Translations under genes and position numbers: made by a program | NCBI GenBank assembly: GCA_019637445.1 | Contig: JAHBVS010000001.1 | Coordinates: 2,081,586 to 2,145,585 of the forward strand | Length of the DNA: 64,000 nt | Reading direction: 5' to 3' | Source of the DNA: Gemmatimonadaceae bacterium | Lineage (GTDB): Bacteria > Gemmatimonadota > Gemmatimonadetes > Gemmatimonadales > Gemmatimonadaceae | The notes under the pieces: generated by a model | What the model was told of the DNA's origin: nothing | The model's database searches: none | Seen by the model: only the letters and a program-made list of their open reading frames with translations | In this document: positions 1-64,000 of the stretch, piece after piece | Numbering within the stretch: position 1 is the stretch's first letter | How the letters are laid out: every line of letters begins with the position of its first letter

Positions 1-1
1 A

Positions 2-1102
2 CCGCGGCTGCTCATCGCCACGCTGCGCGAGTTCTGGGCCGAGCGCGACGGCTTCCACAATAGCGGCGAGATCGAGGCCTTCTTCAACGAGGAGATGCGC
101 CATCGCGCCCGCGCGACGCGCGCGCGTATGGCCGCGGTCCACCGTTTCGAGAAGGCCGAGGGGGTCCAGGCGAGCGCCCACGCCGCGCCGAGCGCCGATG
201 CGATCTGGCGCGACCTGGTCGCGGAGCTGCACAAGCCGCAGGTCGACGCCGCGACCGCCGCCAAGCGGCGCCGTGAGCATAGCTCGCACGGGGTCGCCGA
301 ACACATCAACACCGTCGCCAAGCGCGGCAACTGGAAGACGCCCGTCATCATCGCCGTGGTCGCGGCCGTCATGGCATTGGGCGGCGCCTATTGGTTCGGT
401 ATGGCCAGCCGCGCCTCCGTCATCAACCAGATGCTCGGCTCGGCGGAGGCGGAGCAGATCTCGACTCGCGCCGGCCAGCTGGGCAGCGTGACCTTGGGCG
501 ACGCCAGCGTCGCCAACCTCGGTCCCGAGAGCCGGCTCGTCATCGTCCCCGAGTTCGGCGCCAAGTATCGCACGCTCACCGTCTCGGGTACTGCGCGATT
601 CCGTGTGGCAAGCGGCAATCCCGAGCAGTTCGAGGCCAGGCTGGGCGACGTCTCCGTCTTCTCCTCCGGCGGTGTCGTCACGGTTCGTGACTATGCCGAG
701 GAGATGATCCGCGTGGTGCGCGTCGACTCCGGCAGCGCCCGCATCAAGGTGGGTGATGCCGAGCAGACGCTTGCCGAAGGCGCGGCCGTGACCATCGACC
801 GCGACGGCAACTCGCAGGCAGCCAGCGCCGCCGACGTCCAGCGCGAACTGAGCTGGACCGAGAATCGCCTCGTGATGCAGGAGCTTCCGGTCAGCGACGC
901 GCTGCAGAAGCTGTATCGCTGGTACGGACTCGACATCATGTTGGCTGACTCCGCCTCAGCGGCGAAGCCCGTCTCGATGGATGTGCCACTTGAGTCGTCG
1001 CAGGCAGCCATCAGCGCCATCGAGCAGGCGGCGCAGCTGCGCTTCGAGTGGGTGAACAACCGGATGACGTTCCAGGCCGCGACCGGCCGCCGGGCGAGAT
1101 GA
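2..1102 (+). CDS. FecR-like anti-sigma factor / membrane signal relay (5' end cut by window edge)
   Basis: The reading frame is open back to the first bases of the window, so the gene starts upstream; 366 residues are visible. FecR-family proteins span the inner membrane, hold an ECF sigma factor in the cytoplasm and receive a signal from an outer-membrane transducer. The visible part has a charged, helical cytoplasmic N-terminus, one hydrophobic segment (TPVIIAVVAAVMALGGAYWF, encoded near 337-396), then a periplasmic beta-rich domain with the FecR pattern (LGDASVANLGPESRLVI, VSGTARFRV, VDSGSARIKVG). The last 60 residues resemble the short STN/DUF4974 module that contacts secretins or TonB receptors (LVMQELPVSDALQKLYRWYG). 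Its stop overlaps the next start by 4 bases (ATGA), so the two are probably co-translated. A partner sigma factor, if present, must lie upstream outside the window. Confidence 0.8.
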   Translation, partial: PRLLIATLREFWAERDGFHNSGEIEAFFNEEMRHRARATRARMAAVHRFEKAEGVQASAHAAPSADAIWRDLVAELHKPQVDAATAAKRRREHSSHGVAEHINTVAKRGNWKTPVIIAVVAAVMALGGAYWFGMASRASVINQMLGSAEAEQISTRAGQLGSVTLGDASVANLGPESRLVIVPEFGAKYRTLTVSGTARFRVASGNPEQFEARLGDVSVFSSGGVVTVRDYAEEMIRVVRVDSGSARIKVGDAEQTLAEGAAVTIDRDGNSQAASAADVQRELSWTENRLVMQELPVSDALQKLYRWYGLDIMLADSASAAKPVSMDVPLESSQAAISAIEQAAQLRFEWVNNRMTFQAATGRRAR

Positions 1103-2553
1103 GCCGCGCGCTCCGCCGCCTGAGGGCCGCAGCGGGGGCCCTCGTGTTGCTGCTGTCGCCAGCGGCCCTGCTCGGACAGCGTGTCTCCGGTCAGGTAAAG
1201 CTTCCCGGCGGCGCGACCGGCGGCGGAGGCGTGATTGTGGTTGCGCAGGACAGCGCGGGCACTGAAGTGCTGCGCGTTGTGACCAGCGACGACGGACGCT
1301 ACGCCTTGCCCCTTCCGCGAGCGGGCTACACCCGCGTCGTGCTGGAGCGCGTTGGGTACGAGCGTACGGTCGCGCTGGAACAGGCGGTCGCGGCCGGCGA
1401 GATCGTGTCGCTGGATCCCACGCTGGGCGCCAGCGTTCGGGTGCTGCCGCTGCGCTCATCCGTGGCCCCGAGCTCCTGCGGCAACTCGGCCGTGGACCAG
1501 ACTTACGTCGCGACTTTGATGGACGAGGTACGAAAGGCCATTACGGCGGCGCACCTCACGTCCACTCGGCAGGGCGTCGTCGCACGCTGGGCCGTGACCG
1601 ACCACCGGCTCGCGGCCAACGCGCGCGATACGGCGCGCTTCCTGATCGCGCGCCGCAGTGGAGCGCCGGTCGCGGCGTTCGGCACTCCCGTATTGGGGGA
1701 GCTGCAGCGTTCCGGCTATGTGGTGGTCGCCGGCAAGGACCGGATCTTCCGCGGCTTCGACCTGACGACGTTGCTGTCGCCTTGGTTCGCGAGCTCCTAC
1801 TGCTTCACGGCGCGCGAAGGGTCGGCGACCGCATTCACCGTGAGCTTCGAGCCGAAGGAACGGAAGCGGGACTACGTGGACGTCGAGGGCACCCTGCTTA
1901 TTGAACGCGCTACGATGGCCCTGCAGGAGATCAACTACCGGTACGTAGGACTCACGTCGGATGAAGACAAGCGCGACGGAGGTGGGCGGGTCGGCTTCGC
2001 CCGTGCTGCCGGCGGTACCTGGCTGGTCTCCGACTGGTTCATCCGCTTCCCGCAGGTCGGGTTCATTGAGCTTGAGACCTTCCGCTCCCAGGACCGTGCC
2101 CGGGTGCTGCAACCCGAGGTGATGGGCCACGAGCTGTTGTCCTGGCAGACGACGGCACTGCTGGAAGGATCGCGACGCATCTTCATGAGCGAGGCGGCAG
2201 CCAATGACGATCGCGAAGGACCAATCCGCAGCGCCTGCTCGGAGCGAGTGATCTTTGCCCGCACCGGCGCGGCCCGCGGGCGCCTCACGTGGCAGGATCG
2301 GCCCGTGGCCAACTCCCGTATCCGCGCCACTTGGCGCGTCGCCGTCGACGTCGGTGGCGAAGTGCCCCTTTGGCGCGATGAGATCCGTGAGGCCATCAGC
2401 TCGAATCGCGGGGACTGGGTCCTCTGCGACCTACCCGCGCTGACCACGGTGGAGTTGTCCTGGGAAGTGATGGGCAAGAAGAGCAGCACGTCGCTACGCG
2501 TGGACTGGAACCAGTTGGTCACGCTCGACGCCGACGGGAAGCCGGTACCGTGA
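1099..2553 (+). CDS. Secreted carboxypeptidase-regulatory-like domain protein
   Basis: 484 residues starting at the ATG that overlaps the fecR stop. A signal peptide is visible (basic MSRALRRLR, then ALVLLLSPAALLG). Residues about 27-95 form a carboxypeptidase-regulatory-like beta-sandwich (VSGQVKLPGG, SDDGRYALPLP, GYTRVVLERVGYERTVAL). The rest has no domain I recognise; it is beta-rich with scattered cysteines. In TonB/Sus systems this sandwich usually precedes a receptor barrel, but no plug or barrel follows here, so it is a stand-alone periplasmic or outer-membrane-attached protein. It lies between a FecR-like gene and a DsrE-like gene with 4-base overlaps at both ends, which suggests one operon reading out an envelope signal. 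The function is unknown. Confidence 0.75.
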   Translation: MSRALRRLRAAAGALVLLLSPAALLGQRVSGQVKLPGGATGGGGVIVVAQDSAGTEVLRVVTSDDGRYALPLPRAGYTRVVLERVGYERTVALEQAVAAGEIVSLDPTLGASVRVLPLRSSVAPSSCGNSAVDQTYVATLMDEVRKAITAAHLTSTRQGVVARWAVTDHRLAANARDTARFLIARRSGAPVAAFGTPVLGELQRSGYVVVAGKDRIFRGFDLTTLLSPWFASSYCFTAREGSATAFTVSFEPKERKRDYVDVEGTLLIERATMALQEINYRYVGLTSDEDKRDGGGRVGFARAAGGTWLVSDWFIRFPQVGFIELETFRSQDRARVLQPEVMGHELLSWQTTALLEGSRRIFMSEAAANDDREGPIRSACSERVIFARTGAARGRLTWQDRPVANSRIRATWRVAVDVGGEVPLWRDEIREAISSNRGDWVLCDLPALTTVELSWEVMGKKSSTSLRVDWNQLVTLDADGKPVP

Positions 2554-3131
2554 GTCGCGCTTCGGACTCCGGCCGACTCGCGGCCCTCGCGTTGGCTGGA
2601 ACCCTCGTCTTGCCGGTTGGCCGGTTGGTGGCGCAACAGGCGCCGCCGGCGGCGGGCATCGAGCGCAGCGGGCCGGTCATCCGCAACGGCGGGATGTCCG
2701 CCGCCGTGCCCGACGCCACGTTCAAGATCCCGGACGGCCACGTCTTCAAGGTGATGTGGGAGATCAACGTCGGCGTCGACTCCCTGGCCAACCAGCAGCT
2801 CGGCACCGTGGCGCGGTTCTACAACCTGCACGCGCGCAACGGGATCCCGGTCGAGCGCCTGCACGCGGCCGCGGTCTTCCACGGAACCGGTTGGTACGCG
2901 CTGCTCACGGATTCCGCGCACATTGCGCGATTCGGGCGCCCCAACCCCAGCCGGCCGTTGGTCGAGGAGCTGCTCAAGCAGGGCGCGCGTCTGGCGATGT
3001 GTGGGCAGACGGCGGCGTTCCGAGGCGTGAAGCGCGAGGAACTGCTGCCGGGTGTCGATCTCGCCATCAGCGCGATGACGGCGTTGAACGTGTTCTACGC
3101 CGAGGGATACCGCCTGAACCCCTGGCGCTGA
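2550..3131 (+). CDS. Exported DsrE-family protein
   Basis: 193 residues from a GTG that overlaps the preceding stop (GTGA). The N-terminus is a signal peptide (SGRLAALALAGTLVLPVGRLVAQ), so the protein is probably periplasmic. The mature part follows the DsrE/COG1416 pattern: a beta-strand with VFKVMWEINVGVDS, an alternating alpha/beta layout (RLHAAAVFHGTGWYALL), and a single cysteine at ARLAMCGQTA, where sulfur-handling relatives carry their reactive cysteine. Relatives of DsrE are small sulfur-transfer or sulfur-binding proteins, often uncharacterised when exported. Third gene of the fecR-like run; a strong hairpin lies 30 bases after its stop. Confidence 0.7.
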   Translation: MSRASDSGRLAALALAGTLVLPVGRLVAQQAPPAAGIERSGPVIRNGGMSAAVPDATFKIPDGHVFKVMWEINVGVDSLANQQLGTVARFYNLHARNGIPVERLHAAAVFHGTGWYALLTDSAHIARFGRPNPSRPLVEELLKQGARLAMCGQTAAFRGVKREELLPGVDLAISAMTALNVFYAEGYRLNPWR

Positions 3132-3161
3132 CCCGGCGCGGGCGCTGAGATGGCAGCAAGA

Positions 3162-3194
3162 AGGCCCCGCAACGCATCGCGCGTTGCGGGGCCT
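3162..3194. terminator. Strong hairpin between the + strand operon and the minus-strand tRNAs
   Basis: A perfect 14-bp stem (AGGCCCCGCAACGC and its complement) closes a 5-base loop at 3176-3180. On the minus strand the stem is followed by TTCTTGC, so it best fits a terminator for the tRNA transcript. It could also stop the + strand operon that ends at 3131. Confidence 0.75.
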
Positions 3195-3207
3195 CTATGT
3201 ATACCAG

Positions 3208-3281
3208 TCGGGGCGACTGGATTTGAACCAGCGACCTCCTGCTCCCGAAGCAGGCGCTCTACCGGGCTAAGCTACGCCCCG
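3208..3281 (-). tRNA. tRNA-Pro (anticodon CGG)
   Basis: 74 nt. The acceptor stem CGGGGCG pairs with CGCCCCG, discriminator A. The anticodon stem CCTGC/GCAGG holds the loop TTCGGGA, giving anticodon CGG for codon CCG. The T-loop GTTCAAATC is present. CCA is not encoded. First of two adjacent minus-strand tRNAs; likely processed from a transcript shared with tRNA-Arg. Confidence 0.95.
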
Positions 3282-3290
3282 ATCGTGCTC

Positions 3291-3327
3291 TTTCGTCCTT
3301 CGTCCTACCACCTTCGTCCTAGAAGGA
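3291..3327. repeat. GTCCTTC heptamer repeat between two tRNA genes
   Basis: The spacer between tRNA-Pro and tRNA-Arg contains tandem and near-tandem copies of a GTCCTTC / GAAGGAC heptamer (TTTCGTCCTTCGTCCTACC, then CCTTCGTCCTAGAAGGA). The same heptamer recurs at 6586-6609, 6688-6720, 10808-10873, 41234-41304 and 44834-44860, always between genes. Confidence 0.7.
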
Positions 3328-3328
3328 A

Positions 3329-3402
3329 TGCGCCCGGAGAGACTCGAACTCCCAACCTTCTGATCCGTAGTCAGATGCTCTATCCAATTGAGCTACGAGC
3401 GC
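3329..3402 (-). tRNA. tRNA-Arg (anticodon ACG)
   Basis: 74 nt. The acceptor stem GCGCTCG pairs with CGGGCGC (one G-T), discriminator A. The anticodon stem TCTGA/TCAGA holds loop CTACGGA, giving anticodon ACG. This is the tRNA normally edited to ICG to read CGU, CGC and CGA. CCA is not encoded. Confidence 0.95.
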
Positions 3403-3540
3403 GCAGCACCCACGCAAACACGGCGTACACGTTTCCGAGGGAATCCCAAAGATAAGCGCGCCCGGAGGGGCAGTCAACGAGACGGGGGGCGGCGCCGCTG
3501 GCGCCGCCCCCCGTCCGACTCCCGCCGGCCACGGCGGGGC

Positions 3541-5034
3541 TCACTTCATCACGTACTTCCAGGCGACGATGCCCGGCTGGGTCGCCGTGATCTCGAATTC
3601 CGACATTCCGTTCGGCTCGGCGGACGGCGTGGTCGTCGTCAGCGTCTCCACCACGTTGCCCTCGATGTCGAGGAACTGGAACTCCAGGGTGAACGTCTTG
3701 GCGGCGCGTCCTCGGTTCTCCACCGACCCCGACACCACCGCACCCTCGGCGCGGCGCTCGAAGCGGGTGATCTGCACCCGGTGCTGCATCGCCGTCTCCT
3801 GACGCATCAGGGCCTCGACGTTCTTGATGAGCTCGGCGCGGCGCGTGGTGTTCTGCTCCGCCTCGGCGACCTGGCGCGCGGCCATCGTCTGCATCATCAG
3901 GTTGTCGGGGTTGCCCGGGTCCAGCGTCTTCAGGCGCTCCAGCATCGGCAGCGCTTCCGCCGACTTCTTGGCCTCGATCAACATGTACGCGAGGAAGAAG
4001 TTGGCGTCGCGGATGTTTGGGTTCTTCTCCAGCGCGGCCTGGTAGAAGGCCATCGCGTCGTCGTTCTTGTTGAGCAGCCGGGAGGTCTCCGCCGCAATCA
4101 ACAGTGTGAGGTCCGGATAGATCGACGGGTCTTCCTTCAGCGGCTGCAGGATCTCCGCCATCAAGGCCTGGTTCTGCGTCATCGAGGCGATGTCCATCGC
4201 CGCCGAGAAGTAGGCCGGACCATCCTGGCCCATCGGATCGTTGTTGCCCAGCGCGATGTACATCCGGGCGGCCTTGGCCAGCTTCTCGTTCCGCACGGGG
4301 CCGGCCGACTCCGACATCGCCTGGGTCTGCAGCGTCTGTGCGTACTGCGTCTGGAGCTGGCGCGTCGTCTCGGCGAGCGCGGTGTCCTTCGAGGCGAGTT
4401 CGATCGCCTTGTCCAGCTGTGTGAGCATCCCGTCCACGTCGTTGCGCTTCGCGGCGATCTGCGCGAAGGCGTTGTAGACGAACGGCGAGCGGCGGTCGAG
4501 CTGGAAGGCCTGCTTCGCAAAGTCCTCCGCGCCATCGACGTCGCCCTCGTTCAGCAGGCGGTACGCCTCGCTGATGCGCTCGTTCCAGGGCTTCGACTGC
4601 CGCCAGCGGTCCACATCGGGCTCGCATTCGGGCGCGGCGCGCTCGACGATCGAGAACATCGAGTCGGCAGCGTGCACGAGGTCGATCTGCCGCTCGCGGT
4701 CGCGGCCGAGGTTCAGGTCGCGTTCGGTCATGGAGACCGGCGCGTCATCCTGGTGCAGCCAGAGGATGAACATCTGGCCCTTGGCGTAGGCCAACCCGTT
4801 CGGGTTCGAAGCGAAGCGGCGCTCGTCCTGCAGGAGGCGGGCCGCGTCGCGAAGGGCCTTGGCGCCGTCCTCACCCTCGGGATTGTTGGCGGCCTGCTGG
4901 ATGAAGATGGTCGCCTGCGCGAGCTGCGACGGCTTGTAGAGGTCCACCGAGCACTCAGTGGCCTGCGCGGCCACGGTCACGGGGACCAGGGCGGCGAGCG
5001 CGGCGACGGCGGACAGGCGGATGGAAAGGGACAT
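3541..5034 (-). CDS. Exported TPR-repeat protein
   Basis: 497 residues from the ATG at 5034. An upstream in-frame extension to 5175 would run through the tRNA-Val gene, so it is rejected. The chosen start gives a clean signal peptide (MSLSIRLSAVAALAALVPVTVAAQ). The body is helical with tetratricopeptide-like units (AYRLLNEGDVDGAEDFAKQA, PFVYNAFAQIAAKRNDVDGM, AMAFYQAALEKNPNIRDANF, ALPMLERLKTLDPGNPDNL). The C-terminal 80 residues form a beta-rich domain (VSGSVENRGRAAKTFTLEFQ) similar to the FxLYD/immunoglobulin-like folds seen in envelope proteins. It is probably a periplasmic scaffold; no enzymatic motif is visible. It lies between two groups of minus-strand tRNAs. Confidence 0.8.
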   Translation of the reverse strand: MSLSIRLSAVAALAALVPVTVAAQATECSVDLYKPSQLAQATIFIQQAANNPEGEDGAKALRDAARLLQDERRFASNPNGLAYAKGQMFILWLHQDDAPVSMTERDLNLGRDRERQIDLVHAADSMFSIVERAAPECEPDVDRWRQSKPWNERISEAYRLLNEGDVDGAEDFAKQAFQLDRRSPFVYNAFAQIAAKRNDVDGMLTQLDKAIELASKDTALAETTRQLQTQYAQTLQTQAMSESAGPVRNEKLAKAARMYIALGNNDPMGQDGPAYFSAAMDIASMTQNQALMAEILQPLKEDPSIYPDLTLLIAAETSRLLNKNDDAMAFYQAALEKNPNIRDANFFLAYMLIEAKKSAEALPMLERLKTLDPGNPDNLMMQTMAARQVAEAEQNTTRRAELIKNVEALMRQETAMQHRVQITRFERRAEGAVVSGSVENRGRAAKTFTLEFQFLDIEGNVVETLTTTTPSAEPNGMSEFEITATQPGIVAWKYVMK

Positions 5035-5133
5035 CGGTCGCGGAGTTGGGGGAGTGCCCGGCCGACAGCGGACGCCGACGGCCAGCGGCGGGGGGAGAAA
5101 CGAACGCCCCACGAGTATGACCTCGTGAGGCGA

Positions 5134-5207
5134 TGGGCGGTACAAGACTCGAACTTGTGACCTCCACGATGTCAACGTGGCGCTCTAACCAACTGAGCTA
5201 ACCGCCC
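5134..5207 (-). tRNA. tRNA-Val (anticodon GAC)
   Basis: 74 nt. Acceptor GGGCGGT pairs with ACCGCCC, discriminator A. Anticodon stem CCACG/CGTGG with loop TTGACAT gives GAC (codons GUC/GUU). T-loop GTTCGAGTC is present. CCA is not encoded. Confidence 0.95.
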
Positions 5208-5288
5208 GTGGATACCCGACGCCGACGTCTAACGTTCCGACGGCATCAAGCGTTGCACTGCGGTCGCCGATACTGCTGGTGGCGACAG

Positions 5289-5361
5289 AGCGGGAAACGG
5301 GACTCGAACCCGCGACCCCAACCTTGGCAAGGTTGTGCTCTACCAACTGAGCTATTCCCGC
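5289..5361 (-). tRNA. tRNA-Gly (anticodon GCC)
   Basis: 73 nt. Acceptor GCGGGAA pairs with TTCCCGC, discriminator T. Anticodon stem CAACC/GGTTG with loop TTGCCAA gives GCC (codons GGC/GGU). T-loop GTTCGAGTC is present. CCA is not encoded. Confidence 0.95.
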
Positions 5362-5445
5362 AGACGGGAGCGCAACCGCCGCCACCGCGTCATTGCACCC
5401 TCTGGAACCCTACGATCCACGCCGCCCGGACCCTTGGGCGGGGAG

Positions 5446-5518
<73 letters not shown>

Positions 5519-5559
5519 GCGCGACGCACGCTCAAGAGCGTGTCCGACAGGAACCGTAG

Positions 5560-5588
5560 AAGCTATCTGGGTATATGTAGGCGGTCAA
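5560..5588 (-). promoter_or_regulatory. Candidate housekeeping promoter for the tRNA-Ala/Gly/Val group
   Basis: On the minus strand, TTGACC (5588-5583) and TAGCTT (5565-5560) are separated by exactly 17 bases and lie about 42 bases upstream of tRNA-Ala. The -35 matches five of six consensus bases; the -10 is weaker. The stretch is locally AT-richer than its surroundings. Confidence 0.5.
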
Positions 5589-5689
5589 GCGGTCTGACTG
5601 GCGCTACCGCAGGAAATCCTTATCTTAGGGTTCGCTTTTCGCTGTCGAATTGAGCCGGGCCGCCCTTGGCGCCCAGGAATCCATACGAA

Positions 5690-6580
5690 ATGGCCACCGA
5701 AGTAAAGCGTCGGAAGCGGCGCACCGCGCCTGCTGGCATCGCCCCGAGCGAGCCCGAGCGCGACATTCTCGACCAGTACCTCTACGAAGTCTCCACGTAC
5801 CCCCTCCTGAAGGGGAACGAGGAGATTGAGGTCGCGCGGAAGATCCGCGCTGGCGACCAGGACGCCCTCCAGGAGCTGGTCAAGCGCAACCTGCGCTTCG
5901 TCATCTCGGTGGCCAAGAAGTACCAGAACCGCGGCCTGCCCCTCATCGATCTCATCGGCGAGGGCAACGTCGGCCTGCTCACCGCCGCCCGGAAGTTCGA
6001 TCCCGACCAGGGCGTGAAGTTCATCTCCTACGCCGTGTGGTGGATCCGCCAGGCCATCCTGAGCTCGCTGGCCCGCCAGGGCCGCACGGTCCGCGTGCCG
6101 CTCAACCGCACCGCCGACCTCTCGCGCATCATCAAGGCCTCGGAAATCCTCCGCCAGAAGCTGCGCCGCGAGCCAACGCCGGAAGAGCTCTCGCAGGTCA
6201 CCGGACTGTCCGTGGACGTCGTGCAGTCGCTCGCCGCGCTCAACACCGGCGACGTCCGACTCGATGCCCCGATGGATCCCGACGGCGATCGCTCCCTGAT
6301 CGAGCGCTTCGTCGCCGACGAGATGCCCGACACCGAGGAAGAGGCGATGAACCGCTTCCTCAACGACGAGATCGAGCACGCCCTCAACACCCTGCCGCCC
6401 CGCGATGCCAAGGTGCTGCGCCTCTACTTCGGGCTCGAAGGCGGTCGCGAGCACACGCTCGAGGAGATCGGTTCCATGCTCGGCGTCACGCGTGAGCGGG
6501 TCCGGCAGCTGCGTGACCGTGCGCTCAAGCGGCTCCGTGAAGGGGATGTGGGGCGCGCGCTGGGGTCGTTCGCCGCATAA
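5690..6580 (+). CDS. RNA polymerase sigma factor, RpoD/SigA-type (short form)
   Basis: 296 residues from ATG 5690; a TTG eight codons upstream is possible, but AGGAA at 5674-5678 favours the ATG. It directs RNA polymerase to -35/-10 promoters. Region 1.2 is seen in DQYLYEVSTYPLLKGNEEIE, region 2 in KRNLRFVISVAKKYQNRG, LIGEGNVGLL and FISYAVWWIRQAI (the -10 reading helix), region 3 in PTPEELSQVTGLSVDVV, and region 4 in LPPRDAKVLRLYFGLEGGRE followed by the helix-turn-helix TLEEIGSMLGVTRERVRQLR. Region 1.1 is absent, as in many short primary or group 2 sigma factors. I cannot tell from one window whether this is the essential primary factor. A terminator follows directly. Confidence 0.9.
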   Translation: MATEVKRRKRRTAPAGIAPSEPERDILDQYLYEVSTYPLLKGNEEIEVARKIRAGDQDALQELVKRNLRFVISVAKKYQNRGLPLIDLIGEGNVGLLTAARKFDPDQGVKFISYAVWWIRQAILSSLARQGRTVRVPLNRTADLSRIIKASEILRQKLRREPTPEELSQVTGLSVDVVQSLAALNTGDVRLDAPMDPDGDRSLIERFVADEMPDTEEEAMNRFLNDEIEHALNTLPPRDAKVLRLYFGLEGGREHTLEEIGSMLGVTRERVRQLRDRALKRLREGDVGRALGSFAA

Positions 6581-6585
6581 CGGCT

Positions 6586-6609
6586 GACGAAGGACGAAGG
6601 ACGAAGGAG
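6586..6609. repeat. GACGAAG heptamer repeat
   Basis: Three perfect tandem copies of GAAGGAC (7 bp) follow the sigma-factor stop and run into the terminator stem. Same family as at 3291, 10808, 41234 and 44834. Confidence 0.8.
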
Positions 6610-6638
6610 GGCGGCCCGTTCGGGCCGCCCTTTCCTTT
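6609..6638 (+). terminator. Rho-independent terminator after the sigma factor gene
   Basis: Stem GGGCGGCCC (6609-6617) pairs perfectly with GGGCCGCCC (6622-6630) around the loop GTTC, followed by TTTCCTTT. This is a standard intrinsic terminator. Confidence 0.9.
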
Positions 6639-6687
6639 GCACCGCTCCGCGATGCGGATGCCGCTTCCGTGGCGCATATTCCCAAAG

Positions 6688-6720
6688 CTTCCGTCCTCCG
6701 TCCTTCGTCTTCCGTCCGCC
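6688..6720. repeat. Heptamer repeat, inverted copy, upstream of the Mla-type ATPase
   Basis: Copies of GTCCTCC/GTCCTTC/GTCTTCC in the opposite orientation to 6586-6609. With the terminator at 6609 in between, the pair forms a large imperfect inverted repeat. The ATPase start (GTG 6726) was placed after this repeat, because an open extension upstream would translate it. Confidence 0.7.
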
Positions 6721-6725
6721 CTCAC

Positions 6726-7484
6726 GTGATCGTCTTCGACAACCTCCACAAGGCCTTTGGCGACAACGAAGTGCTCCGTGGCTTCTCCCTCGAGGTGAAA
6801 GAGGGCGAGACCATGGTCATCATCGGCTACTCGGGCACGGGAAAGTCGGTCGCGATCAAGCACATCGTCGGGCTGCTCGACCCCGACCTCGGTCGCGTCT
6901 TCGTGGACGGCGTCGAGGTCCAGAAGCTCTCGCGACAGGAGCTCTACAAGCTCCGCGCCAAGATCGGCTACGTGTTCCAGTTCGCCGCGCTCTTCGACTC
7001 CCTGACCATCGCCGACAACGTGGCCATGGGCCTGCGCAAGCAGGGCCAGCTCACCGAGTCCGAGATCAAGGATCGCGTGCACGAGGCATTGGAGCTGGTC
7101 GACCTCGAGGACGACGTCGGCGTGCGGCTCCCCGCCGAACTCTCGGGCGGTATGCGCAAGCGCGTTGGCATCGCTCGCGCCATCGCGCTACGCCCGAAGT
7201 ACCTGCTCTACGATGAACCCACGACCGGCCTCGATCCCGTCACCAGCGCCATCATCGACGCGCTGATGGTCCGCATGCAGAAGCAGCTCGGGGTCACGGG
7301 CATCGTGATTACCCACGACATGCGCAGCGCCTACACTGTCGGCACGCGCATCGCCATGCTCTATGAGGGACAGGTGCGCCAGGTCGGCACCGTCGACGAG
7401 ATCAAGGCCACGACGGATCCCATCGTCAGGCAGTTCATCGAAGGCCGTGCCGAGCTGGAGCCGTTCGAGCCCGTCGCGCGGTGA
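6726..7484 (+). CDS. mlaF: ABC transporter ATPase, MlaF type (phospholipid/lipid trafficking)
   Basis: 252 residues from GTG 6726; an upstream ATG-like extension would translate the heptamer repeat and was rejected. MlaF powers the MlaEFDB inner-membrane complex that moves phospholipids between inner and outer membranes. Visible motifs: Walker A GYSGTGKS, Q-loop YVFQFAALFDSLTI with the FDSLTV-like pattern typical of MlaF, signature LSGGMRKRVGIARAIA (the GMRKR variant is a hallmark of this subfamily), Walker B YLLYDEPTTGLDP and the H-loop ITHDM. No mlaE, mlaD or mlaB partner is in the window, so its permease must be elsewhere. The NUDIX gene overlaps its end by 4 bases (GTGA). Confidence 0.85.
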   Translation: MIVFDNLHKAFGDNEVLRGFSLEVKEGETMVIIGYSGTGKSVAIKHIVGLLDPDLGRVFVDGVEVQKLSRQELYKLRAKIGYVFQFAALFDSLTIADNVAMGLRKQGQLTESEIKDRVHEALELVDLEDDVGVRLPAELSGGMRKRVGIARAIALRPKYLLYDEPTTGLDPVTSAIIDALMVRMQKQLGVTGIVITHDMRSAYTVGTRIAMLYEGQVRQVGTVDEIKATTDPIVRQFIEGRAELEPFEPVAR

Positions 7485-7966
7485 CGCGGAAGAAGAAGCC
7501 CCGTGAGGAGGTCTCGGCCGGCGGCATCGTGTTCCGCCGCGACGGCGAGCGCACGTTCTACCTGCTCATCCGCGATCCCTATCGCAACTGGGGCTTCCCG
7601 AAGGGCCATCTCGAAGCCGGCGAGGAACCATCGTCCGCCGCCCTGCGTGAGGTGGCCGAGGAGACGGGCATCGGCCGACTCGAGATCCGCGCGCCCGTGG
7701 AGACCATCGATTGGACCTTTCGGTTTCGCGGCCGCAAGATCCACAAGGTCTGCCACTTCTTCCTGATGGAGACGGAGCAGCGCCGCACCGTGCCGCAGCG
7801 TGAGGAAGGCATCACGGCTTGCCGCTGGGCCTCGTACGAACAGGCGACCAAGATGCTCGCCTACGACAACGCCCGCGCCGTGCTAGAGTCTGCACACGCA
7901 CTCCTCGCGGTCGGGCCGGATGATGCCGCGGTGCTGCCCGCCAGCGACGTCAGCGCCGCGTCCTGA
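7481..7966 (+). CDS. NUDIX hydrolase
   Basis: 161 residues from a GTG overlapping the mlaF stop. NUDIX enzymes cleave nucleoside diphosphates linked to another moiety. The full NUDIX box GX5EX7REUXEEXGU is intact (residues about 46-68: GHLEAGEEPSSAA followed by LREVAEETGI), with the metal-binding glutamates in REVAEE. Upstream, SAGGIVFRR and FYLLIRDPYRNWGFPKG fit the ADP-ribose/diadenosine polyphosphate hydrolase branch (MutT/Ap4A-like). The substrate cannot be read from sequence. Translational coupling to mlaF suggests co-expression, not necessarily a shared pathway. Confidence 0.9.
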   Translation: MTRKKKPREEVSAGGIVFRRDGERTFYLLIRDPYRNWGFPKGHLEAGEEPSSAALREVAEETGIGRLEIRAPVETIDWTFRFRGRKIHKVCHFFLMETEQRRTVPQREEGITACRWASYEQATKMLAYDNARAVLESAHALLAVGPDDAAVLPASDVSAAS

Positions 7967-7968
7967 CC

Positions 7969-8778
7969 GTGCCCGACCGCTTGCTCGGGCCCCTCTCGGC
8001 CCCAGGGATCATCGCCGCCACCGGCCGAGATCGCGCACGGGACGCCTTTCGCCGCGCCCTGCCGCGCCGCCGGGGCCACCTCTTCCTCGTGCGCACGGCG
8101 GATGAGCTCCGCCGCACCCTGGCGACCGCCTTCGTCGATGCGGTGGTGGTGGACCTCGCCCAGCCCACCGACGAGACCTGGGCGCAGGCCGCGCTGGCCC
8201 GCGACTACCCCAGCATCCCCTTCCTGGGCTATGCCCCGCTGCGTCCCGCGGACGCGGCGACGCAGGCACGGGCGGCGAAGCTTGAGCTGGTCGATTGCCT
8301 TGTGGAGGGCGCGGAGGACGAGGTGCTTCGCGAGCTGACGCTGCCGGCGACGTTTACCGTGCGCTTCGCAACTGCGCTCCAGGATGCGCCGGCACGGATC
8401 GGCCTGACGACTCCGGTGCAACTCTCGGCCTGGCGATACATCGTTGCGCAGGGTGGCCGCATCGTTCGCACCGAAGCCATCGCCGACGCGGTGGGCCTGA
8501 CGCGCGAGCACCTGAGCCGACGCTTCTCGTCGGATGGCGCTCCCAATCTGAAACGCGTGATCGACCTCGTCCGCCTGCTGGCGGCTGCGGCCTTGGCGAA
8601 GAATCCCGGCTTGGACCTGCCGGACGTCTCGCGCATCCTCGGCTTCGCCTCCGCGTCGCACCTCTCGGCCTGCTGCCAGCGGCTGTTCGGCGTGAAGAGT
8701 TCGTCGTTGGCTCGGTTGCGGCCGGCGGATCTCATGGACCGGTTCGTGAAGCAGGGGCGGGGGCGGTCTCGTTCGTAG
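7969..8778 (+). CDS. AraC-type transcriptional regulator with a receiver-like N-terminus
   Basis: 269 residues from GTG 7969, two bases after the NUDIX stop. The C-terminal 110 residues hold two helix-turn-helix motifs in the AraC layout: TEAIADAVGLTREHLSRRF and, near the end, LPDVSRILGFASASHLSACC with QRLFGV, the usual AraC signature position. The N-terminal 115 residues alternate strand and helix (HLFLVRTADELRRTL, DAVVVDLAQPTDETW, IPFLGYAPL) like a response-regulator receiver, but I do not see the full acidic pocket plus phospho-acceptor pattern, so it may be a pseudo-receiver. The target genes are unknown; it lies upstream of the atp block. Confidence 0.75.
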   Translation: MPDRLLGPLSAPGIIAATGRDRARDAFRRALPRRRGHLFLVRTADELRRTLATAFVDAVVVDLAQPTDETWAQAALARDYPSIPFLGYAPLRPADAATQARAAKLELVDCLVEGAEDEVLRELTLPATFTVRFATALQDAPARIGLTTPVQLSAWRYIVAQGGRIVRTEAIADAVGLTREHLSRRFSSDGAPNLKRVIDLVRLLAAAALAKNPGLDLPDVSRILGFASASHLSACCQRLFGVKSSSLARLRPADLMDRFVKQGRGRSRS

Positions 8779-8804
8779 TTCTGGTTCTGTGCGCTGAGTT
8801 TCTT

Positions 8805-9038
8805 GCCACAGAGACGCAGAGGCACAGAGAACTGCGGATGCGCGGTGCGGGATGCGGGCAACCCCGAACGGCGGTGCGGGAACGGCAACGGCAACTGACT
8901 TTGGGGGTCCCTGGGACAGATCCCTGCGCGGCGGACCCCCCAGAGGCAGTTGAAGTTCCCGAATCGCAGTTCGCCGTTGTCCCGCATCTGCAGTCGGTCC
9001 CGTATCCGCCGTTCTCCGTGCCTCTGCGTCTCTGTGGC
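8805..9038. repeat. 234-bp palindromic intergenic repeat, copy 1 (upstream of atpA)
   Basis: Outer arms 8805-8832 (starting GCCACAGAGACGCAGAGGCA) and 9011-9038 are inverted copies with 27 of 28 bases matching. Further inside are GAACGG and GCGGGA rich inverted segments. The centre is an 8-bp hairpin (GGGGGTCC at 8903-8910, GGACCCCC at 8933-8940) with a 22-base loop. Copy 2 (13504-13737) has the same total length, the same central geometry, and a core in the opposite orientation. No open frame or transposase is inside; it resembles a non-autonomous (MITE-like) element. It fills most of the 459-bp gap 8779-9237. Confidence 0.85.
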
Positions 9039-9129
9039 AGCCCCCGCAAAGCCATCCGAGCGGGGACGCCAGAATCCAGCCTCGACCAGTCCCAAAGCCA
9101 ACCCCGCATGAGTTGCAAACCAGCCGGGA

Positions 9130-9147
9130 TTGTGATTATTTTCACAA
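9130..9147. promoter_or_regulatory. Crp-type operator upstream of atpA
   Basis: TTGTGA (9130-9135) and TCACAA (9142-9147) form a perfect inverted repeat with a 6-base AT-rich spacer, the exact TGTGA-N6-TCACA architecture bound by Crp. It is centred about 100 bases before the atpA start, in the only AT-rich stretch of this gap. The Crp/Fnr regulator at 52264-52998 carries the recognition helix RETVSR, nearly the RETVGR of E. coli Crp that reads TGTGA. TATACA at 9150 may be a -10 element next to it. Confidence 0.65.
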
Positions 9148-9237
9148 GCTATACAAGAACCGCGCTCGAACCCTGATTCCAAGGGCATAGACGAGCGCAC
9201 GAATCACGCTTCATAAACGCTCTTTCCGACGACCGAT

Positions 9238-10806
<1,569 letters not shown>

Positions 10807-10807
10807 C

Positions 10808-10873
10808 ATAGGACGAAGGACGAAAGAGGCGAGGCCGTACGGCCTCGCCACCTCCGTCCTCCGTCCTCCGTCG
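10808..10873. repeat. Heptamer/hairpin module between atpA and atpG
   Basis: AGGACGAAGGACGAAAG (10809-10825) is followed by a perfect 22-bp GC palindrome (stem GGCGAGGCC at 10828-10836, GGCCTCGCC at 10841-10849, loop GTAC), then by CTCCGTCCTCCGTCCTCCG in the opposite orientation (10852-10870). The whole is a nested inverted repeat inside the atp transcript. It lacks a T-run, so it may stabilise or process mRNA instead of terminating it. The same hairpin recurs at 44812-44833. Confidence 0.8.
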
Positions 10874-10889
10874 AATTCAACTCTGAATC

Positions 10890-13185
<2,296 letters not shown>

Positions 13186-13186
<1 letters not shown>

Positions 13187-13431
13187 TGCTGACGATCTCG
13201 GTCATCTCGCCCGAGGCGACGCTGTTCGAGGGCAAGGCGTCGTCGCTGACGGCGCCGGCCTTCGACGGCGAGGTCGGCATCCTCGAGAACCACGCGCCGA
13301 TGGTGACGACGCTGGGCAAAGGCACACTCACGGTCGGCGATGGCGCGTCGCGCTTCGCCGTCGAGGGTGGGTTCCTGCAGGTGGTCGACAACGTCGTGCG
13401 CGTCGTGACGGAGAAGGCGTCGCGGCTCTAG
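13186..13431 (+). CDS. atpC: ATP synthase F1 subunit epsilon, short form
   Basis: 81 residues, starting at the ATG overlapping the atpD stop. Epsilon connects gamma to the c-ring. The beta-sandwich domain is complete (ISVISPEATLFEGKASSLTA, GEVGILENHAPMVTTL, FAVEGGFLQVVDN). The usual 50-residue C-terminal helical hairpin, which inhibits ATP hydrolysis in E. coli and Bacillus, is absent: the gene stops directly after the sandwich (EKASRL). Similar short epsilons are known from Bacteroidetes and Chlorobi. There is no sign of a frameshift, so this looks like a natural short form. Confidence 0.93.
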
Positions 13432-13503
13432 GCGCCGTGTGGGCTTGAAGTGACGCAGGGCATCGGTCTCGGGGTCTTCGGGATTGGTGCCCTGAGTTTT
13501 TTT

Positions 13504-13737
13504 GCCACAGAGACACGGAGACACAGAGAACTACGGATGCGGGATGAACTGCGAATGCGGGACAACGGCGAGGGGCGATGCTGGAGACGCAACTGCTTCT
13601 TTAGGGGTCCGCCGCGCGCAGATCTGTCCACGGGACCCCTTCACATGGTAGTTGCAGTTCCCGCACCGCCTTTCGTCGTTGTCCCGCATCCCGCCGCTCG
13701 CATCCGCAGTTCTCTGCGCCCTCTGTGCCTCTGTGGC
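13504..13737. repeat. 234-bp palindromic intergenic repeat, copy 2 (downstream of atpC)
   Basis: Outer arms 13504-13531 (starting GCCACAGAGACACGGAGACA) and 13709-13737 are inverted near-copies. The centre is an 8-bp hairpin (AGGGGTCC at 13603-13610, GGACCCCT at 13633-13640) with a 22-base loop. The loop matches the copy-1 loop in 17 of 22 positions after reverse complementing, so the two elements are homologous and point in opposite directions. It occupies most of the 402-bp gap 13432-13833; the rest of the gap shows no gene. Confidence 0.85.
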
Positions 13738-13833
13738 CAAGATCACAGGAACAGAAACCCACCCCACGGTTTACGCGTCTATCACGAAAGCGCCGCATCG
13801 GCGCATGAATCTCTTCCTCGAAACCCCATCACA

Positions 13834-14451
13834 ATGCGCAAGACTTCGATTCTCGCCGCACTGCTCCTGATCGCTCCGGCCGCGCTGCAGGCGCAGGCCT
13901 CGACCTATCCGTCGTTCCAGCCCACGCGTATCGCCGAGCGCGAGTACAACTTCGGTCTCGCCGACTTTGACGGCGGCACCGCGCTCATCGCGCAGTGGCG
14001 CGAAGGGCTGGGGAACCCGCGCCTGCAGTTCACCGGCGATGTCGGCCTCTCCGATGTGGGAGATGAGACCGGCCTGATCATCGGTGGCTCGCTGCACTAC
14101 CAGCTCACGACGGCCTCGCAGGACATGCCGTTCGATATGGTGCTCGGCGGTGGCCTCGGAATGACGCTGCACGACAACTTCAACCTGCTGCGTGTGCCGT
14201 TTGGCGTGGCCATTGGCCACCGCTTTCCGCTCGAGGGAAGCTTCGCCATCTCGCCGTATGTGCATCCGCGGCTGTCGTATGACCGCGTGTCGGTGGACGG
14301 CTTCGGCGACAACAGCGAGACGAATCTCGACCTCGACATCGGCGCGAACTTCGAGTTGAACGCGCAGATGCAGATCCGACTCGCGGCGACGTTGGGTGAC
14401 GGGAACTCCGTTGGCTTCGCGTTTGCGTGGTCGCCGCGCGGCCTGCGTTAA
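13834..14451 (+). CDS. Outer-membrane beta-barrel-like protein
   Basis: 205 residues from ATG 13834; the open frame extends upstream through repeat copy 2 but that extension is not coding. Signal peptide MRKTSILAALLLIAPAALQAQ. The mature protein is built of alternating amphipathic strands with many aromatic and glycine residues (EYNFGLADFDGG, RLQFTGDVGLSDVGDE, FDMVLGGGLGMTLHDNF, RLSYDRVSVDGF) and ends in a strand (SVGFAFAWSPRGLR), consistent with a small 8-stranded outer-membrane barrel. Its function is unknown. It is followed by the long palindrome at 14461. Confidence 0.7.
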   Translation: MRKTSILAALLLIAPAALQAQASTYPSFQPTRIAEREYNFGLADFDGGTALIAQWREGLGNPRLQFTGDVGLSDVGDETGLIIGGSLHYQLTTASQDMPFDMVLGGGLGMTLHDNFNLLRVPFGVAIGHRFPLEGSFAISPYVHPRLSYDRVSVDGFGDNSETNLDLDIGANFELNAQMQIRLAATLGDGNSVGFAFAWSPRGLR

Positions 14452-14460
14452 GGCACGTCT

Positions 14461-14523
14461 GACCACTGGAGTGGACCGGGGCGGCATCTCGACGAGATGC
14501 CGCCCCGGTCCACTCCAGTGGTC
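14461..14523. terminator. 63-bp palindrome with perfect 30-bp arms between convergent genes
   Basis: The arm 14461-14490 (starting GACCACTGGAGTGGACCGGG) is exactly complementary to 14494-14523, with only GAC as loop. It lies 9 bases after one stop codon and 19 bases before the stop of the convergent waaA gene. Position suggests a bidirectional terminator, but no T-run follows on either strand and the stem is far longer than usual. Confidence 0.6.
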
Positions 14524-14542
14524 GTCGAAGTTTGCGGACCGG

Positions 14543-15832
14543 CTAGCGTGGCTGCCGGACCAGCGCCTCGACCAGGGCCACGCTCGCATCCGACGCTCCT
14601 AGGCCCGCGTCCACCAGTTGCCGTGCGGCGCGGCCTGCACGCGCGCGGGTGTCCGTCTCGGTGAGCAGGATTCGTAGGGCACGGGCCAGCTCGTCGGTGT
14701 TGCGCAGGGACTCGGCACCCTTGCATTGCTGCAGGAGAACCGCGTCGCGGCTCGCGTCACAGCGTGGCCCGAACAGCACGGGGCTGCCGAAGGCGGCCGG
14801 CTCCAAGACCGAGTGGAGACCGGCCGCGTGGAAGCCGCCGCCGACGAAGGCTGCGGTGGCGAGGACATAGAGGTCGCCAAGCACGCCGACTTTGTTCACC
14901 AGCACCACGTCGGTCTCGGCGGTCGCCACGTCGATGGCCGCCAGCGAAAGACCGGCATCGCGGGCCCAGCGCTCGATGGGCGCGCAGTGAGTGGCCGTCG
15001 GCTCGTGCGGTGCAATGATCAGTCGGGCGTCGGGCACGCGCTCTCGCAGGGCGCGCCAGGCGGGCAACAGTTCGCGCTCGTCCGCCGGCCAGGTTGAGCC
15101 AGCGACCAGCGTGGGGCGATCGCTGCGCAGCGCCGCGAGTGGCGCTGCGTCGAATCGCACGGACGCGGCGCGTGCCGCGACTTGGTCGTATCGTGTGTCG
15201 CCCGTGACCGAGATGGCGTCGCGCCGCACACCAGTCGCCACCAAGCGTTCGGCGTCCGAGGCGTCAACGGCACCGACCCGCGAGAGACTGGCGAAGGCAT
15301 CGCGTGATAGCGCGCGCGCCACGTGGCCACGGCGGCCTGAGCGGACGCTCATCGTGGCGGACACCACCGCCACAGGGATCCCGTGCGCCGCCGCCGCTTC
15401 GGTGAGCACCGGCCACACGTCGAGCTTGGCGAAGACCAACGCGCTCGGATGCAGGCTCTCGAAGAGCCGCGTGGCGTGAACGGCACGATCAAACGGCAGG
15501 TAGCCGTGTCCGTCCACGTTGAGCGAGGCCGCCAACCGCTCGGCACTCGGCGAGAAGTGTGTGTAGAGCAGTTGCCACTCGGGATGCCGCGCGCGCATGC
15601 GCTCGAGCACGGGTCTCGCTTGCAGGCCCTCGCCCACGGAGGGCGCGTGCATCCAGACGAGGGGTCGTGAGCGGTCGCGATGTGTCTCGGCCCACGCCAC
15701 CAACTTGGCCACCGCATCGCGGCGCGCGCGCAGGCTCCGCGCAATCTTCCCCTCGCCTCGGAGCGGGAGTCGGGCGAGGCCGTCGGCCGACCAGCCGAGC
15801 GCGGCGTACGGAAGCCTGAGCAGGGGATGCAT
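14543..15832 (-). CDS. waaA: 3-deoxy-D-manno-octulosonic acid (KDO) transferase
   Basis: 429 residues. WaaA/KdtA adds KDO from CMP-KDO to the lipid A precursor at the inner membrane, an essential step of lipopolysaccharide synthesis. The N-terminal GT-B domain carries the GT30 pattern WMHAPSVGEGLQARPVLERM with the conserved glutamate, then YTHFSPSAERLA, LPFDRAVHATRLFESLHPSA and FAKLDVWPVLTEAA. The C-terminal domain has LVAGSTWPADERELLPAW, LIIAPHEPTATH and GGGFHAAGLHSVLEPAAFG, typical of the sugar-nucleotide side. It ends 20 bases after the long palindrome; the DsbA-like gene upstream ends 20 bases before its start. Confidence 0.92.
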   Translation of the reverse strand: MHPLLRLPYAALGWSADGLARLPLRGEGKIARSLRARRDAVAKLVAWAETHRDRSRPLVWMHAPSVGEGLQARPVLERMRARHPEWQLLYTHFSPSAERLAASLNVDGHGYLPFDRAVHATRLFESLHPSALVFAKLDVWPVLTEAAAAHGIPVAVVSATMSVRSGRRGHVARALSRDAFASLSRVGAVDASDAERLVATGVRRDAISVTGDTRYDQVAARAASVRFDAAPLAALRSDRPTLVAGSTWPADERELLPAWRALRERVPDARLIIAPHEPTATHCAPIERWARDAGLSLAAIDVATAETDVVLVNKVGVLGDLYVLATAAFVGGGFHAAGLHSVLEPAAFGSPVLFGPRCDASRDAVLLQQCKGAESLRNTDELARALRILLTETDTRARAGRAARQLVDAGLGASDASVALVEALVRQPR

Positions 15833-15852
15833 CGCGGCGACGGCCGCCGTGG

Positions 15853-16566
15853 CTAACGAGAGGGGCGCGACGCGGCGGCCGCAATCGCGGCGTCCAGCGC
15901 CGCGGCGAACGCCTCGTAGGGCTGGGCGCCGATGATTGCCTGGTCGCCGACAAGGAAGGTTGGCGTCGAGCCGACACCGATCCGCACGCTGCGCTGGTAG
16001 TCGGCCGCAATGAGTTCCTTGAGGACGCCGTCACCCACGCAGGCTCGAAGACGCGGCATATCGAACCGCAGGGCCACGCCGAGCGAGTCGAAATACGCGG
16101 CGGCATCGCGGCGTCGCTTCCAGAGGTCCTGCGTCGCGAAGAGGCGATCGGCGGCGCGCCAGAACTCACCCTGCTCCGCGGCGCACATGGCGAACTCGTG
16201 GGCCGGCTGGGCGTTGGGGTGCGTGTTGAGCGGGAAGTTCAGGTACGCGACGCGGGCCTTGCCCGTGCGGACGTAGGCCTGGTCTATCCGCGGGGCAGTC
16301 TCGTCGTGCCACCGCTTGCAGAACGGGCACTCGAAGTCCGAGATGACCACGAGCCAGACGCTGGCGGAGTCGCTGCCCTTGATGCGGCCGAGGTCGGCCC
16401 GGGCGATGAGGGCGTCCCGGGCGGAGTCGGCGGCACTGGGGGCCCCGTGGGTGCTCGGGGAGGCAGTTTCGGCCCGCCGGGGCTCGGCGTCGGCGGCCCC
16501 GCAGGCCGTGAGGGCGACCGCGAACAGGCTGGTGGCGAGCAGGGTCCGGGCGTGGCGTGAATACAT
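15853..16566 (-). CDS. DsbA-like thiol-disulfide oxidoreductase lipoprotein
   Basis: 237 residues from ATG 16566. The signal peptide ends in the lipobox LTAC (cysteine 22), so the protein is lipid-anchored. Thioredoxin fold of the DsbA/DSBA-like_2 group: first strand VWLVVISDFECPFCKRWHD with active-site CPFC, helical insertion (FWRAADRLFATQDLWKRR), and cis-proline loop VGSTPTFLVGDQAIIGAQPY. Such proteins oxidise, reduce or isomerise disulfides of exported proteins. A TATCCT hexamer (16579-16574) lies only seven bases before the ATG, so the transcript may be nearly leaderless. It is divergent from susC across a 387-bp region. Confidence 0.88.
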   Translation of the reverse strand: MYSRHARTLLATSLFAVALTACGAADAEPRRAETASPSTHGAPSAADSARDALIARADLGRIKGSDSASVWLVVISDFECPFCKRWHDETAPRIDQAYVRTGKARVAYLNFPLNTHPNAQPAHEFAMCAAEQGEFWRAADRLFATQDLWKRRRDAAAYFDSLGVALRFDMPRLRACVGDGVLKELIAADYQRSVRIGVGSTPTFLVGDQAIIGAQPYEAFAAALDAAIAAAASRPSR

Positions 16567-16693
16567 ATAGATAAGGATAGTGAGGGCCGTCGGGCTGGGG
16601 GAGAACGGGCCAGGGCCGGTCGAGGGGTCCCCGGGCGGGATTGTGACGCGGCGACCTAGGTCTGGGTAGAGCGTGACAGAATCCGAGGGTTCC

Positions 16694-16711
16694 GTGTGAC
16701 GAGTCTCACAC
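16694..16711. promoter_or_regulatory. Crp-type operator upstream of susC
   Basis: GTGTGA (16694-16699), spacer CGAGTC, TCACAC (16706-16711): a perfect inverted repeat of TGTGA-N6-TCACA form, the same architecture as the site at 9130. It is 240 bp before susC and 128 bp before the divergent DsbA-like gene. Candidate site for the Crp/Fnr protein at 52264. Confidence 0.6.
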
Positions 16712-16786
16712 CGGGTGGAAGCGGCCTCCTGACCGGCAGGCCGACCCCCCGGGGGGATGTGCTTCTGGGGCACAGGGTTGCGGCCC

Positions 16787-16805
16787 AGTTACCGAGAAGT
16801 TACCG
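16787..16805. promoter_or_regulatory. AGTTACCG direct repeats, one helical turn apart
   Basis: AGTTACCG at 16787-16794 and again at 16798-16805, 11 bp apart, so both face the same side of DNA. This is the usual arrangement for a dimer or tandem activator site. No binder can be named. Confidence 0.35.
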
Positions 16806-16953
16806 TACCACGCCTTCGGTTCCCCCCTCCTCGTTGGAGGGGTGTTGGTGTTGTGCCCGTGTTTCGCTCCCAGCGATCACGGATTCGTCGCTGGGAGACG
16901 ACGCGTGGCAGCACGTGATCGTCGGTCGGAAACCCCCTTCACGAGGTATGCAC

Positions 16954-19900
16954 ATGCTGGAACGAGTCGGGATTCGGAGGCTAGGCGCCTCCATCCTCGC
17001 AGTGCTCCTCTCGTTCGCATCAGCCGATGTCGTTTCTGCGCAGGGCGCAGCGACGATCACTGGCACGGTGACGAATGAGGCCGGGCAGCCACTCTTTGGG
17101 GCGGGCGTCGGTATCGAGGCCCTTGCCATCCAGGTGGGAACGGGCGAGGACGGCCGTTACACCATCACCATTCCGGGCGCGCGCGTTCGTGGGCAGCAGG
17201 TTGTGCTCCGGGCGCGTCTTTTTGGTTATGCGCCCCAGGTGAAGTCGATCACGGTATCAGAAGGCTCCCAGACGCACGACTTCGTGCTGCGTCAGGACGT
17301 GAACCGCCTGAGCCAGGTCGTCGTGACCGGCGTGGCGGAAGGCACCGAGAAGACCAAGGTGCCGTTCACGGTTGCCACGGTGACGGCGGCGGACATGCCG
17401 GTGCCGGGCACCAACGCCTTCGCGCAGCTGCAGGGTAAGGTCGCCGGCGTGCAGATCACGTCGACCACCGGCCGCCCGGGTTCCGACCCGGCGATCCTGC
17501 TTCGCGCGCCGCTCTCGATCAACGGCTCGGGCCGTGGTCAGGGCCCGCTGGTCATCGTTGACGGCATCATCTTCAACGGTGGCATCAATGACGTGAACCC
17601 CCAGGACATCGAGTCGATCGAGGTCGTGAAGGGTGCCGCGGCGGCCTCGCTCTACGGCTCGCGCGCGGGTAACGGCGTCATCCAGATCACCACGAAGAAG
17701 GGCAAGGGCGCCACGTCAGACGGCATCCGCTTCAACGTGAACACCGAGTACGGCCAGTCGGACATCGAGCGCGAGTATGACCTGGCGCGCGCGACGACGA
17801 TTCGCTTCAACGAGACCTACGACCGGTACTGCGTCGTCCCCTCGGGCGCCGGTGTCGGCACGCAGCGTGAGTGCACCTGGACCACGACGATGGAGCAGGA
17901 GCTCCGTCGCGTGAATGACATCCCGGGTCCGCTGACGCTCACCACCCGCACCTTCGTGGGTGACCTTGGCTTCGGCGCCCCGCCGTCCTCGACGCGCCTG
18001 CGCCACGACTTCATGTCGACGCCGTTCCCGGTGTCGTATGAGCCGATCAAGCAGCTGCTGACGAACGGCCAGTTCCTCAACACGAACGTGTCGATGTCCG
18101 GCCGCATCCAGTCGGCCAACGTCTACGCCTCGCTGTCGAACCTCTCGCAGGAAGGCTCGGTTCGCTTCCTCGATGGCTTCGTGCGTAACGGCTTCCGCCT
18201 CAATGCCGACCAGCAGATCGGTGAGGACTGGACCGTGAGCGGCACGGCCTTCTTCTCGAAGAGCAAGTCCGACGGTGGCAACTTCGTCGGCTCGAACAAC
18301 CGCGTGTGGTTCGGCCTGTCGCGTACGCCGGCGTTTGCGAACATCCTGGCGAAGGACTCGCAGGGTCGCTACATGCCGCGGCACAACCCGACGAACGTCG
18401 GCAACCAGAACTACAACCCCGTCGTCGAGGCCATTGGCGCCAAGCAGATCAACGACGACAGCCGCTTCCTCGGCTCGCTGGCGGTGAAGTACCGCCCGGT
18501 GACCTGGGCGGACGCTGAGTGGAACTTCGGCTACGACTATTCGTCGAGCTGGGGCGAGTTCCTCCGCGACAAGGGCTTCCGGACCTCGGCGCAGAACGGC
18601 CCGCAGACCAATGGCTCGTTCTCGCGCAGCAACGGCTTCTCCATCTCGTACAACACCTCGCTCAACCTGACGATGCGTCGTCAGCTGACGCAGGACATCA
18701 ACGGCACGATCTCGCTCCGTTACCTGTACGAGCAGCAGGACTTCAAGGGTGACAACCTTGGTGGCACCAACCTCGTCGTGGCCGGCCTGCGCACGGCGGA
18801 CGCCATCTCGCTGCAGGAGTCGATCGGCGTGGGCTCGAGCCAGAGCCGCATCTCGCAGATCGGCATCTTCCTCACCGGCCGCCTGGACTACCAGGGCAAG
18901 CTGATCTTTGACGGCCTGATCCGTCAGGACGGTGCGTCGGTGTTCGGTTCGGACAACCGCTGGCAGACCTACGGCCGTGGCTCGGTGCTGTATCGTCCGT
19001 CCGAGGAGGCCTGGTGGCCGGCCAAGGACATCGTGAACGAGTTGAAGCTGCGTGCGGCGGTCGGTACCGCCGGCAACCGCCCGATCTTCAGCGCCCAGTA
19101 TGAGACCCTCTCGATCGGCTCGGGCGGTACGCTGACGCCGAACGTGCTCGGCAACCCGCTGCTGGGTCCCGAGGTCATCACCGAGACGGACATCGGCTTC
19201 GACGCCGAGCTGTTCAACCGCTACGGCATCGAGTTCTCGTACATCAACGCCAAGGCGGACAACCAGATCCTGAACGTGCCGACCCCTGCGGTCACTGGCT
19301 TCGGTTCGCAGTGGCGTAACGCCGGTACGCTTGAGAACAAGATCATCGAGGCCGCGGTGAACGTGCCGATCCTCGAGGGCTTCCGCGGCGTGTCCTGGTC
19401 GGCCCGTATGGCGATGGACCGTCCGGAGAGCAAGATCACCCAGCTGGACGTGCTCCCGTACTTCGTCAGCGCCGCTGGCGCGCAGGGCACGACCTCGATG
19501 TTCCGCATCGCGGCTGGCAACGACTACGGCGTGATCTACGGCCGTGGCTTCGTGACCAAGTGCACCCAGCTGCCGGCCTCGTTCCAGGCCCGTTGCGGCG
19601 AGGGCAAGGAGTACCAGAAGAACGACGACGGCCGCATCGTGTGGGTCGGCGCCGGCAACACCTGGCGCGATGGCATCACCAAGAACCTTTGGAATGGCGC
19701 CAACCCCGGCAGCGACTCCCCCTGGGGCGTCGGCCTGAACTGGGGCATGAACATCATCGAGCGTGACTCGACCGGTACTGGCTTCAACCAGGAGCTCGGC
19801 TCGGCGATCCCCAGCATGCGCTGGTCGATGGGCCACAACGTGTCGTGGAACAAGTTCACGGGTTACATCCTGTTCGACGCCGTGCAGGGTCGTTCGGTGT

Positions 19901-20322
19901 TCAATCTCGTGAAGCACTGGAACTACGGTGACTTCTCCAATGGTGACGTGGACCAGTTCGGCAAGTCGGTCGAGAACGCCAAGCCGATCGGCTACTACTG
20001 GCGTGGCGCGCCGCCCGACGCGACTGGCGTCGGCGGTCTGTATGACTTCCTCGCGCCCACCAGCCACACCACCGAGGATGCCTCGTTCGTGAAGCTCCGC
20101 GAGCTCTCCGTTGGCTACCGCATCGGCCGCCTCGGCCGCTACGGTGACTGGACGGTGAACGTCGTGGGTCGCAACCTGCTGACCTGGTCGGACTACTCGG
20201 GCTTCGATCCCGAGACCGGCCTGGGCGGTGGCTCGAACGGCTCGGGCATCCTGAACGCCGCGGATGCGTTCAACTTCCCGAACCTCCGCACGTTCACGCT
20301 GCAGTTCAACGTTGGCTTCTGA
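16954..20322 (+). CDS. SusC/RagA-family TonB-linked outer-membrane transporter
   Basis: 1122 residues. Two in-frame ATGs exist (16948, 16954); GAGG at 16943-16946 is spaced 7 bases from 16954, so that start is used. Signal peptide ends at VVSAQ. Residues about 33-110: carboxypeptidase-regulatory-like domain (ITGTVTNEAGQPLFGAGVG, GEDGRYTITIPG). Residues about 115-240: plug domain with SusC pattern (RLSQVVVTGVAEGTEKTK, ALQGKVAGVQI-type LQGKVAGVQITSTTGRPG, VIVDGIIFNGGINDVNPQDI, ESIEVVKGAAAASLYGSRAG, NGVIQITTKKG). The remainder is a 22-strand barrel ending in TFTLQFNVGF with a terminal aromatic. With SusD it imports glycans or peptides across the outer membrane using TonB energy; the substrate is unknown. 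Confidence 0.95.
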   Translation: MLERVGIRRLGASILAVLLSFASADVVSAQGAATITGTVTNEAGQPLFGAGVGIEALAIQVGTGEDGRYTITIPGARVRGQQVVLRARLFGYAPQVKSITVSEGSQTHDFVLRQDVNRLSQVVVTGVAEGTEKTKVPFTVATVTAADMPVPGTNAFAQLQGKVAGVQITSTTGRPGSDPAILLRAPLSINGSGRGQGPLVIVDGIIFNGGINDVNPQDIESIEVVKGAAAASLYGSRAGNGVIQITTKKGKGATSDGIRFNVNTEYGQSDIEREYDLARATTIRFNETYDRYCVVPSGAGVGTQRECTWTTTMEQELRRVNDIPGPLTLTTRTFVGDLGFGAPPSSTRLRHDFMSTPFPVSYEPIKQLLTNGQFLNTNVSMSGRIQSANVYASLSNLSQEGSVRFLDGFVRNGFRLNADQQIGEDWTVSGTAFFSKSKSDGGNFVGSNNRVWFGLSRTPAFANILAKDSQGRYMPRHNPTNVGNQNYNPVVEAIGAKQINDDSRFLGSLAVKYRPVTWADAEWNFGYDYSSSWGEFLRDKGFRTSAQNGPQTNGSFSRSNGFSISYNTSLNLTMRRQLTQDINGTISLRYLYEQQDFKGDNLGGTNLVVAGLRTADAISLQESIGVGSSQSRISQIGIFLTGRLDYQGKLIFDGLIRQDGASVFGSDNRWQTYGRGSVLYRPSEEAWWPAKDIVNELKLRAAVGTAGNRPIFSAQYETLSIGSGGTLTPNVLGNPLLGPEVITETDIGFDAELFNRYGIEFSYINAKADNQILNVPTPAVTGFGSQWRNAGTLENKIIEAAVNVPILEGFRGVSWSARMAMDRPESKITQLDVLPYFVSAAGAQGTTSMFRIAAGNDYGVIYGRGFVTKCTQLPASFQARCGEGKEYQKNDDGRIVWVGAGNTWRDGITKNLWNGANPGSDSPWGVGLNWGMNIIERDSTGTGFNQELGSAIPSMRWSMGHNVSWNKFTGYILFDAVQGRSVFNLVKHWNYGDFSNGDVDQFGKSVENAKPIGYYWRGAPPDATGVGGLYDFLAPTSHTTEDASFVKLRELSVGYRIGRLGRYGDWTVNVVGRNLLTWSDYSGFDPETGLGGGSNGSGILNAADAFNFPNLRTFTLQFNVGF

Positions 20323-20335
20323 CGACAGCGCCTGG

Positions 20336-20361
20336 CCGGGCGGCAGCAACTTGCCGCCCGG
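20336..20361 (+). promoter_or_regulatory. susC-susD intercistronic hairpin
   Basis: Stem CCGGGCGGCA (20336-20345) pairs perfectly with TGCCGCCCGG (20352-20361), loop GCAACT. It lies between the susC stop and the susD ribosome-binding site (TTGAGGAG, 20375-20382). No T-run follows, so it may be a partial attenuator or an mRNA-stability element setting the SusC:SusD ratio. Confidence 0.5.
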
Positions 20362-20392
20362 TCGGGTCCCCTTCTTGAGGAGTTACTTCACG

Positions 20393-21994
20393 ATGCGATT
20401 CAAGCTTCGGCACCTCGGGGTTCTCGCGCTGGCGTCCGTCGCAATGACGGCCTGCGCTGATAACCTCCAGGTCTCCAACGAGAACAACCCGGACCTGACG
20501 CGTGTGTACGCGGATCCGTCCGGCGTGGAGGGCGTCGTTTCGACGCTCTACCGCTCGTATCACCAGGGCACGGCAGGCAACGGCGGCATCGAGCCGCAGT
20601 CTGATATGCTGTCCCTCGAGAGCTATTCGGCTCTCGCGAACTTCGGTAACGGCATTCGCTCCGCAATCCCGCGTCTGCCGATCAACAACCAGCGTGGCAA
20701 CCAGGTCAATGGTGGCAACCAGGCGGAGTGGAACAGCCTTTCGCGCCTGATGCGTACGTCCGCCACCGTCGTGCAGGCGATCGACGCCTACCTCGACAAG
20801 GATGCGACGTTGGGCACGCCAAGCCTCGACCTGCGCGCCCGCGCCTTCGCCATGATGGTGAACGGCCTGGCGATGGGTACGCTGGCGACGATCTACGACT
20901 CGGTGGCCATCGCCACAGCCCAGACGCCGACCTCGGCGATCCCGGGCTTCGTCGGTCCCGCTGAAGCGATGACGACGGCGCTGTCGGTGCTCGACTCCGC
21001 CATCGCCATCATCCAGTCTGCTCCGTCGACGGCCGATGCGACGATTCCGCTCGAGTGGATGGGTGGAACGGCGCTGACGCCTGCGCAGCTGGTTCGTTTG
21101 ATTCGGACCTACAAGGCGAAGTTCCGGATCTCGGTTGCGCGCACGCCTGGCGCGACGATTGACTGGGCCTTGGTGTTGGCCGACGCCACCAACGGCATCA
21201 CGGCTGACCACCAGATCGCGTTGGGTGGCACGTGGTCGTCGGCGATGGACGCTGGGCAGTACCATGTGCCCGGCAGCTGGCACCAGATCTCGCTGATGTA
21301 CAACGGCATGGCTGACAACTCCGGCAACTTCGTGGCGTTCTCGGCCGTCCCGCTGCTTTCGCGTCCCGGCCCGACGACGCTCGTCGTGACGCCGGACACC
21401 CGTTGGCCGGCCGGTGCGACCCGCGCCGCCCAGCAGGCGAACTCCAGCCTGCCGCTGCCGGCGGGGCAGTACATCGCCAACCGTCAGGGTGAGGACTTCT
21501 TCGACGGCACGAACCCCTGGGGTTCCTCGCAGTATGAGAGCCGCCGTTGGTGGTCCATCCGCGACAATGGCGGCGTGGGCATCTATTCGTTCATCGACGT
21601 TGACGAGATCAACATGATCGCGGCCGAGGCGAATCTCGCCCTTGGCAACGGTCCGGCGGCGATGACGCTGGTCAACAACTCGCGTACGCAGCACGGCCTT
21701 GCGGCCTTCGCGGATCCGGCCGGTACGGCTCCGGACTGCGTGCCCACGCTCCCCACGGGCGCCTGCGGCAACCTGCGCGAGGCCATGAAGTACGAGAAGC
21801 GCATGGAGACCCAGCTGACGGGCTACATGGCGTGGTTCCTCGATTCCCGCCGCTGGGGCGACCTGGTGCAGGGCACGGTGCTGGAGTGGCCGGTCCCGAA
21901 CGCGGAGATGGATACGCGTAACCAGGCGTTCTACGACATGCCGTACCCGGGTGCTACGGGCAAGACGGCTGGCGTCGGGACCTACGGGTACTGA
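20393..21994 (+). CDS. SusD/RagB-family outer-membrane lipoprotein
   Basis: 533 residues from ATG 20393, preceded by GAGGAG. Lipobox VAMTAC gives a lipid-anchored cysteine. SusD is the hinged lid of the SusC barrel and binds the nutrient. Helical TPR-like body: ADPSGVEGVVSTLYRSYHQG, ARAFAMMVNGLAMGTLATIY, ALTPAQLVRLIRTYKAKFRI; C-terminal SusD-type DEINMIAAEANLALGNGPAA, NNSRTQHGLAAF, EAMKYEKRMETQLTG, WFLDSRRWGDLVQGT, which is the most conserved SusD motif (YERR...FEG...WDL...R). The order susC-susD on one strand is standard. Confidence 0.93.
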   Translation: MRFKLRHLGVLALASVAMTACADNLQVSNENNPDLTRVYADPSGVEGVVSTLYRSYHQGTAGNGGIEPQSDMLSLESYSALANFGNGIRSAIPRLPINNQRGNQVNGGNQAEWNSLSRLMRTSATVVQAIDAYLDKDATLGTPSLDLRARAFAMMVNGLAMGTLATIYDSVAIATAQTPTSAIPGFVGPAEAMTTALSVLDSAIAIIQSAPSTADATIPLEWMGGTALTPAQLVRLIRTYKAKFRISVARTPGATIDWALVLADATNGITADHQIALGGTWSSAMDAGQYHVPGSWHQISLMYNGMADNSGNFVAFSAVPLLSRPGPTTLVVTPDTRWPAGATRAAQQANSSLPLPAGQYIANRQGEDFFDGTNPWGSSQYESRRWWSIRDNGGVGIYSFIDVDEINMIAAEANLALGNGPAAMTLVNNSRTQHGLAAFADPAGTAPDCVPTLPTGACGNLREAMKYEKRMETQLTGYMAWFLDSRRWGDLVQGTVLEWPVPNAEMDTRNQAFYDMPYPGATGKTAGVGTYGY

Positions 21995-21997
21995 TCG

Positions 21998-22525
21998 ATG
22001 TTCATCCTCGGAGCCACGGTGTCCTTCCTGCGCGGTCTCGCCTCGTCCTCACGGATGCGGCGTAACGTCGGGCGGGTAGCCGTGGCTTCCGCGGCGCTCC
22101 TGTCCAGTGGTTGCTACCAGTACACGGCGACAGAGCCGGGCCGGCCTGTGACGGATCAGCGGGTCGAGCTTCGGTTGAATGATCAGGGTCGGGTTGCGAT
22201 GAATCGCACCCTGGGCCCTGGCGCCAGTACCGTCGAAGGCCGTGTCGTTGAGCAGACGGCTGAGTGGTATTCGATGGCGGTGTATCGGTTGACCAATGTG
22301 CGCGGCGACGTCTTCACGTGGACCGGCGAGATGGTGAATGTGCCGGTTGACGGTGTGGAGATGGTGTCCGAGCGCAGCCTGGACAAACAGCGGAGTGTCG
22401 TGGCGGTGGCATCCGCCGCGGGGGCGTTCGCTGTATTCGTGATGTCTCGCAGCCTGATCGGTGGTGGCCGGGATACGTCTCCCGGTGTTCCGCCGGAGGG
22501 TCAATCGGTTCGTTTGTTGCCCTGA
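21998..22525 (+). CDS. Small lipoprotein of unknown function in the sus cluster
   Basis: 175 residues from ATG 21998, three bases after susD. A start at 22055 (MRRNVGRVAVASAALLSSGC) gives a better lipoprotein signal peptide; neither start has a good ribosome-binding site. The lipobox is LSSGC. The mature domain is beta-rich (QRVELRLNDQGRVAMNRTLG, VEGRVVEQTAEWYSMAVYRL, VFTWTGEMVNVPVDGVEMV) and a C-terminal hydrophobic stretch (SVVAVASAAGAFAVFVM) may insert in the membrane. I do not recognise the family. Position suggests a role with the SusCD transporter. Confidence 0.6.
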   Translation: MFILGATVSFLRGLASSSRMRRNVGRVAVASAALLSSGCYQYTATEPGRPVTDQRVELRLNDQGRVAMNRTLGPGASTVEGRVVEQTAEWYSMAVYRLTNVRGDVFTWTGEMVNVPVDGVEMVSERSLDKQRSVVAVASAAGAFAVFVMSRSLIGGGRDTSPGVPPEGQSVRLLP

Positions 22526-22569
22526 AGCACTGGGCATACACTCCTTTAATGCACTTTTCGGAGCCCTTC

Positions 22570-23334
22570 ATGCGATTTCTCCGTATCCTTCCACTGGCAG
22601 CCTTGGTGTTCGCGGGCGCGTGCGCAGAAGATGCGTCCGTGACCGTCGCCAACCGGCCGCCGCTGGCGTACATCCGTTACGTCCACGCGGTGACCGATGC
22701 AGCGGCCTTGGATTTCAAGTTCGTTGACCAGATCGAGTACTCGCCGCACTACGCGAACTCGACCTACCGCACCATCGGCATCTATCAGGGTGTCGAGGCT
22801 GGTAACCGTCAGTGGAAGGTCTTCCGCAACTCCACGGACATCAACATCGCGCAGCAGGTCGTTGCCGAGGGCACGACGAACTTCGTCGCCGGCACCCGGT
22901 ACACGATCCTGCACCGTGGCACGATGGCGTCGAACTCCGTCGTCCTGATCACGGAAACCCTCCCGACCCAGGATGCCGGCACGCACATCAGCGTGACCAA
23001 CGCCTCGATGGCCGCTCAGGACGTGTTCATCGGTGCGCCGGCTGGCACGCCGCTGTTCGCGAACGTGGCCACCGGGACCAAGACGACGTACGCGGCGCGT
23101 GCCGCGCTGACGACGTTCACGCTGCACACGGCCGCCAACGGCACCTTGGTGTCGCTGGCCAGCGCCACGCCGTTCGTCGGGCTCGCAGGGACGGAGACCG
23201 CCGATCCGATCGGTGGCTACAGCGTGGCCGGTTCGCAGATGTCCGCGTTCCTCTTCGCGCCGGGCACCGGCGCGGCGGCGAACTCTGTTTCGATCGTGAT
23301 GGATCGCCAGCCGCCGCCGACCGTTCCGGAATAA
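22570..23334 (+). CDS. DUF4397-like lipoprotein
   Basis: 254 residues from ATG 22570, with GGAG six bases upstream; an ATG at 22549 lies before that ribosome-binding site. Lipobox FAGAC. The body shows the DUF4397 pattern of repeated beta-sandwich units: LAYIRYVHAVTDAAALDFKF, YRTIGIYQGVEAGNRQWKVF, GTRYTILHRGTMASNSVVLI, AGTHISVTNASMAAQDVFIG. DUF4397 proteins are cell-surface or periplasmic and often lie near polysaccharide or adhesion genes; their biochemical role is not established. Fourth gene of the sus cluster. Confidence 0.75.
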   Translation: MRFLRILPLAALVFAGACAEDASVTVANRPPLAYIRYVHAVTDAAALDFKFVDQIEYSPHYANSTYRTIGIYQGVEAGNRQWKVFRNSTDINIAQQVVAEGTTNFVAGTRYTILHRGTMASNSVVLITETLPTQDAGTHISVTNASMAAQDVFIGAPAGTPLFANVATGTKTTYAARAALTTFTLHTAANGTLVSLASATPFVGLAGTETADPIGGYSVAGSQMSAFLFAPGTGAAANSVSIVMDRQPPPTVPE

Positions 23335-23344
23335 GCGGACGGGC

Positions 23345-24133
23345 GTGCTCGGTTCTGGCAGCACAGCTCGCGGCACGCGGGGCCCTCGCCTGAGGGTCCC
23401 GCGTGTTGCGTTGTTTTTTGTTCTTGCACTCGGCCTCGGCGCCCTTTCGGCCGCCGACGCCGCAGCCCAGGTGGTCCGCGGCCGCATCATCTCCAACCAG
23501 TCCCGGACGCCAATGGCGAACGCGACGGTCGAGGCCCTGGACACGCTACGGCAGGTGGTCGCCGCGGCACGGTCCGACTCGGCAGGCCAGTTCATGCTGC
23601 ACGTGACGACCCTCGGCGAGTTCCGGATTCGCATCCGGCGCATCGGCATTACGCCGACCCTGACGGACGCCCTGCAGTTTGTCGATCGCGATACCGTGGA
23701 CGTGGATCTCCTGGTCGACGAGAGCCCTGCGATCCTCGAGGAGAGTCGCACCACGGAGACCATGAGTGTCGCCACGGAGGAGCGGCTGCGGAACGCGCGG
23801 AGCCGTGGATGGCGCGTCTATCCCCCCGAGCGGGTCCGTCCGATCCGTGAGCGGGCGATGAACCTCGATGCGATGCTGAAGGCGTTGGGATTGTCCAGCG
23901 TTATGATCTCGGCCAACTGCATCCGGAGCCTGGTCACGAACGGCTGCATGACGGTGTTCATCGACGACCAGTACTTTGGGCAGGTGACCTTCAACCAGAT
24001 CAACGTCCGCGACATCGAGTTCGTCGCGGTCATCGGGCCCACCGAGGCCCTGATTACCTACGGCAATCGTGCGCAGCACGGCGTGGTGATGCTCTACACC
24101 GCCCGTATGCAAGACCGTCGCCCGCCGCAGTGA
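23345..24133 (+). CDS. Barrel-less SusC-like protein (regulatory domain plus TonB plug)
   Basis: 262 residues from GTG 23345. After a signal peptide (VALFFVLALGLGALSAADAA) comes a carboxypeptidase-regulatory-like domain (VVRGRIISNQSRTPMANATV, RSDSAGQFMLHV). The C-terminal third reads like a receptor plug: TVFIDDQYFGQVTFNQINVR, DIEFVAVIGPTEALITYGNR, HGVVMLYT align with the plug of the SusC protein in this window (VIVDGIIFNGGINDVNPQDI, ESIEVVKGAAAASLYGSRAG, NGVIQITT). The gene then stops; there is no barrel. Two cysteines (ANC, NGC) precede the plug strand. It may be a soluble periplasmic plug, a TonB partner or a decoy. The frame is intact. Confidence 0.75.
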   Translation: MLGSGSTARGTRGPRLRVPRVALFFVLALGLGALSAADAAAQVVRGRIISNQSRTPMANATVEALDTLRQVVAAARSDSAGQFMLHVTTLGEFRIRIRRIGITPTLTDALQFVDRDTVDVDLLVDESPAILEESRTTETMSVATEERLRNARSRGWRVYPPERVRPIRERAMNLDAMLKALGLSSVMISANCIRSLVTNGCMTVFIDDQYFGQVTFNQINVRDIEFVAVIGPTEALITYGNRAQHGVVMLYTARMQDRRPPQ

Positions 24134-24927
24134 TCCTCACGTTGGCGCTCGCGGCCGCGCTCGCGCTGCCGCAGGAGCCGCTGTTCCCCGCGCGACCCAG
24201 CGGATTCGTCACCGATGTGGCGAACGTCATCCCAGCGGATCGCGAAGCCCAGATCACGGAGCTCATCGAACGAGTCCGTGCGGGCTCGCGCGGCGAGATT
24301 GCGGTGGTGACCCTCGCCGACATCCAGGGACGCGATGTCGGGGATATCGCGCTGCAGATTGGTCGGGCCTGGGGCGTCGGCGCGCGTGCCGATGTCGGCG
24401 ACCGCGCGCGGAACGCGGGCATCGTGGTGCTCTTGGTGCCCCGCGAGACGAGCCGGGACGGCCGCGGACACATCAGCATCCAAGTCGGCCAAGGCGCTGA
24501 GGGCTTCGTCCCGGATGCGGTGGCCGGCGACATTCGTCGTGAGGCCACTCCCTTGCTTGCCGCCGGGGACTACGGCGGCGGGCTCGCCTTGATCACGGCC
24601 CGGCTCGCCGAGCGGTACGCGGCAGAGTTCGGGTTCTCGCTGGACTCGGCCCTGGTGCCGCCGCGGAGACAGGTGCGCGAGCGTGGGATTCCGCCGATCC
24701 TGATCATCATCGCGTTCTTCGTGCTCGTGGCGTTGCTGAGCGGCGGTGGCGGTCGAGGTGGTCGCGGCGGGCGCCGGCGGCGGCGCGGCGGCATCGTGAT
24801 CTTGCCGATGGGTCGCGGCGGGTTCGGCGGTGGTGGCTTCGGGGGCGGTGGCTTTGGCGGTGGTGGCTTCGGCGGCTTCGGTGGCGGTGGCGGCTTCTCT
24901 GGCGGCGGCTCAAGTGGGGGGTTCTAG
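24130..24927 (+). CDS. TPM-domain (YgcG-type) membrane protein with glycine-rich tail
   Basis: 265 residues from GTG 24130, overlapping the previous stop (GTGA). TPM domain over residues about 20-165: FVTDVANVIPADREAQITEL, GEIAVVTLADIQGRDVGDIA, ARNAGIVVLLVPRETSRDGR, ISIQVGQGAEGFVPDAVAGD. A transmembrane segment (IPPILIIIAFFVLVALLSG) is followed by an arginine patch and about 55 residues of GFGGGG/GGSSGG low complexity. TPM proteins are often encoded beside LemA, as here with one gene in between; suggested roles are in membrane-protein assembly or phosphatase activity, not settled. Confidence 0.88.
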   Translation: MILTLALAAALALPQEPLFPARPSGFVTDVANVIPADREAQITELIERVRAGSRGEIAVVTLADIQGRDVGDIALQIGRAWGVGARADVGDRARNAGIVVLLVPRETSRDGRGHISIQVGQGAEGFVPDAVAGDIRREATPLLAAGDYGGGLALITARLAERYAAEFGFSLDSALVPPRRQVRERGIPPILIIIAFFVLVALLSGGGGRGGRGGRRRRRGGIVILPMGRGGFGGGGFGGGGFGGGGFGGFGGGGGFSGGGSSGGF

Positions 24928-24928
24928 G

Positions 24929-25657
24929 ATGGCCCAGCAGACACTGCGGGGATTCACAGACCGGCTAGCGACGGCGTTTGGCGAGGAGTTGCGAGCCGTG
25001 GTGCTCTACGGCTCCGCGGTTGGTCGCCCGGAGCCCAGCCGTGGCACGATGAACCTGCTGGTGCTGGTCGGACGATGGCGTGACGCCACCAGTGCCGCGG
25101 CTGGCGAGGCGGTGCGCGAGTGGACCGCCTCAGGCCAGCCGGCACCCCTGATCCTGACGGAGGGCGAGTGGCGGTCGACGCGCGACGTGTTCGCGATGGA
25201 GCACGCAGATATTGCCGCCCGGCACGAGCTCGTGGCTGGGCAGCTGCCCGCAGAGCCCGCCCCCTCCCCGGAGGACCTGCGTAGCCAGCTCGAGTACGAG
25301 GCGATGGGCGCGCTGATCCACCTTCGGCAGGGGATGCTGGTGGGTGCCGGCGACGCGGAACGCTCGCTGCAACTGCTCCTGGTCAGTAAGGGAACGGTCC
25401 TCACGCTCTTCCGCACGCTGCTGCGCCTGGAGGGCTGGGAGGTGCCGCCAAAGCCCGAGGCAGTCGTGCAGGCCGCTGCCGCGATCGCGGGATTCGAGGC
25501 CTTGCCGTTTGAGCGCCTGCTGGCGCACACTGCGGGGACGGCGGCCCTCGATGCTGCAGGGGTCACGCAGCTGCTGACCGCGTACCACGCAGGGCTGCAG
25601 CGATTTGTTGCCTACGTCGACGCGCTGGTGCACCCGGGATCTTCCGGCATCGACTGA
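24929..25657 (+). CDS. Degenerate nucleotidyltransferase-fold protein
   Basis: 242 residues from ATG 24929, one base after the TPM stop. The N-terminus has the nucleotidyltransferase entry motif VVLYGSAVGRPEPSRG, but the catalytic SDxD that should follow reads TMNLLVLV, so both metal-binding aspartates appear to be missing. The helical C-terminal half (LEYEAMGALIHLRQGMLVGA, SLQLLLVSKGTVLTLFRTLL) resembles substrate-binding or HEPN-like helices of related proteins. It is probably not an active nucleotidyltransferase; a structural or binding role is more likely. Its position between TPM and lemA suggests work with those membrane proteins. Confidence 0.65.
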   Translation: MAQQTLRGFTDRLATAFGEELRAVVLYGSAVGRPEPSRGTMNLLVLVGRWRDATSAAAGEAVREWTASGQPAPLILTEGEWRSTRDVFAMEHADIAARHELVAGQLPAEPAPSPEDLRSQLEYEAMGALIHLRQGMLVGAGDAERSLQLLLVSKGTVLTLFRTLLRLEGWEVPPKPEAVVQAAAAIAGFEALPFERLLAHTAGTAALDAAGVTQLLTAYHAGLQRFVAYVDALVHPGSSGID

Positions 25658-25711
25658 GCCTGCACCGTGCCCGCGCCTTATCTTCCAATGACTTCCAGGA
25701 GGAGTATCCCG

Positions 25712-26266
25712 ATGAAGGCCAAGTGGTACCTGCTGGTCCTGCCGCTGCTGCTCTCGGCCTGCGGCTACAACACGATCCAGACGATGGACGAGGGCGCCGC
25801 CGCCGCGCGCCAGCAGATTGAGGTGCAGCTGCAGCGCCGTGCGGACCTTGTGCCGAATCTCGTCAACACGGTGAAGGGCTTCGCGGCGCAGGAGGAGCGC
25901 ATCTTCACCGAAGTGGCCCAGGCCAGGGCCGCGCTCTCGGGTGCGGTGCGGGGCGGCAACATCGGTGAGATGGCCAATGCCAATGAAGGCCTCACCGGCT
26001 CCTTGGGTCGCTTGCTGGCGATCGCTGAGAACTACCCACAGTTGAAAAGCGATCAGAACTTCCTGCGCCTGCAAGACGAACTGACGGGGACCGAGAACCG
26101 GATCGCGGTCTCGCGCACGGACTACAACAACGCGGTGCGCGACTACAACGCGTACATCCGGCGCTTCCCGGCGGTGCTGACGGCAAAGGTCACCGGGGCC
26201 AAGGCGCGGGAGTACTTCGAGGTGACCTCGCCAGGAGCGCGTGAGGCGCCTGAAGTGAAGTTCTAG
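25712..26266 (+). CDS. lemA: LemA-family lipoprotein
   Basis: 184 residues from ATG 25712, with AGGAGG (25698-25703) upstream and TATCTT (25679-25684) as a possible -10. N-terminus MKAKWYLLVLPLLLSACGYN is hydrophobic with lipobox LSAC. The LemA signature is intact: YNTIQTMDEGAAAARQQIEV, LQRRADLVPNLVNTVKGFAA, ENYPQLKSDQNFLRLQDELT, GTENRIAVSRTDYNNAVRDY, NAYIRRFPAVL. LemA proteins are helical bundles at the membrane with poorly known function, commonly paired with TPM proteins. Last + strand gene of the cluster. Confidence 0.93.
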   Translation: MKAKWYLLVLPLLLSACGYNTIQTMDEGAAAARQQIEVQLQRRADLVPNLVNTVKGFAAQEERIFTEVAQARAALSGAVRGGNIGEMANANEGLTGSLGRLLAIAENYPQLKSDQNFLRLQDELTGTENRIAVSRTDYNNAVRDYNAYIRRFPAVLTAKVTGAKAREYFEVTSPGAREAPEVKF

Positions 26267-26285
26267 CGTCTGAACTGCAACGGCC

Positions 26286-26459
26286 GCCACAGAGGCACAG
26301 AGACACAGAGGTTTGAGAATGCAGGTTCGCCTCTGTCTCCAAACCAACTGCAACAGCCTAAGGGGCGCGGCGGACAAAACGTTCCGCCGCGCCCCAATCA
26401 GTTCCAAAGAAAGAAGACACAGAGGGGTCTCGCGTCGACGCCCTCTGTGTCTCTTTGGC
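26286..26459. repeat. CACAGAG inverted-repeat element between lemA and the M23 peptidase gene
   Basis: Left arm from 26286 (GCCACAGAGGCACAGAGACA) and right arm 26442-26459 (CCTCTGTGTCTCTTTGGC) are inverted and match the outer arms of the 234-bp repeats at 8805 and 13504. The interior is different and contains internal AGACACAGAGG copies and a strong hairpin. No gene in the 211-bp gap. Confidence 0.75.
26362..26395. terminator. Hairpin inside the CACAGAG element, between convergent genes
   Basis: Stem GGGGCGCGGCGGA (26362-26374) pairs perfectly with TCCGCCGCGCCCC (26383-26395), 8-base loop. It lies between lemA (+) and the M23 gene (-), so it may stop both transcripts. No T-run is present. 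Confidence 0.5.
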
Positions 26460-26477
26460 AAGCAGGTGCTGTTGCCG

Positions 26478-27449
26478 TTACGGCCCCGCGTCCGGCAACA
26501 CGTACGTGAGCGGATCCACCGGCCGGCCATTGACGTGGATCTCGTAGTGCAGGTGCGGCGCCGTGGAGAGGCCGGTAGAGCCTACCGCGGCGATCAGCTG
26601 ATTGCGTGTCACCTGCTGCCCCACGCGCACGGCCAGTCGCGAACAATGCGCGAAGCGCGTGCGAATCCCGTTGCCGTGGTCGATTTCCACCGTCAGGCCG
26701 TAGCCCTTGTCGTTGCCGGCAAAGACGACGCGTCCCGCGGCGGGCGCGACAATCGGTGTTCCCGTCGGGGCCGTGACGTCGATGCCCTTGTGCGGACGAT
26801 TTTCGTGCAGGATCGGGTGAAAGCGGCTCTTCGTGAACTGGCTCGAGAGCCAGCCTGCGGTTGGCAGGATGCTCGGCGTGTTGGCAAAGCGCCGGAAGTT
26901 GCTCTCCAACGTGTCCGAGACGTCGCGGAAGCCGCTGGCCAGCGAGCTCGCGCGGTTGATAAGGCCGTCGATGTCCGGGCGCGCGCTCCATCCCAGGCGG
27001 CCGAGGAAGGGTCGTCTCGCCGTCGGGCGTGAGCCGCCGCCGACGTCGCTGAGGCTGGCGTCGAGCGCGACGACTTCAGTGCTCGCCTCGCTGTCGAGTT
27101 CGCCGATGTCGGCCTCGCGAACCGGTGACGCCTCGACGGGAAGGCCGGCAAGCATCCGCATCTGCTCCTCGCGCCGCGCGATGGAGCGGAGGGTATCGTC
27201 AAGGACGCGGAAGCGCTGCTCGATGAGCGCGATGTCCTGTTGCAGCGCCTCGTTCTGCGCCGCGACCACGCGGGCTCCCGGCGTGCCCCAGGGCGTGAAC
27301 AACACGACCACGGCCCATCCCACCAGCAGGATGCCGCCCGCGAGCGACCAACCCAACGCACGAAACGTCCAGACCGGGAGGGAAAAGGTCCGGGCATTCT
27401 CGTTGCGGGGTGGTACTAGGACTAGGGTCCAGCGGCGCTTCGCGGGCAT
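26478..27449 (-). CDS. Membrane-anchored M23 peptidase (LytM/peptidoglycan DD-endopeptidase type)
   Basis: 323 residues. One N-terminal transmembrane segment (WSLAGGILLVGWAVVVLFTP), a coiled-coil stretch (ALQQDIALIEQRFRVLDDTL, RSIARREEQMRML), a linker, then the peptidase domain. Zinc-site residues of M23 are present: HKGIDVTAPTGTPIVAPAAG (H and D), FAHCSRL and HLHYEIHVNG. The enzyme or its LytM-like homologues cut peptide cross-bridges of cell-wall peptidoglycan in the periplasm, or activate amidases. The coiled coil recalls NlpD/EnvC/MepM-type arrangement. It is convergent with lemA. Confidence 0.92.
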   Translation of the reverse strand: MPAKRRWTLVLVPPRNENARTFSLPVWTFRALGWSLAGGILLVGWAVVVLFTPWGTPGARVVAAQNEALQQDIALIEQRFRVLDDTLRSIARREEQMRMLAGLPVEASPVREADIGELDSEASTEVVALDASLSDVGGGSRPTARRPFLGRLGWSARPDIDGLINRASSLASGFRDVSDTLESNFRRFANTPSILPTAGWLSSQFTKSRFHPILHENRPHKGIDVTAPTGTPIVAPAAGRVVFAGNDKGYGLTVEIDHGNGIRTRFAHCSRLAVRVGQQVTRNQLIAAVGSTGLSTAPHLHYEIHVNGRPVDPLTYVLPDAGP

Positions 27450-27596
27450 CCCAGAAATCTACGCGGACAGGGGTTTGGTCAGGACCGAAGAAAATCCGAT
27501 ACGACTCAGTGGCTGCTGAGTCTGGGCATTGGAGATGACCGCTAGGCCCTGGCCCCGGTCACCGGAGGTCGGTCAGTCTCCCCAAGTATCGGCCGC

Positions 27597-29144
27597 TCAG
27601 CGCGCGGCCGCCCCACCTGTGGGTTCGGGTCGAGGAAACAGCCCTTCTCCCTTGGCGACATGCCACCCCGCGCAGTCCAGAGCGTCCGCTTGGTCGAAAC
27701 GGATGCCGTGCACGCTCCCTGGCCCGCCCAGGGCGTCCCAGAGCGCCTGCGCCTTTCCCGGCATGACAGGGGCGAGGTAGACAGCCTGACGGGCCAGCTG
27801 ACGCATCAGGGAGGCCAGCACCGTTTCCAGTGCCGGGCGCTGCGTGGGGTCCTTGGCCAGCACCCATGGCTTGGCGTCCTGGATCGCCTGGTTCGCGCGC
27901 GCCACGGTGTTGAAGATGGCTTCGAGGGCCTCGTGGATCAGGTAGCCACGCGAGCCGTCCATAGCCCGGCGTGCCGCCTCGTAGTCCGCCCGATCGGCGA
28001 CATCGCTGGCCGTCGGATCTCCAGCCGGCACGACGCCCTCACAGTACTTCTCGACCATTGCGATGGTTCGGCTTGCGAGGTTGCCGAGGCCGTTTGCCAG
28101 CTCGGCCGTATACACGGCCTCGAAGCGCTCCCAGGAGAACGACCCGTCGCCGTCGAACGGAATCTCGCGGAGGAGGAAGTAGCGGAAGGCGTCGGGCCCG
28201 AAGCGCTCGACCGCCTCACCCAGTTCAAGCTTTACACCGGCGCTCTTCGAAAAACGCTCGCCACCGAGCGTGACGAAGCCGTGCGCCCACACGCGCTCCG
28301 GCAACGGAAGCCCGGCGGCGAGTAGCATGGCCGGCCAGATCACCACGTGGAAGCGGGTGATGTCCTTGCCGATGACGTGCACACTGGCAGGCCACGTGGC
28401 GCCAGATCCCGGGAAGAACTGCGCGGACCAGTAGTTCGGCAAGGCGTCGAACCACACGTAGGTTGTCTGTCGCTCGCCCGTGGAGAGCGGCCGCGGGAAG
28501 GGGACGCCCCAGTCGAAGCGCGCCCGGCTGGCCGAGATGTCGTCCAGGCCCTCGTCGAGCAGCGCCAGGATCTCGTTGCGTCGCGAGGTTGGCTGGATGA
28601 ACGCCGGGTGCTTCTGGATATGCGCCTTGAGCGCGTCGGCGTAGCGCGAGAGCCGGAAGAACCAGTTCCGCTCCGTCACCTCGTCCAGCGTGCGCGTCGG
28701 GTGCAGCGTGCAACGCCCATCCACGATATCCGCCGGTTGCTTGAAGCTCTCGCAGCCCACGCAGTAGAGCCCTGTGTACGACCGCTCGTAGAAGTCGTCG
28801 GGACTGGTGGCGAAGATGCGCTCCAGCAGCTGTGTGACCGCCGCGTGATGCTCGGGCGCGGACGTCCGCATGAACTGGTCGTGCGAGAGCGAGAGCCGCG
28901 CCCACATCGCTGCGAACTGCTCGGCGATGCGATCGACGAAGGCCCGGGGCTCGAGGCCTGCGTCTGCGGCCGTCCGGGCGACCTTCTGGCCGTGTTCGTC
29001 CATGCCGACCAAGAACCAGACGTCGTCGCCCGCCTGTCGGCGGAAGCGGCAGATGGCATCCGCGCCGATCTTCTCGAAGGCGTGACCGAGGTGCGGTGCG
29101 CCGTTCGCGTAGTCGATGGCGGTGGTGAGGTAGAAGCGGGCCAT
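27597..29144 (-). CDS. metG: Methionyl-tRNA synthetase
   Basis: 515 residues. Charges tRNA-Met with methionine in the cytoplasm. Class I signatures: the HIGH motif as PHLGHA (about residues 17-22) and KMSKS as RFSKSAG. Between them are the zinc-knuckle residues (YCVGCESFKQPADIVDGRC), the methionine-pocket motif FDALPNYWSA, and VIGKDITRFHVVIWPAMLLA. The C-terminal anticodon-binding helices are present (ANGLGNLASRTIAMVEKYCE) but the extra tRNA-binding/dimer domain of the E. coli enzyme is absent, as in the shorter forms of other phyla. Confidence 0.96.
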   Translation of the reverse strand: MARFYLTTAIDYANGAPHLGHAFEKIGADAICRFRRQAGDDVWFLVGMDEHGQKVARTAADAGLEPRAFVDRIAEQFAAMWARLSLSHDQFMRTSAPEHHAAVTQLLERIFATSPDDFYERSYTGLYCVGCESFKQPADIVDGRCTLHPTRTLDEVTERNWFFRLSRYADALKAHIQKHPAFIQPTSRRNEILALLDEGLDDISASRARFDWGVPFPRPLSTGERQTTYVWFDALPNYWSAQFFPGSGATWPASVHVIGKDITRFHVVIWPAMLLAAGLPLPERVWAHGFVTLGGERFSKSAGVKLELGEAVERFGPDAFRYFLLREIPFDGDGSFSWERFEAVYTAELANGLGNLASRTIAMVEKYCEGVVPAGDPTASDVADRADYEAARRAMDGSRGYLIHEALEAIFNTVARANQAIQDAKPWVLAKDPTQRPALETVLASLMRQLARQAVYLAPVMPGKAQALWDALGGPGSVHGIRFDQADALDCAGWHVAKGEGLFPRPEPTGGAAAR

Positions 29145-29153
29145 CGGCGAAAG

Positions 29154-30509
29154 TTACTGCGGCGGTGTGGCGCCGCCCGGCCCGCCGGACGGGCCGCTGC
29201 CAGGCTCTCCGTTGCCGCGCGGACCACGTCCGCGCCGACCCCCGCGGCGTCCGCGCCGCCGCCGTCGGCGGCGTTCGCCGTCGGACCCTGCGGGCGCGGC
29301 GCTGTCGGGCTCCGCGTTGTCGGGCTCCGCGCTGTCGGGCTCCGCGCTGTCGGGCTCCGCGCTGTCAGGCTCGGCCTGATCACGTTCGGCGCTGTCTGGG
29401 ACGGCCCCGACGTGCTCCGCGGACCGCTTCGACGGACCAGAGCCGGGGTCACCTTCCCGGGGCGTCTTGTCGACTGAGATTCCGAGCGCGCGCGTCCTGC
29501 GGGCCTCCGCGAGTGCCTCGTCGTCAAGCTCGGCGGTCGCGCCGTCGTGCGACTCGGATTCGTGCTGGTCGTCTGCATCGTCCTCGCCGCCGCGTCCCAG
29601 CGTCACGAGCGTGCCCGCCATCGCGGCGGCCTCGTCGTCGGTCGGGACCACCCCCGGCGCGGTTTCCTTGCGCAGCTGCGCCAGCGGGATCGTCCGGTGT
29701 TCGCCCGCCACCGTGCGCAACGTCACCAGGTCACGGAAGATGTCGTTGCTGACGACCTTTTCCTCGCCGAGCGCGGTCTGGATGACTTTGCCTTCCTTGG
29801 GAAAGCGCTTGCGTTGCTGCACGTAGAATTCGTGCTCGTGGCGCAGGCAGCACATCAAGCGGCCGCAGGTGCCGGAGATCTGCGACGGATTGAGCGTGGA
29901 GAGGCGTTGGTCCTTGGCCGTGCTCGACTTCACGGGACGCAGCTCCGGCAGCCAGGACGCGGAGCAAAACTGCCGCCCACAGCGTCCGATGCCGTCGAGC
30001 CGCCGCGCCTCGTCACGCACGCCGATGTGCCACATGTGCACCCGCGTCGAGAATCGGCGCTCGAGGCGACGCACGAGCTCGCGGAAATCGACACGCTCCT
30101 CGGCCGTGAAGTAGACCGTCATCTTGCGGCGGTCCCACTGCCACTCGGTGTCGCTCACCTTGAGGTCGAGCTTCAGTTCGCGGGCGAACTCGATGGCTGC
30201 CTTGCGCACCGCGTGCTCGTCGGCGCGCAGGCGGATGCTGCGGTCGACTTCCTCGGGCTTGGCGAGGCGGACCACCTTGGGCAGTTCGCTCGGCGCAGCC
30301 TTGCCGTGCGTGGTGCCCACCTTTCGCGTCTCGGCCAACTCGCCGGTGCTGTAGATTCGCCCGAGGTCCTCGCCGCGGTCCACCTGCACGATGACAGCGG
30401 CCTTGGGCGACGGCGCGGTCTCCGCCTGGAACTGGTAGAAGACCCGCCGATTGCCCTTGAACTCGACTTCGACGAGGTGCGTCTGCGTCTCGACGGCTGG
30501 AGCGGTCAC
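29154..30509 (-). CDS. ricT: PSP1-domain protein (RicT/YaaT-like) with a repetitive acidic and arginine-rich tail
   Basis: 451 residues from GTG 30509, overlapping the accA stop (GTGA). The PSP1 core is typical: GIGRCGRQFCSASWLPEL, VKSSTAKDQRLSTLNPSQIS, GTCGRLMCCLRHEHEFYVQQ, with the conserved cysteines that hold an Fe-S cluster in Bacillus RicT. In Bacillus, RicT acts with RicA and RicF in mRNA maturation and development; no partners are visible here. The C-terminal 150 residues are unusual: five copies of AEPDS/AEPDN, coded by a 15-bp tandem repeat (29301-29375), followed by an arginine-glycine-rich stretch ending in GGATPPQ. This tail may bind RNA. Confidence 0.88.
   Translation of the reverse strand: MTAPAVETQTHLVEVEFKGNRRVFYQFQAETAPSPKAAVIVQVDRGEDLGRIYSTGELAETRKVGTTHGKAAPSELPKVVRLAKPEEVDRSIRLRADEHAVRKAAIEFARELKLDLKVSDTEWQWDRRKMTVYFTAEERVDFRELVRRLERRFSTRVHMWHIGVRDEARRLDGIGRCGRQFCSASWLPELRPVKSSTAKDQRLSTLNPSQISGTCGRLMCCLRHEHEFYVQQRKRFPKEGKVIQTALGEEKVVSNDIFRDLVTLRTVAGEHRTIPLAQLRKETAPGVVPTDDEAAAMAGTLVTLGRGGEDDADDQHESESHDGATAELDDEALAEARRTRALGISVDKTPREGDPGSGPSKRSAEHVGAVPDSAERDQAEPDSAEPDSAEPDSAEPDNAEPDSAAPAGSDGERRRRRRRGRRGGRRGRGPRGNGEPGSGPSGGPGGATPPQ
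29301..29375. repeat. Five 15-bp tandem repeats within ricT
   Basis: Unit GCTGTCGGGCTCCGC, five copies (29301, 29316, 29331, 29346, 29361), the first four differing by one base or none. On the coding (minus) strand each encodes AEPDS or AEPDN. Copy number could vary between strains by slippage without breaking the frame. Confidence 0.9.
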
Positions 30510-31471
30510 TCGCTGAAGGCACCCATCTTGAGGTACTTCTCGCGGCGACGGCGCACGAGCTTGTCGGGCTTCAGCCCACGCAGCTCATCGACGTTGCGCA
30601 GGATTGCCTCGCGCACGGCCTTGGCCGTCTCGGCGTGATTGACGTGCGCCCCGCCTGGCGGTTCAGGGATGATCTCGTCCACGATCTTGAGGTTCACGAG
30701 GTCGTCCGCCGTGATGCGCAGCGAGGCGGCCGCCTTCTCGCGCATCTCCGGGCTCTTGCCGTCCTTCCACAGGATGGCCGCGCAGCCCTCGACCGTGATC
30801 ACCGAGTAGACGGAGTTCTCGAGCATCAGGATACGGTCGGCCACGCCCAACGCGAGTGCGCCGCCCGAGCCGCCCTCGCCGATCACCAGCGCGACGATCG
30901 GCACCTGGAGGTCGCTCATCTCATAGAGGTTGCGCGCGATGGCTTCCGACTGGCCGCGCTCCTCGGCGCCGAGTCCGGCCCAGGCCCCTGGTGTGTCGAT
31001 CATCGTGATGATCGGCACGTGGAACTTCTCGGCCAGCTTCATCAGGCGCAGTGCCTTGCGATACCCCTCGGGATGCGGCATCCCGAAGTTGCGGTGCAGG
31101 TTCTCCTTGGTGTCGCGGCCTCGCTGGTGGCCGATGACCATGACTGTCTCGCCGTCGAGGCGGGCCCAGCCGCCGACGATGCTCGGATCGTCGCGGAAGG
31201 CGCGGTCGCCGTGCAGCTCGATGAAGTCGCTGAAGGCGAGGCGCAGATAGTCCAGCGTAAACGGCCGCTTGGCCGAGCGCGCGACCTGCACGCGCTGCAG
31301 CGGCGTGAGGTTCTGATAGATGCTACGCCGCATCTCGCCGAGCTTCTCCTGCAGCGGGGCGATCTGCTTGTCGACGTCGAGCTTCTGCTCCTCGGCGACG
31401 CGGCGGACCTCCTCGATCTGCTTCTCCAGCTCGGCCAGCGGCTTCTCGAATTCCAGTGCAGAGGTGCCCAA
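30506..31471 (-). CDS. accA: Acetyl-CoA carboxylase, carboxyltransferase subunit alpha
   Basis: 321 residues from TTG 31471, one base after the dnaE stop and preceded by GGGAG; the open frame extends further but into dnaE. It transfers the carboxyl group from biotin to acetyl-CoA, the first step of fatty-acid synthesis, together with AccD. Typical sequence: LEFEKPLAELEKQIEEVRRV (N-terminal coiled coil), FTLDYLRLAFSDFIELHGDR, MIDTPGAWAGLGAEERGQSE, LVIGEGGSGGALALGVADRI, MLENSVYSVITVEGCAAILW. Length equals the E. coli protein. accD is not in the window. Confidence 0.96.
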   Translation of the reverse strand: MGTSALEFEKPLAELEKQIEEVRRVAEEQKLDVDKQIAPLQEKLGEMRRSIYQNLTPLQRVQVARSAKRPFTLDYLRLAFSDFIELHGDRAFRDDPSIVGGWARLDGETVMVIGHQRGRDTKENLHRNFGMPHPEGYRKALRLMKLAEKFHVPIITMIDTPGAWAGLGAEERGQSEAIARNLYEMSDLQVPIVALVIGEGGSGGALALGVADRILMLENSVYSVITVEGCAAILWKDGKSPEMREKAAASLRITADDLVNLKIVDEIIPEPPGGAHVNHAETAKAVREAILRNVDELRGLKPDKLVRRRREKYLKMGAFSE

Positions 31472-31472
31472 G

Positions 31473-34400
31473 TCAGCTCCCGCGTACGAGGCGCACGCGC
31501 TCGGGGCCGAGCAGGGAGCGGAGCTCCAGCAGGGCCGGACCGGCGGTGGACAGCTTGAGGGAGCTCGACCGCAGGCGGGCCGGGCTCCCATCGATACCCT
31601 TCCAACGTAGCTCCAACGGGGCGGAACCGGGATGGGCCTCGGCCACCGCCCGCACGTCGCGCATCACCTCGGCCGGCAGGCTGAACTCGGCGTCGAGGTC
31701 CAGCGAGACGGCGAACTGGCCCGTGGCGCGCAGTTCGGCCAGGCGCGTGATGCTTTCCACGATGAAGGTGGGGTTGTCGGCGCCCTGATCACGGCGCGAG
31801 TAGCCGCCCTTGATGAGCACCGGCACGTCGGTCTGCACGCGGTCGCCGATGGCGGCCCAGGCCTCGGGGAAGACCAGCAGTTCGGCGGAGCCGGCAAAGT
31901 CCTCGACCGTGAGCCGGGCGAACTCTGCGCCGGACTTCTTGGAGATCTGACGGCGCACGGCGGTGATCACGCCACCTAGGGCCATGGCCTCGGGGCTCCA
32001 CTCGCCCAACTGCGCGACCGTGTGCGTTGCGAGCAGTTCACACTCGGCGCGGAACGGTTCGAGCGGGTGCCCCGAGATGTAGAAGCCGAGGATGGCCTTC
32101 TCGGCGGTGAGGCGCTCGCTCTCACTGAACTCCTTCACCGTCGGCAGCGTCGGTTGGAGTGGCGGCGCGTCGTCCTCGCTGCCGCCGAGGTCGCCGAACA
32201 GCGAGCCCTGTCCAGTCGCAATCTCCGCCTGCGCGAGCGATGCATGCTGCATGGCGCCGTCGAGCGCGGAGAGGAACTGCGCGCGGTGGCCGGGCAGGGA
32301 GTCGAGCGCGCCGGCGTGGATCAGCGCTTCGAAGACGCGCTTGTTGCAGGTGCGCAGGTCGACGCGCTCGGTAAGGTCGTAGAGTGAGCTGAACGGCTTC
32401 TCGGTGCGCGCCGAGCTGATGCTCTCGGCGGCGCTGTGGCCAACGTTGCGGATGGCGCCGAGTCCGAAACGGATGCGCGTGTCGCCGACCACGGTGAACT
32501 TCCAGCCCGACTCGTTGACGTCTGGCGGGAGGATCTCGAGGCCGAGGTCGCGGGCCTCGTTGATGTACTTCACGACCGCGTCCGTGTCGCCGATGCTCGC
32601 GGAGAGCACCGCGGCCATGAACTCCGGCGCATAGTGCGCCTTGAGGTAGGCCGTGTGGTACGACAGGATCGAGTAGGCGACCGAGTGCGACTTGTTGAAG
32701 CCGTAGCGGCCGAAGGTCTCGATCTGGCCGGCGATGTCCTCGATGACCTTGGGTGGGAAGCCGTTGGCGACCGCCTTTTCCTGGAACTTGCCGAGCTCCT
32801 TGAGGATGAGCTCGACGTCCTTCTTGCCCACCGCCTTGCGCAGCACGTCAGCTTCGGCGAGCGAGATGCCCGCCAGCCGCTGCGCGATACGCATCACCTG
32901 CTCCTGGTAGGTGATGACGCCGTAGGTGGCGGAGAGGATCTCCTCGAGCTCGGGCAGCTGGTAGCTGACCGGTTCCTCGCCGCGCTTGCGGCGCTGGTAG
33001 ACCTTGTGCATCCCGGCGTCGAGCGGGCCGGGGCGCATCAGCGCGTTGGAGGCGACGAGGTCGTCGAAGCGGTCGGCACGCATCGCGCGGACCATGTCGG
33101 TGGCCAACGGCGATTCGAACTGGAACACGCCGGCGGTGCGGCCCGCGCGCAGCATGCGGTAGGTAGCCTCGTCGTCCAGCGGCAGGGCGTCGAGGTCGAT
33201 CTCCACGCCGCGGCGTTCCTTGATGGCGCGCACCGCGTCCGTGAGGATGGTCAGCGTGGTGAGGCCGAGGAAGTCCATCTTGAGCATCCCGGCCTTCTCG
33301 AGCGCGACCATGTCGTACTGGGTGACCACCACGCGCTCATCGCCGTCGCTGCCGGAGCCCTTGGACTCCTGCGTGCAGACGGGCACGTACTCATCGATCG
33401 GGCCAGGCGCGATGACGATGCCGGCCGCGTGCACGCCGGCGTGGCGCGAGAGGCCTTCGAGCGCAATTGCAAAGTCGAATAGTTGCTGGTGCCGTTCGTC
33501 CTGCTCGTAGAGCTTGCGGACCTCGGGCACTTTCTCGATGGCCTCGGCCACCGTGAGCGAGAAGTTCGGCTGGTTGGGGATCAGCTTGGCGATCGCGTCT
33601 GTTTCTGCCGGGGAGAACCCGAGGACGCGGCCCACGTCCTTGATGCAGGCGCGCGACTTGAGCGTCCCGAAGGTGATGATCTGGCCCACCGAGTCGCGCC
33701 CGTACTTGTTGCGCACGTACTCGATGACCTCCGCGCGGCGTTCCTCGCAGAAGTCGACGTCGATGTCGGGCATCGAGACGCGTTCCGGGTTCAGGAAGCG
33801 CTCGAACAGCAGGTCGAACTTGAGCGGGCAGACGTTCGTGATGCCGGTGGCGTAAGCGACCAGCGAGCCGGCCGCCGAGCCGCGTCCGGGGCCCACGGGG
33901 ATGCCGCGGTCGCGGGCGGCCTTGATGAAGTCCGCCGTGATGAGGAAGTAGCCTGCGTAGCCCGTCTTGGTGATGACGCCGAGCTCGTAGTCGAGGCGCT
34001 CCTTCACCTCGGCCGGGAGCGGATCGCCGTAGCGCTGCTTGGCGCCCTCGGTGGAGATCTTCACCAGCAGGTCGTTCTCGCTCTTCACACCCTTGGGTAG
34101 CGGGAACGAGGGCACGTAGTACTTCTTGTCGAAGATGACGTTGACGTCGTCGCCGATCTTGAGCGTGTTCTCGAGAACCTCGGGGTGGCCCTTGAAGTGC
34201 GCCGCGATTTCGGGGGCGCTCTTGAAGTAGAGCCCGCGATCGTAGCGCATGCGGTCGGCATCGAGCCGGTCCTTCTTGAGCCCGATGCAGAGCAGCACGT
34301 CGTGCGACTCGTGGTCCTCGGCGCGCAGGAAGTGCGCGTCGTTGGTGGCGACCACGGGTAGGGAGAGGTCGCGGCTCAGCTTGAAGACGAGGTCGTTCAG

Positions 34401-34955
34401 CTTGCGCTGCTCGCCGGCCTCGTGGGCCTGCACCTCGAGATAGTAGCGGTCCTTGAAGACGTCGGCGTACCAGGCGGCGGCGGCCTTGGCCTCCTCGTAG
34501 CGGTCCTCGAGCAGGTGCTGCGCAACCTCGCCGGCCATGCAGGCCGAGGAGACGATGAGGCCCTCGTTGTACTTGGCGAGCAGCTCGCGGTCCACCCGCG
34601 GCTTTCCGTAGAAGCCTTCCGTGTAGCCCAGCGACGTGAGCTTCACGAGATTTCTGTAACCCTGCAGGTCCCGGGCGAGTAGGACGAGGTGGAAATAGTT
34701 CTTCTCGCCTTGTTGGGCGCGGGTCTTCTGCCGGCGGTCGCTGGGGGCGACGTAGGCCTCCATCCCGATGATGGGCTTCACGCCGGCCTTGCGGGCCTTT
34801 TCCTGGAACTCCCAGGCGGCGTGGATGTTGCCGTGGTCGGTGATGGCGAGGGCGGGCTGCTCGAACTCCTGGGCCCGCTTGATCAGGTCATCGATCCGGT
34901 TCGCGCCGTCGAGGAGCGAGTACTCGGAGTGGCAGTGCAGGTGGACGAAGGACAC
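31473..34955 (-). CDS. dnaE: DNA polymerase III alpha subunit (DnaE)
   Basis: 1160 residues from GTG 34955. Replicative polymerase. N-terminal PHP domain (HLHCHSEYSLLDGANRI, ALAITDHGNIH), palm with GPGRGSAAGSLVAYATGI and the catalytic motif MPDIDVDF (aspartates 397, 399 and 401), finger and beta-binding regions, a helix-hairpin-helix/OB-fold region near the C-terminus (GGVITAVRRQISKKSGAEFA, RLTVEDFAGSAELLVFPEAW). Length fits DnaE1. TATCCT lies six bases upstream of the GTG with no ribosome-binding site, so translation may begin on a near-leaderless mRNA. accA follows after one base. Confidence 0.97.
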   Translation of the reverse strand: MSFVHLHCHSEYSLLDGANRIDDLIKRAQEFEQPALAITDHGNIHAAWEFQEKARKAGVKPIIGMEAYVAPSDRRQKTRAQQGEKNYFHLVLLARDLQGYRNLVKLTSLGYTEGFYGKPRVDRELLAKYNEGLIVSSACMAGEVAQHLLEDRYEEAKAAAAWYADVFKDRYYLEVQAHEAGEQRKLNDLVFKLSRDLSLPVVATNDAHFLRAEDHESHDVLLCIGLKKDRLDADRMRYDRGLYFKSAPEIAAHFKGHPEVLENTLKIGDDVNVIFDKKYYVPSFPLPKGVKSENDLLVKISTEGAKQRYGDPLPAEVKERLDYELGVITKTGYAGYFLITADFIKAARDRGIPVGPGRGSAAGSLVAYATGITNVCPLKFDLLFERFLNPERVSMPDIDVDFCEERRAEVIEYVRNKYGRDSVGQIITFGTLKSRACIKDVGRVLGFSPAETDAIAKLIPNQPNFSLTVAEAIEKVPEVRKLYEQDERHQQLFDFAIALEGLSRHAGVHAAGIVIAPGPIDEYVPVCTQESKGSGSDGDERVVVTQYDMVALEKAGMLKMDFLGLTTLTILTDAVRAIKERRGVEIDLDALPLDDEATYRMLRAGRTAGVFQFESPLATDMVRAMRADRFDDLVASNALMRPGPLDAGMHKVYQRRKRGEEPVSYQLPELEEILSATYGVITYQEQVMRIAQRLAGISLAEADVLRKAVGKKDVELILKELGKFQEKAVANGFPPKVIEDIAGQIETFGRYGFNKSHSVAYSILSYHTAYLKAHYAPEFMAAVLSASIGDTDAVVKYINEARDLGLEILPPDVNESGWKFTVVGDTRIRFGLGAIRNVGHSAAESISSARTEKPFSSLYDLTERVDLRTCNKRVFEALIHAGALDSLPGHRAQFLSALDGAMQHASLAQAEIATGQGSLFGDLGGSEDDAPPLQPTLPTVKEFSESERLTAEKAILGFYISGHPLEPFRAECELLATHTVAQLGEWSPEAMALGGVITAVRRQISKKSGAEFARLTVEDFAGSAELLVFPEAWAAIGDRVQTDVPVLIKGGYSRRDQGADNPTFIVESITRLAELRATGQFAVSLDLDAEFSLPAEVMRDVRAVAEAHPGSAPLELRWKGIDGSPARLRSSSLKLSTAGPALLELRSLLGPERVRLVRGS

Positions 34956-35024
34956 AGAAATAGGATAGCCGCGTCGGGGGCCTGACGCATCCGCTTGGGG
35001 CGTGAACTTGGGACTGGTTTCCTC

Positions 35025-36077
35025 TTGACAACGGCGACGGTTGGGTGGCGTAAGTGGCTGCGGCGACTCGGCTTGGGGCTGGGCACGCTGCTCGCGCTCG
35101 GGCTCGCGCTGCTCGCGGCGACCCCGCTGGGGCGCTATCTGGTCCGCGCCGGGTGGGAGGAGGGCAAGATCCTCGCGGCGCGCCGTCCGATCGCCGAGGT
35201 GGTGGCCGATCCGACGGTGAGCGCGGAACTGCGCGACAAGCTGGCCCTGGTGCTCGAGGCGCGCGCCTTCGCCGCGGATTCGCTGGGCTTCCCGGTGCGA
35301 GAGGCGTTCACGCAGTTCACGCAGTTGGAACGGGATACGCTGGTGTTGGTTCTGTCAGGCGCGCGACGCGACGCGCTGGTCCCAAAGCTCTGGCGCTATC
35401 CCCTCGTGGGGCGGTTGCCGTACAAGGGGTTCTTTCGGCGTGGCGATGCGTTGGACGCGCGGCAGGCGCTCGAGGACGAGGACTTCGACACCTACCTGCG
35501 TCCCGCGGCGGCCTTTTCGACGCTCGGTTGGTTCAACGATCCCCTGCTGTCCACGACGGCGCGCGCCGACTCCACGGACCTGGTGAACACCGTCATCCAC
35601 GAAATCACACACAATCGGGTGTTCATCCCAGGCGACGCCACGTTCAACGAGAGCTTCGCAAACTTTGTCGGAGCGCGTGGGGCCGAGTGGTTCTTCCTGA
35701 CTCGGGGCGACTCGGCAAACGCGCTGCGGGCAGCTGCTCGCTGGGCGGACGATCAGTTGCTCGCTGGCTTCTGGCAGCGGCTCTACCTGTCGATGGACTC
35801 GGCGTTCAAGGCCAACCCCGGCGATCCAGCGCGCGGTCGGCGCATGGCGATCCGCGACTCGATGTACACGGCGGCCCGGACGGCGCTGGTGACCGAGGTT
35901 GGGCCACGACTCCGGACCATCCCAGCGCAGTACGCAGCGCGTGTGCCGTTGGACAACGCCGCCTTGCTGGCGCGGCGGGTGTATCTGAGCGGCATCGAGG
36001 AATTCGAAGCCGCGCTTTCCTCCAGTGGCGGGCGCCTGCCGGCGGCGATCGCCGCGATTCTCACGACTCGCGAATGA
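35025..36077 (+). CDS. Predicted membrane-anchored aminopeptidase (COG4324 type)
   Basis: About 350 residues. The start is uncertain: TTG 35025 gives the best N-terminus, TTG 34995 is also open; neither has a strong ribosome-binding site. An N-terminal hydrophobic segment (LGLGLGTLLALGLALLAATP) anchors it. The metallopeptidase motif HEITH is present in TDLVNTVIHEITHNRVFIPG, with a downstream glutamate in NESFANFVGARGAEWF that fits a gluzincin third ligand. The order and spacing match the uncharacterised predicted aminopeptidase family PF10023. It is divergent from dnaE and overlaps the next gene by 4 bases (ATGA). Confidence 0.78.
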   Translation: MTTATVGWRKWLRRLGLGLGTLLALGLALLAATPLGRYLVRAGWEEGKILAARRPIAEVVADPTVSAELRDKLALVLEARAFAADSLGFPVREAFTQFTQLERDTLVLVLSGARRDALVPKLWRYPLVGRLPYKGFFRRGDALDARQALEDEDFDTYLRPAAAFSTLGWFNDPLLSTTARADSTDLVNTVIHEITHNRVFIPGDATFNESFANFVGARGAEWFFLTRGDSANALRAAARWADDQLLAGFWQRLYLSMDSAFKANPGDPARGRRMAIRDSMYTAARTALVTEVGPRLRTIPAQYAARVPLDNAALLARRVYLSGIEEFEAALSSSGGRLPAAIAAILTTRE

Positions 36078-37009
36078 TGCATCGATCGGTTCGACTCCGC
36101 GTGGCCGTCCTCAGCGTGGTCGTCTGCGCCTCCTGCGCCCTCGCCCCGGGGCGCGGCGGCGGGCTCGGGGACGCGCGACTCTCCCTGCGCTGGGACCCCG
36201 TGCGCAGCGGCGAGCTTCCCGTCGGGACATCCGCGGTGCTCGGGGCGGATGCCACGATCCTCGGGCACGTGTATGCGCCGACCACCTACGCAGCGGACGC
36301 GCCCATCGGGATGCTCGTGTTGCTCCACGGCGCCGGTGGCCACTCCGCGAACATCCTCGAGGCCTTCGTCCCCTACGCCGAATCGTCGGGAATTCTGATC
36401 CTCGCCCCCGAGTCGCGCTTCCAGACCTGGGACGTGATCGCCACCGGTGCGTTCGGCCACGACATCGAGCGCATCTCCGAGGCGGTGGAGTACGTGTTGC
36501 GGCGCTCGCGGGTGGAGGGCAGTCGGACTTGGATTGCCGGGCACTCCGATGGTGCGACCTACGCCCTCTCGCTCGGGATCGCGAACGGCGACCGCTTCTC
36601 CAAGATTGCGGCGTTTGCGGCGGGATTCTTGGTTGCCCCGCAGCGCAGCGGTCGGCCAGAGGTCCTGCTGATGCACGGGACGCACGACCCAATCCTCCCG
36701 TACTCGAACGTGACGGATAAGATCATCCCGCAGCTGGAGACATGGGGATATCCGACGAGGCTGATCACGCACACGGGTGGCCACCTGATTCCCGCGGCGA
36801 TGGCTGACTCCGCGTTCGCCTGGCTTGTGCCGCCAGCGGAGGCCGGATTACTGCGTGCCCGGACCGAAGCGGTTTCGGAGCAAGGCCCGGACGTCCACCT
36901 CGACGGCGGGGGGCGGGGCGTCGGAGGCGTTGGACCCCGCCGTGTCGATCTCATTCCGCAATACGACCTTCTGGAAGGCCCTGCGGACCCCGCGGTCCAA
37001 GAAGCGTGA
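36074..37009 (+). CDS. Exported alpha/beta hydrolase (esterase/depolymerase-like)
   Basis: 311 residues from the ATG overlapping the aminopeptidase stop. Signal peptide with possible lipobox (VVVCASCAL). Alpha/beta-hydrolase elements: oxyanion strand GMLVLLHGAGGHSANILEAF, nucleophile elbow WIAGHSDGATYAL, acid in MHGTHDPILPYSN, histidine in ITHTGGHLIPAAM. The closest general type is the LpqC/poly(3-hydroxybutyrate) depolymerase or phospholipase/carboxylesterase group; the substrate is unknown. The fold is complete near residue 258 (AFAWLVP); the last 50 residues are antisense to the end of the UvrD gene. Confidence 0.8.
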   Translation: MMHRSVRLRVAVLSVVVCASCALAPGRGGGLGDARLSLRWDPVRSGELPVGTSAVLGADATILGHVYAPTTYAADAPIGMLVLLHGAGGHSANILEAFVPYAESSGILILAPESRFQTWDVIATGAFGHDIERISEAVEYVLRRSRVEGSRTWIAGHSDGATYALSLGIANGDRFSKIAAFAAGFLVAPQRSGRPEVLLMHGTHDPILPYSNVTDKIIPQLETWGYPTRLITHTGGHLIPAAMADSAFAWLVPPAEAGLLRARTEAVSEQGPDVHLDGGGRGVGGVGPRRVDLIPQYDLLEGPADPAVQEA

Positions 37010-38944
37010 CACCTGATCAAGCGAGTAGTCCGCGCCGCGCCGCGTGTCGTAGACATTGAGCGGATAGCTCACGGCCAAGTGGTTCCGCGCCCGGGTCATC
37101 GCGACGTACATCAGGCGGCGCTCCTCCTCGATCTCCTCGTCGGAGCCCAGCGCGCGCGACATCGGGAACCAGCCGTCCACGGCCCAGATGACGAACACGG
37201 CGTCCCACTCGCGGCCCTTGGCGCTGTGTGCGGTGGAGAGGATGAGCGTGTCGTCCTCCGTGTCTCCGCCGAAGCCCAAGTCGCTGGTGGCGCTGGGCGG
37301 CTCGAGAGCGAGCGCTGAGAGGAAGCTGCCGCGGTCGGGGTAGCCGCCGGCGATGGTCTGGAGCTGGTCGAGGTCACTGAGGCGCGGATCCACGCGGTCG
37401 TAGCGCTCGCGCAGGATGTCGTCGTACAGCGCGCGGACGCGGGCGATCTCGCGGCCGACGCGACCCTCGTCGCCGCCGGACTGCGTGCGGAGGTCGGCGA
37501 GCAGCCGCACCAGCGCGGCGTGCGCCTCGCGGGCGCGGGGCGGGGGTGTGAAGCGCCCGAAGGACTCGTGCGACCACGCGAGGTCGGCCATCGACTGCAC
37601 CGCGTTCCGCGCCGTGACCTCGCCGATGCCGGGCATCAACAGCAGCAGACGGTACCAACTCACCTCGTCGCGTGGATTCTCCAGCACGCGCAGGAAGGCC
37701 AGCACATCCTTCACGTGCGCCGCCTCGAGGAACTTGAGCCCGCCCCACTTGTCGAAGGGGATGTTGCGCGCGGTGAGTTCGATCTCGAGGTCCGCGCTCA
37801 TGTAGCCCGCACGGAAGAGCACGGCCATTTCACGCAGGGGGATGCCCTCCTCGTGCAGTTCGAGGATGCGGTCCACGACGAACCGCGTCTGCTGCGACTC
37901 GTCCTGCGCCGTCACCAGCCAAGGCTTCTCACCGCCCGTGCGCTTGGTGAACAGTTCCTTGCTGTAGCGCTCCTCGGCGCGGGAGATCAGCAGGTTTGTC
38001 GCGTCGAGGATGGGCTGCGTGGAGCGGTAGTTCTCCTCCAGCGTTACCACCGACGCGCCGGGATAGTCGCGCGGGAAGTCGAGGATGTTGCGGATGGTCG
38101 CACCGCGGAAGGCATAGATGCTCTGTGCGTCGTCGCCGACCACGGTGAGGTTGCGGTGCACGCGGCACATCCCCTTGAGGATGCGGGCCTGCAGCACGTT
38201 GGTGTCCTGGTACTCATCCACCAGGATGTGGTCGTAGAGCGCGGCCACGCGGTCCGCCACGGCTGGCACGTGCTCGAGCAGCATCGCCCAGTACAGCAGC
38301 AGATCGTCATAGTCGACGAGGTCGCGCTGTTGCTTCCGCTGTGTGTAGTCCGCGAACACCTTCGCGACCTCGTCCTCGAACTCGATGAAGCGCGGATACT
38401 CCTCGCGGAGGATCGCGCCCACCGGGATGTCCGTGTTCACGTGCCGCGAGTACACGTGGTGCAGCGTCTCCTTCTTGGGGAAGCGCTTGGTCTTGTCGCC
38501 GAGCCCGAGTGCCGTACGCGAGAGGCCCATCAGGTCCTCGGCGTCGGACTGGTCGAGGATCGTGAAGTCGCCCGGCAGGCCGGCCTCGGGGCCGAAGCGG
38601 CGGAGCAGACGATGGGCCGTGCCGTGGAAGGTGCCGCCGTGCACGCCGCGGCTTGTGTTGCCGACCAGGCGCTCGGCGCGGGCCAGCATCTCCTGCGCGG
38701 CGCGGCGCGTGAAGGTCAGCAGGAGGATGCGCTGGGGCGGGACGCCCCGCTCGATGAGATGCGCGACGCGATAGACCAGTGTGCGGGTCTTGCCCGTGCC
38801 AGCGCCCGCTACGATGAGCAGCGGCCCGTCTGGGTGCGTGGCCGCCTGGTGCTGCGCGTCGTTGAGCTCACCGGCGAAGTCCACCGTACGGCGTGGCTCG
38901 ACGGTTCGCTCACGGGGCGGGTAGGCGCGGGGGTCGCCGGACAT
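36848..38944 (-). CDS. UvrD/PcrA-type superfamily 1 DNA helicase
   Basis: 698 residues from ATG 38944. 3'-5' helicase of DNA repair or replication restart. Motifs in order: Q-motif LNDAQHQAATHPDGPLLIVA, Walker A GAGTGKTRTLVYR, Ia LLLTFTRRAAQEMLARAERL, II ILVDEYQDTNVLQ, III VVGDDAQSIYAFRGA, IV TLEENYRST, V LSTAHSAKGREWDAVFVIWA, VI RRLMYVAMTRARNHL. The C-terminus overlaps the convergent hydrolase gene by 162 bases. TATATT (38959-38954) lies nine bases before the ATG with no ribosome-binding site, so the mRNA may be nearly leaderless. Whether it is UvrD, PcrA or a paralogue cannot be decided here. Confidence 0.93.
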   Translation of the reverse strand: MSGDPRAYPPRERTVEPRRTVDFAGELNDAQHQAATHPDGPLLIVAGAGTGKTRTLVYRVAHLIERGVPPQRILLLTFTRRAAQEMLARAERLVGNTSRGVHGGTFHGTAHRLLRRFGPEAGLPGDFTILDQSDAEDLMGLSRTALGLGDKTKRFPKKETLHHVYSRHVNTDIPVGAILREEYPRFIEFEDEVAKVFADYTQRKQQRDLVDYDDLLLYWAMLLEHVPAVADRVAALYDHILVDEYQDTNVLQARILKGMCRVHRNLTVVGDDAQSIYAFRGATIRNILDFPRDYPGASVVTLEENYRSTQPILDATNLLISRAEERYSKELFTKRTGGEKPWLVTAQDESQQTRFVVDRILELHEEGIPLREMAVLFRAGYMSADLEIELTARNIPFDKWGGLKFLEAAHVKDVLAFLRVLENPRDEVSWYRLLLLMPGIGEVTARNAVQSMADLAWSHESFGRFTPPPRAREAHAALVRLLADLRTQSGGDEGRVGREIARVRALYDDILRERYDRVDPRLSDLDQLQTIAGGYPDRGSFLSALALEPPSATSDLGFGGDTEDDTLILSTAHSAKGREWDAVFVIWAVDGWFPMSRALGSDEEIEEERRLMYVAMTRARNHLAVSYPLNVYDTRRGADYSLDQVSRFLDRGVRRAFQKVVLRNEIDTAGSNASDAPPPAVEVDVRALLRNRFGPGTQ

Positions 38945-39057
38945 CGGACCCTGAATATATCCCGAAGCTGTGGCTAGGCGACACCAAGCGCCCGCCGACG
39001 AAATCATGGCGTTCCCGCCTGAACTTCAAGGGACCTGCCGTCGTGCCAGCCGAGCGC

Positions 39058-39795
39058 CTACAGCGTCGGCGCAGCCTCCGCACGCGGCCTGCGCTCGAAC
39101 ACCGCCGAGAACGCGCTGACGGTTGCCTCGCGAACATCGTCCAACAGTGTCGGCGAAGGCGCCATGCAAAGCCCGCTCTCTCTCAGCTCCAGCATCTCGC
39201 GCTGCACCGACGTCATGTCGACTCCCGGCAACCCGCAGGGCACCATCAGGTCGAAGTAGCTGAGGTCCGTGGTGACGTTGAGCGCAAACCCGTGCCAGGT
39301 CACCCACTGCCGCGCGTGTACGCCGATGCTCGCCAGCTTCCGCGCGGGCCGCACCACCGTTCCGGCGTCGTCGAGCGCCGGTCGCGTCCAGATGCCCGTC
39401 TTCCCCGACACGCGCTCCGCGACAACGCCAAACGGCGCCACCGCGCGGATCATGACTTCCTCGAGTTGCCGCAGATACCAATGTAGGTCCTGCCTGTGCT
39501 CCGCGAGGTCCACGATCGGATAACCCACGATCTGTCCGGGCCCGTGGAAGGTGACATCCCCGCCACGCTCCACCTCGAACAGCTCGACGCCTCGTTGCGT
39601 GAGCAACTCGGGCGTGAACAGCAGGTTCTCCTGCTTGGTCGAGCGGCCCAGGGTCACCACCGGTGGATGCTCGACCAGTAGCAGCACGTCCTGCGTGACC
39701 TCCTTGGAGATCCGCTTCGCCGCCAACTCGCGCTGAAACGCCAAGGCCTCCGCATAGCTGCGGAGGCCAAGGTCGTGAACGAGAAACTCCGTCAC
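39058..39795 (-). CDS. lipB: Octanoyl-[acyl carrier protein]:protein N-octanoyltransferase (LipB)
   Basis: 245 residues from GTG 39795. LipB moves octanoyl from ACP to lipoyl domains, the first step of lipoate synthesis; LipA then inserts sulfur. Signature VERGGDVTFHGPGQIVGYPI, catalytic lysine in RKLASIGVHARQWVTWHGFA and catalytic cysteine in FDLMVPCGLPGVDMTSV. Length is normal for the family. Its acceptor, the E2 of pyruvate dehydrogenase, is encoded three genes upstream on the same strand; lpdA ends 19 bases before its start. Confidence 0.96.
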   Translation of the reverse strand: MTEFLVHDLGLRSYAEALAFQRELAAKRISKEVTQDVLLLVEHPPVVTLGRSTKQENLLFTPELLTQRGVELFEVERGGDVTFHGPGQIVGYPIVDLAEHRQDLHWYLRQLEEVMIRAVAPFGVVAERVSGKTGIWTRPALDDAGTVVRPARKLASIGVHARQWVTWHGFALNVTTDLSYFDLMVPCGLPGVDMTSVQREMLELRESGLCMAPSPTLLDDVREATVSAFSAVFERRPRAEAAPTL

Positions 39796-39814
39796 TGCAC
39801 GTTGATGCGCGCGC

Positions 39815-41218
39815 TCACGCGTGCAGCATCTTCCCCATCGAGTCGAGCACTGCCTCGGCGATGGCTTCGCTCAAGGTCGGGTGCGCGTGGATAGCGAGGT
39901 CGATCTCCTCCACCGTGTACTCGTTCTCGCGGGCCACGGCGAACTCGTGGATCATCTCGGTGGCGTGCGCTCCACAGATGTGCGCGCCGAGGATCTCGCC
40001 GTACTTCTCGTCGCGGATGACCTTCACGAAGCCTTCGGTCTCGCCGCTGGTGCGGGCGCGGCCGTTCGCCGAGAAGGGGAACTTGCCGACCTTGTACTTG
40101 AGCCCCTTCTCCTTGCACTGCGCCTCGGTGAGGCCGATGCTCGCGACCTCGGGGTGGCAGTACGTGGCGTTGGGGATGTTGCCGTAGTTGACGGGGTGAT
40201 GCTTGTGGCCACCGAGGATGTCGGCCACCACGTGGCCCTCGCGCGAGCCCTTGTGGGCCAGCATCGGCGGGCCGGCAACATCGCCGATCGCGTACACGCC
40301 CTTGGCGCTGGTCTCGAACTTGTCGTTGATCTTGATGAAGCCGCGCTCGGTGGTCTGCACGCCGGCTTCCTTGAGGCCGATGTTCTCGATGTTCGGCGCG
40401 CGGCCGGCGGCAACCAGCACGAGGTCGAAGGTCATGTCCTTCTTCTCGCCGCCCACCTCGACGGGGATGGTGACGTTCTTCTTGCCCTTCTTTACGGTGC
40501 CGAGCTTGGCGCCCGTGATGACCTCGATCCCGCGCTTCTTGAACGCCTTGGTGAGTTCCACCGAGCAGTCCTCGTCCTCGACGGGCAGGATGCGCGGCAT
40601 CACCTCGAGCAGCGTGACCTTGGAGCCGAAGGCGTTGAACACGTCGGCGAACTCGCAGCCCACGGCGCCGGCGCCGATCACGGCGATGGTTTCGGGGGCC
40701 TTCTCCAGCGTCAGCGCCTCGTCGGACGAGAGCACCAGCTGCTTGTCGAGGTCGAGGCCAATCTGCGGCAGGCCCTTCACGCGGCTGCCGGTGGCGATCA
40801 CGACACCCTTGGTTGCGGTGTGCGTCTCGGTCTTGCCATCCGCGCCGGTGACCTTCACCGACTTGTTCGGGCCCAGCGTACCCGTGCCCTTGAGCCAAGT
40901 GATCTTGTTCTTCTTGAAGAGGAACTCGACGCCCTTGGAGTTCTGGGCTGACACGCCGCGGGAGCGCTTCATCGCCACGCCGTAGTCGAGCGTGACCTTC
41001 TCGGCGGTGACGCCGAACTCCTTGCCCTTGGCGACCTTGGTCGCGATGCTGGCGGCTTCGAGCAGCGCCTTGGCGGGGATGCAGCCCCAGAGCACGCAGG
41101 TGCCGCCGAGCCCTTCGCGCTCGACGACGGCAACGGACTGGCCAAGCTGGGCGGAGCGGAGGGCGCCGACGTATCCCGCCGGGCCGCCTCCTAGGTAGAT
41201 CACATCAAAGTTCGCCAT
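39815..41218 (-). CDS. lpdA: Dihydrolipoyl dehydrogenase (E3)
   Basis: 467 residues. FAD enzyme that re-oxidises the lipoyl group of E2 and reduces NAD. FAD-binding GGGPAGYVGALRSAQLG, redox-active pair GGTCVLWGCIPAK (the loop VLWG replaces the usual LNVG), NAD-binding IAVIGAGAVGCEFADVFNAF, second FAD contact GVYAIGDVAGPPMLAHKGSR, and active-site histidine-glutamate in AIHAHPTLSEA. Part of the PDH block; separated from pdhC by 92 bases of heptamer repeat. Confidence 0.97.
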   Translation of the reverse strand: MANFDVIYLGGGPAGYVGALRSAQLGQSVAVVEREGLGGTCVLWGCIPAKALLEAASIATKVAKGKEFGVTAEKVTLDYGVAMKRSRGVSAQNSKGVEFLFKKNKITWLKGTGTLGPNKSVKVTGADGKTETHTATKGVVIATGSRVKGLPQIGLDLDKQLVLSSDEALTLEKAPETIAVIGAGAVGCEFADVFNAFGSKVTLLEVMPRILPVEDEDCSVELTKAFKKRGIEVITGAKLGTVKKGKKNVTIPVEVGGEKKDMTFDLVLVAAGRAPNIENIGLKEAGVQTTERGFIKINDKFETSAKGVYAIGDVAGPPMLAHKGSREGHVVADILGGHKHHPVNYGNIPNATYCHPEVASIGLTEAQCKEKGLKYKVGKFPFSANGRARTSGETEGFVKVIRDEKYGEILGAHICGAHATEMIHEFAVARENEYTVEEIDLAIHAHPTLSEAIAEAVLDSMGKMLHA

Positions 41219-41233
41219 GGTTCATAAGAGTTT

Positions 41234-41304
41234 GAGGACGGAGGACGAAGGACGAAGGAGAAGAACGCACGGAGTGTTCCGTCCTTAGTCCTTCGTCTTT
41301 CGTC
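41234..41304. repeat. Heptamer inverted-repeat module between pdhC and lpdA
   Basis: GAGGACGGAGGACGAAGGAC with more GAAGGA copies (41234-41260), a short spacer, then CCGTCCTTAGTCCTTCG and GTCTTTCGTC (41279-41304) in opposite orientation. The two halves can pair into a long imperfect hairpin. Same family as at 3291, 6586, 10808 and 44834. Confidence 0.75.
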
Positions 41305-41310
41305 AGCAGG

Positions 41311-42603
41311 TCAAAACACCAGCAACAGCGGATTCTCGATCAGTCGGCGCAGCGTCTGCAGGAACTTGGCGCCCACCGCACCGTCAATCACGCGATGGTC
41401 GCAGCTCATCGTGACGCGGAGCTTCTTCCTCACCTCGAAGCTGCCGTCGGGGGCGACAATCACCTTGTCCTCGATGGCACCGATGGCAAGGATGCCGACC
41501 TCGGGCGGGTTGATGATCGCCGTGAACTGGTCGATCTGCATCATGCCGAGGTTGGAGACGGAGAAGGTCGAGCCCGTGAACTCCTCGGGCTTGAGCTTCC
41601 GCTCGCGGGCCTTCTTCGCCAGCACCTTGGCCTCGGCGCTAATCTCCGACATCCGCTTCTGCTCGGCGTTGAAGATCACCGGGACGATCAGGCCGTCATC
41701 GGTCGCGACGGCCATGCCGAGGTGCACGGTGTTGAAGTAGCGGATCTTGTCGCCGAGCCAGTGGGCGTTGACCTCGGGATGCTGCATCAGCGCCGTGGCC
41801 GTCGCCTTCAATACGATGTCGTTGAAGCTGAACTTGAACGCGTCGCCGAGTTCGGCGGCGGCGGCGCGCATCTCGGCGGCGCGGGAGAGGTCGAACTCGG
41901 CCGTGAGATAGAACGTCGGGATCGGGCCGATGGACTCGCTGAGGCGCCGCGCGATCGTCTTTCGGATCTGGGTGAGCGGTTCGTCCTGGAACTCGGCGCC
42001 GTCGACGGCGATGCGGCGGGCGCCGCTCGGGGCCGCGGCACCGGACGCCGCTGGAGCCGCCTTCGCGCCACCGCCGGCCATCGCGGCCTCGATGTCGCGC
42101 TTGATGATGCGGCCGCCGGGACCGGAACCCTGGATGGCGTTGATGTCGAGGCCTTGGTCGCCGGCCATGCGGCGGGCGAGCGGGGAGGCCGTCACGCGGC
42201 CGCCCGAGGAAACCGCGGCCGCGGCAGGTGCCGCGGGAGACGACGAAGCTGACGGCGCCGAGGCCGGAGCCGCGGCGGGCGCAGCCTCGGCGGCCTTGGG
42301 TGCAGCGGCTGGTGCGGCACTGGCGCCACCGCCCGCGCCCTTCAGCACGTCGCTGATGTCCTCGTCCTTCCCGGCGATCACACCGACCAGCGTGCCGACG
42401 GCAGCGGTGATGCCTTCCTCGATCAGCCGCTTGCGGAGGATGCCCTCGCCGCGCGCGACGAGTTCCATCACCGCCTTGTCGGTCTCCACCTCGGCCAGCA
42501 CATCGCCGTTCTTCACGGCGTCGCCCTCGGCCTTGTTCCACTTCACCAGGCGCCCCTCCTCCATCGTGGGGCTGAGGGCCTCCATAAAGACCTTAGTCGA
42601 CAT
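41311..42603 (-). CDS. pdhC: Pyruvate dehydrogenase E2, dihydrolipoamide acetyltransferase
   Basis: 430 residues. Domains: one N-terminal lipoyl domain with the lipoylation site ETDKAVMELVARGEG, an Ala/Pro-rich flexible linker (about residues 90-140), a peripheral-subunit-binding domain (ASPLARRMAGDQGLDINAIQ, GSGPGGRIIKRDI), a second Ala-rich linker, and the catalytic core (RKTIARRLSESIGPIPTFYL) with active-site motif SCDHRVIDGAVGAKFL. It overlaps the pdhB stop by 11 bases. A single lipoyl domain is the common form outside enteric bacteria. Confidence 0.96.
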   Translation of the reverse strand: MSTKVFMEALSPTMEEGRLVKWNKAEGDAVKNGDVLAEVETDKAVMELVARGEGILRKRLIEEGITAAVGTLVGVIAGKDEDISDVLKGAGGGASAAPAAAPKAAEAAPAAAPASAPSASSSPAAPAAAAVSSGGRVTASPLARRMAGDQGLDINAIQGSGPGGRIIKRDIEAAMAGGGAKAAPAASGAAAPSGARRIAVDGAEFQDEPLTQIRKTIARRLSESIGPIPTFYLTAEFDLSRAAEMRAAAAELGDAFKFSFNDIVLKATATALMQHPEVNAHWLGDKIRYFNTVHLGMAVATDDGLIVPVIFNAEQKRMSEISAEAKVLAKKARERKLKPEEFTGSTFSVSNLGMMQIDQFTAIINPPEVGILAIGAIEDKVIVAPDGSFEVRKKLRVTMSCDHRVIDGAVGAKFLQTLRRLIENPLLLVF

Positions 42604-43573
42604 ACATCACCTTCTTGACCGCCGCGATTGTCTTCGCGAGGTCGGGCTTGGCGGCCTTCTCGAGGCCCTTGGCGTAGGGCATCGGCACGTCGGCCTGGTG
42701 GACACGGACCACAGGGTGGTCGAGGTCGTCGAAGCACTCGCGCTGGATGTAATCGACCACCTGCGCGCCGATGCCGGCCAGCTCCCAGCCTTCCTCGAGC
42801 ACGACGGCACGGTTGGTCTTGCGCACCGAGGCGTAGATGGCCTCGGTGTCCATCGGGCGGACGGTGCGGAGGTCGACGACATCGATCTTGATGCCTTCCT
42901 TGGCGAGCTCGTCGGCGGCCTTCATGGCCACCAGCACCATCTTGCCGTTGGTGATGATCGAGCAGTCATCGCCCTCGGCCTTGAGCTCGGCCTTGCCGAT
43001 GGGGACGATGTAGTCCGTCTCCGGCACCTCGCCCTTGGTGTTGTAGAGCATCTCGCCCTCCAGCACGATGACCGGGTTGTCGTCGCGGATGGCGGCCTTG
43101 AGCAGGCCCTTGGCGTCGTACGGCGTGCCGGGCGTCACGACCTTCACGCCGGGAATGTGCGCGAGCCAGGACTCGAAGGCCTGCGAGTGCTGCGCGGAGA
43201 GCTGCAGCGCGGCGCCGTTGGGGCCGCGGAAGACCATCGGGATCGGATACTGGCCGCCGGACATGTAGAGCATCTTGGCGGCGGCGTTGATCACCTGGTC
43301 CAGCGCCAGCACGGCGAAGTTCCAGGTCATGAACTCGATGATGGGGCGCAGGCCGACCATCGCCGCGCCGACACCGACGCCGGCGAAGCCGAGTTCGGTG
43401 ATGGGCGTGTCCACGACGCGCATCTCGCCGAACTCCTCGAGCAGGCCCTTGGAGACCTTGTAGGCGCCATTGTAGCGGGCGACTTCCTCGCCCATCAGGA
43501 AGACGCGGTCGTCGCGCGCCATTTCCTCGCGCAGGGCCTGGTTGAGCGCCTCGCGATACGTGATGATGGCCAT
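42593..43573 (-). CDS. pdhB: Pyruvate dehydrogenase E1 subunit beta
   Basis: 326 residues. Pairs with PdhA to form the thiamine-diphosphate decarboxylase. Characteristic: YREALNQALREEMARDDRVF, MGEEVARYNGAYKVSKGLLE with the catalytic glutamate, RVVDTPITELGFAGVGVGAA, EFMTWNFAVLALDQVINAAA, and the C-terminal transketolase domain VDVVDLRTVRPMDTEAIYAS-type (IDVVDLRTVRPMDTEAIYAS) with EEGWELAGIGAQVVDYI. Starts three bases after pdhA. Confidence 0.97.
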   Translation of the reverse strand: MAIITYREALNQALREEMARDDRVFLMGEEVARYNGAYKVSKGLLEEFGEMRVVDTPITELGFAGVGVGAAMVGLRPIIEFMTWNFAVLALDQVINAAAKMLYMSGGQYPIPMVFRGPNGAALQLSAQHSQAFESWLAHIPGVKVVTPGTPYDAKGLLKAAIRDDNPVIVLEGEMLYNTKGEVPETDYIVPIGKAELKAEGDDCSIITNGKMVLVAMKAADELAKEGIKIDVVDLRTVRPMDTEAIYASVRKTNRAVVLEEGWELAGIGAQVVDYIQRECFDDLDHPVVRVHQADVPMPYAKGLEKAAKPDLAKTIAAVKKVMYVD

Positions 43574-43576
43574 CGC

Positions 43577-44587
43577 TCAGCTCTCCGTGGTGACGAGGAT
43601 GTCTTCGAAGAGCGATTCGAGCGGCGGCTCGGGCGATGCGTCGGCGAAGTCCCAGGAGTCCTGCACCGTGGCCTTGATCTCCTCTTCCATCGCGGCGAAG
43701 TCGTCGTCGCTCAGGTCGCCGGCGTCGATCATGCGGGCCTTGAGGAGGTTGATGGGGTCGCGCTTGAGGTACTCGTCGAGCTCGTCCTTGGTGCGATAGG
43801 TGCCGGAGACGGCGTCGGACATCGAGTGGCCCATGTAGCGATAGGTGCGCACCTCGAGCAGGCAGGGCTTGCCTTCCTTACGGGCGTGTTCGAGGGCGCG
43901 GGCCGTGGCCTCGCGCACCTTCATCACGTCCTGGCCGTCCACGTGCTCGGAGTACATCCCGTCGTACGAATCGGCGCGGCGCGAAAGGTCCTTGATGGCG
44001 GCGGCGCGCTCGACTGCGGTGCCCATGCCGTACTTGTTGTTCTCGATGACGAACAGGCAGGGCAGCTTCCACAGGGCGGCCATGTTCAAGGCCTCGTGGA
44101 AGGCACCGGTGTTCACCACCGACTCACCCATGAAGCAGACGATGACCTGGTCGCCACCACGGTACTTGATGGCGAAGCCGACACCGGCCGCGAGCGGCAC
44201 GTGCCCGCCGACGATGCCGTGTCCACCGAGGAAGTTCACGTTGCGGTCGAAGAGGTGCATCGAGCCGCCCTTGCCCTTGGAGCAGCCGTCCACGCGGCCG
44301 AAGAGCTCGGCCATCACGGAGCGCGGCGTCATCCCGCGGGCGATGGCCTGGCCGTGGTCACGGTAGGTCGTGATCACGTAGTCGTCCTCGCGCAGCATCG
44401 AGATGATGCCGGTGGAGACGGCTTCCTGGCCGATGTAGAGGTGGCAGAAGCCTCCGATCTTACCGAGGGCGTAGGCCTCGCCGACCTTCTCCTCGAAGCG
44501 GCGCTGGAGGAGCATGCCGTGGAGGAGTTCTCTCAGGAGTTCGGGGCTCTCGTTGGACTTGGAGTCCTGTTTCTTCTTGGCGGCCAT
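43577..44587 (-). CDS. pdhA: Pyruvate dehydrogenase E1 subunit alpha, with altered ThDP motif
   Basis: 336 residues from ATG 44587 (MAAKKKQDSK); the open frame continues 79 codons upstream but only through tandem repeats. Binds thiamine diphosphate and decarboxylates pyruvate. Present: MLLQRRFEEKVGEAYALGKI, GGFCHLYIGQEAVSTGI, YRDHGQAIARGM, GKGGSMHLFDRNVNFLGGHG (phosphorylation-loop equivalent). The ThDP motif normally reads GDG...NN; here it is MGESVVNTGAFHEALN...ENNKYGMGT, so the aspartate that helps bind Mg is a glutamate and the second glycine a serine. The rest is intact, so the enzyme is probably active. Confidence 0.95.
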   Translation of the reverse strand: MAAKKKQDSKSNESPELLRELLHGMLLQRRFEEKVGEAYALGKIGGFCHLYIGQEAVSTGIISMLREDDYVITTYRDHGQAIARGMTPRSVMAELFGRVDGCSKGKGGSMHLFDRNVNFLGGHGIVGGHVPLAAGVGFAIKYRGGDQVIVCFMGESVVNTGAFHEALNMAALWKLPCLFVIENNKYGMGTAVERAAAIKDLSRRADSYDGMYSEHVDGQDVMKVREATARALEHARKEGKPCLLEVRTYRYMGHSMSDAVSGTYRTKDELDEYLKRDPINLLKARMIDAGDLSDDDFAAMEEEIKATVQDSWDFADASPEPPLESLFEDILVTTES

Positions 44588-44612
44588 TCTTGGGATGCGG
44601 AAGGCGGGAGTT

Positions 44613-44676
44613 GAACGGCGATGCGGGTTGGAACTGCGCAGAGGGAAGCGGGAACGGAATGCGGGATGATGCGGGG
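44613..44676. repeat. 64-bp duplicated block, copy A (pdhA side of lipA)
   Basis: Begins GAACGGCGATGCGGGTTGGA and ends GATGCGGGG. Matches copy B (45873-45936) in 62 of 64 positions, same orientation. Its end merges into the 12-bp tandem array. The two copies flank lipA. Confidence 0.9.
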
Positions 44677-44811
44677 CTCGGGGCTTGATGCGGGGCTTGA
44701 TGCGGGGCTTGATGCGGGGCTTGATGCGGGGCTTGATGCGGGACTTGATGCGGGGCTCGGGACTTGATGCGGGGCTTGATGCGGGGCTTGATGCGGGGCT
44801 TGATGCGGGAA
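44668..44811. repeat. 12-bp tandem array upstream of pdhA
   Basis: About ten copies of GATGCGGGGCTT with three point variants (GGACTT, GGGCTC) and two 7-bp partial units, in the leader between lipA's stop and pdhA's start. It fills most of the 264-bp gap 44588-44851. Read on the minus strand it gives an artificial RIKP repeat that must not be counted as part of PdhA. Confidence 0.9.
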
Positions 44812-44860
44812 GGCGAGGCCGCACGGCCTCGCCCCCTTCATCCTCCGTCCTTCATCTGCC
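44812..44860 (-). terminator. Hairpin plus heptamer module at the end of lipA
   Basis: Stem GGCGAGGCC (44812-44820) and GGCCTCGCC (44825-44833), loop GCAC, differing by one base from the atpA-atpG hairpin at 10828. It is preceded (on the minus strand) by GATGAAGGACGGAGGATGAA (the heptamer family, overlapping the lipA end). Possible terminator or processing site between lipA and pdhA. Confidence 0.55.
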
Positions 44861-45769
44861 CGTCAGCTCCGCAGCCTGGACCTGCTCCCAAGCATGGTAC
44901 GACGACCGCACCAGTGGCCCTGACTCCACGTGCCTGAAGCCCATCTTCTTGCCTTGCTCGCGGAACATCGCGAACTCGGCGGGCGTCACGTAGCGGTCAA
45001 GCGGGATGTGGTCGTTGGACGGACGGAGGTACTGGCCCAGCGTGAGGATGTCGACGTCCACCGTGCGCAGCTCGCGCATGGTGTCGAGGACCTCTTCGTT
45101 GGTCTCGCCCATCCCTAGGATGATGCCGGTCTTGGTGGGGATGTCGGGGGCGATGCGCTTGGCGGTGCGGAAGATCTCCAGCACGCGCTGATAGCGGCCG
45201 CCGGGGCGCGCCTTCTTATAGAGGCGCGGGACGGTCTCGGTGTTGTGGTTGTAGATCTCAGGCCGAGCCTCGAGCACCGAGCGGATCGAGTCCTCGTTGC
45301 CTTGGAAGTCGGGGACCAGCACCTCGACGGAGCAGCCCGGCACGGACTCGTGCACCTGGCGGATGGTCTCGGCGAAGGCCCAGGCGCCAAAGTCTGGGAG
45401 GTCGTCTCGGTCCACGGAGGTGATGACCAGATGCTGCAGGTTCATCGCCTTGGCGGCCTCGGCCACGCGGCTGGGCTCGGCGGGGTCGAACTTGGGCGGT
45501 CGGCCGTGGGCGACGGCGCAGTAGGCGCAGTTCCGGGTGCAGACGTCGCCGAGGATCATGAAGGTGGCGGTGCCGTGTTCCCAGCACTCGCCGACGTTGG
45601 GGCAGTGGGCTTCCTCGCAGACCGTGTGGAGGTCGAGGTCGCGCATCAGCTGCTTGAGGCGGAGATAGTTCGTGCCGCCCGGGGCTTTGACCTTGAGCCA
45701 CTCCGGCTTGCGATGCGGGAGTTGCTGGGCTTGGTGTCGGCCGAGGATCTGGTAGAGGTGCTCTGCCAT
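44852..45769 (-). CDS. lipA: Lipoyl synthase (radical SAM)
   Basis: 305 residues. Inserts two sulfurs into octanoyl-lipoyl domains. The auxiliary cluster motif CX4CX5C is CEEAHCPNVGEC, the radical SAM motif CX3CX2C is CTRNCAYC, and the C-terminal RSSYHA carries the serine ligand of the auxiliary cluster. Also typical: FMILGDVCTRNC, VITSVDRDDLPDFGAWAFAE, TKTGIILGMGETNEEVL, LTLGQYLRPS. Next to pdhABC, lpdA and lipB on one strand, so synthesis of the cofactor and of the complex that uses it are clustered. An AT-rich inverted repeat lies about 45 bases upstream. Confidence 0.97.
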   Translation of the reverse strand: MAEHLYQILGRHQAQQLPHRKPEWLKVKAPGGTNYLRLKQLMRDLDLHTVCEEAHCPNVGECWEHGTATFMILGDVCTRNCAYCAVAHGRPPKFDPAEPSRVAEAAKAMNLQHLVITSVDRDDLPDFGAWAFAETIRQVHESVPGCSVEVLVPDFQGNEDSIRSVLEARPEIYNHNTETVPRLYKKARPGGRYQRVLEIFRTAKRIAPDIPTKTGIILGMGETNEEVLDTMRELRTVDVDILTLGQYLRPSNDHIPLDRYVTPAEFAMFREQGKKMGFRHVESGPLVRSSYHAWEQVQAAELTGR

Positions 45770-45813
45770 ATGGGACTACGATAGTGGATGCGGGGGGGTT
45801 CGGCCATTTCGCG

Positions 45814-45842
45814 TAACCTTCATTATTTACTATTGAAGGTTA
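45814..45842. promoter_or_regulatory. AT-rich inverted repeat upstream of lipA
   Basis: TAACCTTCA (45814-45822) and TGAAGGTTA (45834-45842) are perfect inverted repeats around an 11-base all-but-one A/T spacer. In a window this GC-rich, the AT island 45 bases before lipA suggests a promoter/operator. The binder is unknown. Confidence 0.45.
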
Positions 45843-45872
45843 ATGAGGTTGCGGGGTTGGGTTGCGGGATGC

Positions 45873-45936
45873 GAACGGCGATGCGGGTTGGAACTGCGCA
45901 GAGGGAAGCGGGAACGGGATTCGGGATGATGCGGGG
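45873..45936. repeat. 64-bp duplicated block, copy B (upstream of lipA)
   Basis: Second copy of the block at 44613-44676, two mismatches. It also ends in a tandem array. The 316-bp gap 45770-46085 holds, in order, the AT-rich inverted repeat, this block, the 13-bp array and a short leader; I see no gene in it. Confidence 0.9.
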
Positions 45937-45946
45937 TGAGGGATTT

Positions 45947-46024
45947 GATGCGGGGGACGGATGCGGGGGACGGATGCGGGGGACGGATGCGGGGAGCGGA
46001 CGCGGAAGACGGATGCGGGAGGGG
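45947..46024. repeat. 13-bp tandem array (GATGCGGGGGACG)
   Basis: Six units of 13 bp: three perfect (45947, 45960, 45973), then three degenerating (45986, 45999, 46012). The unit is a variant of the 12-bp GATGCGGGGCTT of the other array; both start at the end of the 64-bp block. Confidence 0.9.
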
Positions 46025-46085
46025 TGCTGAAACCGGGCCGCCAGGATCTTCGTAGATTGGGCAGACCCCAACTCGGGACGCACCT

Positions 46086-46310
46086 ATGCTTCGCACCATC
46101 TTCACCCTTGGCATCATCGCCCTCGTCGGCCTCTTTGCGCTGAAGCTTGTCTTCGGCATCCTCGGCGGGCTGTTCGGGATCTTCTTCGCGCTCCTCGGGA
46201 TGGCGATTCCGGTGCTCGTGATCGGTGCCCTCATCTACGTGGTCATGCTGATCTTTGCGCCTGACACGGCGAAGGGGATGCGCGAGAAGTTCGGCGGGTC
46301 GGAGTCGTGA
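46086..46310 (+). CDS. Small two-segment membrane protein of unknown function
   Basis: 74 residues. Almost entirely hydrophobic: FTLGIIALVGLFALKLVFGI, LGGLFGIFFALLGMAIPVLV, IGALIYVVMLIF, which could form two or three transmembrane helices, then a short charged tail (APDTAKGMREKFGGSES). No family recognised. Followed by a strong intrinsic terminator, so it is probably a monocistronic gene. Confidence 0.6.
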   Translation: MLRTIFTLGIIALVGLFALKLVFGILGGLFGIFFALLGMAIPVLVIGALIYVVMLIFAPDTAKGMREKFGGSES

Positions 46311-46351
46311 AGCGCTAGGGCTGCTCTGCGGCCCTCCGACGCTACAGCGAA

Positions 46352-46394
46352 GGGCGCGGCGACCAATCGGTCGCCGCGCCCTTTCTGCTTTTCT
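46352..46394 (+). terminator. Rho-independent terminator after the small membrane protein
   Basis: Stem GGGCGCGGCGACC (46352-46364) pairs perfectly with GGTCGCCGCGCCC (46369-46381), loop AATC, followed by TTTCTGCTTTTCT. Also lies just past the stop of the convergent DUF3108 gene. Confidence 0.9.
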
Positions 46395-46408
46395 CGCGAG
46401 TGGTCCCG

Positions 46409-47233
46409 TCAGGTGGGCGGATCTTCCTCAGGGACGGCAGTCGCCGTATCTGCCTGCAGGCGATACGAGCGCAGGTACAGGTTCAGCGAGCCGAACGGCA
46501 GGCGCGACTTCATCTGCAGCATCATGCGCGTGCTGTCGTCGGCCAGCCAGATCTCGGCCTGACCGCCCTCGCCGAAGATGCCCGTGGTCTTGATGATGGG
46601 CTGGATCACGATGGCTGGGAACTCGCCGGCGGGCACCTTCACGGTCTCGCGGCGCAGGACGCGGATGATCACCGGGTTTCGGTCGGGCCGAAAATATCGG
46701 TTGAACGTGTAGGTGTTGCCGACTTCGAGGGGGACCGTCCGGATGAAGAACAGGAAGGACCCATCGTCGAGCGGGTTCGGCACGGACGGGCGCTCGTTGC
46801 CGTTGCGCGATGTCTCGCGGTACACGGCCCGTTCCGGGAATATCTCGAAGCTCCGCTCGCGGTCGCGGGAGCCCTGCTGCAGGTCCTGCTCGTAGCGCAG
46901 GGAATTCAACGTCACGACGTCCATCCAACTTTCGTAGACGTCGTTGACCTTGTAGAAGAACGTGCCGCCACTGACGCTGAAGCGCACGTGCCAGGCTTCG
47001 CGGCCGCGCACCTCCTCCTTCCCCACGACGCGCATCCGGCCCGTGCCGACCTTGATGGCACCGAACCGCACATCATAGGTGAGCGCCTCGCCGACGTTGA
47101 ACGGGACTCGTGCGGCGGTCGCGGTTGGCGACGCGGCGCCGACTGGGGATCCGCGGTTTGTCTGCGCACGCATGTCCCCCACGGCGAGGGCGCCGAGGGC
47201 GAGGGCCAGCGTGGCACCTCGCAGTGTCGACAT
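46409..47233 (-). CDS. DUF3108 exported protein
   Basis: 274 residues from ATG 47233, which shares one base with the stop of the glycosyltransferase gene before it (TAATG). Signal peptide STLRGATLALALGALAVGDM. The DUF3108 fold is recognisable: PFNVGEALTYDVRFGAIKVG, GTGRMRVVGKEEVRGREAWH, FYKVNDVYESWMDVVTLNSL, VPAGEFPAIVIQPIIKT, AEIWLADDSTRMMLQMKSRL. DUF3108 proteins are periplasmic beta-barrel-like (LolA-type) proteins of unknown function. Last gene of a three-gene envelope operon. Confidence 0.82.
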   Translation of the reverse strand: MSTLRGATLALALGALAVGDMRAQTNRGSPVGAASPTATAARVPFNVGEALTYDVRFGAIKVGTGRMRVVGKEEVRGREAWHVRFSVSGGTFFYKVNDVYESWMDVVTLNSLRYEQDLQQGSRDRERSFEIFPERAVYRETSRNGNERPSVPNPLDDGSFLFFIRTVPLEVGNTYTFNRYFRPDRNPVIIRVLRRETVKVPAGEFPAIVIQPIIKTTGIFGEGGQAEIWLADDSTRMMLQMKSRLPFGSLNLYLRSYRLQADTATAVPEEDPPT

Positions 47234-48024
47234 TAGGCGGGCCGTGTCCGTGCCGGCGGGGCGGGACGGGGCTCGAGCGGCTGCTTGCGGACTGCCCACG
47301 CGGCCTTCGCCAGCGCCCAGGCCTGGGGCCAGGCCTCGAGCCGGCGCGATGCGCGAGGACGGAGATCAAAGCGCGGCGTCACCTGCACCGACTCGATGCG
47401 CCGCGCGTGCGGGAAGGTCGTGCGCAGCATCTCGAGGTTTGCCTGCAGCGTGGACTCCGCCCGCACGGGGCTGCGCTCCATCGAGCGGAGCACGTCGCGC
47501 ACGACGGTGATGCGCATCAGGCGATAGCCACTCCAGGGATCGCTGGCGCCAGGCACCGTGACGGCGTTCCGCAGCATCCAGACGCGTGGCAGCCACGAGA
47601 GGTAGCGGCGCAGGCGGCGCTCGGCCTCGGGTGCGTCGGCGGGCAGCGTCTGCTCGCCGACGACGACATCGGCGCCTCCCTCGAAGCGCTTCACCAGGTC
47701 CGGAATGTGCTCAGGGCGGTCGCTGAAGTCGCCCTGCATCACGATGACGGCATCGCGCCGCGGATAGTTCGTACGTTTCGAGGCCTCTCGAAGCAACGCC
47801 TCGACGCCGCGCGCATAGCCCACGCGTTCCTGGCCACCGATCAGCGTCAGCGGTAGGGCCCGCTCGTACGGCTGCAGCACCTCGCGCGTGCTGTCCGACG
47901 AGGCATCGTCGTAGACCAGCACCTCGTACTCGCGCGGGTACTCCTGGAACACCTTGCGGATGCGCCAGAGCAGCAGGCCGATGGTCTCGGCCTCATTGTG
48001 GGTCGGAATGCAGACGTACAGCAC
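47233..48024 (-). CDS. Glycosyltransferase family 2
   Basis: 263 residues from GTG 48024. GT-A fold: nucleotide-binding start MLYVCIPTHNEAETIGLLLW, first acidic motif VLVYDDASSDSTREVL, metal-binding DXD position as VIVMQGDFSDRPEHIPDLVK. The region AVTVPGASDPWSGYRLMRIT is the acceptor loop common to dolichyl-phosphate-mannose-synthase-like enzymes. It adds a sugar to a lipid or polysaccharide acceptor at the cytoplasmic face; the identity of the sugar is unknown. Follows the GT4 gene by 33 bases. Confidence 0.87.
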   Translation of the reverse strand: MLYVCIPTHNEAETIGLLLWRIRKVFQEYPREYEVLVYDDASSDSTREVLQPYERALPLTLIGGQERVGYARGVEALLREASKRTNYPRRDAVIVMQGDFSDRPEHIPDLVKRFEGGADVVVGEQTLPADAPEAERRLRRYLSWLPRVWMLRNAVTVPGASDPWSGYRLMRITVVRDVLRSMERSPVRAESTLQANLEMLRTTFPHARRIESVQVTPRFDLRPRASRRLEAWPQAWALAKAAWAVRKQPLEPRPAPPARTRPA

Positions 48025-48057
48025 GGTCCTAAAGGTATGAGGGGGTCGTTGGGCGTA

Positions 48058-49158
48058 CTACCCGCCGATAGAGCCATCCGGAGCGCCCAGGAGTTCCCGG
48101 TACAGGGCCCAGGTGCGCTCCACCATTACGGAGTCGCTGAACTGCCGGGCGCGCTGCGGCCCGGCCTCGGCGAGGCGTCGTCGCAAGGACTCATCGTCCA
48201 CGATTCGCGCAACGGCAGCGGCAAAGCCGCCGGTATCACCGGGAGCGGCGAGCAGGCCCGTCCCGCCGTCAACCACGATTTCGCCGACGCCTCCCGTGGC
48301 AAACGCCACGGCCGGCACCCGCAGTGCCATTCCCTCCACCAGCGCCGTGCCGAGGCCCTCCGCGCCACCGGGATGGAGCAGCAGGTCGAGTCCGGCGAGC
48401 GCCGCCGGAACATCGTGGACAAATCCCGCGCGATACGCGGGGATGCCGGCAAGCTCCGTTCGGCCGGTGGCAGGGCCGCCCAGCACGACGAGCGCGGCGC
48501 GCTGGCGCAGCGCGGGCGCGCAGGCCGCGCAGAGTTGCTCGAGGCTCCGCTCGTGGTGCCCGTCCGTCAGCGGTCCGACAATGCCGGCGACGAGGCGACC
48601 CTGCGCCCAGCCCGCCTCGGATCGCCAGTCGCGTGGCGCCTCGACGTCGGGCAATGCCACGCCGGGATGGACGAGAACGATGCGATTGTCGGCGACGCCG
48701 CCGTCCCGCAGCGCGCCGCGCACGGCCTCGGTGATGGCGATGAAGCGCGCGACGCGCTGGCCGTGACGCAAGCGGCCGCGCGGCGGCGTTGCCATCCGCC
48801 GGGTCACCACGAGCGGCGCGGGGTCGCGCCGGGCCGCCAACGCGGCCAGCAGCAGGGCGTGGCTGCGGGGATCGTGGGCGTGCACGAGCGCCGGATGCCA
48901 GGTCGAAATGAGCCGTCGCAGGCCGCGCACGGCGAGCGGGTCGAACCCGGCGCGCATCGCACGGACGGCGGTTGCAACTCCCGCGCGCTTGCACTCGTCA
49001 AGCAAACGGGAGCGGGGCGGCACGCAGACCAGCGGTTCGATGCCCCGCGCCCGCAAGCCGTGGGCGAGCAGCAGCAACTGGCGTTGCGCACCGCGCCAGG
49101 TCGTGCCCGCGTCCACGAGCAGGATGCGGGGCGAAGCGGCGGCAACACGCGTCGTCAC
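48058..49158 (-). CDS. Glycosyltransferase family 4 (lipopolysaccharide-type)
   Basis: About 366 residues from GTG 49158; a TTG at 49197 would add 13 residues without a recognisable feature. GT-B fold: PRILLVDAGTTWRGAQRQLL (acceptor side), HPALVHAHDPRSHALLLAAL, RFIAITEAVRGALRDGGVAD, and the donor-side EX7E region HPGGAEGLGTALVEGMALRV with PAVAFATGGVGEIVVDGGTG. Such enzymes build lipopolysaccharide core or other surface glycans. With the GT2 and DUF3108 genes it forms a minus-strand envelope cluster. Divergent from the unknown gene at 49218. Confidence 0.87.
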   Translation of the reverse strand: MTTRVAAASPRILLVDAGTTWRGAQRQLLLLAHGLRARGIEPLVCVPPRSRLLDECKRAGVATAVRAMRAGFDPLAVRGLRRLISTWHPALVHAHDPRSHALLLAALAARRDPAPLVVTRRMATPPRGRLRHGQRVARFIAITEAVRGALRDGGVADNRIVLVHPGVALPDVEAPRDWRSEAGWAQGRLVAGIVGPLTDGHHERSLEQLCAACAPALRQRAALVVLGGPATGRTELAGIPAYRAGFVHDVPAALAGLDLLLHPGGAEGLGTALVEGMALRVPAVAFATGGVGEIVVDGGTGLLAAPGDTGGFAAAVARIVDDESLRRRLAEAGPQRARQFSDSVMVERTWALYRELLGAPDGSIGG

Positions 49159-49184
49159 GGCTGTCGGCTGGTAGGCACGTGGTG

Positions 49185-49210
49185 TATGATAGCGCAACTC
49201 GACGGAGGGA
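49185..49210 (+). promoter_or_regulatory. Candidate -10 and ribosome-binding site for the 49218 gene
   Basis: TATGAT (49185-49190) matches five of six -10 consensus bases and GGAGGGA (49204-49210) is a strong ribosome-binding site seven bases before ATG 49218. No good -35 is seen. This is one of the clearest initiation regions in the window. Confidence 0.5.
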
Positions 49211-49217
49211 ACGCCGC

Positions 49218-49949
49218 ATGATCGTTGCCGATGTCCGCTCCCGGCTCACGCGCGATGACGTCGCGTTGGTTCTCTCGCTGATTGCGCAGCACGGCAGCGA
49301 GGCGCGCGATCGCAGCGAGGACACCCTGCGCCAGCAAGGGCTCGATGCCCTGCTCGACGATCCGGCGCTCCTCCCGGCCCTCGTCGAGACGCCTCGCGGC
49401 GGTCGGGCCTCGCTGCCGCTGTTCGCGTACGTGCTCGTTCGACACGCCCTCCTGCAGGTCGGCGAGCAGGACCGCGTACTGGCCGACTATGCCGCGAGCA
49501 TCGTGCTGCATTTCGGGCTGCGCGGGCGGGCGCAGCGGATCCACGATGCCGATGATGCGACCTACGACACGCTGGCGGCGCTGCTGCAGGATGCGGAGCG
49601 TTCCGAGCCACGGCGCGCCTTCCTCGTCCGGGCACACCTTGGCAACTACGCCCTGTGGATGAGCGGGATGTTTCCCGACCACATCGCGCAACGGGAGCAT
49701 CGGCGCGGTGGGCCGAACCTCGGATACTTCGAGGAAATGGGGCGCCGCGGGTTTCGGATGGCTGCCGAGCACCGCCTGGCCACTGAGCACGGCGTCGCCA
49801 CGCTCTTCGCGCTCGCCGCCGCCCGATTCCCGCAGTTGCGCATCGCCCTCAACCGCATCAGCGATGCGTTACTGTTCCCGAGGAACCACTCCCCGGAGCG
49901 ACTGATGCGGCAGGTGCAGGACGAGGCGCGCTGGCGGCGCGCCGGCTGA
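49218..49949 (+). CDS. Conserved-looking protein of unknown function
   Basis: 243 residues. I do not recognise the family. Predominantly alpha-helical, no signal peptide, no transmembrane segment (MIVADVRSRLTRDDVALVLS, SLPLFAYVLVRHALLQVGEQ, LADYAASIVLHFGLRGRAQR, DATYDTLAALLQDAERSEPR, HLGNYALWMSGMFPDHIAQR, GYFEEMGRRGFRMAAEHRLA). Arginine- and histidine-rich. Strong ribosome-binding site. The next gene overlaps its stop (TGATG), so the two form a translationally coupled pair. Confidence 0.7.
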   Translation: MIVADVRSRLTRDDVALVLSLIAQHGSEARDRSEDTLRQQGLDALLDDPALLPALVETPRGGRASLPLFAYVLVRHALLQVGEQDRVLADYAASIVLHFGLRGRAQRIHDADDATYDTLAALLQDAERSEPRRAFLVRAHLGNYALWMSGMFPDHIAQREHRRGGPNLGYFEEMGRRGFRMAAEHRLATEHGVATLFALAAARFPQLRIALNRISDALLFPRNHSPERLMRQVQDEARWRRAG

Positions 49950-50512
49950 TGTTCGAGCAGCTCAAGGCAACCATCGCCGACCTGCTTGGCGGGCGCGTGG
50001 CGCCGGCCGACCGGCGGACCGTGATTGGCGAGATGAAGCGCGCGCTGGCCGTGGCCAAGCTTGGCGTGGAGGACCTGCAGGCCAGCGCTGAGGTGACGCG
50101 CCAGCGCTTGGCCGAGGAGCGCGAAAAGCTGGCGACGGCATCGCGACGTCGCGGTCTTGCCGAAGGCATCAACGACGCGGAGACGGCAGAGCTGGCGGGC
50201 AAGTATGAGGCGCAACACCAGGAGCGCATCGCCGTGTTGGAGCGAAAGCTCGACGTGCAGCAGGCCGAGGCAGGACTGGCCGAGCGCGACTACGACGAGA
50301 TGCTGAAGCAGCTCAAGCAGGCGAGCCTTGGGGCGGGCTCAGCGTTGGACGCGAGGAATCGCCCGCTGACGGATGCGGACCTGGGACTGCCGGACGATGC
50401 GCCGTTGCGCAGCGAGCTGGATGGGCTGGCGCGCTCCCAGAGACGCCAAGAGCGCGACGTCGCTGCGGACGCCGCGCTCGAGGCGCTGAAGAAGAAGCTG
50501 GGGCGCGAGTAG
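49949..50512 (+). CDS. Coiled-coil protein of unknown function
   Basis: 187 residues, ATG overlapping the previous stop. Nearly all residues 1-125 are heptad-like helix (EMKRALAVAKLGVEDLQASA, TRQRLAEEREKLATASRRRG, AGKYEAQHQERIAVLERKLD, VQQAEAGLAERDYDEMLKQL), reminiscent of PspA/IM30-type or tropomyosin-like coiled coils, but without the PspA signature. The tail is acidic then basic (ALEALKKKLGRE). No membrane segment. It is convergent with the POT gene, which ends three bases away. Confidence 0.7.
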   Translation: MFEQLKATIADLLGGRVAPADRRTVIGEMKRALAVAKLGVEDLQASAEVTRQRLAEEREKLATASRRRGLAEGINDAETAELAGKYEAQHQERIAVLERKLDVQQAEAGLAERDYDEMLKQLKQASLGAGSALDARNRPLTDADLGLPDDAPLRSELDGLARSQRRQERDVAADAALEALKKKLGRE

Positions 50513-50515
50513 CGC

Positions 50516-52090
50516 CTAACTCACATTCGCCATCATCCGGCGGATTGGCACAATCATCAGGCCGAGGATGAGCGTCGCGACCGCCAGCGCCACCGTGGTC
50601 CCGGTAAACACCGCCGGCGTCTGCTCCAGCTTCGACGGATCCACGTGTCCGCCGACGAGGCCGGCGACGAGATTGCCCACCGAGGAGGCGAGGAACCAGA
50701 TGCCCATCATCTGGCCGACGTACTTGCGGGGCGAGAGCTTGGTCATCGAGCTGAGGCCCACGGGACTCAGGCAGAGCTCGCCGATGGTCTGGAACAGGTA
50801 GGAGGCGATGAGCCACATCGGTGAGACCAGCACCGTGCCGCCGCTGGCGACGACCTTGTTGGCCGCCACGATCATCAGCGCAAAGCCGAGACCGGCGAAC
50901 GCCAGCCCGAGCGCGAACTTGGCGGGGCTCGACAACTCCATGTCGCGCTTCGCCATCCAGACCCAGACGGCGGCAAACACCGGCGCCAGCAGGATGATGA
51001 ACGCGGAGTTCACCGACTGGAACCAGGTGGCGGGCATCTCCCAGCCTAGGATGTTGCGGTCGGTGAAGTCGTTGGCGAACAGGTTGAGCGAGGTCGGCGC
51101 CTGCTCAAAGGCGGCCCAGAAGATGGCCGCGAACACGAAGAGCACGAAGATCACCGCGACACGCTTCTTCTCGTCCGCCGTGAGTCCGCCGGCGAGGAAG
51201 ATGTAGCCGAAGAACACCACGGCGATGCCGACCAGCACGAAGGTCATGTACTGGCCGAGGACCATCGCATCGATGGTCAGGAGCCCCGTGGCACCGGCCA
51301 CGAACACGGCGACGAGCAGGGCGAGTCCGCCATAGGTCCAGGTCTTCACGGACTGCTCTCGCTTGGCCTGCACCGCCGGATCGGGATCCCGCACGATGTC
51401 GTGACCGATGGGGCCCAGCGTCGGCTTGGCGCGCATCCAGAACCAGAGGAGGCCGAAGGCCATGCCGACGCCTGCGGCACCGAAGCCCCAATGCCAGCCA
51501 ACACGCTCGCCGAGGAAGCCGGTCACGAGTTGGCCGAGAAAGGCACCCGTATTGATGCCCATATAGAAGATCGAGAAACCGGCGTCGCGGCGCGCGCCGC
51601 CCTCGGGATACAGGTCGCCGACGATGGCCGAGATGTTCGGCTTGAGCAGGCCCGTGCCGAGCACGATGAGCACGAGGCCGAGGAAGAAGAAGACCTTTCC
51701 GGCGCCTGCGCCGGCGAAGCCGGAGAGTCCGATGCTCGTGTGTCCGGCCGTGATGAGTAGCGCGCCGATGAAGATGGCGCGCCGCAGGCCGAGCAAGCGA
51801 TCGGCGATCCAGCCACCGGGCAGCGAGGCGAGGTACACGCTGGCGGCGTAGATGCCGGTGATTGCGCTGGCCTGCGTTCGCTCGAAGCCGAAACCGCCCT
51901 CATTGAGTGCGGCAGCCATGAAGAGGATCAGCAGGGGGCGCAATCCATAGTAGGAGAAGCGCTCCCACATCTCGGTCATGAACAGCGTGGAGAGGCCGCG
52001 GGGGTGGCCGAAGAAACTCTTGTCCTGTACGAAGGGCGCGAGTTCTGGCGTCACGGCCGCTGGCGCGGCGGTCTGGGCGCTGGGAGTCAT
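50516..52090 (-). CDS. Proton-dependent oligopeptide transporter (POT/PTR2 family)
   Basis: 524 residues from ATG 52090. Major-facilitator fold with about 14 hydrophobic segments. Family signatures: TLFMTEMWERFSYYGLRPLL (ExxERFxYYG, the proton-coupling motif of the first helix), GGWIADRLLGLRRAIFIGAL, GTGLLKPNISAIVGDLYPEG, GFSIFYMGINTGAFLGQLVT (FYxxINxG), SYLFQTIGELCLSPVGLSSM. Imports di- and tripeptides with protons. The gene is divergent from the Crp/Fnr gene, and the peptide-type ABC transporter at 55-60 kb suggests a peptide-using lifestyle. Confidence 0.95.
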   Translation of the reverse strand: MTPSAQTAAPAAVTPELAPFVQDKSFFGHPRGLSTLFMTEMWERFSYYGLRPLLILFMAAALNEGGFGFERTQASAITGIYAASVYLASLPGGWIADRLLGLRRAIFIGALLITAGHTSIGLSGFAGAGAGKVFFFLGLVLIVLGTGLLKPNISAIVGDLYPEGGARRDAGFSIFYMGINTGAFLGQLVTGFLGERVGWHWGFGAAGVGMAFGLLWFWMRAKPTLGPIGHDIVRDPDPAVQAKREQSVKTWTYGGLALLVAVFVAGATGLLTIDAMVLGQYMTFVLVGIAVVFFGYIFLAGGLTADEKKRVAVIFVLFVFAAIFWAAFEQAPTSLNLFANDFTDRNILGWEMPATWFQSVNSAFIILLAPVFAAVWVWMAKRDMELSSPAKFALGLAFAGLGFALMIVAANKVVASGGTVLVSPMWLIASYLFQTIGELCLSPVGLSSMTKLSPRKYVGQMMGIWFLASSVGNLVAGLVGGHVDPSKLEQTPAVFTGTTVALAVATLILGLMIVPIRRMMANVS

Positions 52091-52188
52091 GGGGTCCGGG
52101 GGAGGGATTCGGGTCGGCGCCACATCAGGCGATCTGGCGCCAGACGAACACGGGAAGCTGGCACGGCACTGGCCCTGACGGAAGACGT

Positions 52189-52231
52189 GGCAAACATCCG
52201 GCCCCTGTCGTGCGTTGACGCTATGTTTGCC
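52189..52231. promoter_or_regulatory. Inverted repeat upstream of the Crp/Fnr gene
   Basis: GGCAAACAT (52189-52197) and ATGTTTGCC (52223-52231) are perfect 9-bp inverted repeats with a 25-base spacer that contains TTGACG (a -35-like hexamer). This lies 32 bp before the regulator's GTG, inside the POT-crp divergent region, and could be an operator or mRNA hairpin. A second short palindrome, TCTGGCGCCAGA, is at 52133-52144. Confidence 0.4.
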
Positions 52232-52263
52232 GCTGTACCCCGTCGCCCTTTTTCTCGGTCACC

Positions 52264-52998
52264 GTGAGCCTCGCCAAGACTCTCCGCACGGTCCCTCTCT
52301 TTTCGCAGCTTCGCGACTCGGATCTCGAACTGCTGGCGCCGCTGTTCAGCGAGCGCCGATACGTGCGCAACAATGTCATTCGCTTCGCACACGATCCCTG
52401 CGACTTCTTCGCCATCGTGCTCGAAGGCCAGGTGAAAGTGATGCTGGTGGCCGAGGATGGGCGCGAGGTGGTGTTGGCGCTGGTCCAGAAGCAGGACTTC
52501 TTCGGCGAGATGACGCTGCTGGACGACGAGCCCTACGCGGCCAGCGTGATCGCTACCGAGGACACGAAGCTGCTGGTGCTCAGACGCGACGAGCTCCGCA
52601 AGGCGATTCGTGACCTGCCCGACATGTCCTTCGGCCTGCTGCGCGCGCTCTGCGGGCGGCTGCTGGAGGCGGACCACAAGATCGGTGGGCTGATGCTGCT
52701 CGACGCCAGCGGCCGCGTGGCGAACCTCTTGCTCGACCTGTCGTCGAAGAGCGCGGATGGCGTCATCCGCGACCTGCCCACGCACCAGGTGATGGCGCAG
52801 ATGGTAGGCTCCTCACGCGAGACGGTGTCCCGCACGATCTCGGCAATGTCGACCAAAGGGATCATTGCCGTGGAGTCGGATGGCACGCGCCTGTTGAACC
52901 GCGAGGCGCTGGAGGCCGAGGCCGGCAACATGCTGCGGCGGCGGCTCAAAAAGCCGTATGACAAGGACCGCGCCTCGGGCGCGCGCGACGCCGTGTGA
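52264..52998 (+). CDS. Crp/Fnr-family transcriptional regulator
   Basis: 244 residues from GTG 52264. N-terminal cyclic-nucleotide-binding-like beta-roll (FFAIVLEGQVKVMLVAEDGR, FFGEMTLLDDEPYAASVIAT), dimer helix, C-terminal winged helix THQVMAQMVGSSRETVSRTI with recognition helix RETVSR (residues 185-190), which reads TGTGA in Crp. The cAMP-phosphate pair Arg-Ser of E. coli Crp (QERSAW) is replaced by Tyr-Ala here (EPYAAS), and the N-terminal cysteines of Fnr are absent. It probably responds to another ligand. Candidate binder of the operators at 9130 and 16694. Confidence 0.92.
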   Translation: MSLAKTLRTVPLFSQLRDSDLELLAPLFSERRYVRNNVIRFAHDPCDFFAIVLEGQVKVMLVAEDGREVVLALVQKQDFFGEMTLLDDEPYAASVIATEDTKLLVLRRDELRKAIRDLPDMSFGLLRALCGRLLEADHKIGGLMLLDASGRVANLLLDLSSKSADGVIRDLPTHQVMAQMVGSSRETVSRTISAMSTKGIIAVESDGTRLLNREALEAEAGNMLRRRLKKPYDKDRASGARDAV

Positions 52999-53052
52999 TT
53001 CTGCGGCCGACGATTTCGGACTCCTCGTGGCTCTTGCGCGTTCGCGGCGCCG

Positions 53053-54672
53053 CTAGGCCGCGCGAAGCAACTCGCTGGCCGCCATCGCGCGGTGGAACGC
53101 CTCCACCACCTGCGGCGCCCAGGACTTCGGTCCCATCTTGGCGATCTCGGCCATCGCCACCTCGTGTGACAGCGCGGCGCGGTACGGACGGCTCGTGGTG
53201 AGCGCGTCGTAGACGTCCACGATACCGACGATCTGCGCACCGAGTGGGATCTCGTCCCCGCGCAGGCGGTCGGGGTAGCCGGTGCCGTCGCACTTCTCGT
53301 GGTGCCAGCGGATGATCGGCTTGAGGTCCCAGGGGAACTCGATGCCCTCGAGCATCTCGATGCCCCAAACGGGATGCATCTGGATGATCTCGAACTCGTC
53401 GCGCGTGAGCGGACCCGGCTTGTTGAGCACCTCGTGCGGCACGCGGACCTTGCCGAGGTCGTGCAGGTAGGCGCCGAGGCGCACGGTGGTGCGCTGCAGG
53501 TCGTCGAGGCCGAGCTCGCTGGCGACGGCGACGGCCATGTCGGCGACGCGCGAGCAGTGGCCGAAGGTGTAGCTGTCGCTGGACTCGATGCTCTGGCCCC
53601 AGTCCTTCACGAGGGCGAGGTAGCTGCCCTCGAGCTCGGCGACCTTGCCGCCGACGTTGATGAGGTCGCGGCGGGCGTCGAGCTGGCCGAAGAGCTCGTG
53701 CGAGCGGTTGAGGAGGAGCAGCGCGTCCTGGTTGCGGCCCATCGACTGGTAGACGAGGGCGAGGTCGCGCGTGGCCTCCGCCGTATGCAGCACCGTGCCG
53801 GACTTCTCGGCGAGGTCAATGGCCGCACGCAAGCGTGACTCGGCCAGCGCCAGCTTGCCCGTCTCGCGGTAGACGACACCGATGACGCGATAGGCCGCCG
53901 ACTTGTGGCCGGGCGCGCCGAGTTGATCGAAGATGACCAGTGAGGCCTCGGCGTCGCGCCGCGCCTCCTCGTAGCGCTGCTGCACCGCGGCAACGTCCGA
54001 GCGGTTGAGCAGGCAGAGACCCTGCAGCCGGAGGTCGCCGGCGCGCTCGGCGATCTCCATGCTCTGGCCGAAGTAGCCCTGCGCCTCGTCGAGCCGGTCG
54101 GAGTCGGCGCTGACCATGCCCAGGTTGTGGTAGGCGAGGGCGCAGCCGTGCTCGTCATTGGCCGAGCGGTAGGCTTCGAGCGATCGCTCGTAGCGGGCGA
54201 AGGCTTCTTCGAGGTCGCCGTGGATGTTGGCGAGGATGCCGAGGTTCTGCTCGGCGCGGGCGCGGATCTCGACGCGGTCGCCGGCGAGGGCGATGGCTTC
54301 GAGGAAGCGTTCGGCGGACTCGCCGAGGGCGCCTTCGCGGACGAGCATTCCGCCGAGTGTGTTCAGCGCCTCGGCGGCGAGAAGGTCGTTGTGGTCGTCA
54401 CACGCGACTTCGAAACTTCGCAGGCAGAGTGCGCGCGCCTCCGCACGCTCTTCGCGCGTGTGTCGCAGGATGGCAAGGCGACGCAGTGCCTCCGCGAGAA
54501 CGGTCGGTTGCCGATCTCGCTCCGCCGCGCGGATTGCTCCGTCGTAGGCCTCGATCGCTTCCACGACGCATCCCGCCCGCTCGTGCGTCCGTGCGGCGGC
54601 CAGTACGTCCGACGCGGGCCGCGCGCTGACGGCGCGACCCGCGAGTGGAGTGGAGGACCGGGGCAGGCTCAC
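53053..54672 (-). CDS. TPR-HD-GYP protein (cyclic-di-GMP phosphodiesterase)
   Basis: 539 residues from GTG 54672 with AAGGA upstream; an open extension would overlap the previous gene. Residues about 30-330 are tetratricopeptide units (ALRRLAILRHTREERAEARA, AEALNTLGGMLVREGALGES, GCALAYHNLGMVSADSDRLD, LALVYQSMGRNQDALLLLNR). The C-terminal HD-GYP domain is complete: GHCSRVADMAVAVASELGL, YLHDLGKVRVPHEVLNKPGP (HD), HPVWGIEMLE, IIRWHHEKCDGTGYPDRLRG (HHExxDGTGYP). It should degrade cyclic-di-GMP, with the TPR array as a docking or sensor part. Starts seven bases after the lipoprotein gene. Confidence 0.92.
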   Translation of the reverse strand: MSLPRSSTPLAGRAVSARPASDVLAAARTHERAGCVVEAIEAYDGAIRAAERDRQPTVLAEALRRLAILRHTREERAEARALCLRSFEVACDDHNDLLAAEALNTLGGMLVREGALGESAERFLEAIALAGDRVEIRARAEQNLGILANIHGDLEEAFARYERSLEAYRSANDEHGCALAYHNLGMVSADSDRLDEAQGYFGQSMEIAERAGDLRLQGLCLLNRSDVAAVQQRYEEARRDAEASLVIFDQLGAPGHKSAAYRVIGVVYRETGKLALAESRLRAAIDLAEKSGTVLHTAEATRDLALVYQSMGRNQDALLLLNRSHELFGQLDARRDLINVGGKVAELEGSYLALVKDWGQSIESSDSYTFGHCSRVADMAVAVASELGLDDLQRTTVRLGAYLHDLGKVRVPHEVLNKPGPLTRDEFEIIQMHPVWGIEMLEGIEFPWDLKPIIRWHHEKCDGTGYPDRLRGDEIPLGAQIVGIVDVYDALTTSRPYRAALSHEVAMAEIAKMGPKSWAPQVVEAFHRAMAASELLRAA

Positions 54673-54679
54673 GCGTTCC

Positions 54680-55228
54680 TTACCAGGCGATTGCGTACTC
54701 AGAGAAGTGATCCAGCCGCCCGCTGACCGTCTGCGTCCACAGATTGTCAATCGAGAGCAGGAACTCGAGGATGTTCAGGCTACCATCCACATACGCAATG
54801 CGCTTCGGCAGGACCAGCGCCAGGAGGCCGCATCCCTCATAGCTCATCTGAAGCGTCGCGGCGCGCTCGAACTGCAGCCCGTGCGGCGCGAATTCCACGC
54901 GGCGCGTGCTGCTCGATGGCGCAGTCGCCGTGATGGTGACGGCGCTGTCGAGCGCGCCCGCCGGGACGATCAGGCGGTGTGGCCCCACGTTGAGCACGCC
55001 ACCGGCGGGCCCGATGGTCTTGCTGTTGCTGGCAGCGGGCAACGCAGAGCAGGAGAGCAGCGTGCCCTCAAGCCCGCGGTAGATGCGGCCGAGGATCAGC
55101 GCAGAGTCCGTCGGCGCGAGTGTCGCCTGTGGTGCGCTGGGCGCGGTCGGCGCGGCCTCGCCGCAGCTCGCGACGACGAGCGCGACGGCGACGGCGAGAA
55201 GCGGAAATCGGAGACGAAGGAAGGACAT
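54680..55228 (-). CDS. ZU5-like lipoprotein
   Basis: 182 residues. Lipobox VVASC after MSFLRLRFPLLAVAVALV. The mature part carries a ZU5-type pattern: KTIGPAGGVLNVGPHRLIVP, AGALDSAVTITATAPSS, VEFAPHGLQFERAATLQMSY, as in other surface lipoproteins of this kind. The C-terminus (ILEFLLSIDNLWTQTVSGRL) is amphipathic. It shares an operon with the HD-GYP gene; the two may be an envelope sensor and its cytoplasmic output, but this is inference. Confidence 0.75.
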   Translation of the reverse strand: MSFLRLRFPLLAVAVALVVASCGEAAPTAPSAPQATLAPTDSALILGRIYRGLEGTLLSCSALPAASNSKTIGPAGGVLNVGPHRLIVPAGALDSAVTITATAPSSSTRRVEFAPHGLQFERAATLQMSYEGCGLLALVLPKRIAYVDGSLNILEFLLSIDNLWTQTVSGRLDHFSEYAIAW

Positions 55229-55353
55229 ACAGAGATCCCTGTGCGAGAGGATGCTGACCCGGGTCGTACGGCAAGCATCCTAGGGACTTCCCTCACGGCG
55301 CGCAGTGCGCAATCTCCGTGTTGCGTATCACACGCCGCTCGACGTGACGCGCG

Positions 55354-57186
55354 TCACGCCCAGACGAGCTTCGAACAGGCGACGCTGTGGTTCAACGCCA
55401 CGGTCTCGAGCGCGGGACGTGACGTGGCGCAGGCGGCGTCCCGCGCCGGGTGCTGGCAGCGTCCATAGAAGGCGCAGCCGTCGGCGGCGATGAGGTCCCG
55501 ACTGACCTCGCCACGCAGCGTCTTCGTGGCGGCCCGACGGTCCGGGTCGCCGGTCGGTTCCGCGGCGAGCAATGCAGTCGTGTACGGCATCCGCGGGTCG
55601 GAGAGCACAGCTGCCGTGGGTCCTTCCTCGACAATGCGACCCGCGTACATCACCGCCACGCGATCGGTCAAACGACGCACGGCGTCGAGGTCGTGGGAGA
55701 TCACCAGCAACGCAAGCCTTCGCGACTGTCGGAGATCAGCCAGCAGGTCGAGCAGCGCCCCCCGCGTCTCGGCGTCCACCGAAGCCACGGGTTCGTCGCA
55801 GATCAGGAGGTCCGGCTCCAAGGCGAGCGCGCGGGCGATAGCAACGCGTTGGCGTTCGCCGGTCGAGAGGGTTCCTGCTGGTGCCGTCACGACGCGCCAG
55901 GGGAGCCCGAGGGAGGCCAGCAGCGTGGTTGCTCGGCGCATTGCCTCTGACCCTTCTGCCAGCCCGTGCGCGACAAGTCCCTCCGCCACCAGCGAATCGA
56001 CACGGCGGTCCGGCGTGAGCGATGCGCCAGCGTCCTGCGGAATCCATTGCAGGCGGCGCCGCAGCCGCCGCATCGGTTCGTGCCTGAGCGCCGAGAGGTC
56101 GACCGCGTCAACGAGGACGCGTCCCTCGTCGATTGGGCCGAGGCGCAAGAGGGCCCGTGCCAGCGACGTTTTGCCACAGCCGGACTCACCCACCAGTCCA
56201 AGTGCCTCACCACGCGCCAACTCCAGCGACACACCGGCGACGGCATCGATGCTCGTGCGGCGCGATTGCGTCGCCCGACGCTCGCGGTATCGAACGACGA
56301 TGTCTTCAGCGACGAGGAAGCGCGGCGACGGCTCGGGCGCCGTGGATTCCGCCGCCGGGGCAGATGCCTCGGGGACCGCGCCACCGCGATTGCGCCGCGG
56401 CGCGCGGCGCGCCGCGACTAGGCGCCGGGCTGCGTCGGACGCCGGCGCGCGAAGCAGGATTGACGTCGGCGCATCTTCGACGATCCGACCGCCGTCGAGT
56501 ACCAGGACGCGCGCGGCGCGCTCACCGATCACGTCGAGGTCGTGTGAGATCAGGAGGAGGGCGCAACCGCTGCGCTTGCGATGGGCCTCGAGCAGGTCCA
56601 GCACCTGGGCCTGGAGGGTGGGGTCGAGAGCCGTCGTCGGTTCGTCGGCAATGATGAGCCGTGGTTCGAGGACGAGCGCCGCCGCGATGAGCAGGCGCTG
56701 CCGCTGCCCGCCGGAGAACTGGTGGGGGTAGCGGCGCATCGCCGCATCCGGACCCGCGATGCCGACATCACCAAGCACCGACTCGACGCGTGCCGCGGCC
56801 TCGCGCGCGTCCGCCAGGCCGTGCGCCACGATGCCTTCTGCCAACAGGTCTCCGACGCGCCGAGAAGGCGTCAGCGCGAGCACGGGTTCTTGTGGAACCA
56901 TCGCCACGCCGCGCCCCCGCACCGCGCGCCAGTGGCCTTCCGACGCCGCCGTCAGGTTGCTGCCACGCCACTGAAGCACGCTGCCACTGGTGAACCGGCC
57001 GCCCGCAGGGAGGAGCCGCAGCATTGCCTGGGCCAATGTCGACTTCCCGGCACCCGACGCGCCGACCAGGCCGACGACCTCGCCTTCGCGGAGACTGAGG
57101 CCGACGTCCCGAAGCAGCGGGACCCAGCCCTCGCCGGATGGCACTTCGACGCCGAGTGAGCGCGTTTCGAGCAGGAGATCGGTCAC
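55354..57186 (-). CDS. Fused oligopeptide-type ABC transporter ATPase (DppD-DppF like)
   Basis: 610 residues from GTG 57186, overlapping the permease stop (GTGA). Two full ATPase domains in one chain: first Walker A GASGAGKS with signature FSGGQRQRLLIAAAL and Walker B LIIADEPTTALDP; second GESGCGKT, LSTGERQRVAIARALALEPD, LLICDEPVASVDAE. Between them is an Ala/Pro/Arg linker. The C-terminal cysteine-rich segment FYGRCQHPARDAACATS is the oligopeptide-ABC C-terminal domain that can carry an Fe-S cluster in DppD. It powers the permeases encoded just upstream. Confidence 0.93.
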   Translation of the reverse strand: MTDLLLETRSLGVEVPSGEGWVPLLRDVGLSLREGEVVGLVGASGAGKSTLAQAMLRLLPAGGRFTSGSVLQWRGSNLTAASEGHWRAVRGRGVAMVPQEPVLALTPSRRVGDLLAEGIVAHGLADAREAAARVESVLGDVGIAGPDAAMRRYPHQFSGGQRQRLLIAAALVLEPRLIIADEPTTALDPTLQAQVLDLLEAHRKRSGCALLLISHDLDVIGERAARVLVLDGGRIVEDAPTSILLRAPASDAARRLVAARRAPRRNRGGAVPEASAPAAESTAPEPSPRFLVAEDIVVRYRERRATQSRRTSIDAVAGVSLELARGEALGLVGESGCGKTSLARALLRLGPIDEGRVLVDAVDLSALRHEPMRRLRRRLQWIPQDAGASLTPDRRVDSLVAEGLVAHGLAEGSEAMRRATTLLASLGLPWRVVTAPAGTLSTGERQRVAIARALALEPDLLICDEPVASVDAETRGALLDLLADLRQSRRLALLVISHDLDAVRRLTDRVAVMYAGRIVEEGPTAAVLSDPRMPYTTALLAAEPTGDPDRRAATKTLRGEVSRDLIAADGCAFYGRCQHPARDAACATSRPALETVALNHSVACSKLVWA

Positions 57187-57998
57187 GGGCTCCGCTCGCG
57201 CTGGCGGGCCAACAGGCGCTCGGCGGCGATGTTCAGCGTGGCAACGGTCCCGACGATTGCCAGGGTTGGGAAGACGACGAGCCACCAGCGGAGCAGCAGC
57301 TGTCCCTGGGCCTCGTTGATGATGTTGCCCCAACTGGCCTGCGGCGTGGGCACGCCGAGCCCAAGGAACGACAGGGCCGCTTCGAGCGGGATGGCCGCGG
57401 CGAGGGCAATCGTGCCCGCCGCGACGAGCGTTGGCGCGAGTCCCGGCAGCAAGTGGTGGACGAGGATGTGCCGGCGGCGGAGGCCGATGGCGATCGTGGC
57501 CTTGAGGTGCTCGGTCTGCAGGAGCCGCCGAGTCTCCTGGCGCACCAGACGCGCGGTCGTCATCCAACCGGTGGCACCGATCATGACGCCCAGCAGGACG
57601 GAAGACACGCTGTTGAGCGATGCCACCAGCAGCAGGAGCAGCAGGATCCGCGGGAATGCCAACAGTGCGTCCGTGCATCGCATCAGAAGGGTGTCGACCC
57701 AGCGACCTGCCAGCGCGGCCGTGGCGCCCACTGCGGTCCCGAGCGTGACCGCCAATCCGACGGCCAGGAACGCGATGCCCAGCGAAATGCGTGCGCCGAA
57801 CAGCAGGCGGCTGAGCACATCGCGCGAGAGCGTGTCGGTTCCCAGCCAGTGCGCTGCGTTCGGCGGCATCGAGACGCGCGCGCCATCGGCGAGCAGCGCG
57901 TTGGGGTCATACGGTGCAAGCAGCGGTGCCAGCGCGGCGACCGATGCGAGCACGGCGACCACGACGAGCGCTTGCCGCGCGGGATGCAGTCGGCTCAC
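57183..57998 (-). CDS. Peptide/nickel-type ABC transporter permease (DppC-like)
   Basis: 271 residues from GTG 57998, which overlaps the previous stop (GTGA). N-terminal transmembrane helix (ALVVVAVLASVAALAPLLAP), periplasmic HWLGTDTLSRDVLSRLLFGA typical of DppC, then five more hydrophobic segments. The EAA loop that contacts the ATPase is HLKATIAIGLRRRHILVHHL. The C-terminus EAALSFLGLGVPTPQASWGN is the DppC signature. Substrate: probably peptides; nickel or other solutes remain possible. Confidence 0.92.
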   Translation of the reverse strand: MSRLHPARQALVVVAVLASVAALAPLLAPYDPNALLADGARVSMPPNAAHWLGTDTLSRDVLSRLLFGARISLGIAFLAVGLAVTLGTAVGATAALAGRWVDTLLMRCTDALLAFPRILLLLLLVASLNSVSSVLLGVMIGATGWMTTARLVRQETRRLLQTEHLKATIAIGLRRRHILVHHLLPGLAPTLVAAGTIALAAAIPLEAALSFLGLGVPTPQASWGNIINEAQGQLLLRWWLVVFPTLAIVGTVATLNIAAERLLARQRERSP

Positions 57999-58960
57999 GT
58001 GCGCCGTTGCCGGGGGTCCGCCCACAAGAGGGCGAGGTCGGCCACCAGCGTGCCCGACACCACGGCAACGCTTCCCACGAGCACGGCGCCGACGACCAGG
58101 TGATAGTCGCGCGCCGTCACCGCATCGACGAGCACGGATCCCATTCCGGGCCAGGCGAACACCCGTTCGACGAGGACCGCGCCGCCGACCAGCGACGGGA
58201 GGATGACGCCGGCCAGCGTCAGCACGGGCACGAGTGCGCTGCGCAGGGCGTGCCGCCACAGCAGCGTGGATTCCGCCACTCCCCGTGCGCGGGCCGCGCG
58301 CACGAACGGCGCATCGCGAACCTCGTCCATCGCGGCGCGTTGGTGCCGGGCGACGACGGCGGTCAATACGAGGGCAAGCGAAAGGGCGGGGAGCACCAGG
58401 TGATGCAGGCGGTCGAACAAGGCGGGCAGCGGCTCAGCGGGCGGCACGAGGCTGCGCGCCCCGTTGACGGGGAACCAGCGTAGGGCCAGCGCGGGTCCGA
58501 GGAGCAGCAACAGGGCCAGCACGAACTCGGGGATCGAGACTGCGACGAGACCGAGCCGATCGGTGAGCCGAGCGGCGAGTCTGTCCGGCCGCCATCCCTG
58601 CCAGGCGCCGAGGGCGATGCCACCCAGGAGTCCGATAGACAGCGCCAGCCCCATCAGCAGCAGCGTGGGCGGCAGGGCCCGCGCGAGCACCTCGCGCACC
58701 TCGGTGTTGCGTGAGGTAGAGAACCCGAACTCGCCGCGGGCTGCGTTGGCGACGAAGCGCAGGTACTGCTCGGCGATGGGGCGGTCGAAGCCGAAGGCCT
58801 GCTTGAGGCGCTCGCGCTGCTCGGCGCCGGCGCCCTCGGCTTCCATTTGCTGTGCGAAGGGGTCGCCGGGTGCGAGGCGGATGACGACGAAGCTGGTCGT
58901 GACCACGAGGATCACGACCAGCAGCGCCTGCAGGAGTCGGTCGAGGAGAAGGCGACCCAC
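57995..58960 (-). CDS. Peptide/nickel-type ABC transporter permease (DppB-like)
   Basis: 321 residues from GTG 58960; an open frame upstream overlaps the substrate-binding protein and is not used. N-terminal RLLLDRLLQALLVVILVVTT and FVVIRLAPGDPFAQQM are the DppB pattern, followed by AFGFDRPIAEQYLRFVANAA. EAA loop AAMDEVRDAPFVRAARARGV, C-terminal FAWPGMGSVLVDAVTARDYH. Five to six transmembrane helices. Begins 11 bases after the binding-protein stop. Confidence 0.92.
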   Translation of the reverse strand: MGRLLLDRLLQALLVVILVVTTSFVVIRLAPGDPFAQQMEAEGAGAEQRERLKQAFGFDRPIAEQYLRFVANAARGEFGFSTSRNTEVREVLARALPPTLLLMGLALSIGLLGGIALGAWQGWRPDRLAARLTDRLGLVAVSIPEFVLALLLLLGPALALRWFPVNGARSLVPPAEPLPALFDRLHHLVLPALSLALVLTAVVARHQRAAMDEVRDAPFVRAARARGVAESTLLWRHALRSALVPVLTLAGVILPSLVGGAVLVERVFAWPGMGSVLVDAVTARDYHLVVGAVLVGSVAVVSGTLVADLALLWADPRQRRT

Positions 58961-58971
58961 GTCGCCGTGGC

Positions 58972-60615
58972 TCAGGGAGAAGGGGCGGCGTCGCGCGGGA
59001 GGCGCGCTGCGGGGTCGAGTGTCCACTCCGACAATGTCAGCCACCAGGCATCGGACCGCCACAGCGGCGGGGTGAAGCGGCGATGCACCGCGACATTGCT
59101 CCGCGACTCGAAGAGCCAGATGGCCGCGGCATCGTCGATGGCCTGTTGGTAGGCGCGTCGGAACGCGGCCCGGCGCGCGGCGGGATCGAGTGCGCCAAGT
59201 CCGTCCATCACCGCTTCATCGAAGGCGGGACTGGCGTAGCGGCCAGCGTTCTGGCGCGACGGCCCCGCGATGGCTGGGCTGCCCCACACGCTGCGAATGC
59301 CGCGCGGCGAGGGCGTGCTGCGGAACGACTGCAGCGCGATGTCGAAGCGGCCGGCCGCCATACGGTCCAGGAAAGTCTGGAACTCGAGACTTTCGATCTG
59401 GGCATCCACGCCGATCTCCTTCCACTGCTGCTGGAGTACGGCCGCGGCGCGATTGCGCGGCGCACTGGAGGTCGGCACTAGGAGGGACACCCGCAGCGGA
59501 ACGCCATTACGCCGTCGGATGCCATCAGGACTCGGCAGCCAGCCCAGTGAGTCGAGCAGTGCCTGAGCGGCCGCGCGGTCGTGGGGAATTTGGCGCAGCG
59601 TGGTATCCGCCGTCGCCTGTGCACGGAGGAAGGGTCCGAGGAGGACGGAGGCCGTGGAGTCGAACACCGTGCGCACCAAGGCCGCGCGGTCGGTGCCGAG
59701 CGAGAGCGCGCGGCGCATGCGCGCGTCGGCGAGCAGCGGATGCGGGCGGCTCACGTTGCCATTCGCGCGGAAGTTGAACGCGGCGAAGCCGTAGTCGAAT
59801 CCCGGGCCGGAATACACGCGCACGTGCGGATAGCGCGCGGCCTCCGGCAGGACGTCGGCCAGCAGCGGATCCCAGACGTCCGTCTCCTCGGCCCAGACGC
59901 GCGCGAGTCCACTCGCCGGGTCGGCGCTCTTGGCAAGGATGATGCGGTCGGGCTTCGCGCGTCCGCGGTAGTGGTCTTCCACGGCGCGCAACTCGATGCG
60001 CACGTCGGGCTCCCAGGCCACGAAGCGGAAACGGCCGTTGCCGACGGGGGCGCGCGCCTCGGGACTTGTGCGCAGGTCCGCGAGGGCGACGGAGCCGTAG
60101 ATGTGCTCGGGAATCGGCACCAGCAGCGATGCGGCGTAGAACTGTTCGGCGTCGCGGGTCGCGTAGTGCACCACGGCCGTGACGCTGTCCGGCGTGGTGA
60201 TGGAGTCGATGCCTGCGACGTCGGCGGCAATCGACGAGGCCAGGTTGGGCTCCCGCACCACGCGCAGGGCGAAAGAGTAGTCGCTGCTGCGCACGGGCCG
60301 ACCATCGTGCCAGCGGGCGGCGGGGTCGAAGTGCAGCGTCAGCGTCAGCGAGTCGGCGCTCCAGTCCCAGGATCGGGCCAGCATCGGCTCGAAGGCACGG
60401 TCGCCGGCGGTCTCGAGGCTCGGGCCCATTTCGGCGATGCGATCGAACAGCAGTTCGCTGCCGATGCGGCCCTGCACGGAGCGGACGATGCCTGGCAGCA
60501 GCGCGTCGGCATCGGCCGCGGCACCGAGGATGATGGTGCCGCCGCCAGCGGTAGCGCCGCGGTCTCCGCAGGCGACAAGGCCCGCGAGGGCGAGGAAGGC
60601 GAGTGCTCGGGTCAT
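58972..60615 (-). CDS. Substrate-binding lipoprotein of the peptide-type ABC transporter (SBP family 5)
   Basis: 547 residues. Lipobox LVAC (cysteine 16) anchors it to the inner membrane. SBP_bac_5 features: LLFDRIAEMGPSLETAGDRA, SADSLTLTLHFDPAARWHDG with the family's W-DG-V pattern (RWHDGRPVRSSDYSFALRVV), AGIDSITTPDSVTAVVHYAT, DARMRRALSLGTDRAALVRT, the conserved hinge QQQWKEIGVDAQIESLEFQT. Presents peptides or similar solutes to the permeases encoded next. Starts 22 bases after lplA. Confidence 0.93.
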   Translation of the reverse strand: MTRALAFLALAGLVACGDRGATAGGGTIILGAAADADALLPGIVRSVQGRIGSELLFDRIAEMGPSLETAGDRAFEPMLARSWDWSADSLTLTLHFDPAARWHDGRPVRSSDYSFALRVVREPNLASSIAADVAGIDSITTPDSVTAVVHYATRDAEQFYAASLLVPIPEHIYGSVALADLRTSPEARAPVGNGRFRFVAWEPDVRIELRAVEDHYRGRAKPDRIILAKSADPASGLARVWAEETDVWDPLLADVLPEAARYPHVRVYSGPGFDYGFAAFNFRANGNVSRPHPLLADARMRRALSLGTDRAALVRTVFDSTASVLLGPFLRAQATADTTLRQIPHDRAAAQALLDSLGWLPSPDGIRRRNGVPLRVSLLVPTSSAPRNRAAAVLQQQWKEIGVDAQIESLEFQTFLDRMAAGRFDIALQSFRSTPSPRGIRSVWGSPAIAGPSRQNAGRYASPAFDEAVMDGLGALDPAARRAAFRRAYQQAIDDAAAIWLFESRSNVAVHRRFTPPLWRSDAWWLTLSEWTLDPAARLPRDAAPSP

Positions 60616-60637
60616 GGTCGGGGCAGGTGGGCGGGGA

Positions 60638-61495
60638 CTAGCGGGACCAGGTCCACGCCGGATCGGCGAAGTGGGCGCGATGCGTGGCGAGGCGTTCCGA
60701 TTCCTGCGGAATCGACTGTGCCAGTGGCTCGAACGTCACGAGCCCGGCTGCCACGTCGGCCGCCGTCAGTCGCTGCAGGCTCGCCTCGAGCGCAGCGGCT
60801 ACATCCGCGAAGGTGACGTCTGCCTCGAGCAGCGTGCGCAATGAGGTCGCGTGCGTCTGCAGCGTTCCGGGAGCGTCGCTGAGGTCCGCGATGCGCGCCT
60901 GGTCGTCGTCGAGCAGGATGCTGCCGTGTTGCAGGAAGGCGCCAGGCGCCTCGACTTGCGCGCTGGCGACGAGCTTCCGTCCGTCGACCACCAGTTCGCC
61001 AACGTTCGGTTCGGCGAAGCAGGCGGCGGCGTCGGGACGGGTGAGGGAACGGCGCTCGACGCGCGTGACCTCGACGCGCAACTGCTGGAGTGCGAGGCTA
61101 AGCAGCTGATTGACCGCTTCGTAGCGGGCCCTGAGTGGGGCATCGCCCGCCGGTGCGGCGACAGAATAGGTCAGTTCGCGGTGATGCAGCAGTGCGCGTC
61201 CACCGGTGGGCCGTCGTACCGCCGCGACTCCCGCGGTGTCCAATCGACCTGGGCTGAATCGGCCGCGCGTGCGCTCGTGCCGTCCGAACGAGAGTGTGGG
61301 CGCATCCCAACTGTAGGTCCGCAGCGTGGCGATGCCAGTCTCGCGCGCGAGGTCGAGCAGGGCGGCATCCGTCGCCATGTTGGTTGGCCCGTCTGCCGGT
61401 CCGGACCGCATCACCCGCCAGGCCCTGACGTGGTGCAGCGGTGCCCAACGTGCGTCGGGCGCGACGATGGCGGACCCCGCCGCTGCCATCGCCAT
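60638..61495 (-). CDS. Lipoate-protein ligase A-like (BPL/LplA family)
   Basis: 285 residues from ATG 61495, which overlaps the stop of the 52-residue gene (TGATG); a second ATG is at 61489. LplA activates lipoate or octanoate with ATP and attaches it to lipoyl domains. Signature RRPTGGRALLHHRELTYSVA (RRxxGGxxxxH) and GRKLVASAQVEAPGAFLQHG with the catalytic lysine. The N-terminal WRVMRSGPADGPTNMATDAA is typical of the family. It could scavenge lipoate, or be a LipM/LipL-type octanoyl transferase; lipA and lipB at 39-45 kb make synthesis, so this is probably salvage or transfer to a second complex such as GcvH. Confidence 0.85.
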   Translation of the reverse strand: MAMAAAGSAIVAPDARWAPLHHVRAWRVMRSGPADGPTNMATDAALLDLARETGIATLRTYSWDAPTLSFGRHERTRGRFSPGRLDTAGVAAVRRPTGGRALLHHRELTYSVAAPAGDAPLRARYEAVNQLLSLALQQLRVEVTRVERRSLTRPDAAACFAEPNVGELVVDGRKLVASAQVEAPGAFLQHGSILLDDDQARIADLSDAPGTLQTHATSLRTLLEADVTFADVAAALEASLQRLTAADVAAGLVTFEPLAQSIPQESERLATHRAHFADPAWTWSR

Positions 61496-61653
61496 CAGCG
61501 CACGATGATGTAGTAGATCACATACAGCCAGCTCAGGATGCCGTGCACGATGGCCCAGAGTACGGACTTGTTTACGCTCCACGAGATCGCGATGGCGAGT
61601 GCGGAGCCAAAGCTGATGCCGGATTTGGCGACTTCGATGCGGGTCGACGACAC
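61495..61653 (-). CDS. 52-residue membrane protein
   Basis: Short gene from GTG 61653 to the stop that overlaps the lplA start. Ribosome-binding site GGAGGA (61664-61659) is spaced five bases from the GTG, one of the best in the window. Sequence begins MSSTRIEVAKSGISFGSALA and continues with a hydrophobic, tryptophan- and tyrosine-rich stretch (IAISWSVNKSVLWAIVHGIL, SWLYVIYYIIVR) that forms one or two membrane helices. I recall similar small proteins in other bacteria but know no function. Translational coupling to lplA by TGATG indicates it is truly expressed. Confidence 0.75.
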   Translation of the reverse strand: MSSTRIEVAKSGISFGSALAIAISWSVNKSVLWAIVHGILSWLYVIYYIIVR

Positions 61654-61793
61654 GGGGATCCTCCGGGGGTGCGGGACCTGTCAGCGGGGCAATCTACGCG
61701 AGGGCTTCCGCCCCGACTAACTTTCCTGTCTGGGCGCCGACTGCCAGCCGGCCGTCCCGTTTCCCGACCGTTCTTTTCGAAATCCGGTGACCC

Positions 61794-61808
61794 GGGGCCG
61801 TCGGCCCC
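61794..61808 (+). promoter_or_regulatory. Short GC hairpin before the gcvP ribosome-binding site
   Basis: GGGGCC (61794-61799), loop GTC, GGCCCC (61803-61808), immediately followed by TTGAGGAG. A weak candidate for translation control of gcvP. The rest of the gap 61654-61821 shows no glycine-riboswitch consensus that I can recognise. Confidence 0.3.
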
Positions 61809-61821
61809 TTGAGGAGCCCAC

Positions 61822-64000
<2,179 letters not shown>

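Follow-up and report, generated by a model that had tools for sequence, protein, structure and literature searches.

The window, by which we mean the whole analysed stretch of 64,000 nucleotides, carries on its forward strand a susCD cassette of five genes, and the last of these, at 23345–24133, reads from a GTG codon and encodes a protein of 262 residues that stops after its plug domain (Table 1). An initial annotation of this DNA had put the gene downstream of susCD, which is correct, but it does not follow susCD directly, as the genes at 21998–22525 and 22549–23334 (DUF4397) intervene. Both encode lipoproteins that are fixed partners of SusC and SusD in many Gemmatimonadaceae, even where the plug-only gene is absent; searches of the PDB gave no match for the smaller one and no informative relatives for the DUF4397 protein. 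At its other end, the plug-only gene is overlapped at its stop by 4 bp by a TPM gene, which begins at 24130.

Table 1. Features of the susCD cassette and of its plug-only gene (positions in the window).
Feature	Position	Strand	Basis and remarks
Cassette SusC	16696..20322	+	TIGR04056 (468 bits) and Pfam Plug (4e-15); translation may start further downstream
Cassette SusD	20264..21994	+	Weak Pfam SusD_RagB match (0.11); position and conservation in relatives; real start likely downstream
Small lipoprotein	21998..22525	+	Invariant lipobox C39 and conserved position; C-terminal hydrophobic segment; no known family
DUF4397 lipoprotein	22549..23334	+	Pfam, 2e-10; conserved position
Plug-only gene	23345..24133	+	Signal peptide, NTE (CarboxypepD_reg), degenerate TonB-box linker and plug domain, without barrel
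Signal peptide region	23345..23470	+	Sequence; start in relatives at about the same place
NTE-like domain	23474..23710	+	Pfam CarboxypepD_reg (PF13620), aa 44–122, E 4e-9, above cut-off
Linker at the TonB-box position	23726..23761	+	aa 128–139, ILEESRTTETMS; 28-member alignment and motif check; low pLDDT
Plug domain	23753..24133	+	aa 137–262; sequence match to SusC at aa 206–254
Invariant Cys pair	23918..23947	+	aa 192 and 201, C-x8-C; family-specific loop (28-member alignment)
Terminator-like hairpin, 19-bp, with T-tract	23369..23420	+	Overlaps the first codons of the plug-only gene; z -4.55

The GTG start is uncertain because a hairpin with a T-tract sits inside the first codons, and translation could begin either at GTG 23345 or at the in-frame CTG 23390, which would give MRVPRVALFFVLALGLGALSAADAAAQ, a cleaner signal peptide than the one obtained from GTG. 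The hairpin at 23369–23420 is GC-rich and is followed by TTGTTTTTTG. It looks like a terminator of the four upstream genes of the susCD operon, so that expression of the plug-only and TPM genes may be weaker or depend on read-through. As a terminator-like hairpin near the gene start was seen in only 3 of the 18 relatives examined, it is not a conserved feature.

The order SusC, SusD, small lipoprotein, DUF4397 lipoprotein and plug-only gene was found in all 26 relatives with upstream DNA, read as far upstream as each contig reaches, and three further loci begin at a contig end. The survey of related genomes thus found the same barrel-less gene beside susCD, and its place relative to susC and susD is conserved and co-linear. 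Mostly, the block is flanked by dsbA/kdt and by TPM-LemA, as in the window, and we also considered that the gene might belong to the downstream TPM/LemA block. Four loci (L053, L057, L068 and L069) depart from this layout in that the five genes remain together but are separated by kdt/dsbA from a more distant TPM; the plug-only gene stays with susCD where TPM is apart and therefore belongs to the susCD cassette, and TPM/LemA was rejected as its primary association. Genus g40 has, in addition, a second plug-only copy that stands alone among metabolic genes, at the same place in two genomes (L095 and L096), and a search of about 4 kb to each side of these lone copies revealed no SusC homologue.

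The product of the plug-only gene is a secreted version of the SusC N-terminus, NTE and plug, that lacks the barrel. The carboxypeptidase-regulatory domain that the initial annotation had recognized after the signal peptide is confirmed by the Pfam match listed in Table 1, and its observation that a further segment tracks the plug of the cluster's SusC is borne out by three comparisons. In a BLASTP alignment with the SusC of the window, residues 217–254 pair with SusC residues 298–335 at 37% identity (E 6e-5). A profile of 12 relatives, A1, matches solved SusC/RagA proteins, best of all Bt1763 (BT1763, 5t3r; E 2.2e-9), and the match is co-linear from profile positions 11–241 to SusC residues 11–232, a span that takes in signal peptide, NTE, TonB-box position and plug. 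The HMM–HMM comparison between the family (28 members) and the N-termini of cassette SusCs, finally, covers 206 columns with a probability of 98.8 (E 8e-16), and the family ends where the SusC barrel would start. The proposed HMM search for a plug domain thus succeeded against SusC itself but not with Pfam Plug, which was not called on the protein in a Pfam scan that found CarboxypepD_reg alone, and which scores in only 1 of the 28 relatives (E 0.019); as this model fails on the family, a plain HMM scan would have missed the plug. The NCBIfam SusC/RagA model matches residues 206–254 weakly (E 0.04), the protein reaches 12.1 bits against TIGR04056, whose curated cut-off is 368 bits, and 18 of the 28 family members match TIGR04056 weakly, with a best E of 4e-7. 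At the sequence level, only the final 50 residues of the plug domain are conserved with SusC.

Structure prediction agrees with this assignment. The model of the whole protein (mean pLDDT 87, pTM 0.54) has two domains joined by a flexible linker of low pLDDT at the TonB-box position. Its N-terminal half resembles transthyretin-like domains, among them the NTE of SusCdex BT3090, onto which residues 1–90 superimpose with a Z of 10.9 and an rmsd of 2.2 over 77 aligned residues (9hfj). As the fold search with the whole protein matched only the NTE half, the plug half was modelled separately with AlphaFold2 (pLDDT 88, pTM 0.81). All 50 Foldseek matches listed for this half were TonB-dependent transporters, the best with an E of 3.8e-3, and VIA-align placed it on the Bt1763 plug (6zlt) with a Z of 8.6 and an rmsd of 3.2 over 103 aligned residues. 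The predicted fold of the C-terminal part is thus that of a TonB-transporter plug, as suspected from the letters alone, and not an unrelated one. Compared with SusC/RagA (Bt1763, 5t3r/6zlt; TIGR04056), the plug-only protein is alike in the order of signal peptide, NTE, TonB-box position and plug; it differs by the absence of the 22-strand barrel and, in the window's member, by a TonB box that is degenerate (LEESRTTETM).

Orthologues were found at E < 1e-55 in about 60 of 179 genomes of the same family, in the six genera g1, g13, g20, g39, g40 and g45, one genome having two tandem copies (G156). In a phylum-wide sample, matches at E 1e-30 occurred in 49 of 395 genomes and 7 of 138 genera, all of them Gemmatimonadaceae, and the named loci come from Gemmatimonadetes MAGs, many named after a lake, fen or groundwater. 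Nearly all open frames of the orthologues span about 200 to 560 residues from stop to stop, and in every frame read, apart from those cut by a contig end, the gene stops directly behind the plug. Twelve close pairs gave dN/dS values of 0.11–0.36, and the gene is thus under purifying selection. These data bear on the question whether the protein is a SusC duplicate that has shed its barrel and is now decaying, for which it can be said that the nearest plug is indeed that of the cassette SusC, as duplication predicts. However, a remnant is difficult to reconcile with the strong purifying selection and with orthologues of comparable length across about 60 Gemmatimonadaceae genomes, and in the 1.5 kb that follow the gene, neither 17 relatives nor the window showed any barrel sequence. 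A truncated pseudogene or a frameshift is therefore out, in line with the initial annotation, which had noted neither barrel nor frameshift and had named relatives that run on into a barrel as one observation that would refute it; no such relative was found. Ongoing decay of the gene is thus highly improbable, whereas duplication as its origin is plausible.

With respect to this origin, four-gene cassettes that do without the plug-only gene are informative. Twelve of them were read, 11 in other genera and one in G010, a genome of the same genus, in which the cassette belongs to the other SusC lineage. A tree of the SusCs from 23 plug-bearing and 12 plug-less cassettes, the latter a hand-picked and non-exhaustive set, separates the two groups by a single branch with a support of 100/99. 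The presence of the plug-only gene tracks the SusC lineage and not the species, and as only one branch separates the groups, the pattern fits a single gain of the gene in one particular SusC lineage of the Gemmatimonadaceae. In the genome of the window, the only other convincing match to the plug-only protein is the cassette SusC (E 2.6e-6). Within the loci, the plug-only profile mostly scores 22–30 bits against the plugs of cassette-type SusCs and 14–17 bits against those of second SusCs. The simplest origin would be that the cassette SusC was duplicated and that one copy then lost its barrel. Pairwise distances of the plug-only gene correlate with those of SusC at 0.84, no better than with those of the TPM gene (0.79), and are thus uninformative as evidence of co-evolution.

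The plug-only gene is thus a conserved and selected companion that was added to one SusC/SusD importer lineage, and its product probably acts on the importer from the periplasm. It is not one half of a split transporter that would supply a missing plug, as the SusCs in plug-bearing cassettes are complete: the cassette SusC retains its own NTE, a TonB box (LSQVVVTG), a complete plug and the barrel, and the plug-only protein must therefore be an accessory. Our preferred reading, to which we would give a probability of only about 0.38, is that it acts in trans on the SusC of its own cassette by docking to it and modulating its gating; gating of the neighbouring transporter had been raised by the initial annotation and would fit the genetics. 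The protein would dock at the periplasmic mouth of the SusC barrel, either via its plug domain or via its NTE paired with the NTE of SusC. It might, for example, seal or brace the barrel while TonB pulls out the plug of SusC, or it might aid the re-insertion of this plug, and it may also tune NTE contacts. In Bt1763, the plug is outside the barrel in the closed state and has to re-insert, the SusD lid is thought to hold the seal in the meantime, and removing the NTE causes a dominant-negative defect that was ascribed to biogenesis or cell function, its cause being unknown (PMC7782687). A soluble NTE and plug beside SusC could act on exactly such a step. In favour of the docking model are the co-linear homology to the SusC N-terminus, the plug and NTE folds, the fixed place in the cassette, the tie to one SusC lineage, the resemblance of its plug to those of cassette-type SusCs and the purifying selection. 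Against it stand the lone copies of genus g40 and the limitation of the SusC conservation to the last 50 plug residues; moreover, as the cassette SusC has a complete plug, no additional plug is obviously needed.

A further point concerns the loop that distinguishes this family. In the 28-member alignment, its own invariant residues, namely a GW, the Cys pair and the positions F/A and T, differ from those of SusC plugs, and where SusC plugs have an apical RG segment, this family has the Cys pair, residues 192 and 201, which are presumably disulfide-linked. Since the apical segment has become a Cys loop, the protein may not fit the barrel lumen, which weakens the docking model. A closely related idea is that the free soluble plug enters or caps the SusC barrel once the tethered plug has been pulled out. 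We regard such a second plug in trans as unlikely; if true, a tethered and a free plug would together seal a very large outer-membrane pore. Caution is also advised by the isolated FepA plug, which was reported to be unfolded (PMC11658791), but the Cys loop and the extra helices of the plug-only protein may stabilise its free plug fold where the FepA plug unfolds.

Roles other than gating of SusC have to be weighed. The plug fold without a barrel might have become a ligand-binding domain of a periplasmic handler that takes substrate at the SusC exit. SusC plugs touch substrate (PMC7782687), the family's own invariant residues suggest a new binding role, and stand-alone plug-only copies exist in genus g40, but the NTE is without a known ligand, and we consider this role somewhat unlikely. 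The protein could also aid the folding, assembly or stability of SusC, alone or together with the two cassette lipoproteins, for example by filling the nascent barrel until the plug of SusC is placed. Such a function would agree with the fixed membership of the gene in the cassette and with the dominant-negative Bt1763 NTE deletion, if that effect is one on biogenesis (PMC7782687), but the sister cassettes do without a plug-only gene, and an assembly role appears about as unlikely to us as a second plug. A little more doubtful still is the decoy function that the initial annotation had also considered, in which a soluble NTE, TonB box and plug would bind the C-terminal domain of TonB and cut the TonB supply of transporters. 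Competition in trans by the signalling domain of FecA is a precedent (PMC9249621), and in 24 of the 28 aligned members V-x-[VIT], mostly V-x-[VI], is kept after the NTE, in a segment that is predicted to be flexible. However, this motif may merely be the end of the NTE, a decoy has no need for a conserved plug domain, and in the window's protein the motif is lost. As its TonB box is degenerate, competition for TonB is an unlikely role of this particular protein.

In keyword searches of open-access papers, we found no description of a barrel-less or plug-only TonB protein in a SusCD locus. There are, however, known proteins with which the proposed action on SusC can be compared. The T9SS Plug faces the periplasm as a protein of its own and closes SprA, a translocon with a very large barrel in the outer membrane (PMC10994853); this is only a functional analogy for acting in trans, and translocon and system differ. 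The separately supplied signalling domain of FecA that competes in trans in the periplasm (PMC9249621) is likewise an N-terminal part uncoupled from its TonB-dependent transporter, but the construct is artificial, contains an STN domain instead of NTE and plug, and targets an anti-sigma factor. How the outer-membrane seal of SusC-type transporters is kept in the absence of the plug and which function the NTE has are regarded as open questions (PMC7782687), and a separate and selected NTE–plug protein beside SusC represents a natural experiment on both.

Other short proteins with a similar layout came up in the course of the analysis. Secreted proteins that combine CarboxypepD_reg with a plug half are encoded in Gemmatimonadaceae and relatives (L034 and L035, also L028, L030 and L031); some of them end in CGxxxxWTR, and those of L034 and L035 score above the cut-off of Pfam Plug. 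The latter two, from Gemmatimonadaceae, share the two-domain, barrel-less layout with the plug-only family but differ from it by this C-terminal motif, and their similarity to it is low. Barrel-less plugs may be common in the phylum. Downstream of a plug-less cassette (L086, about 7929–8522), a secreted protein without an NTE contains the plug-like stretch PPTLVVLDGKPMGDLETLRSVIASTVDEVRYME. In the genome of the window itself (L099, C3, about 19.8–20.2 kb), an open reading frame from position 984 encodes a candidate for another barrel-less mini-plug, a putative lipoprotein of about 107 residues (MLFGCAPERA...), the second half of which, LHLVDGKIV...VDTLRGAAAVSLYGSRGALGAIVVTTRE, resembles the C-terminal half of the SusC plug, with an E of only 0.22.
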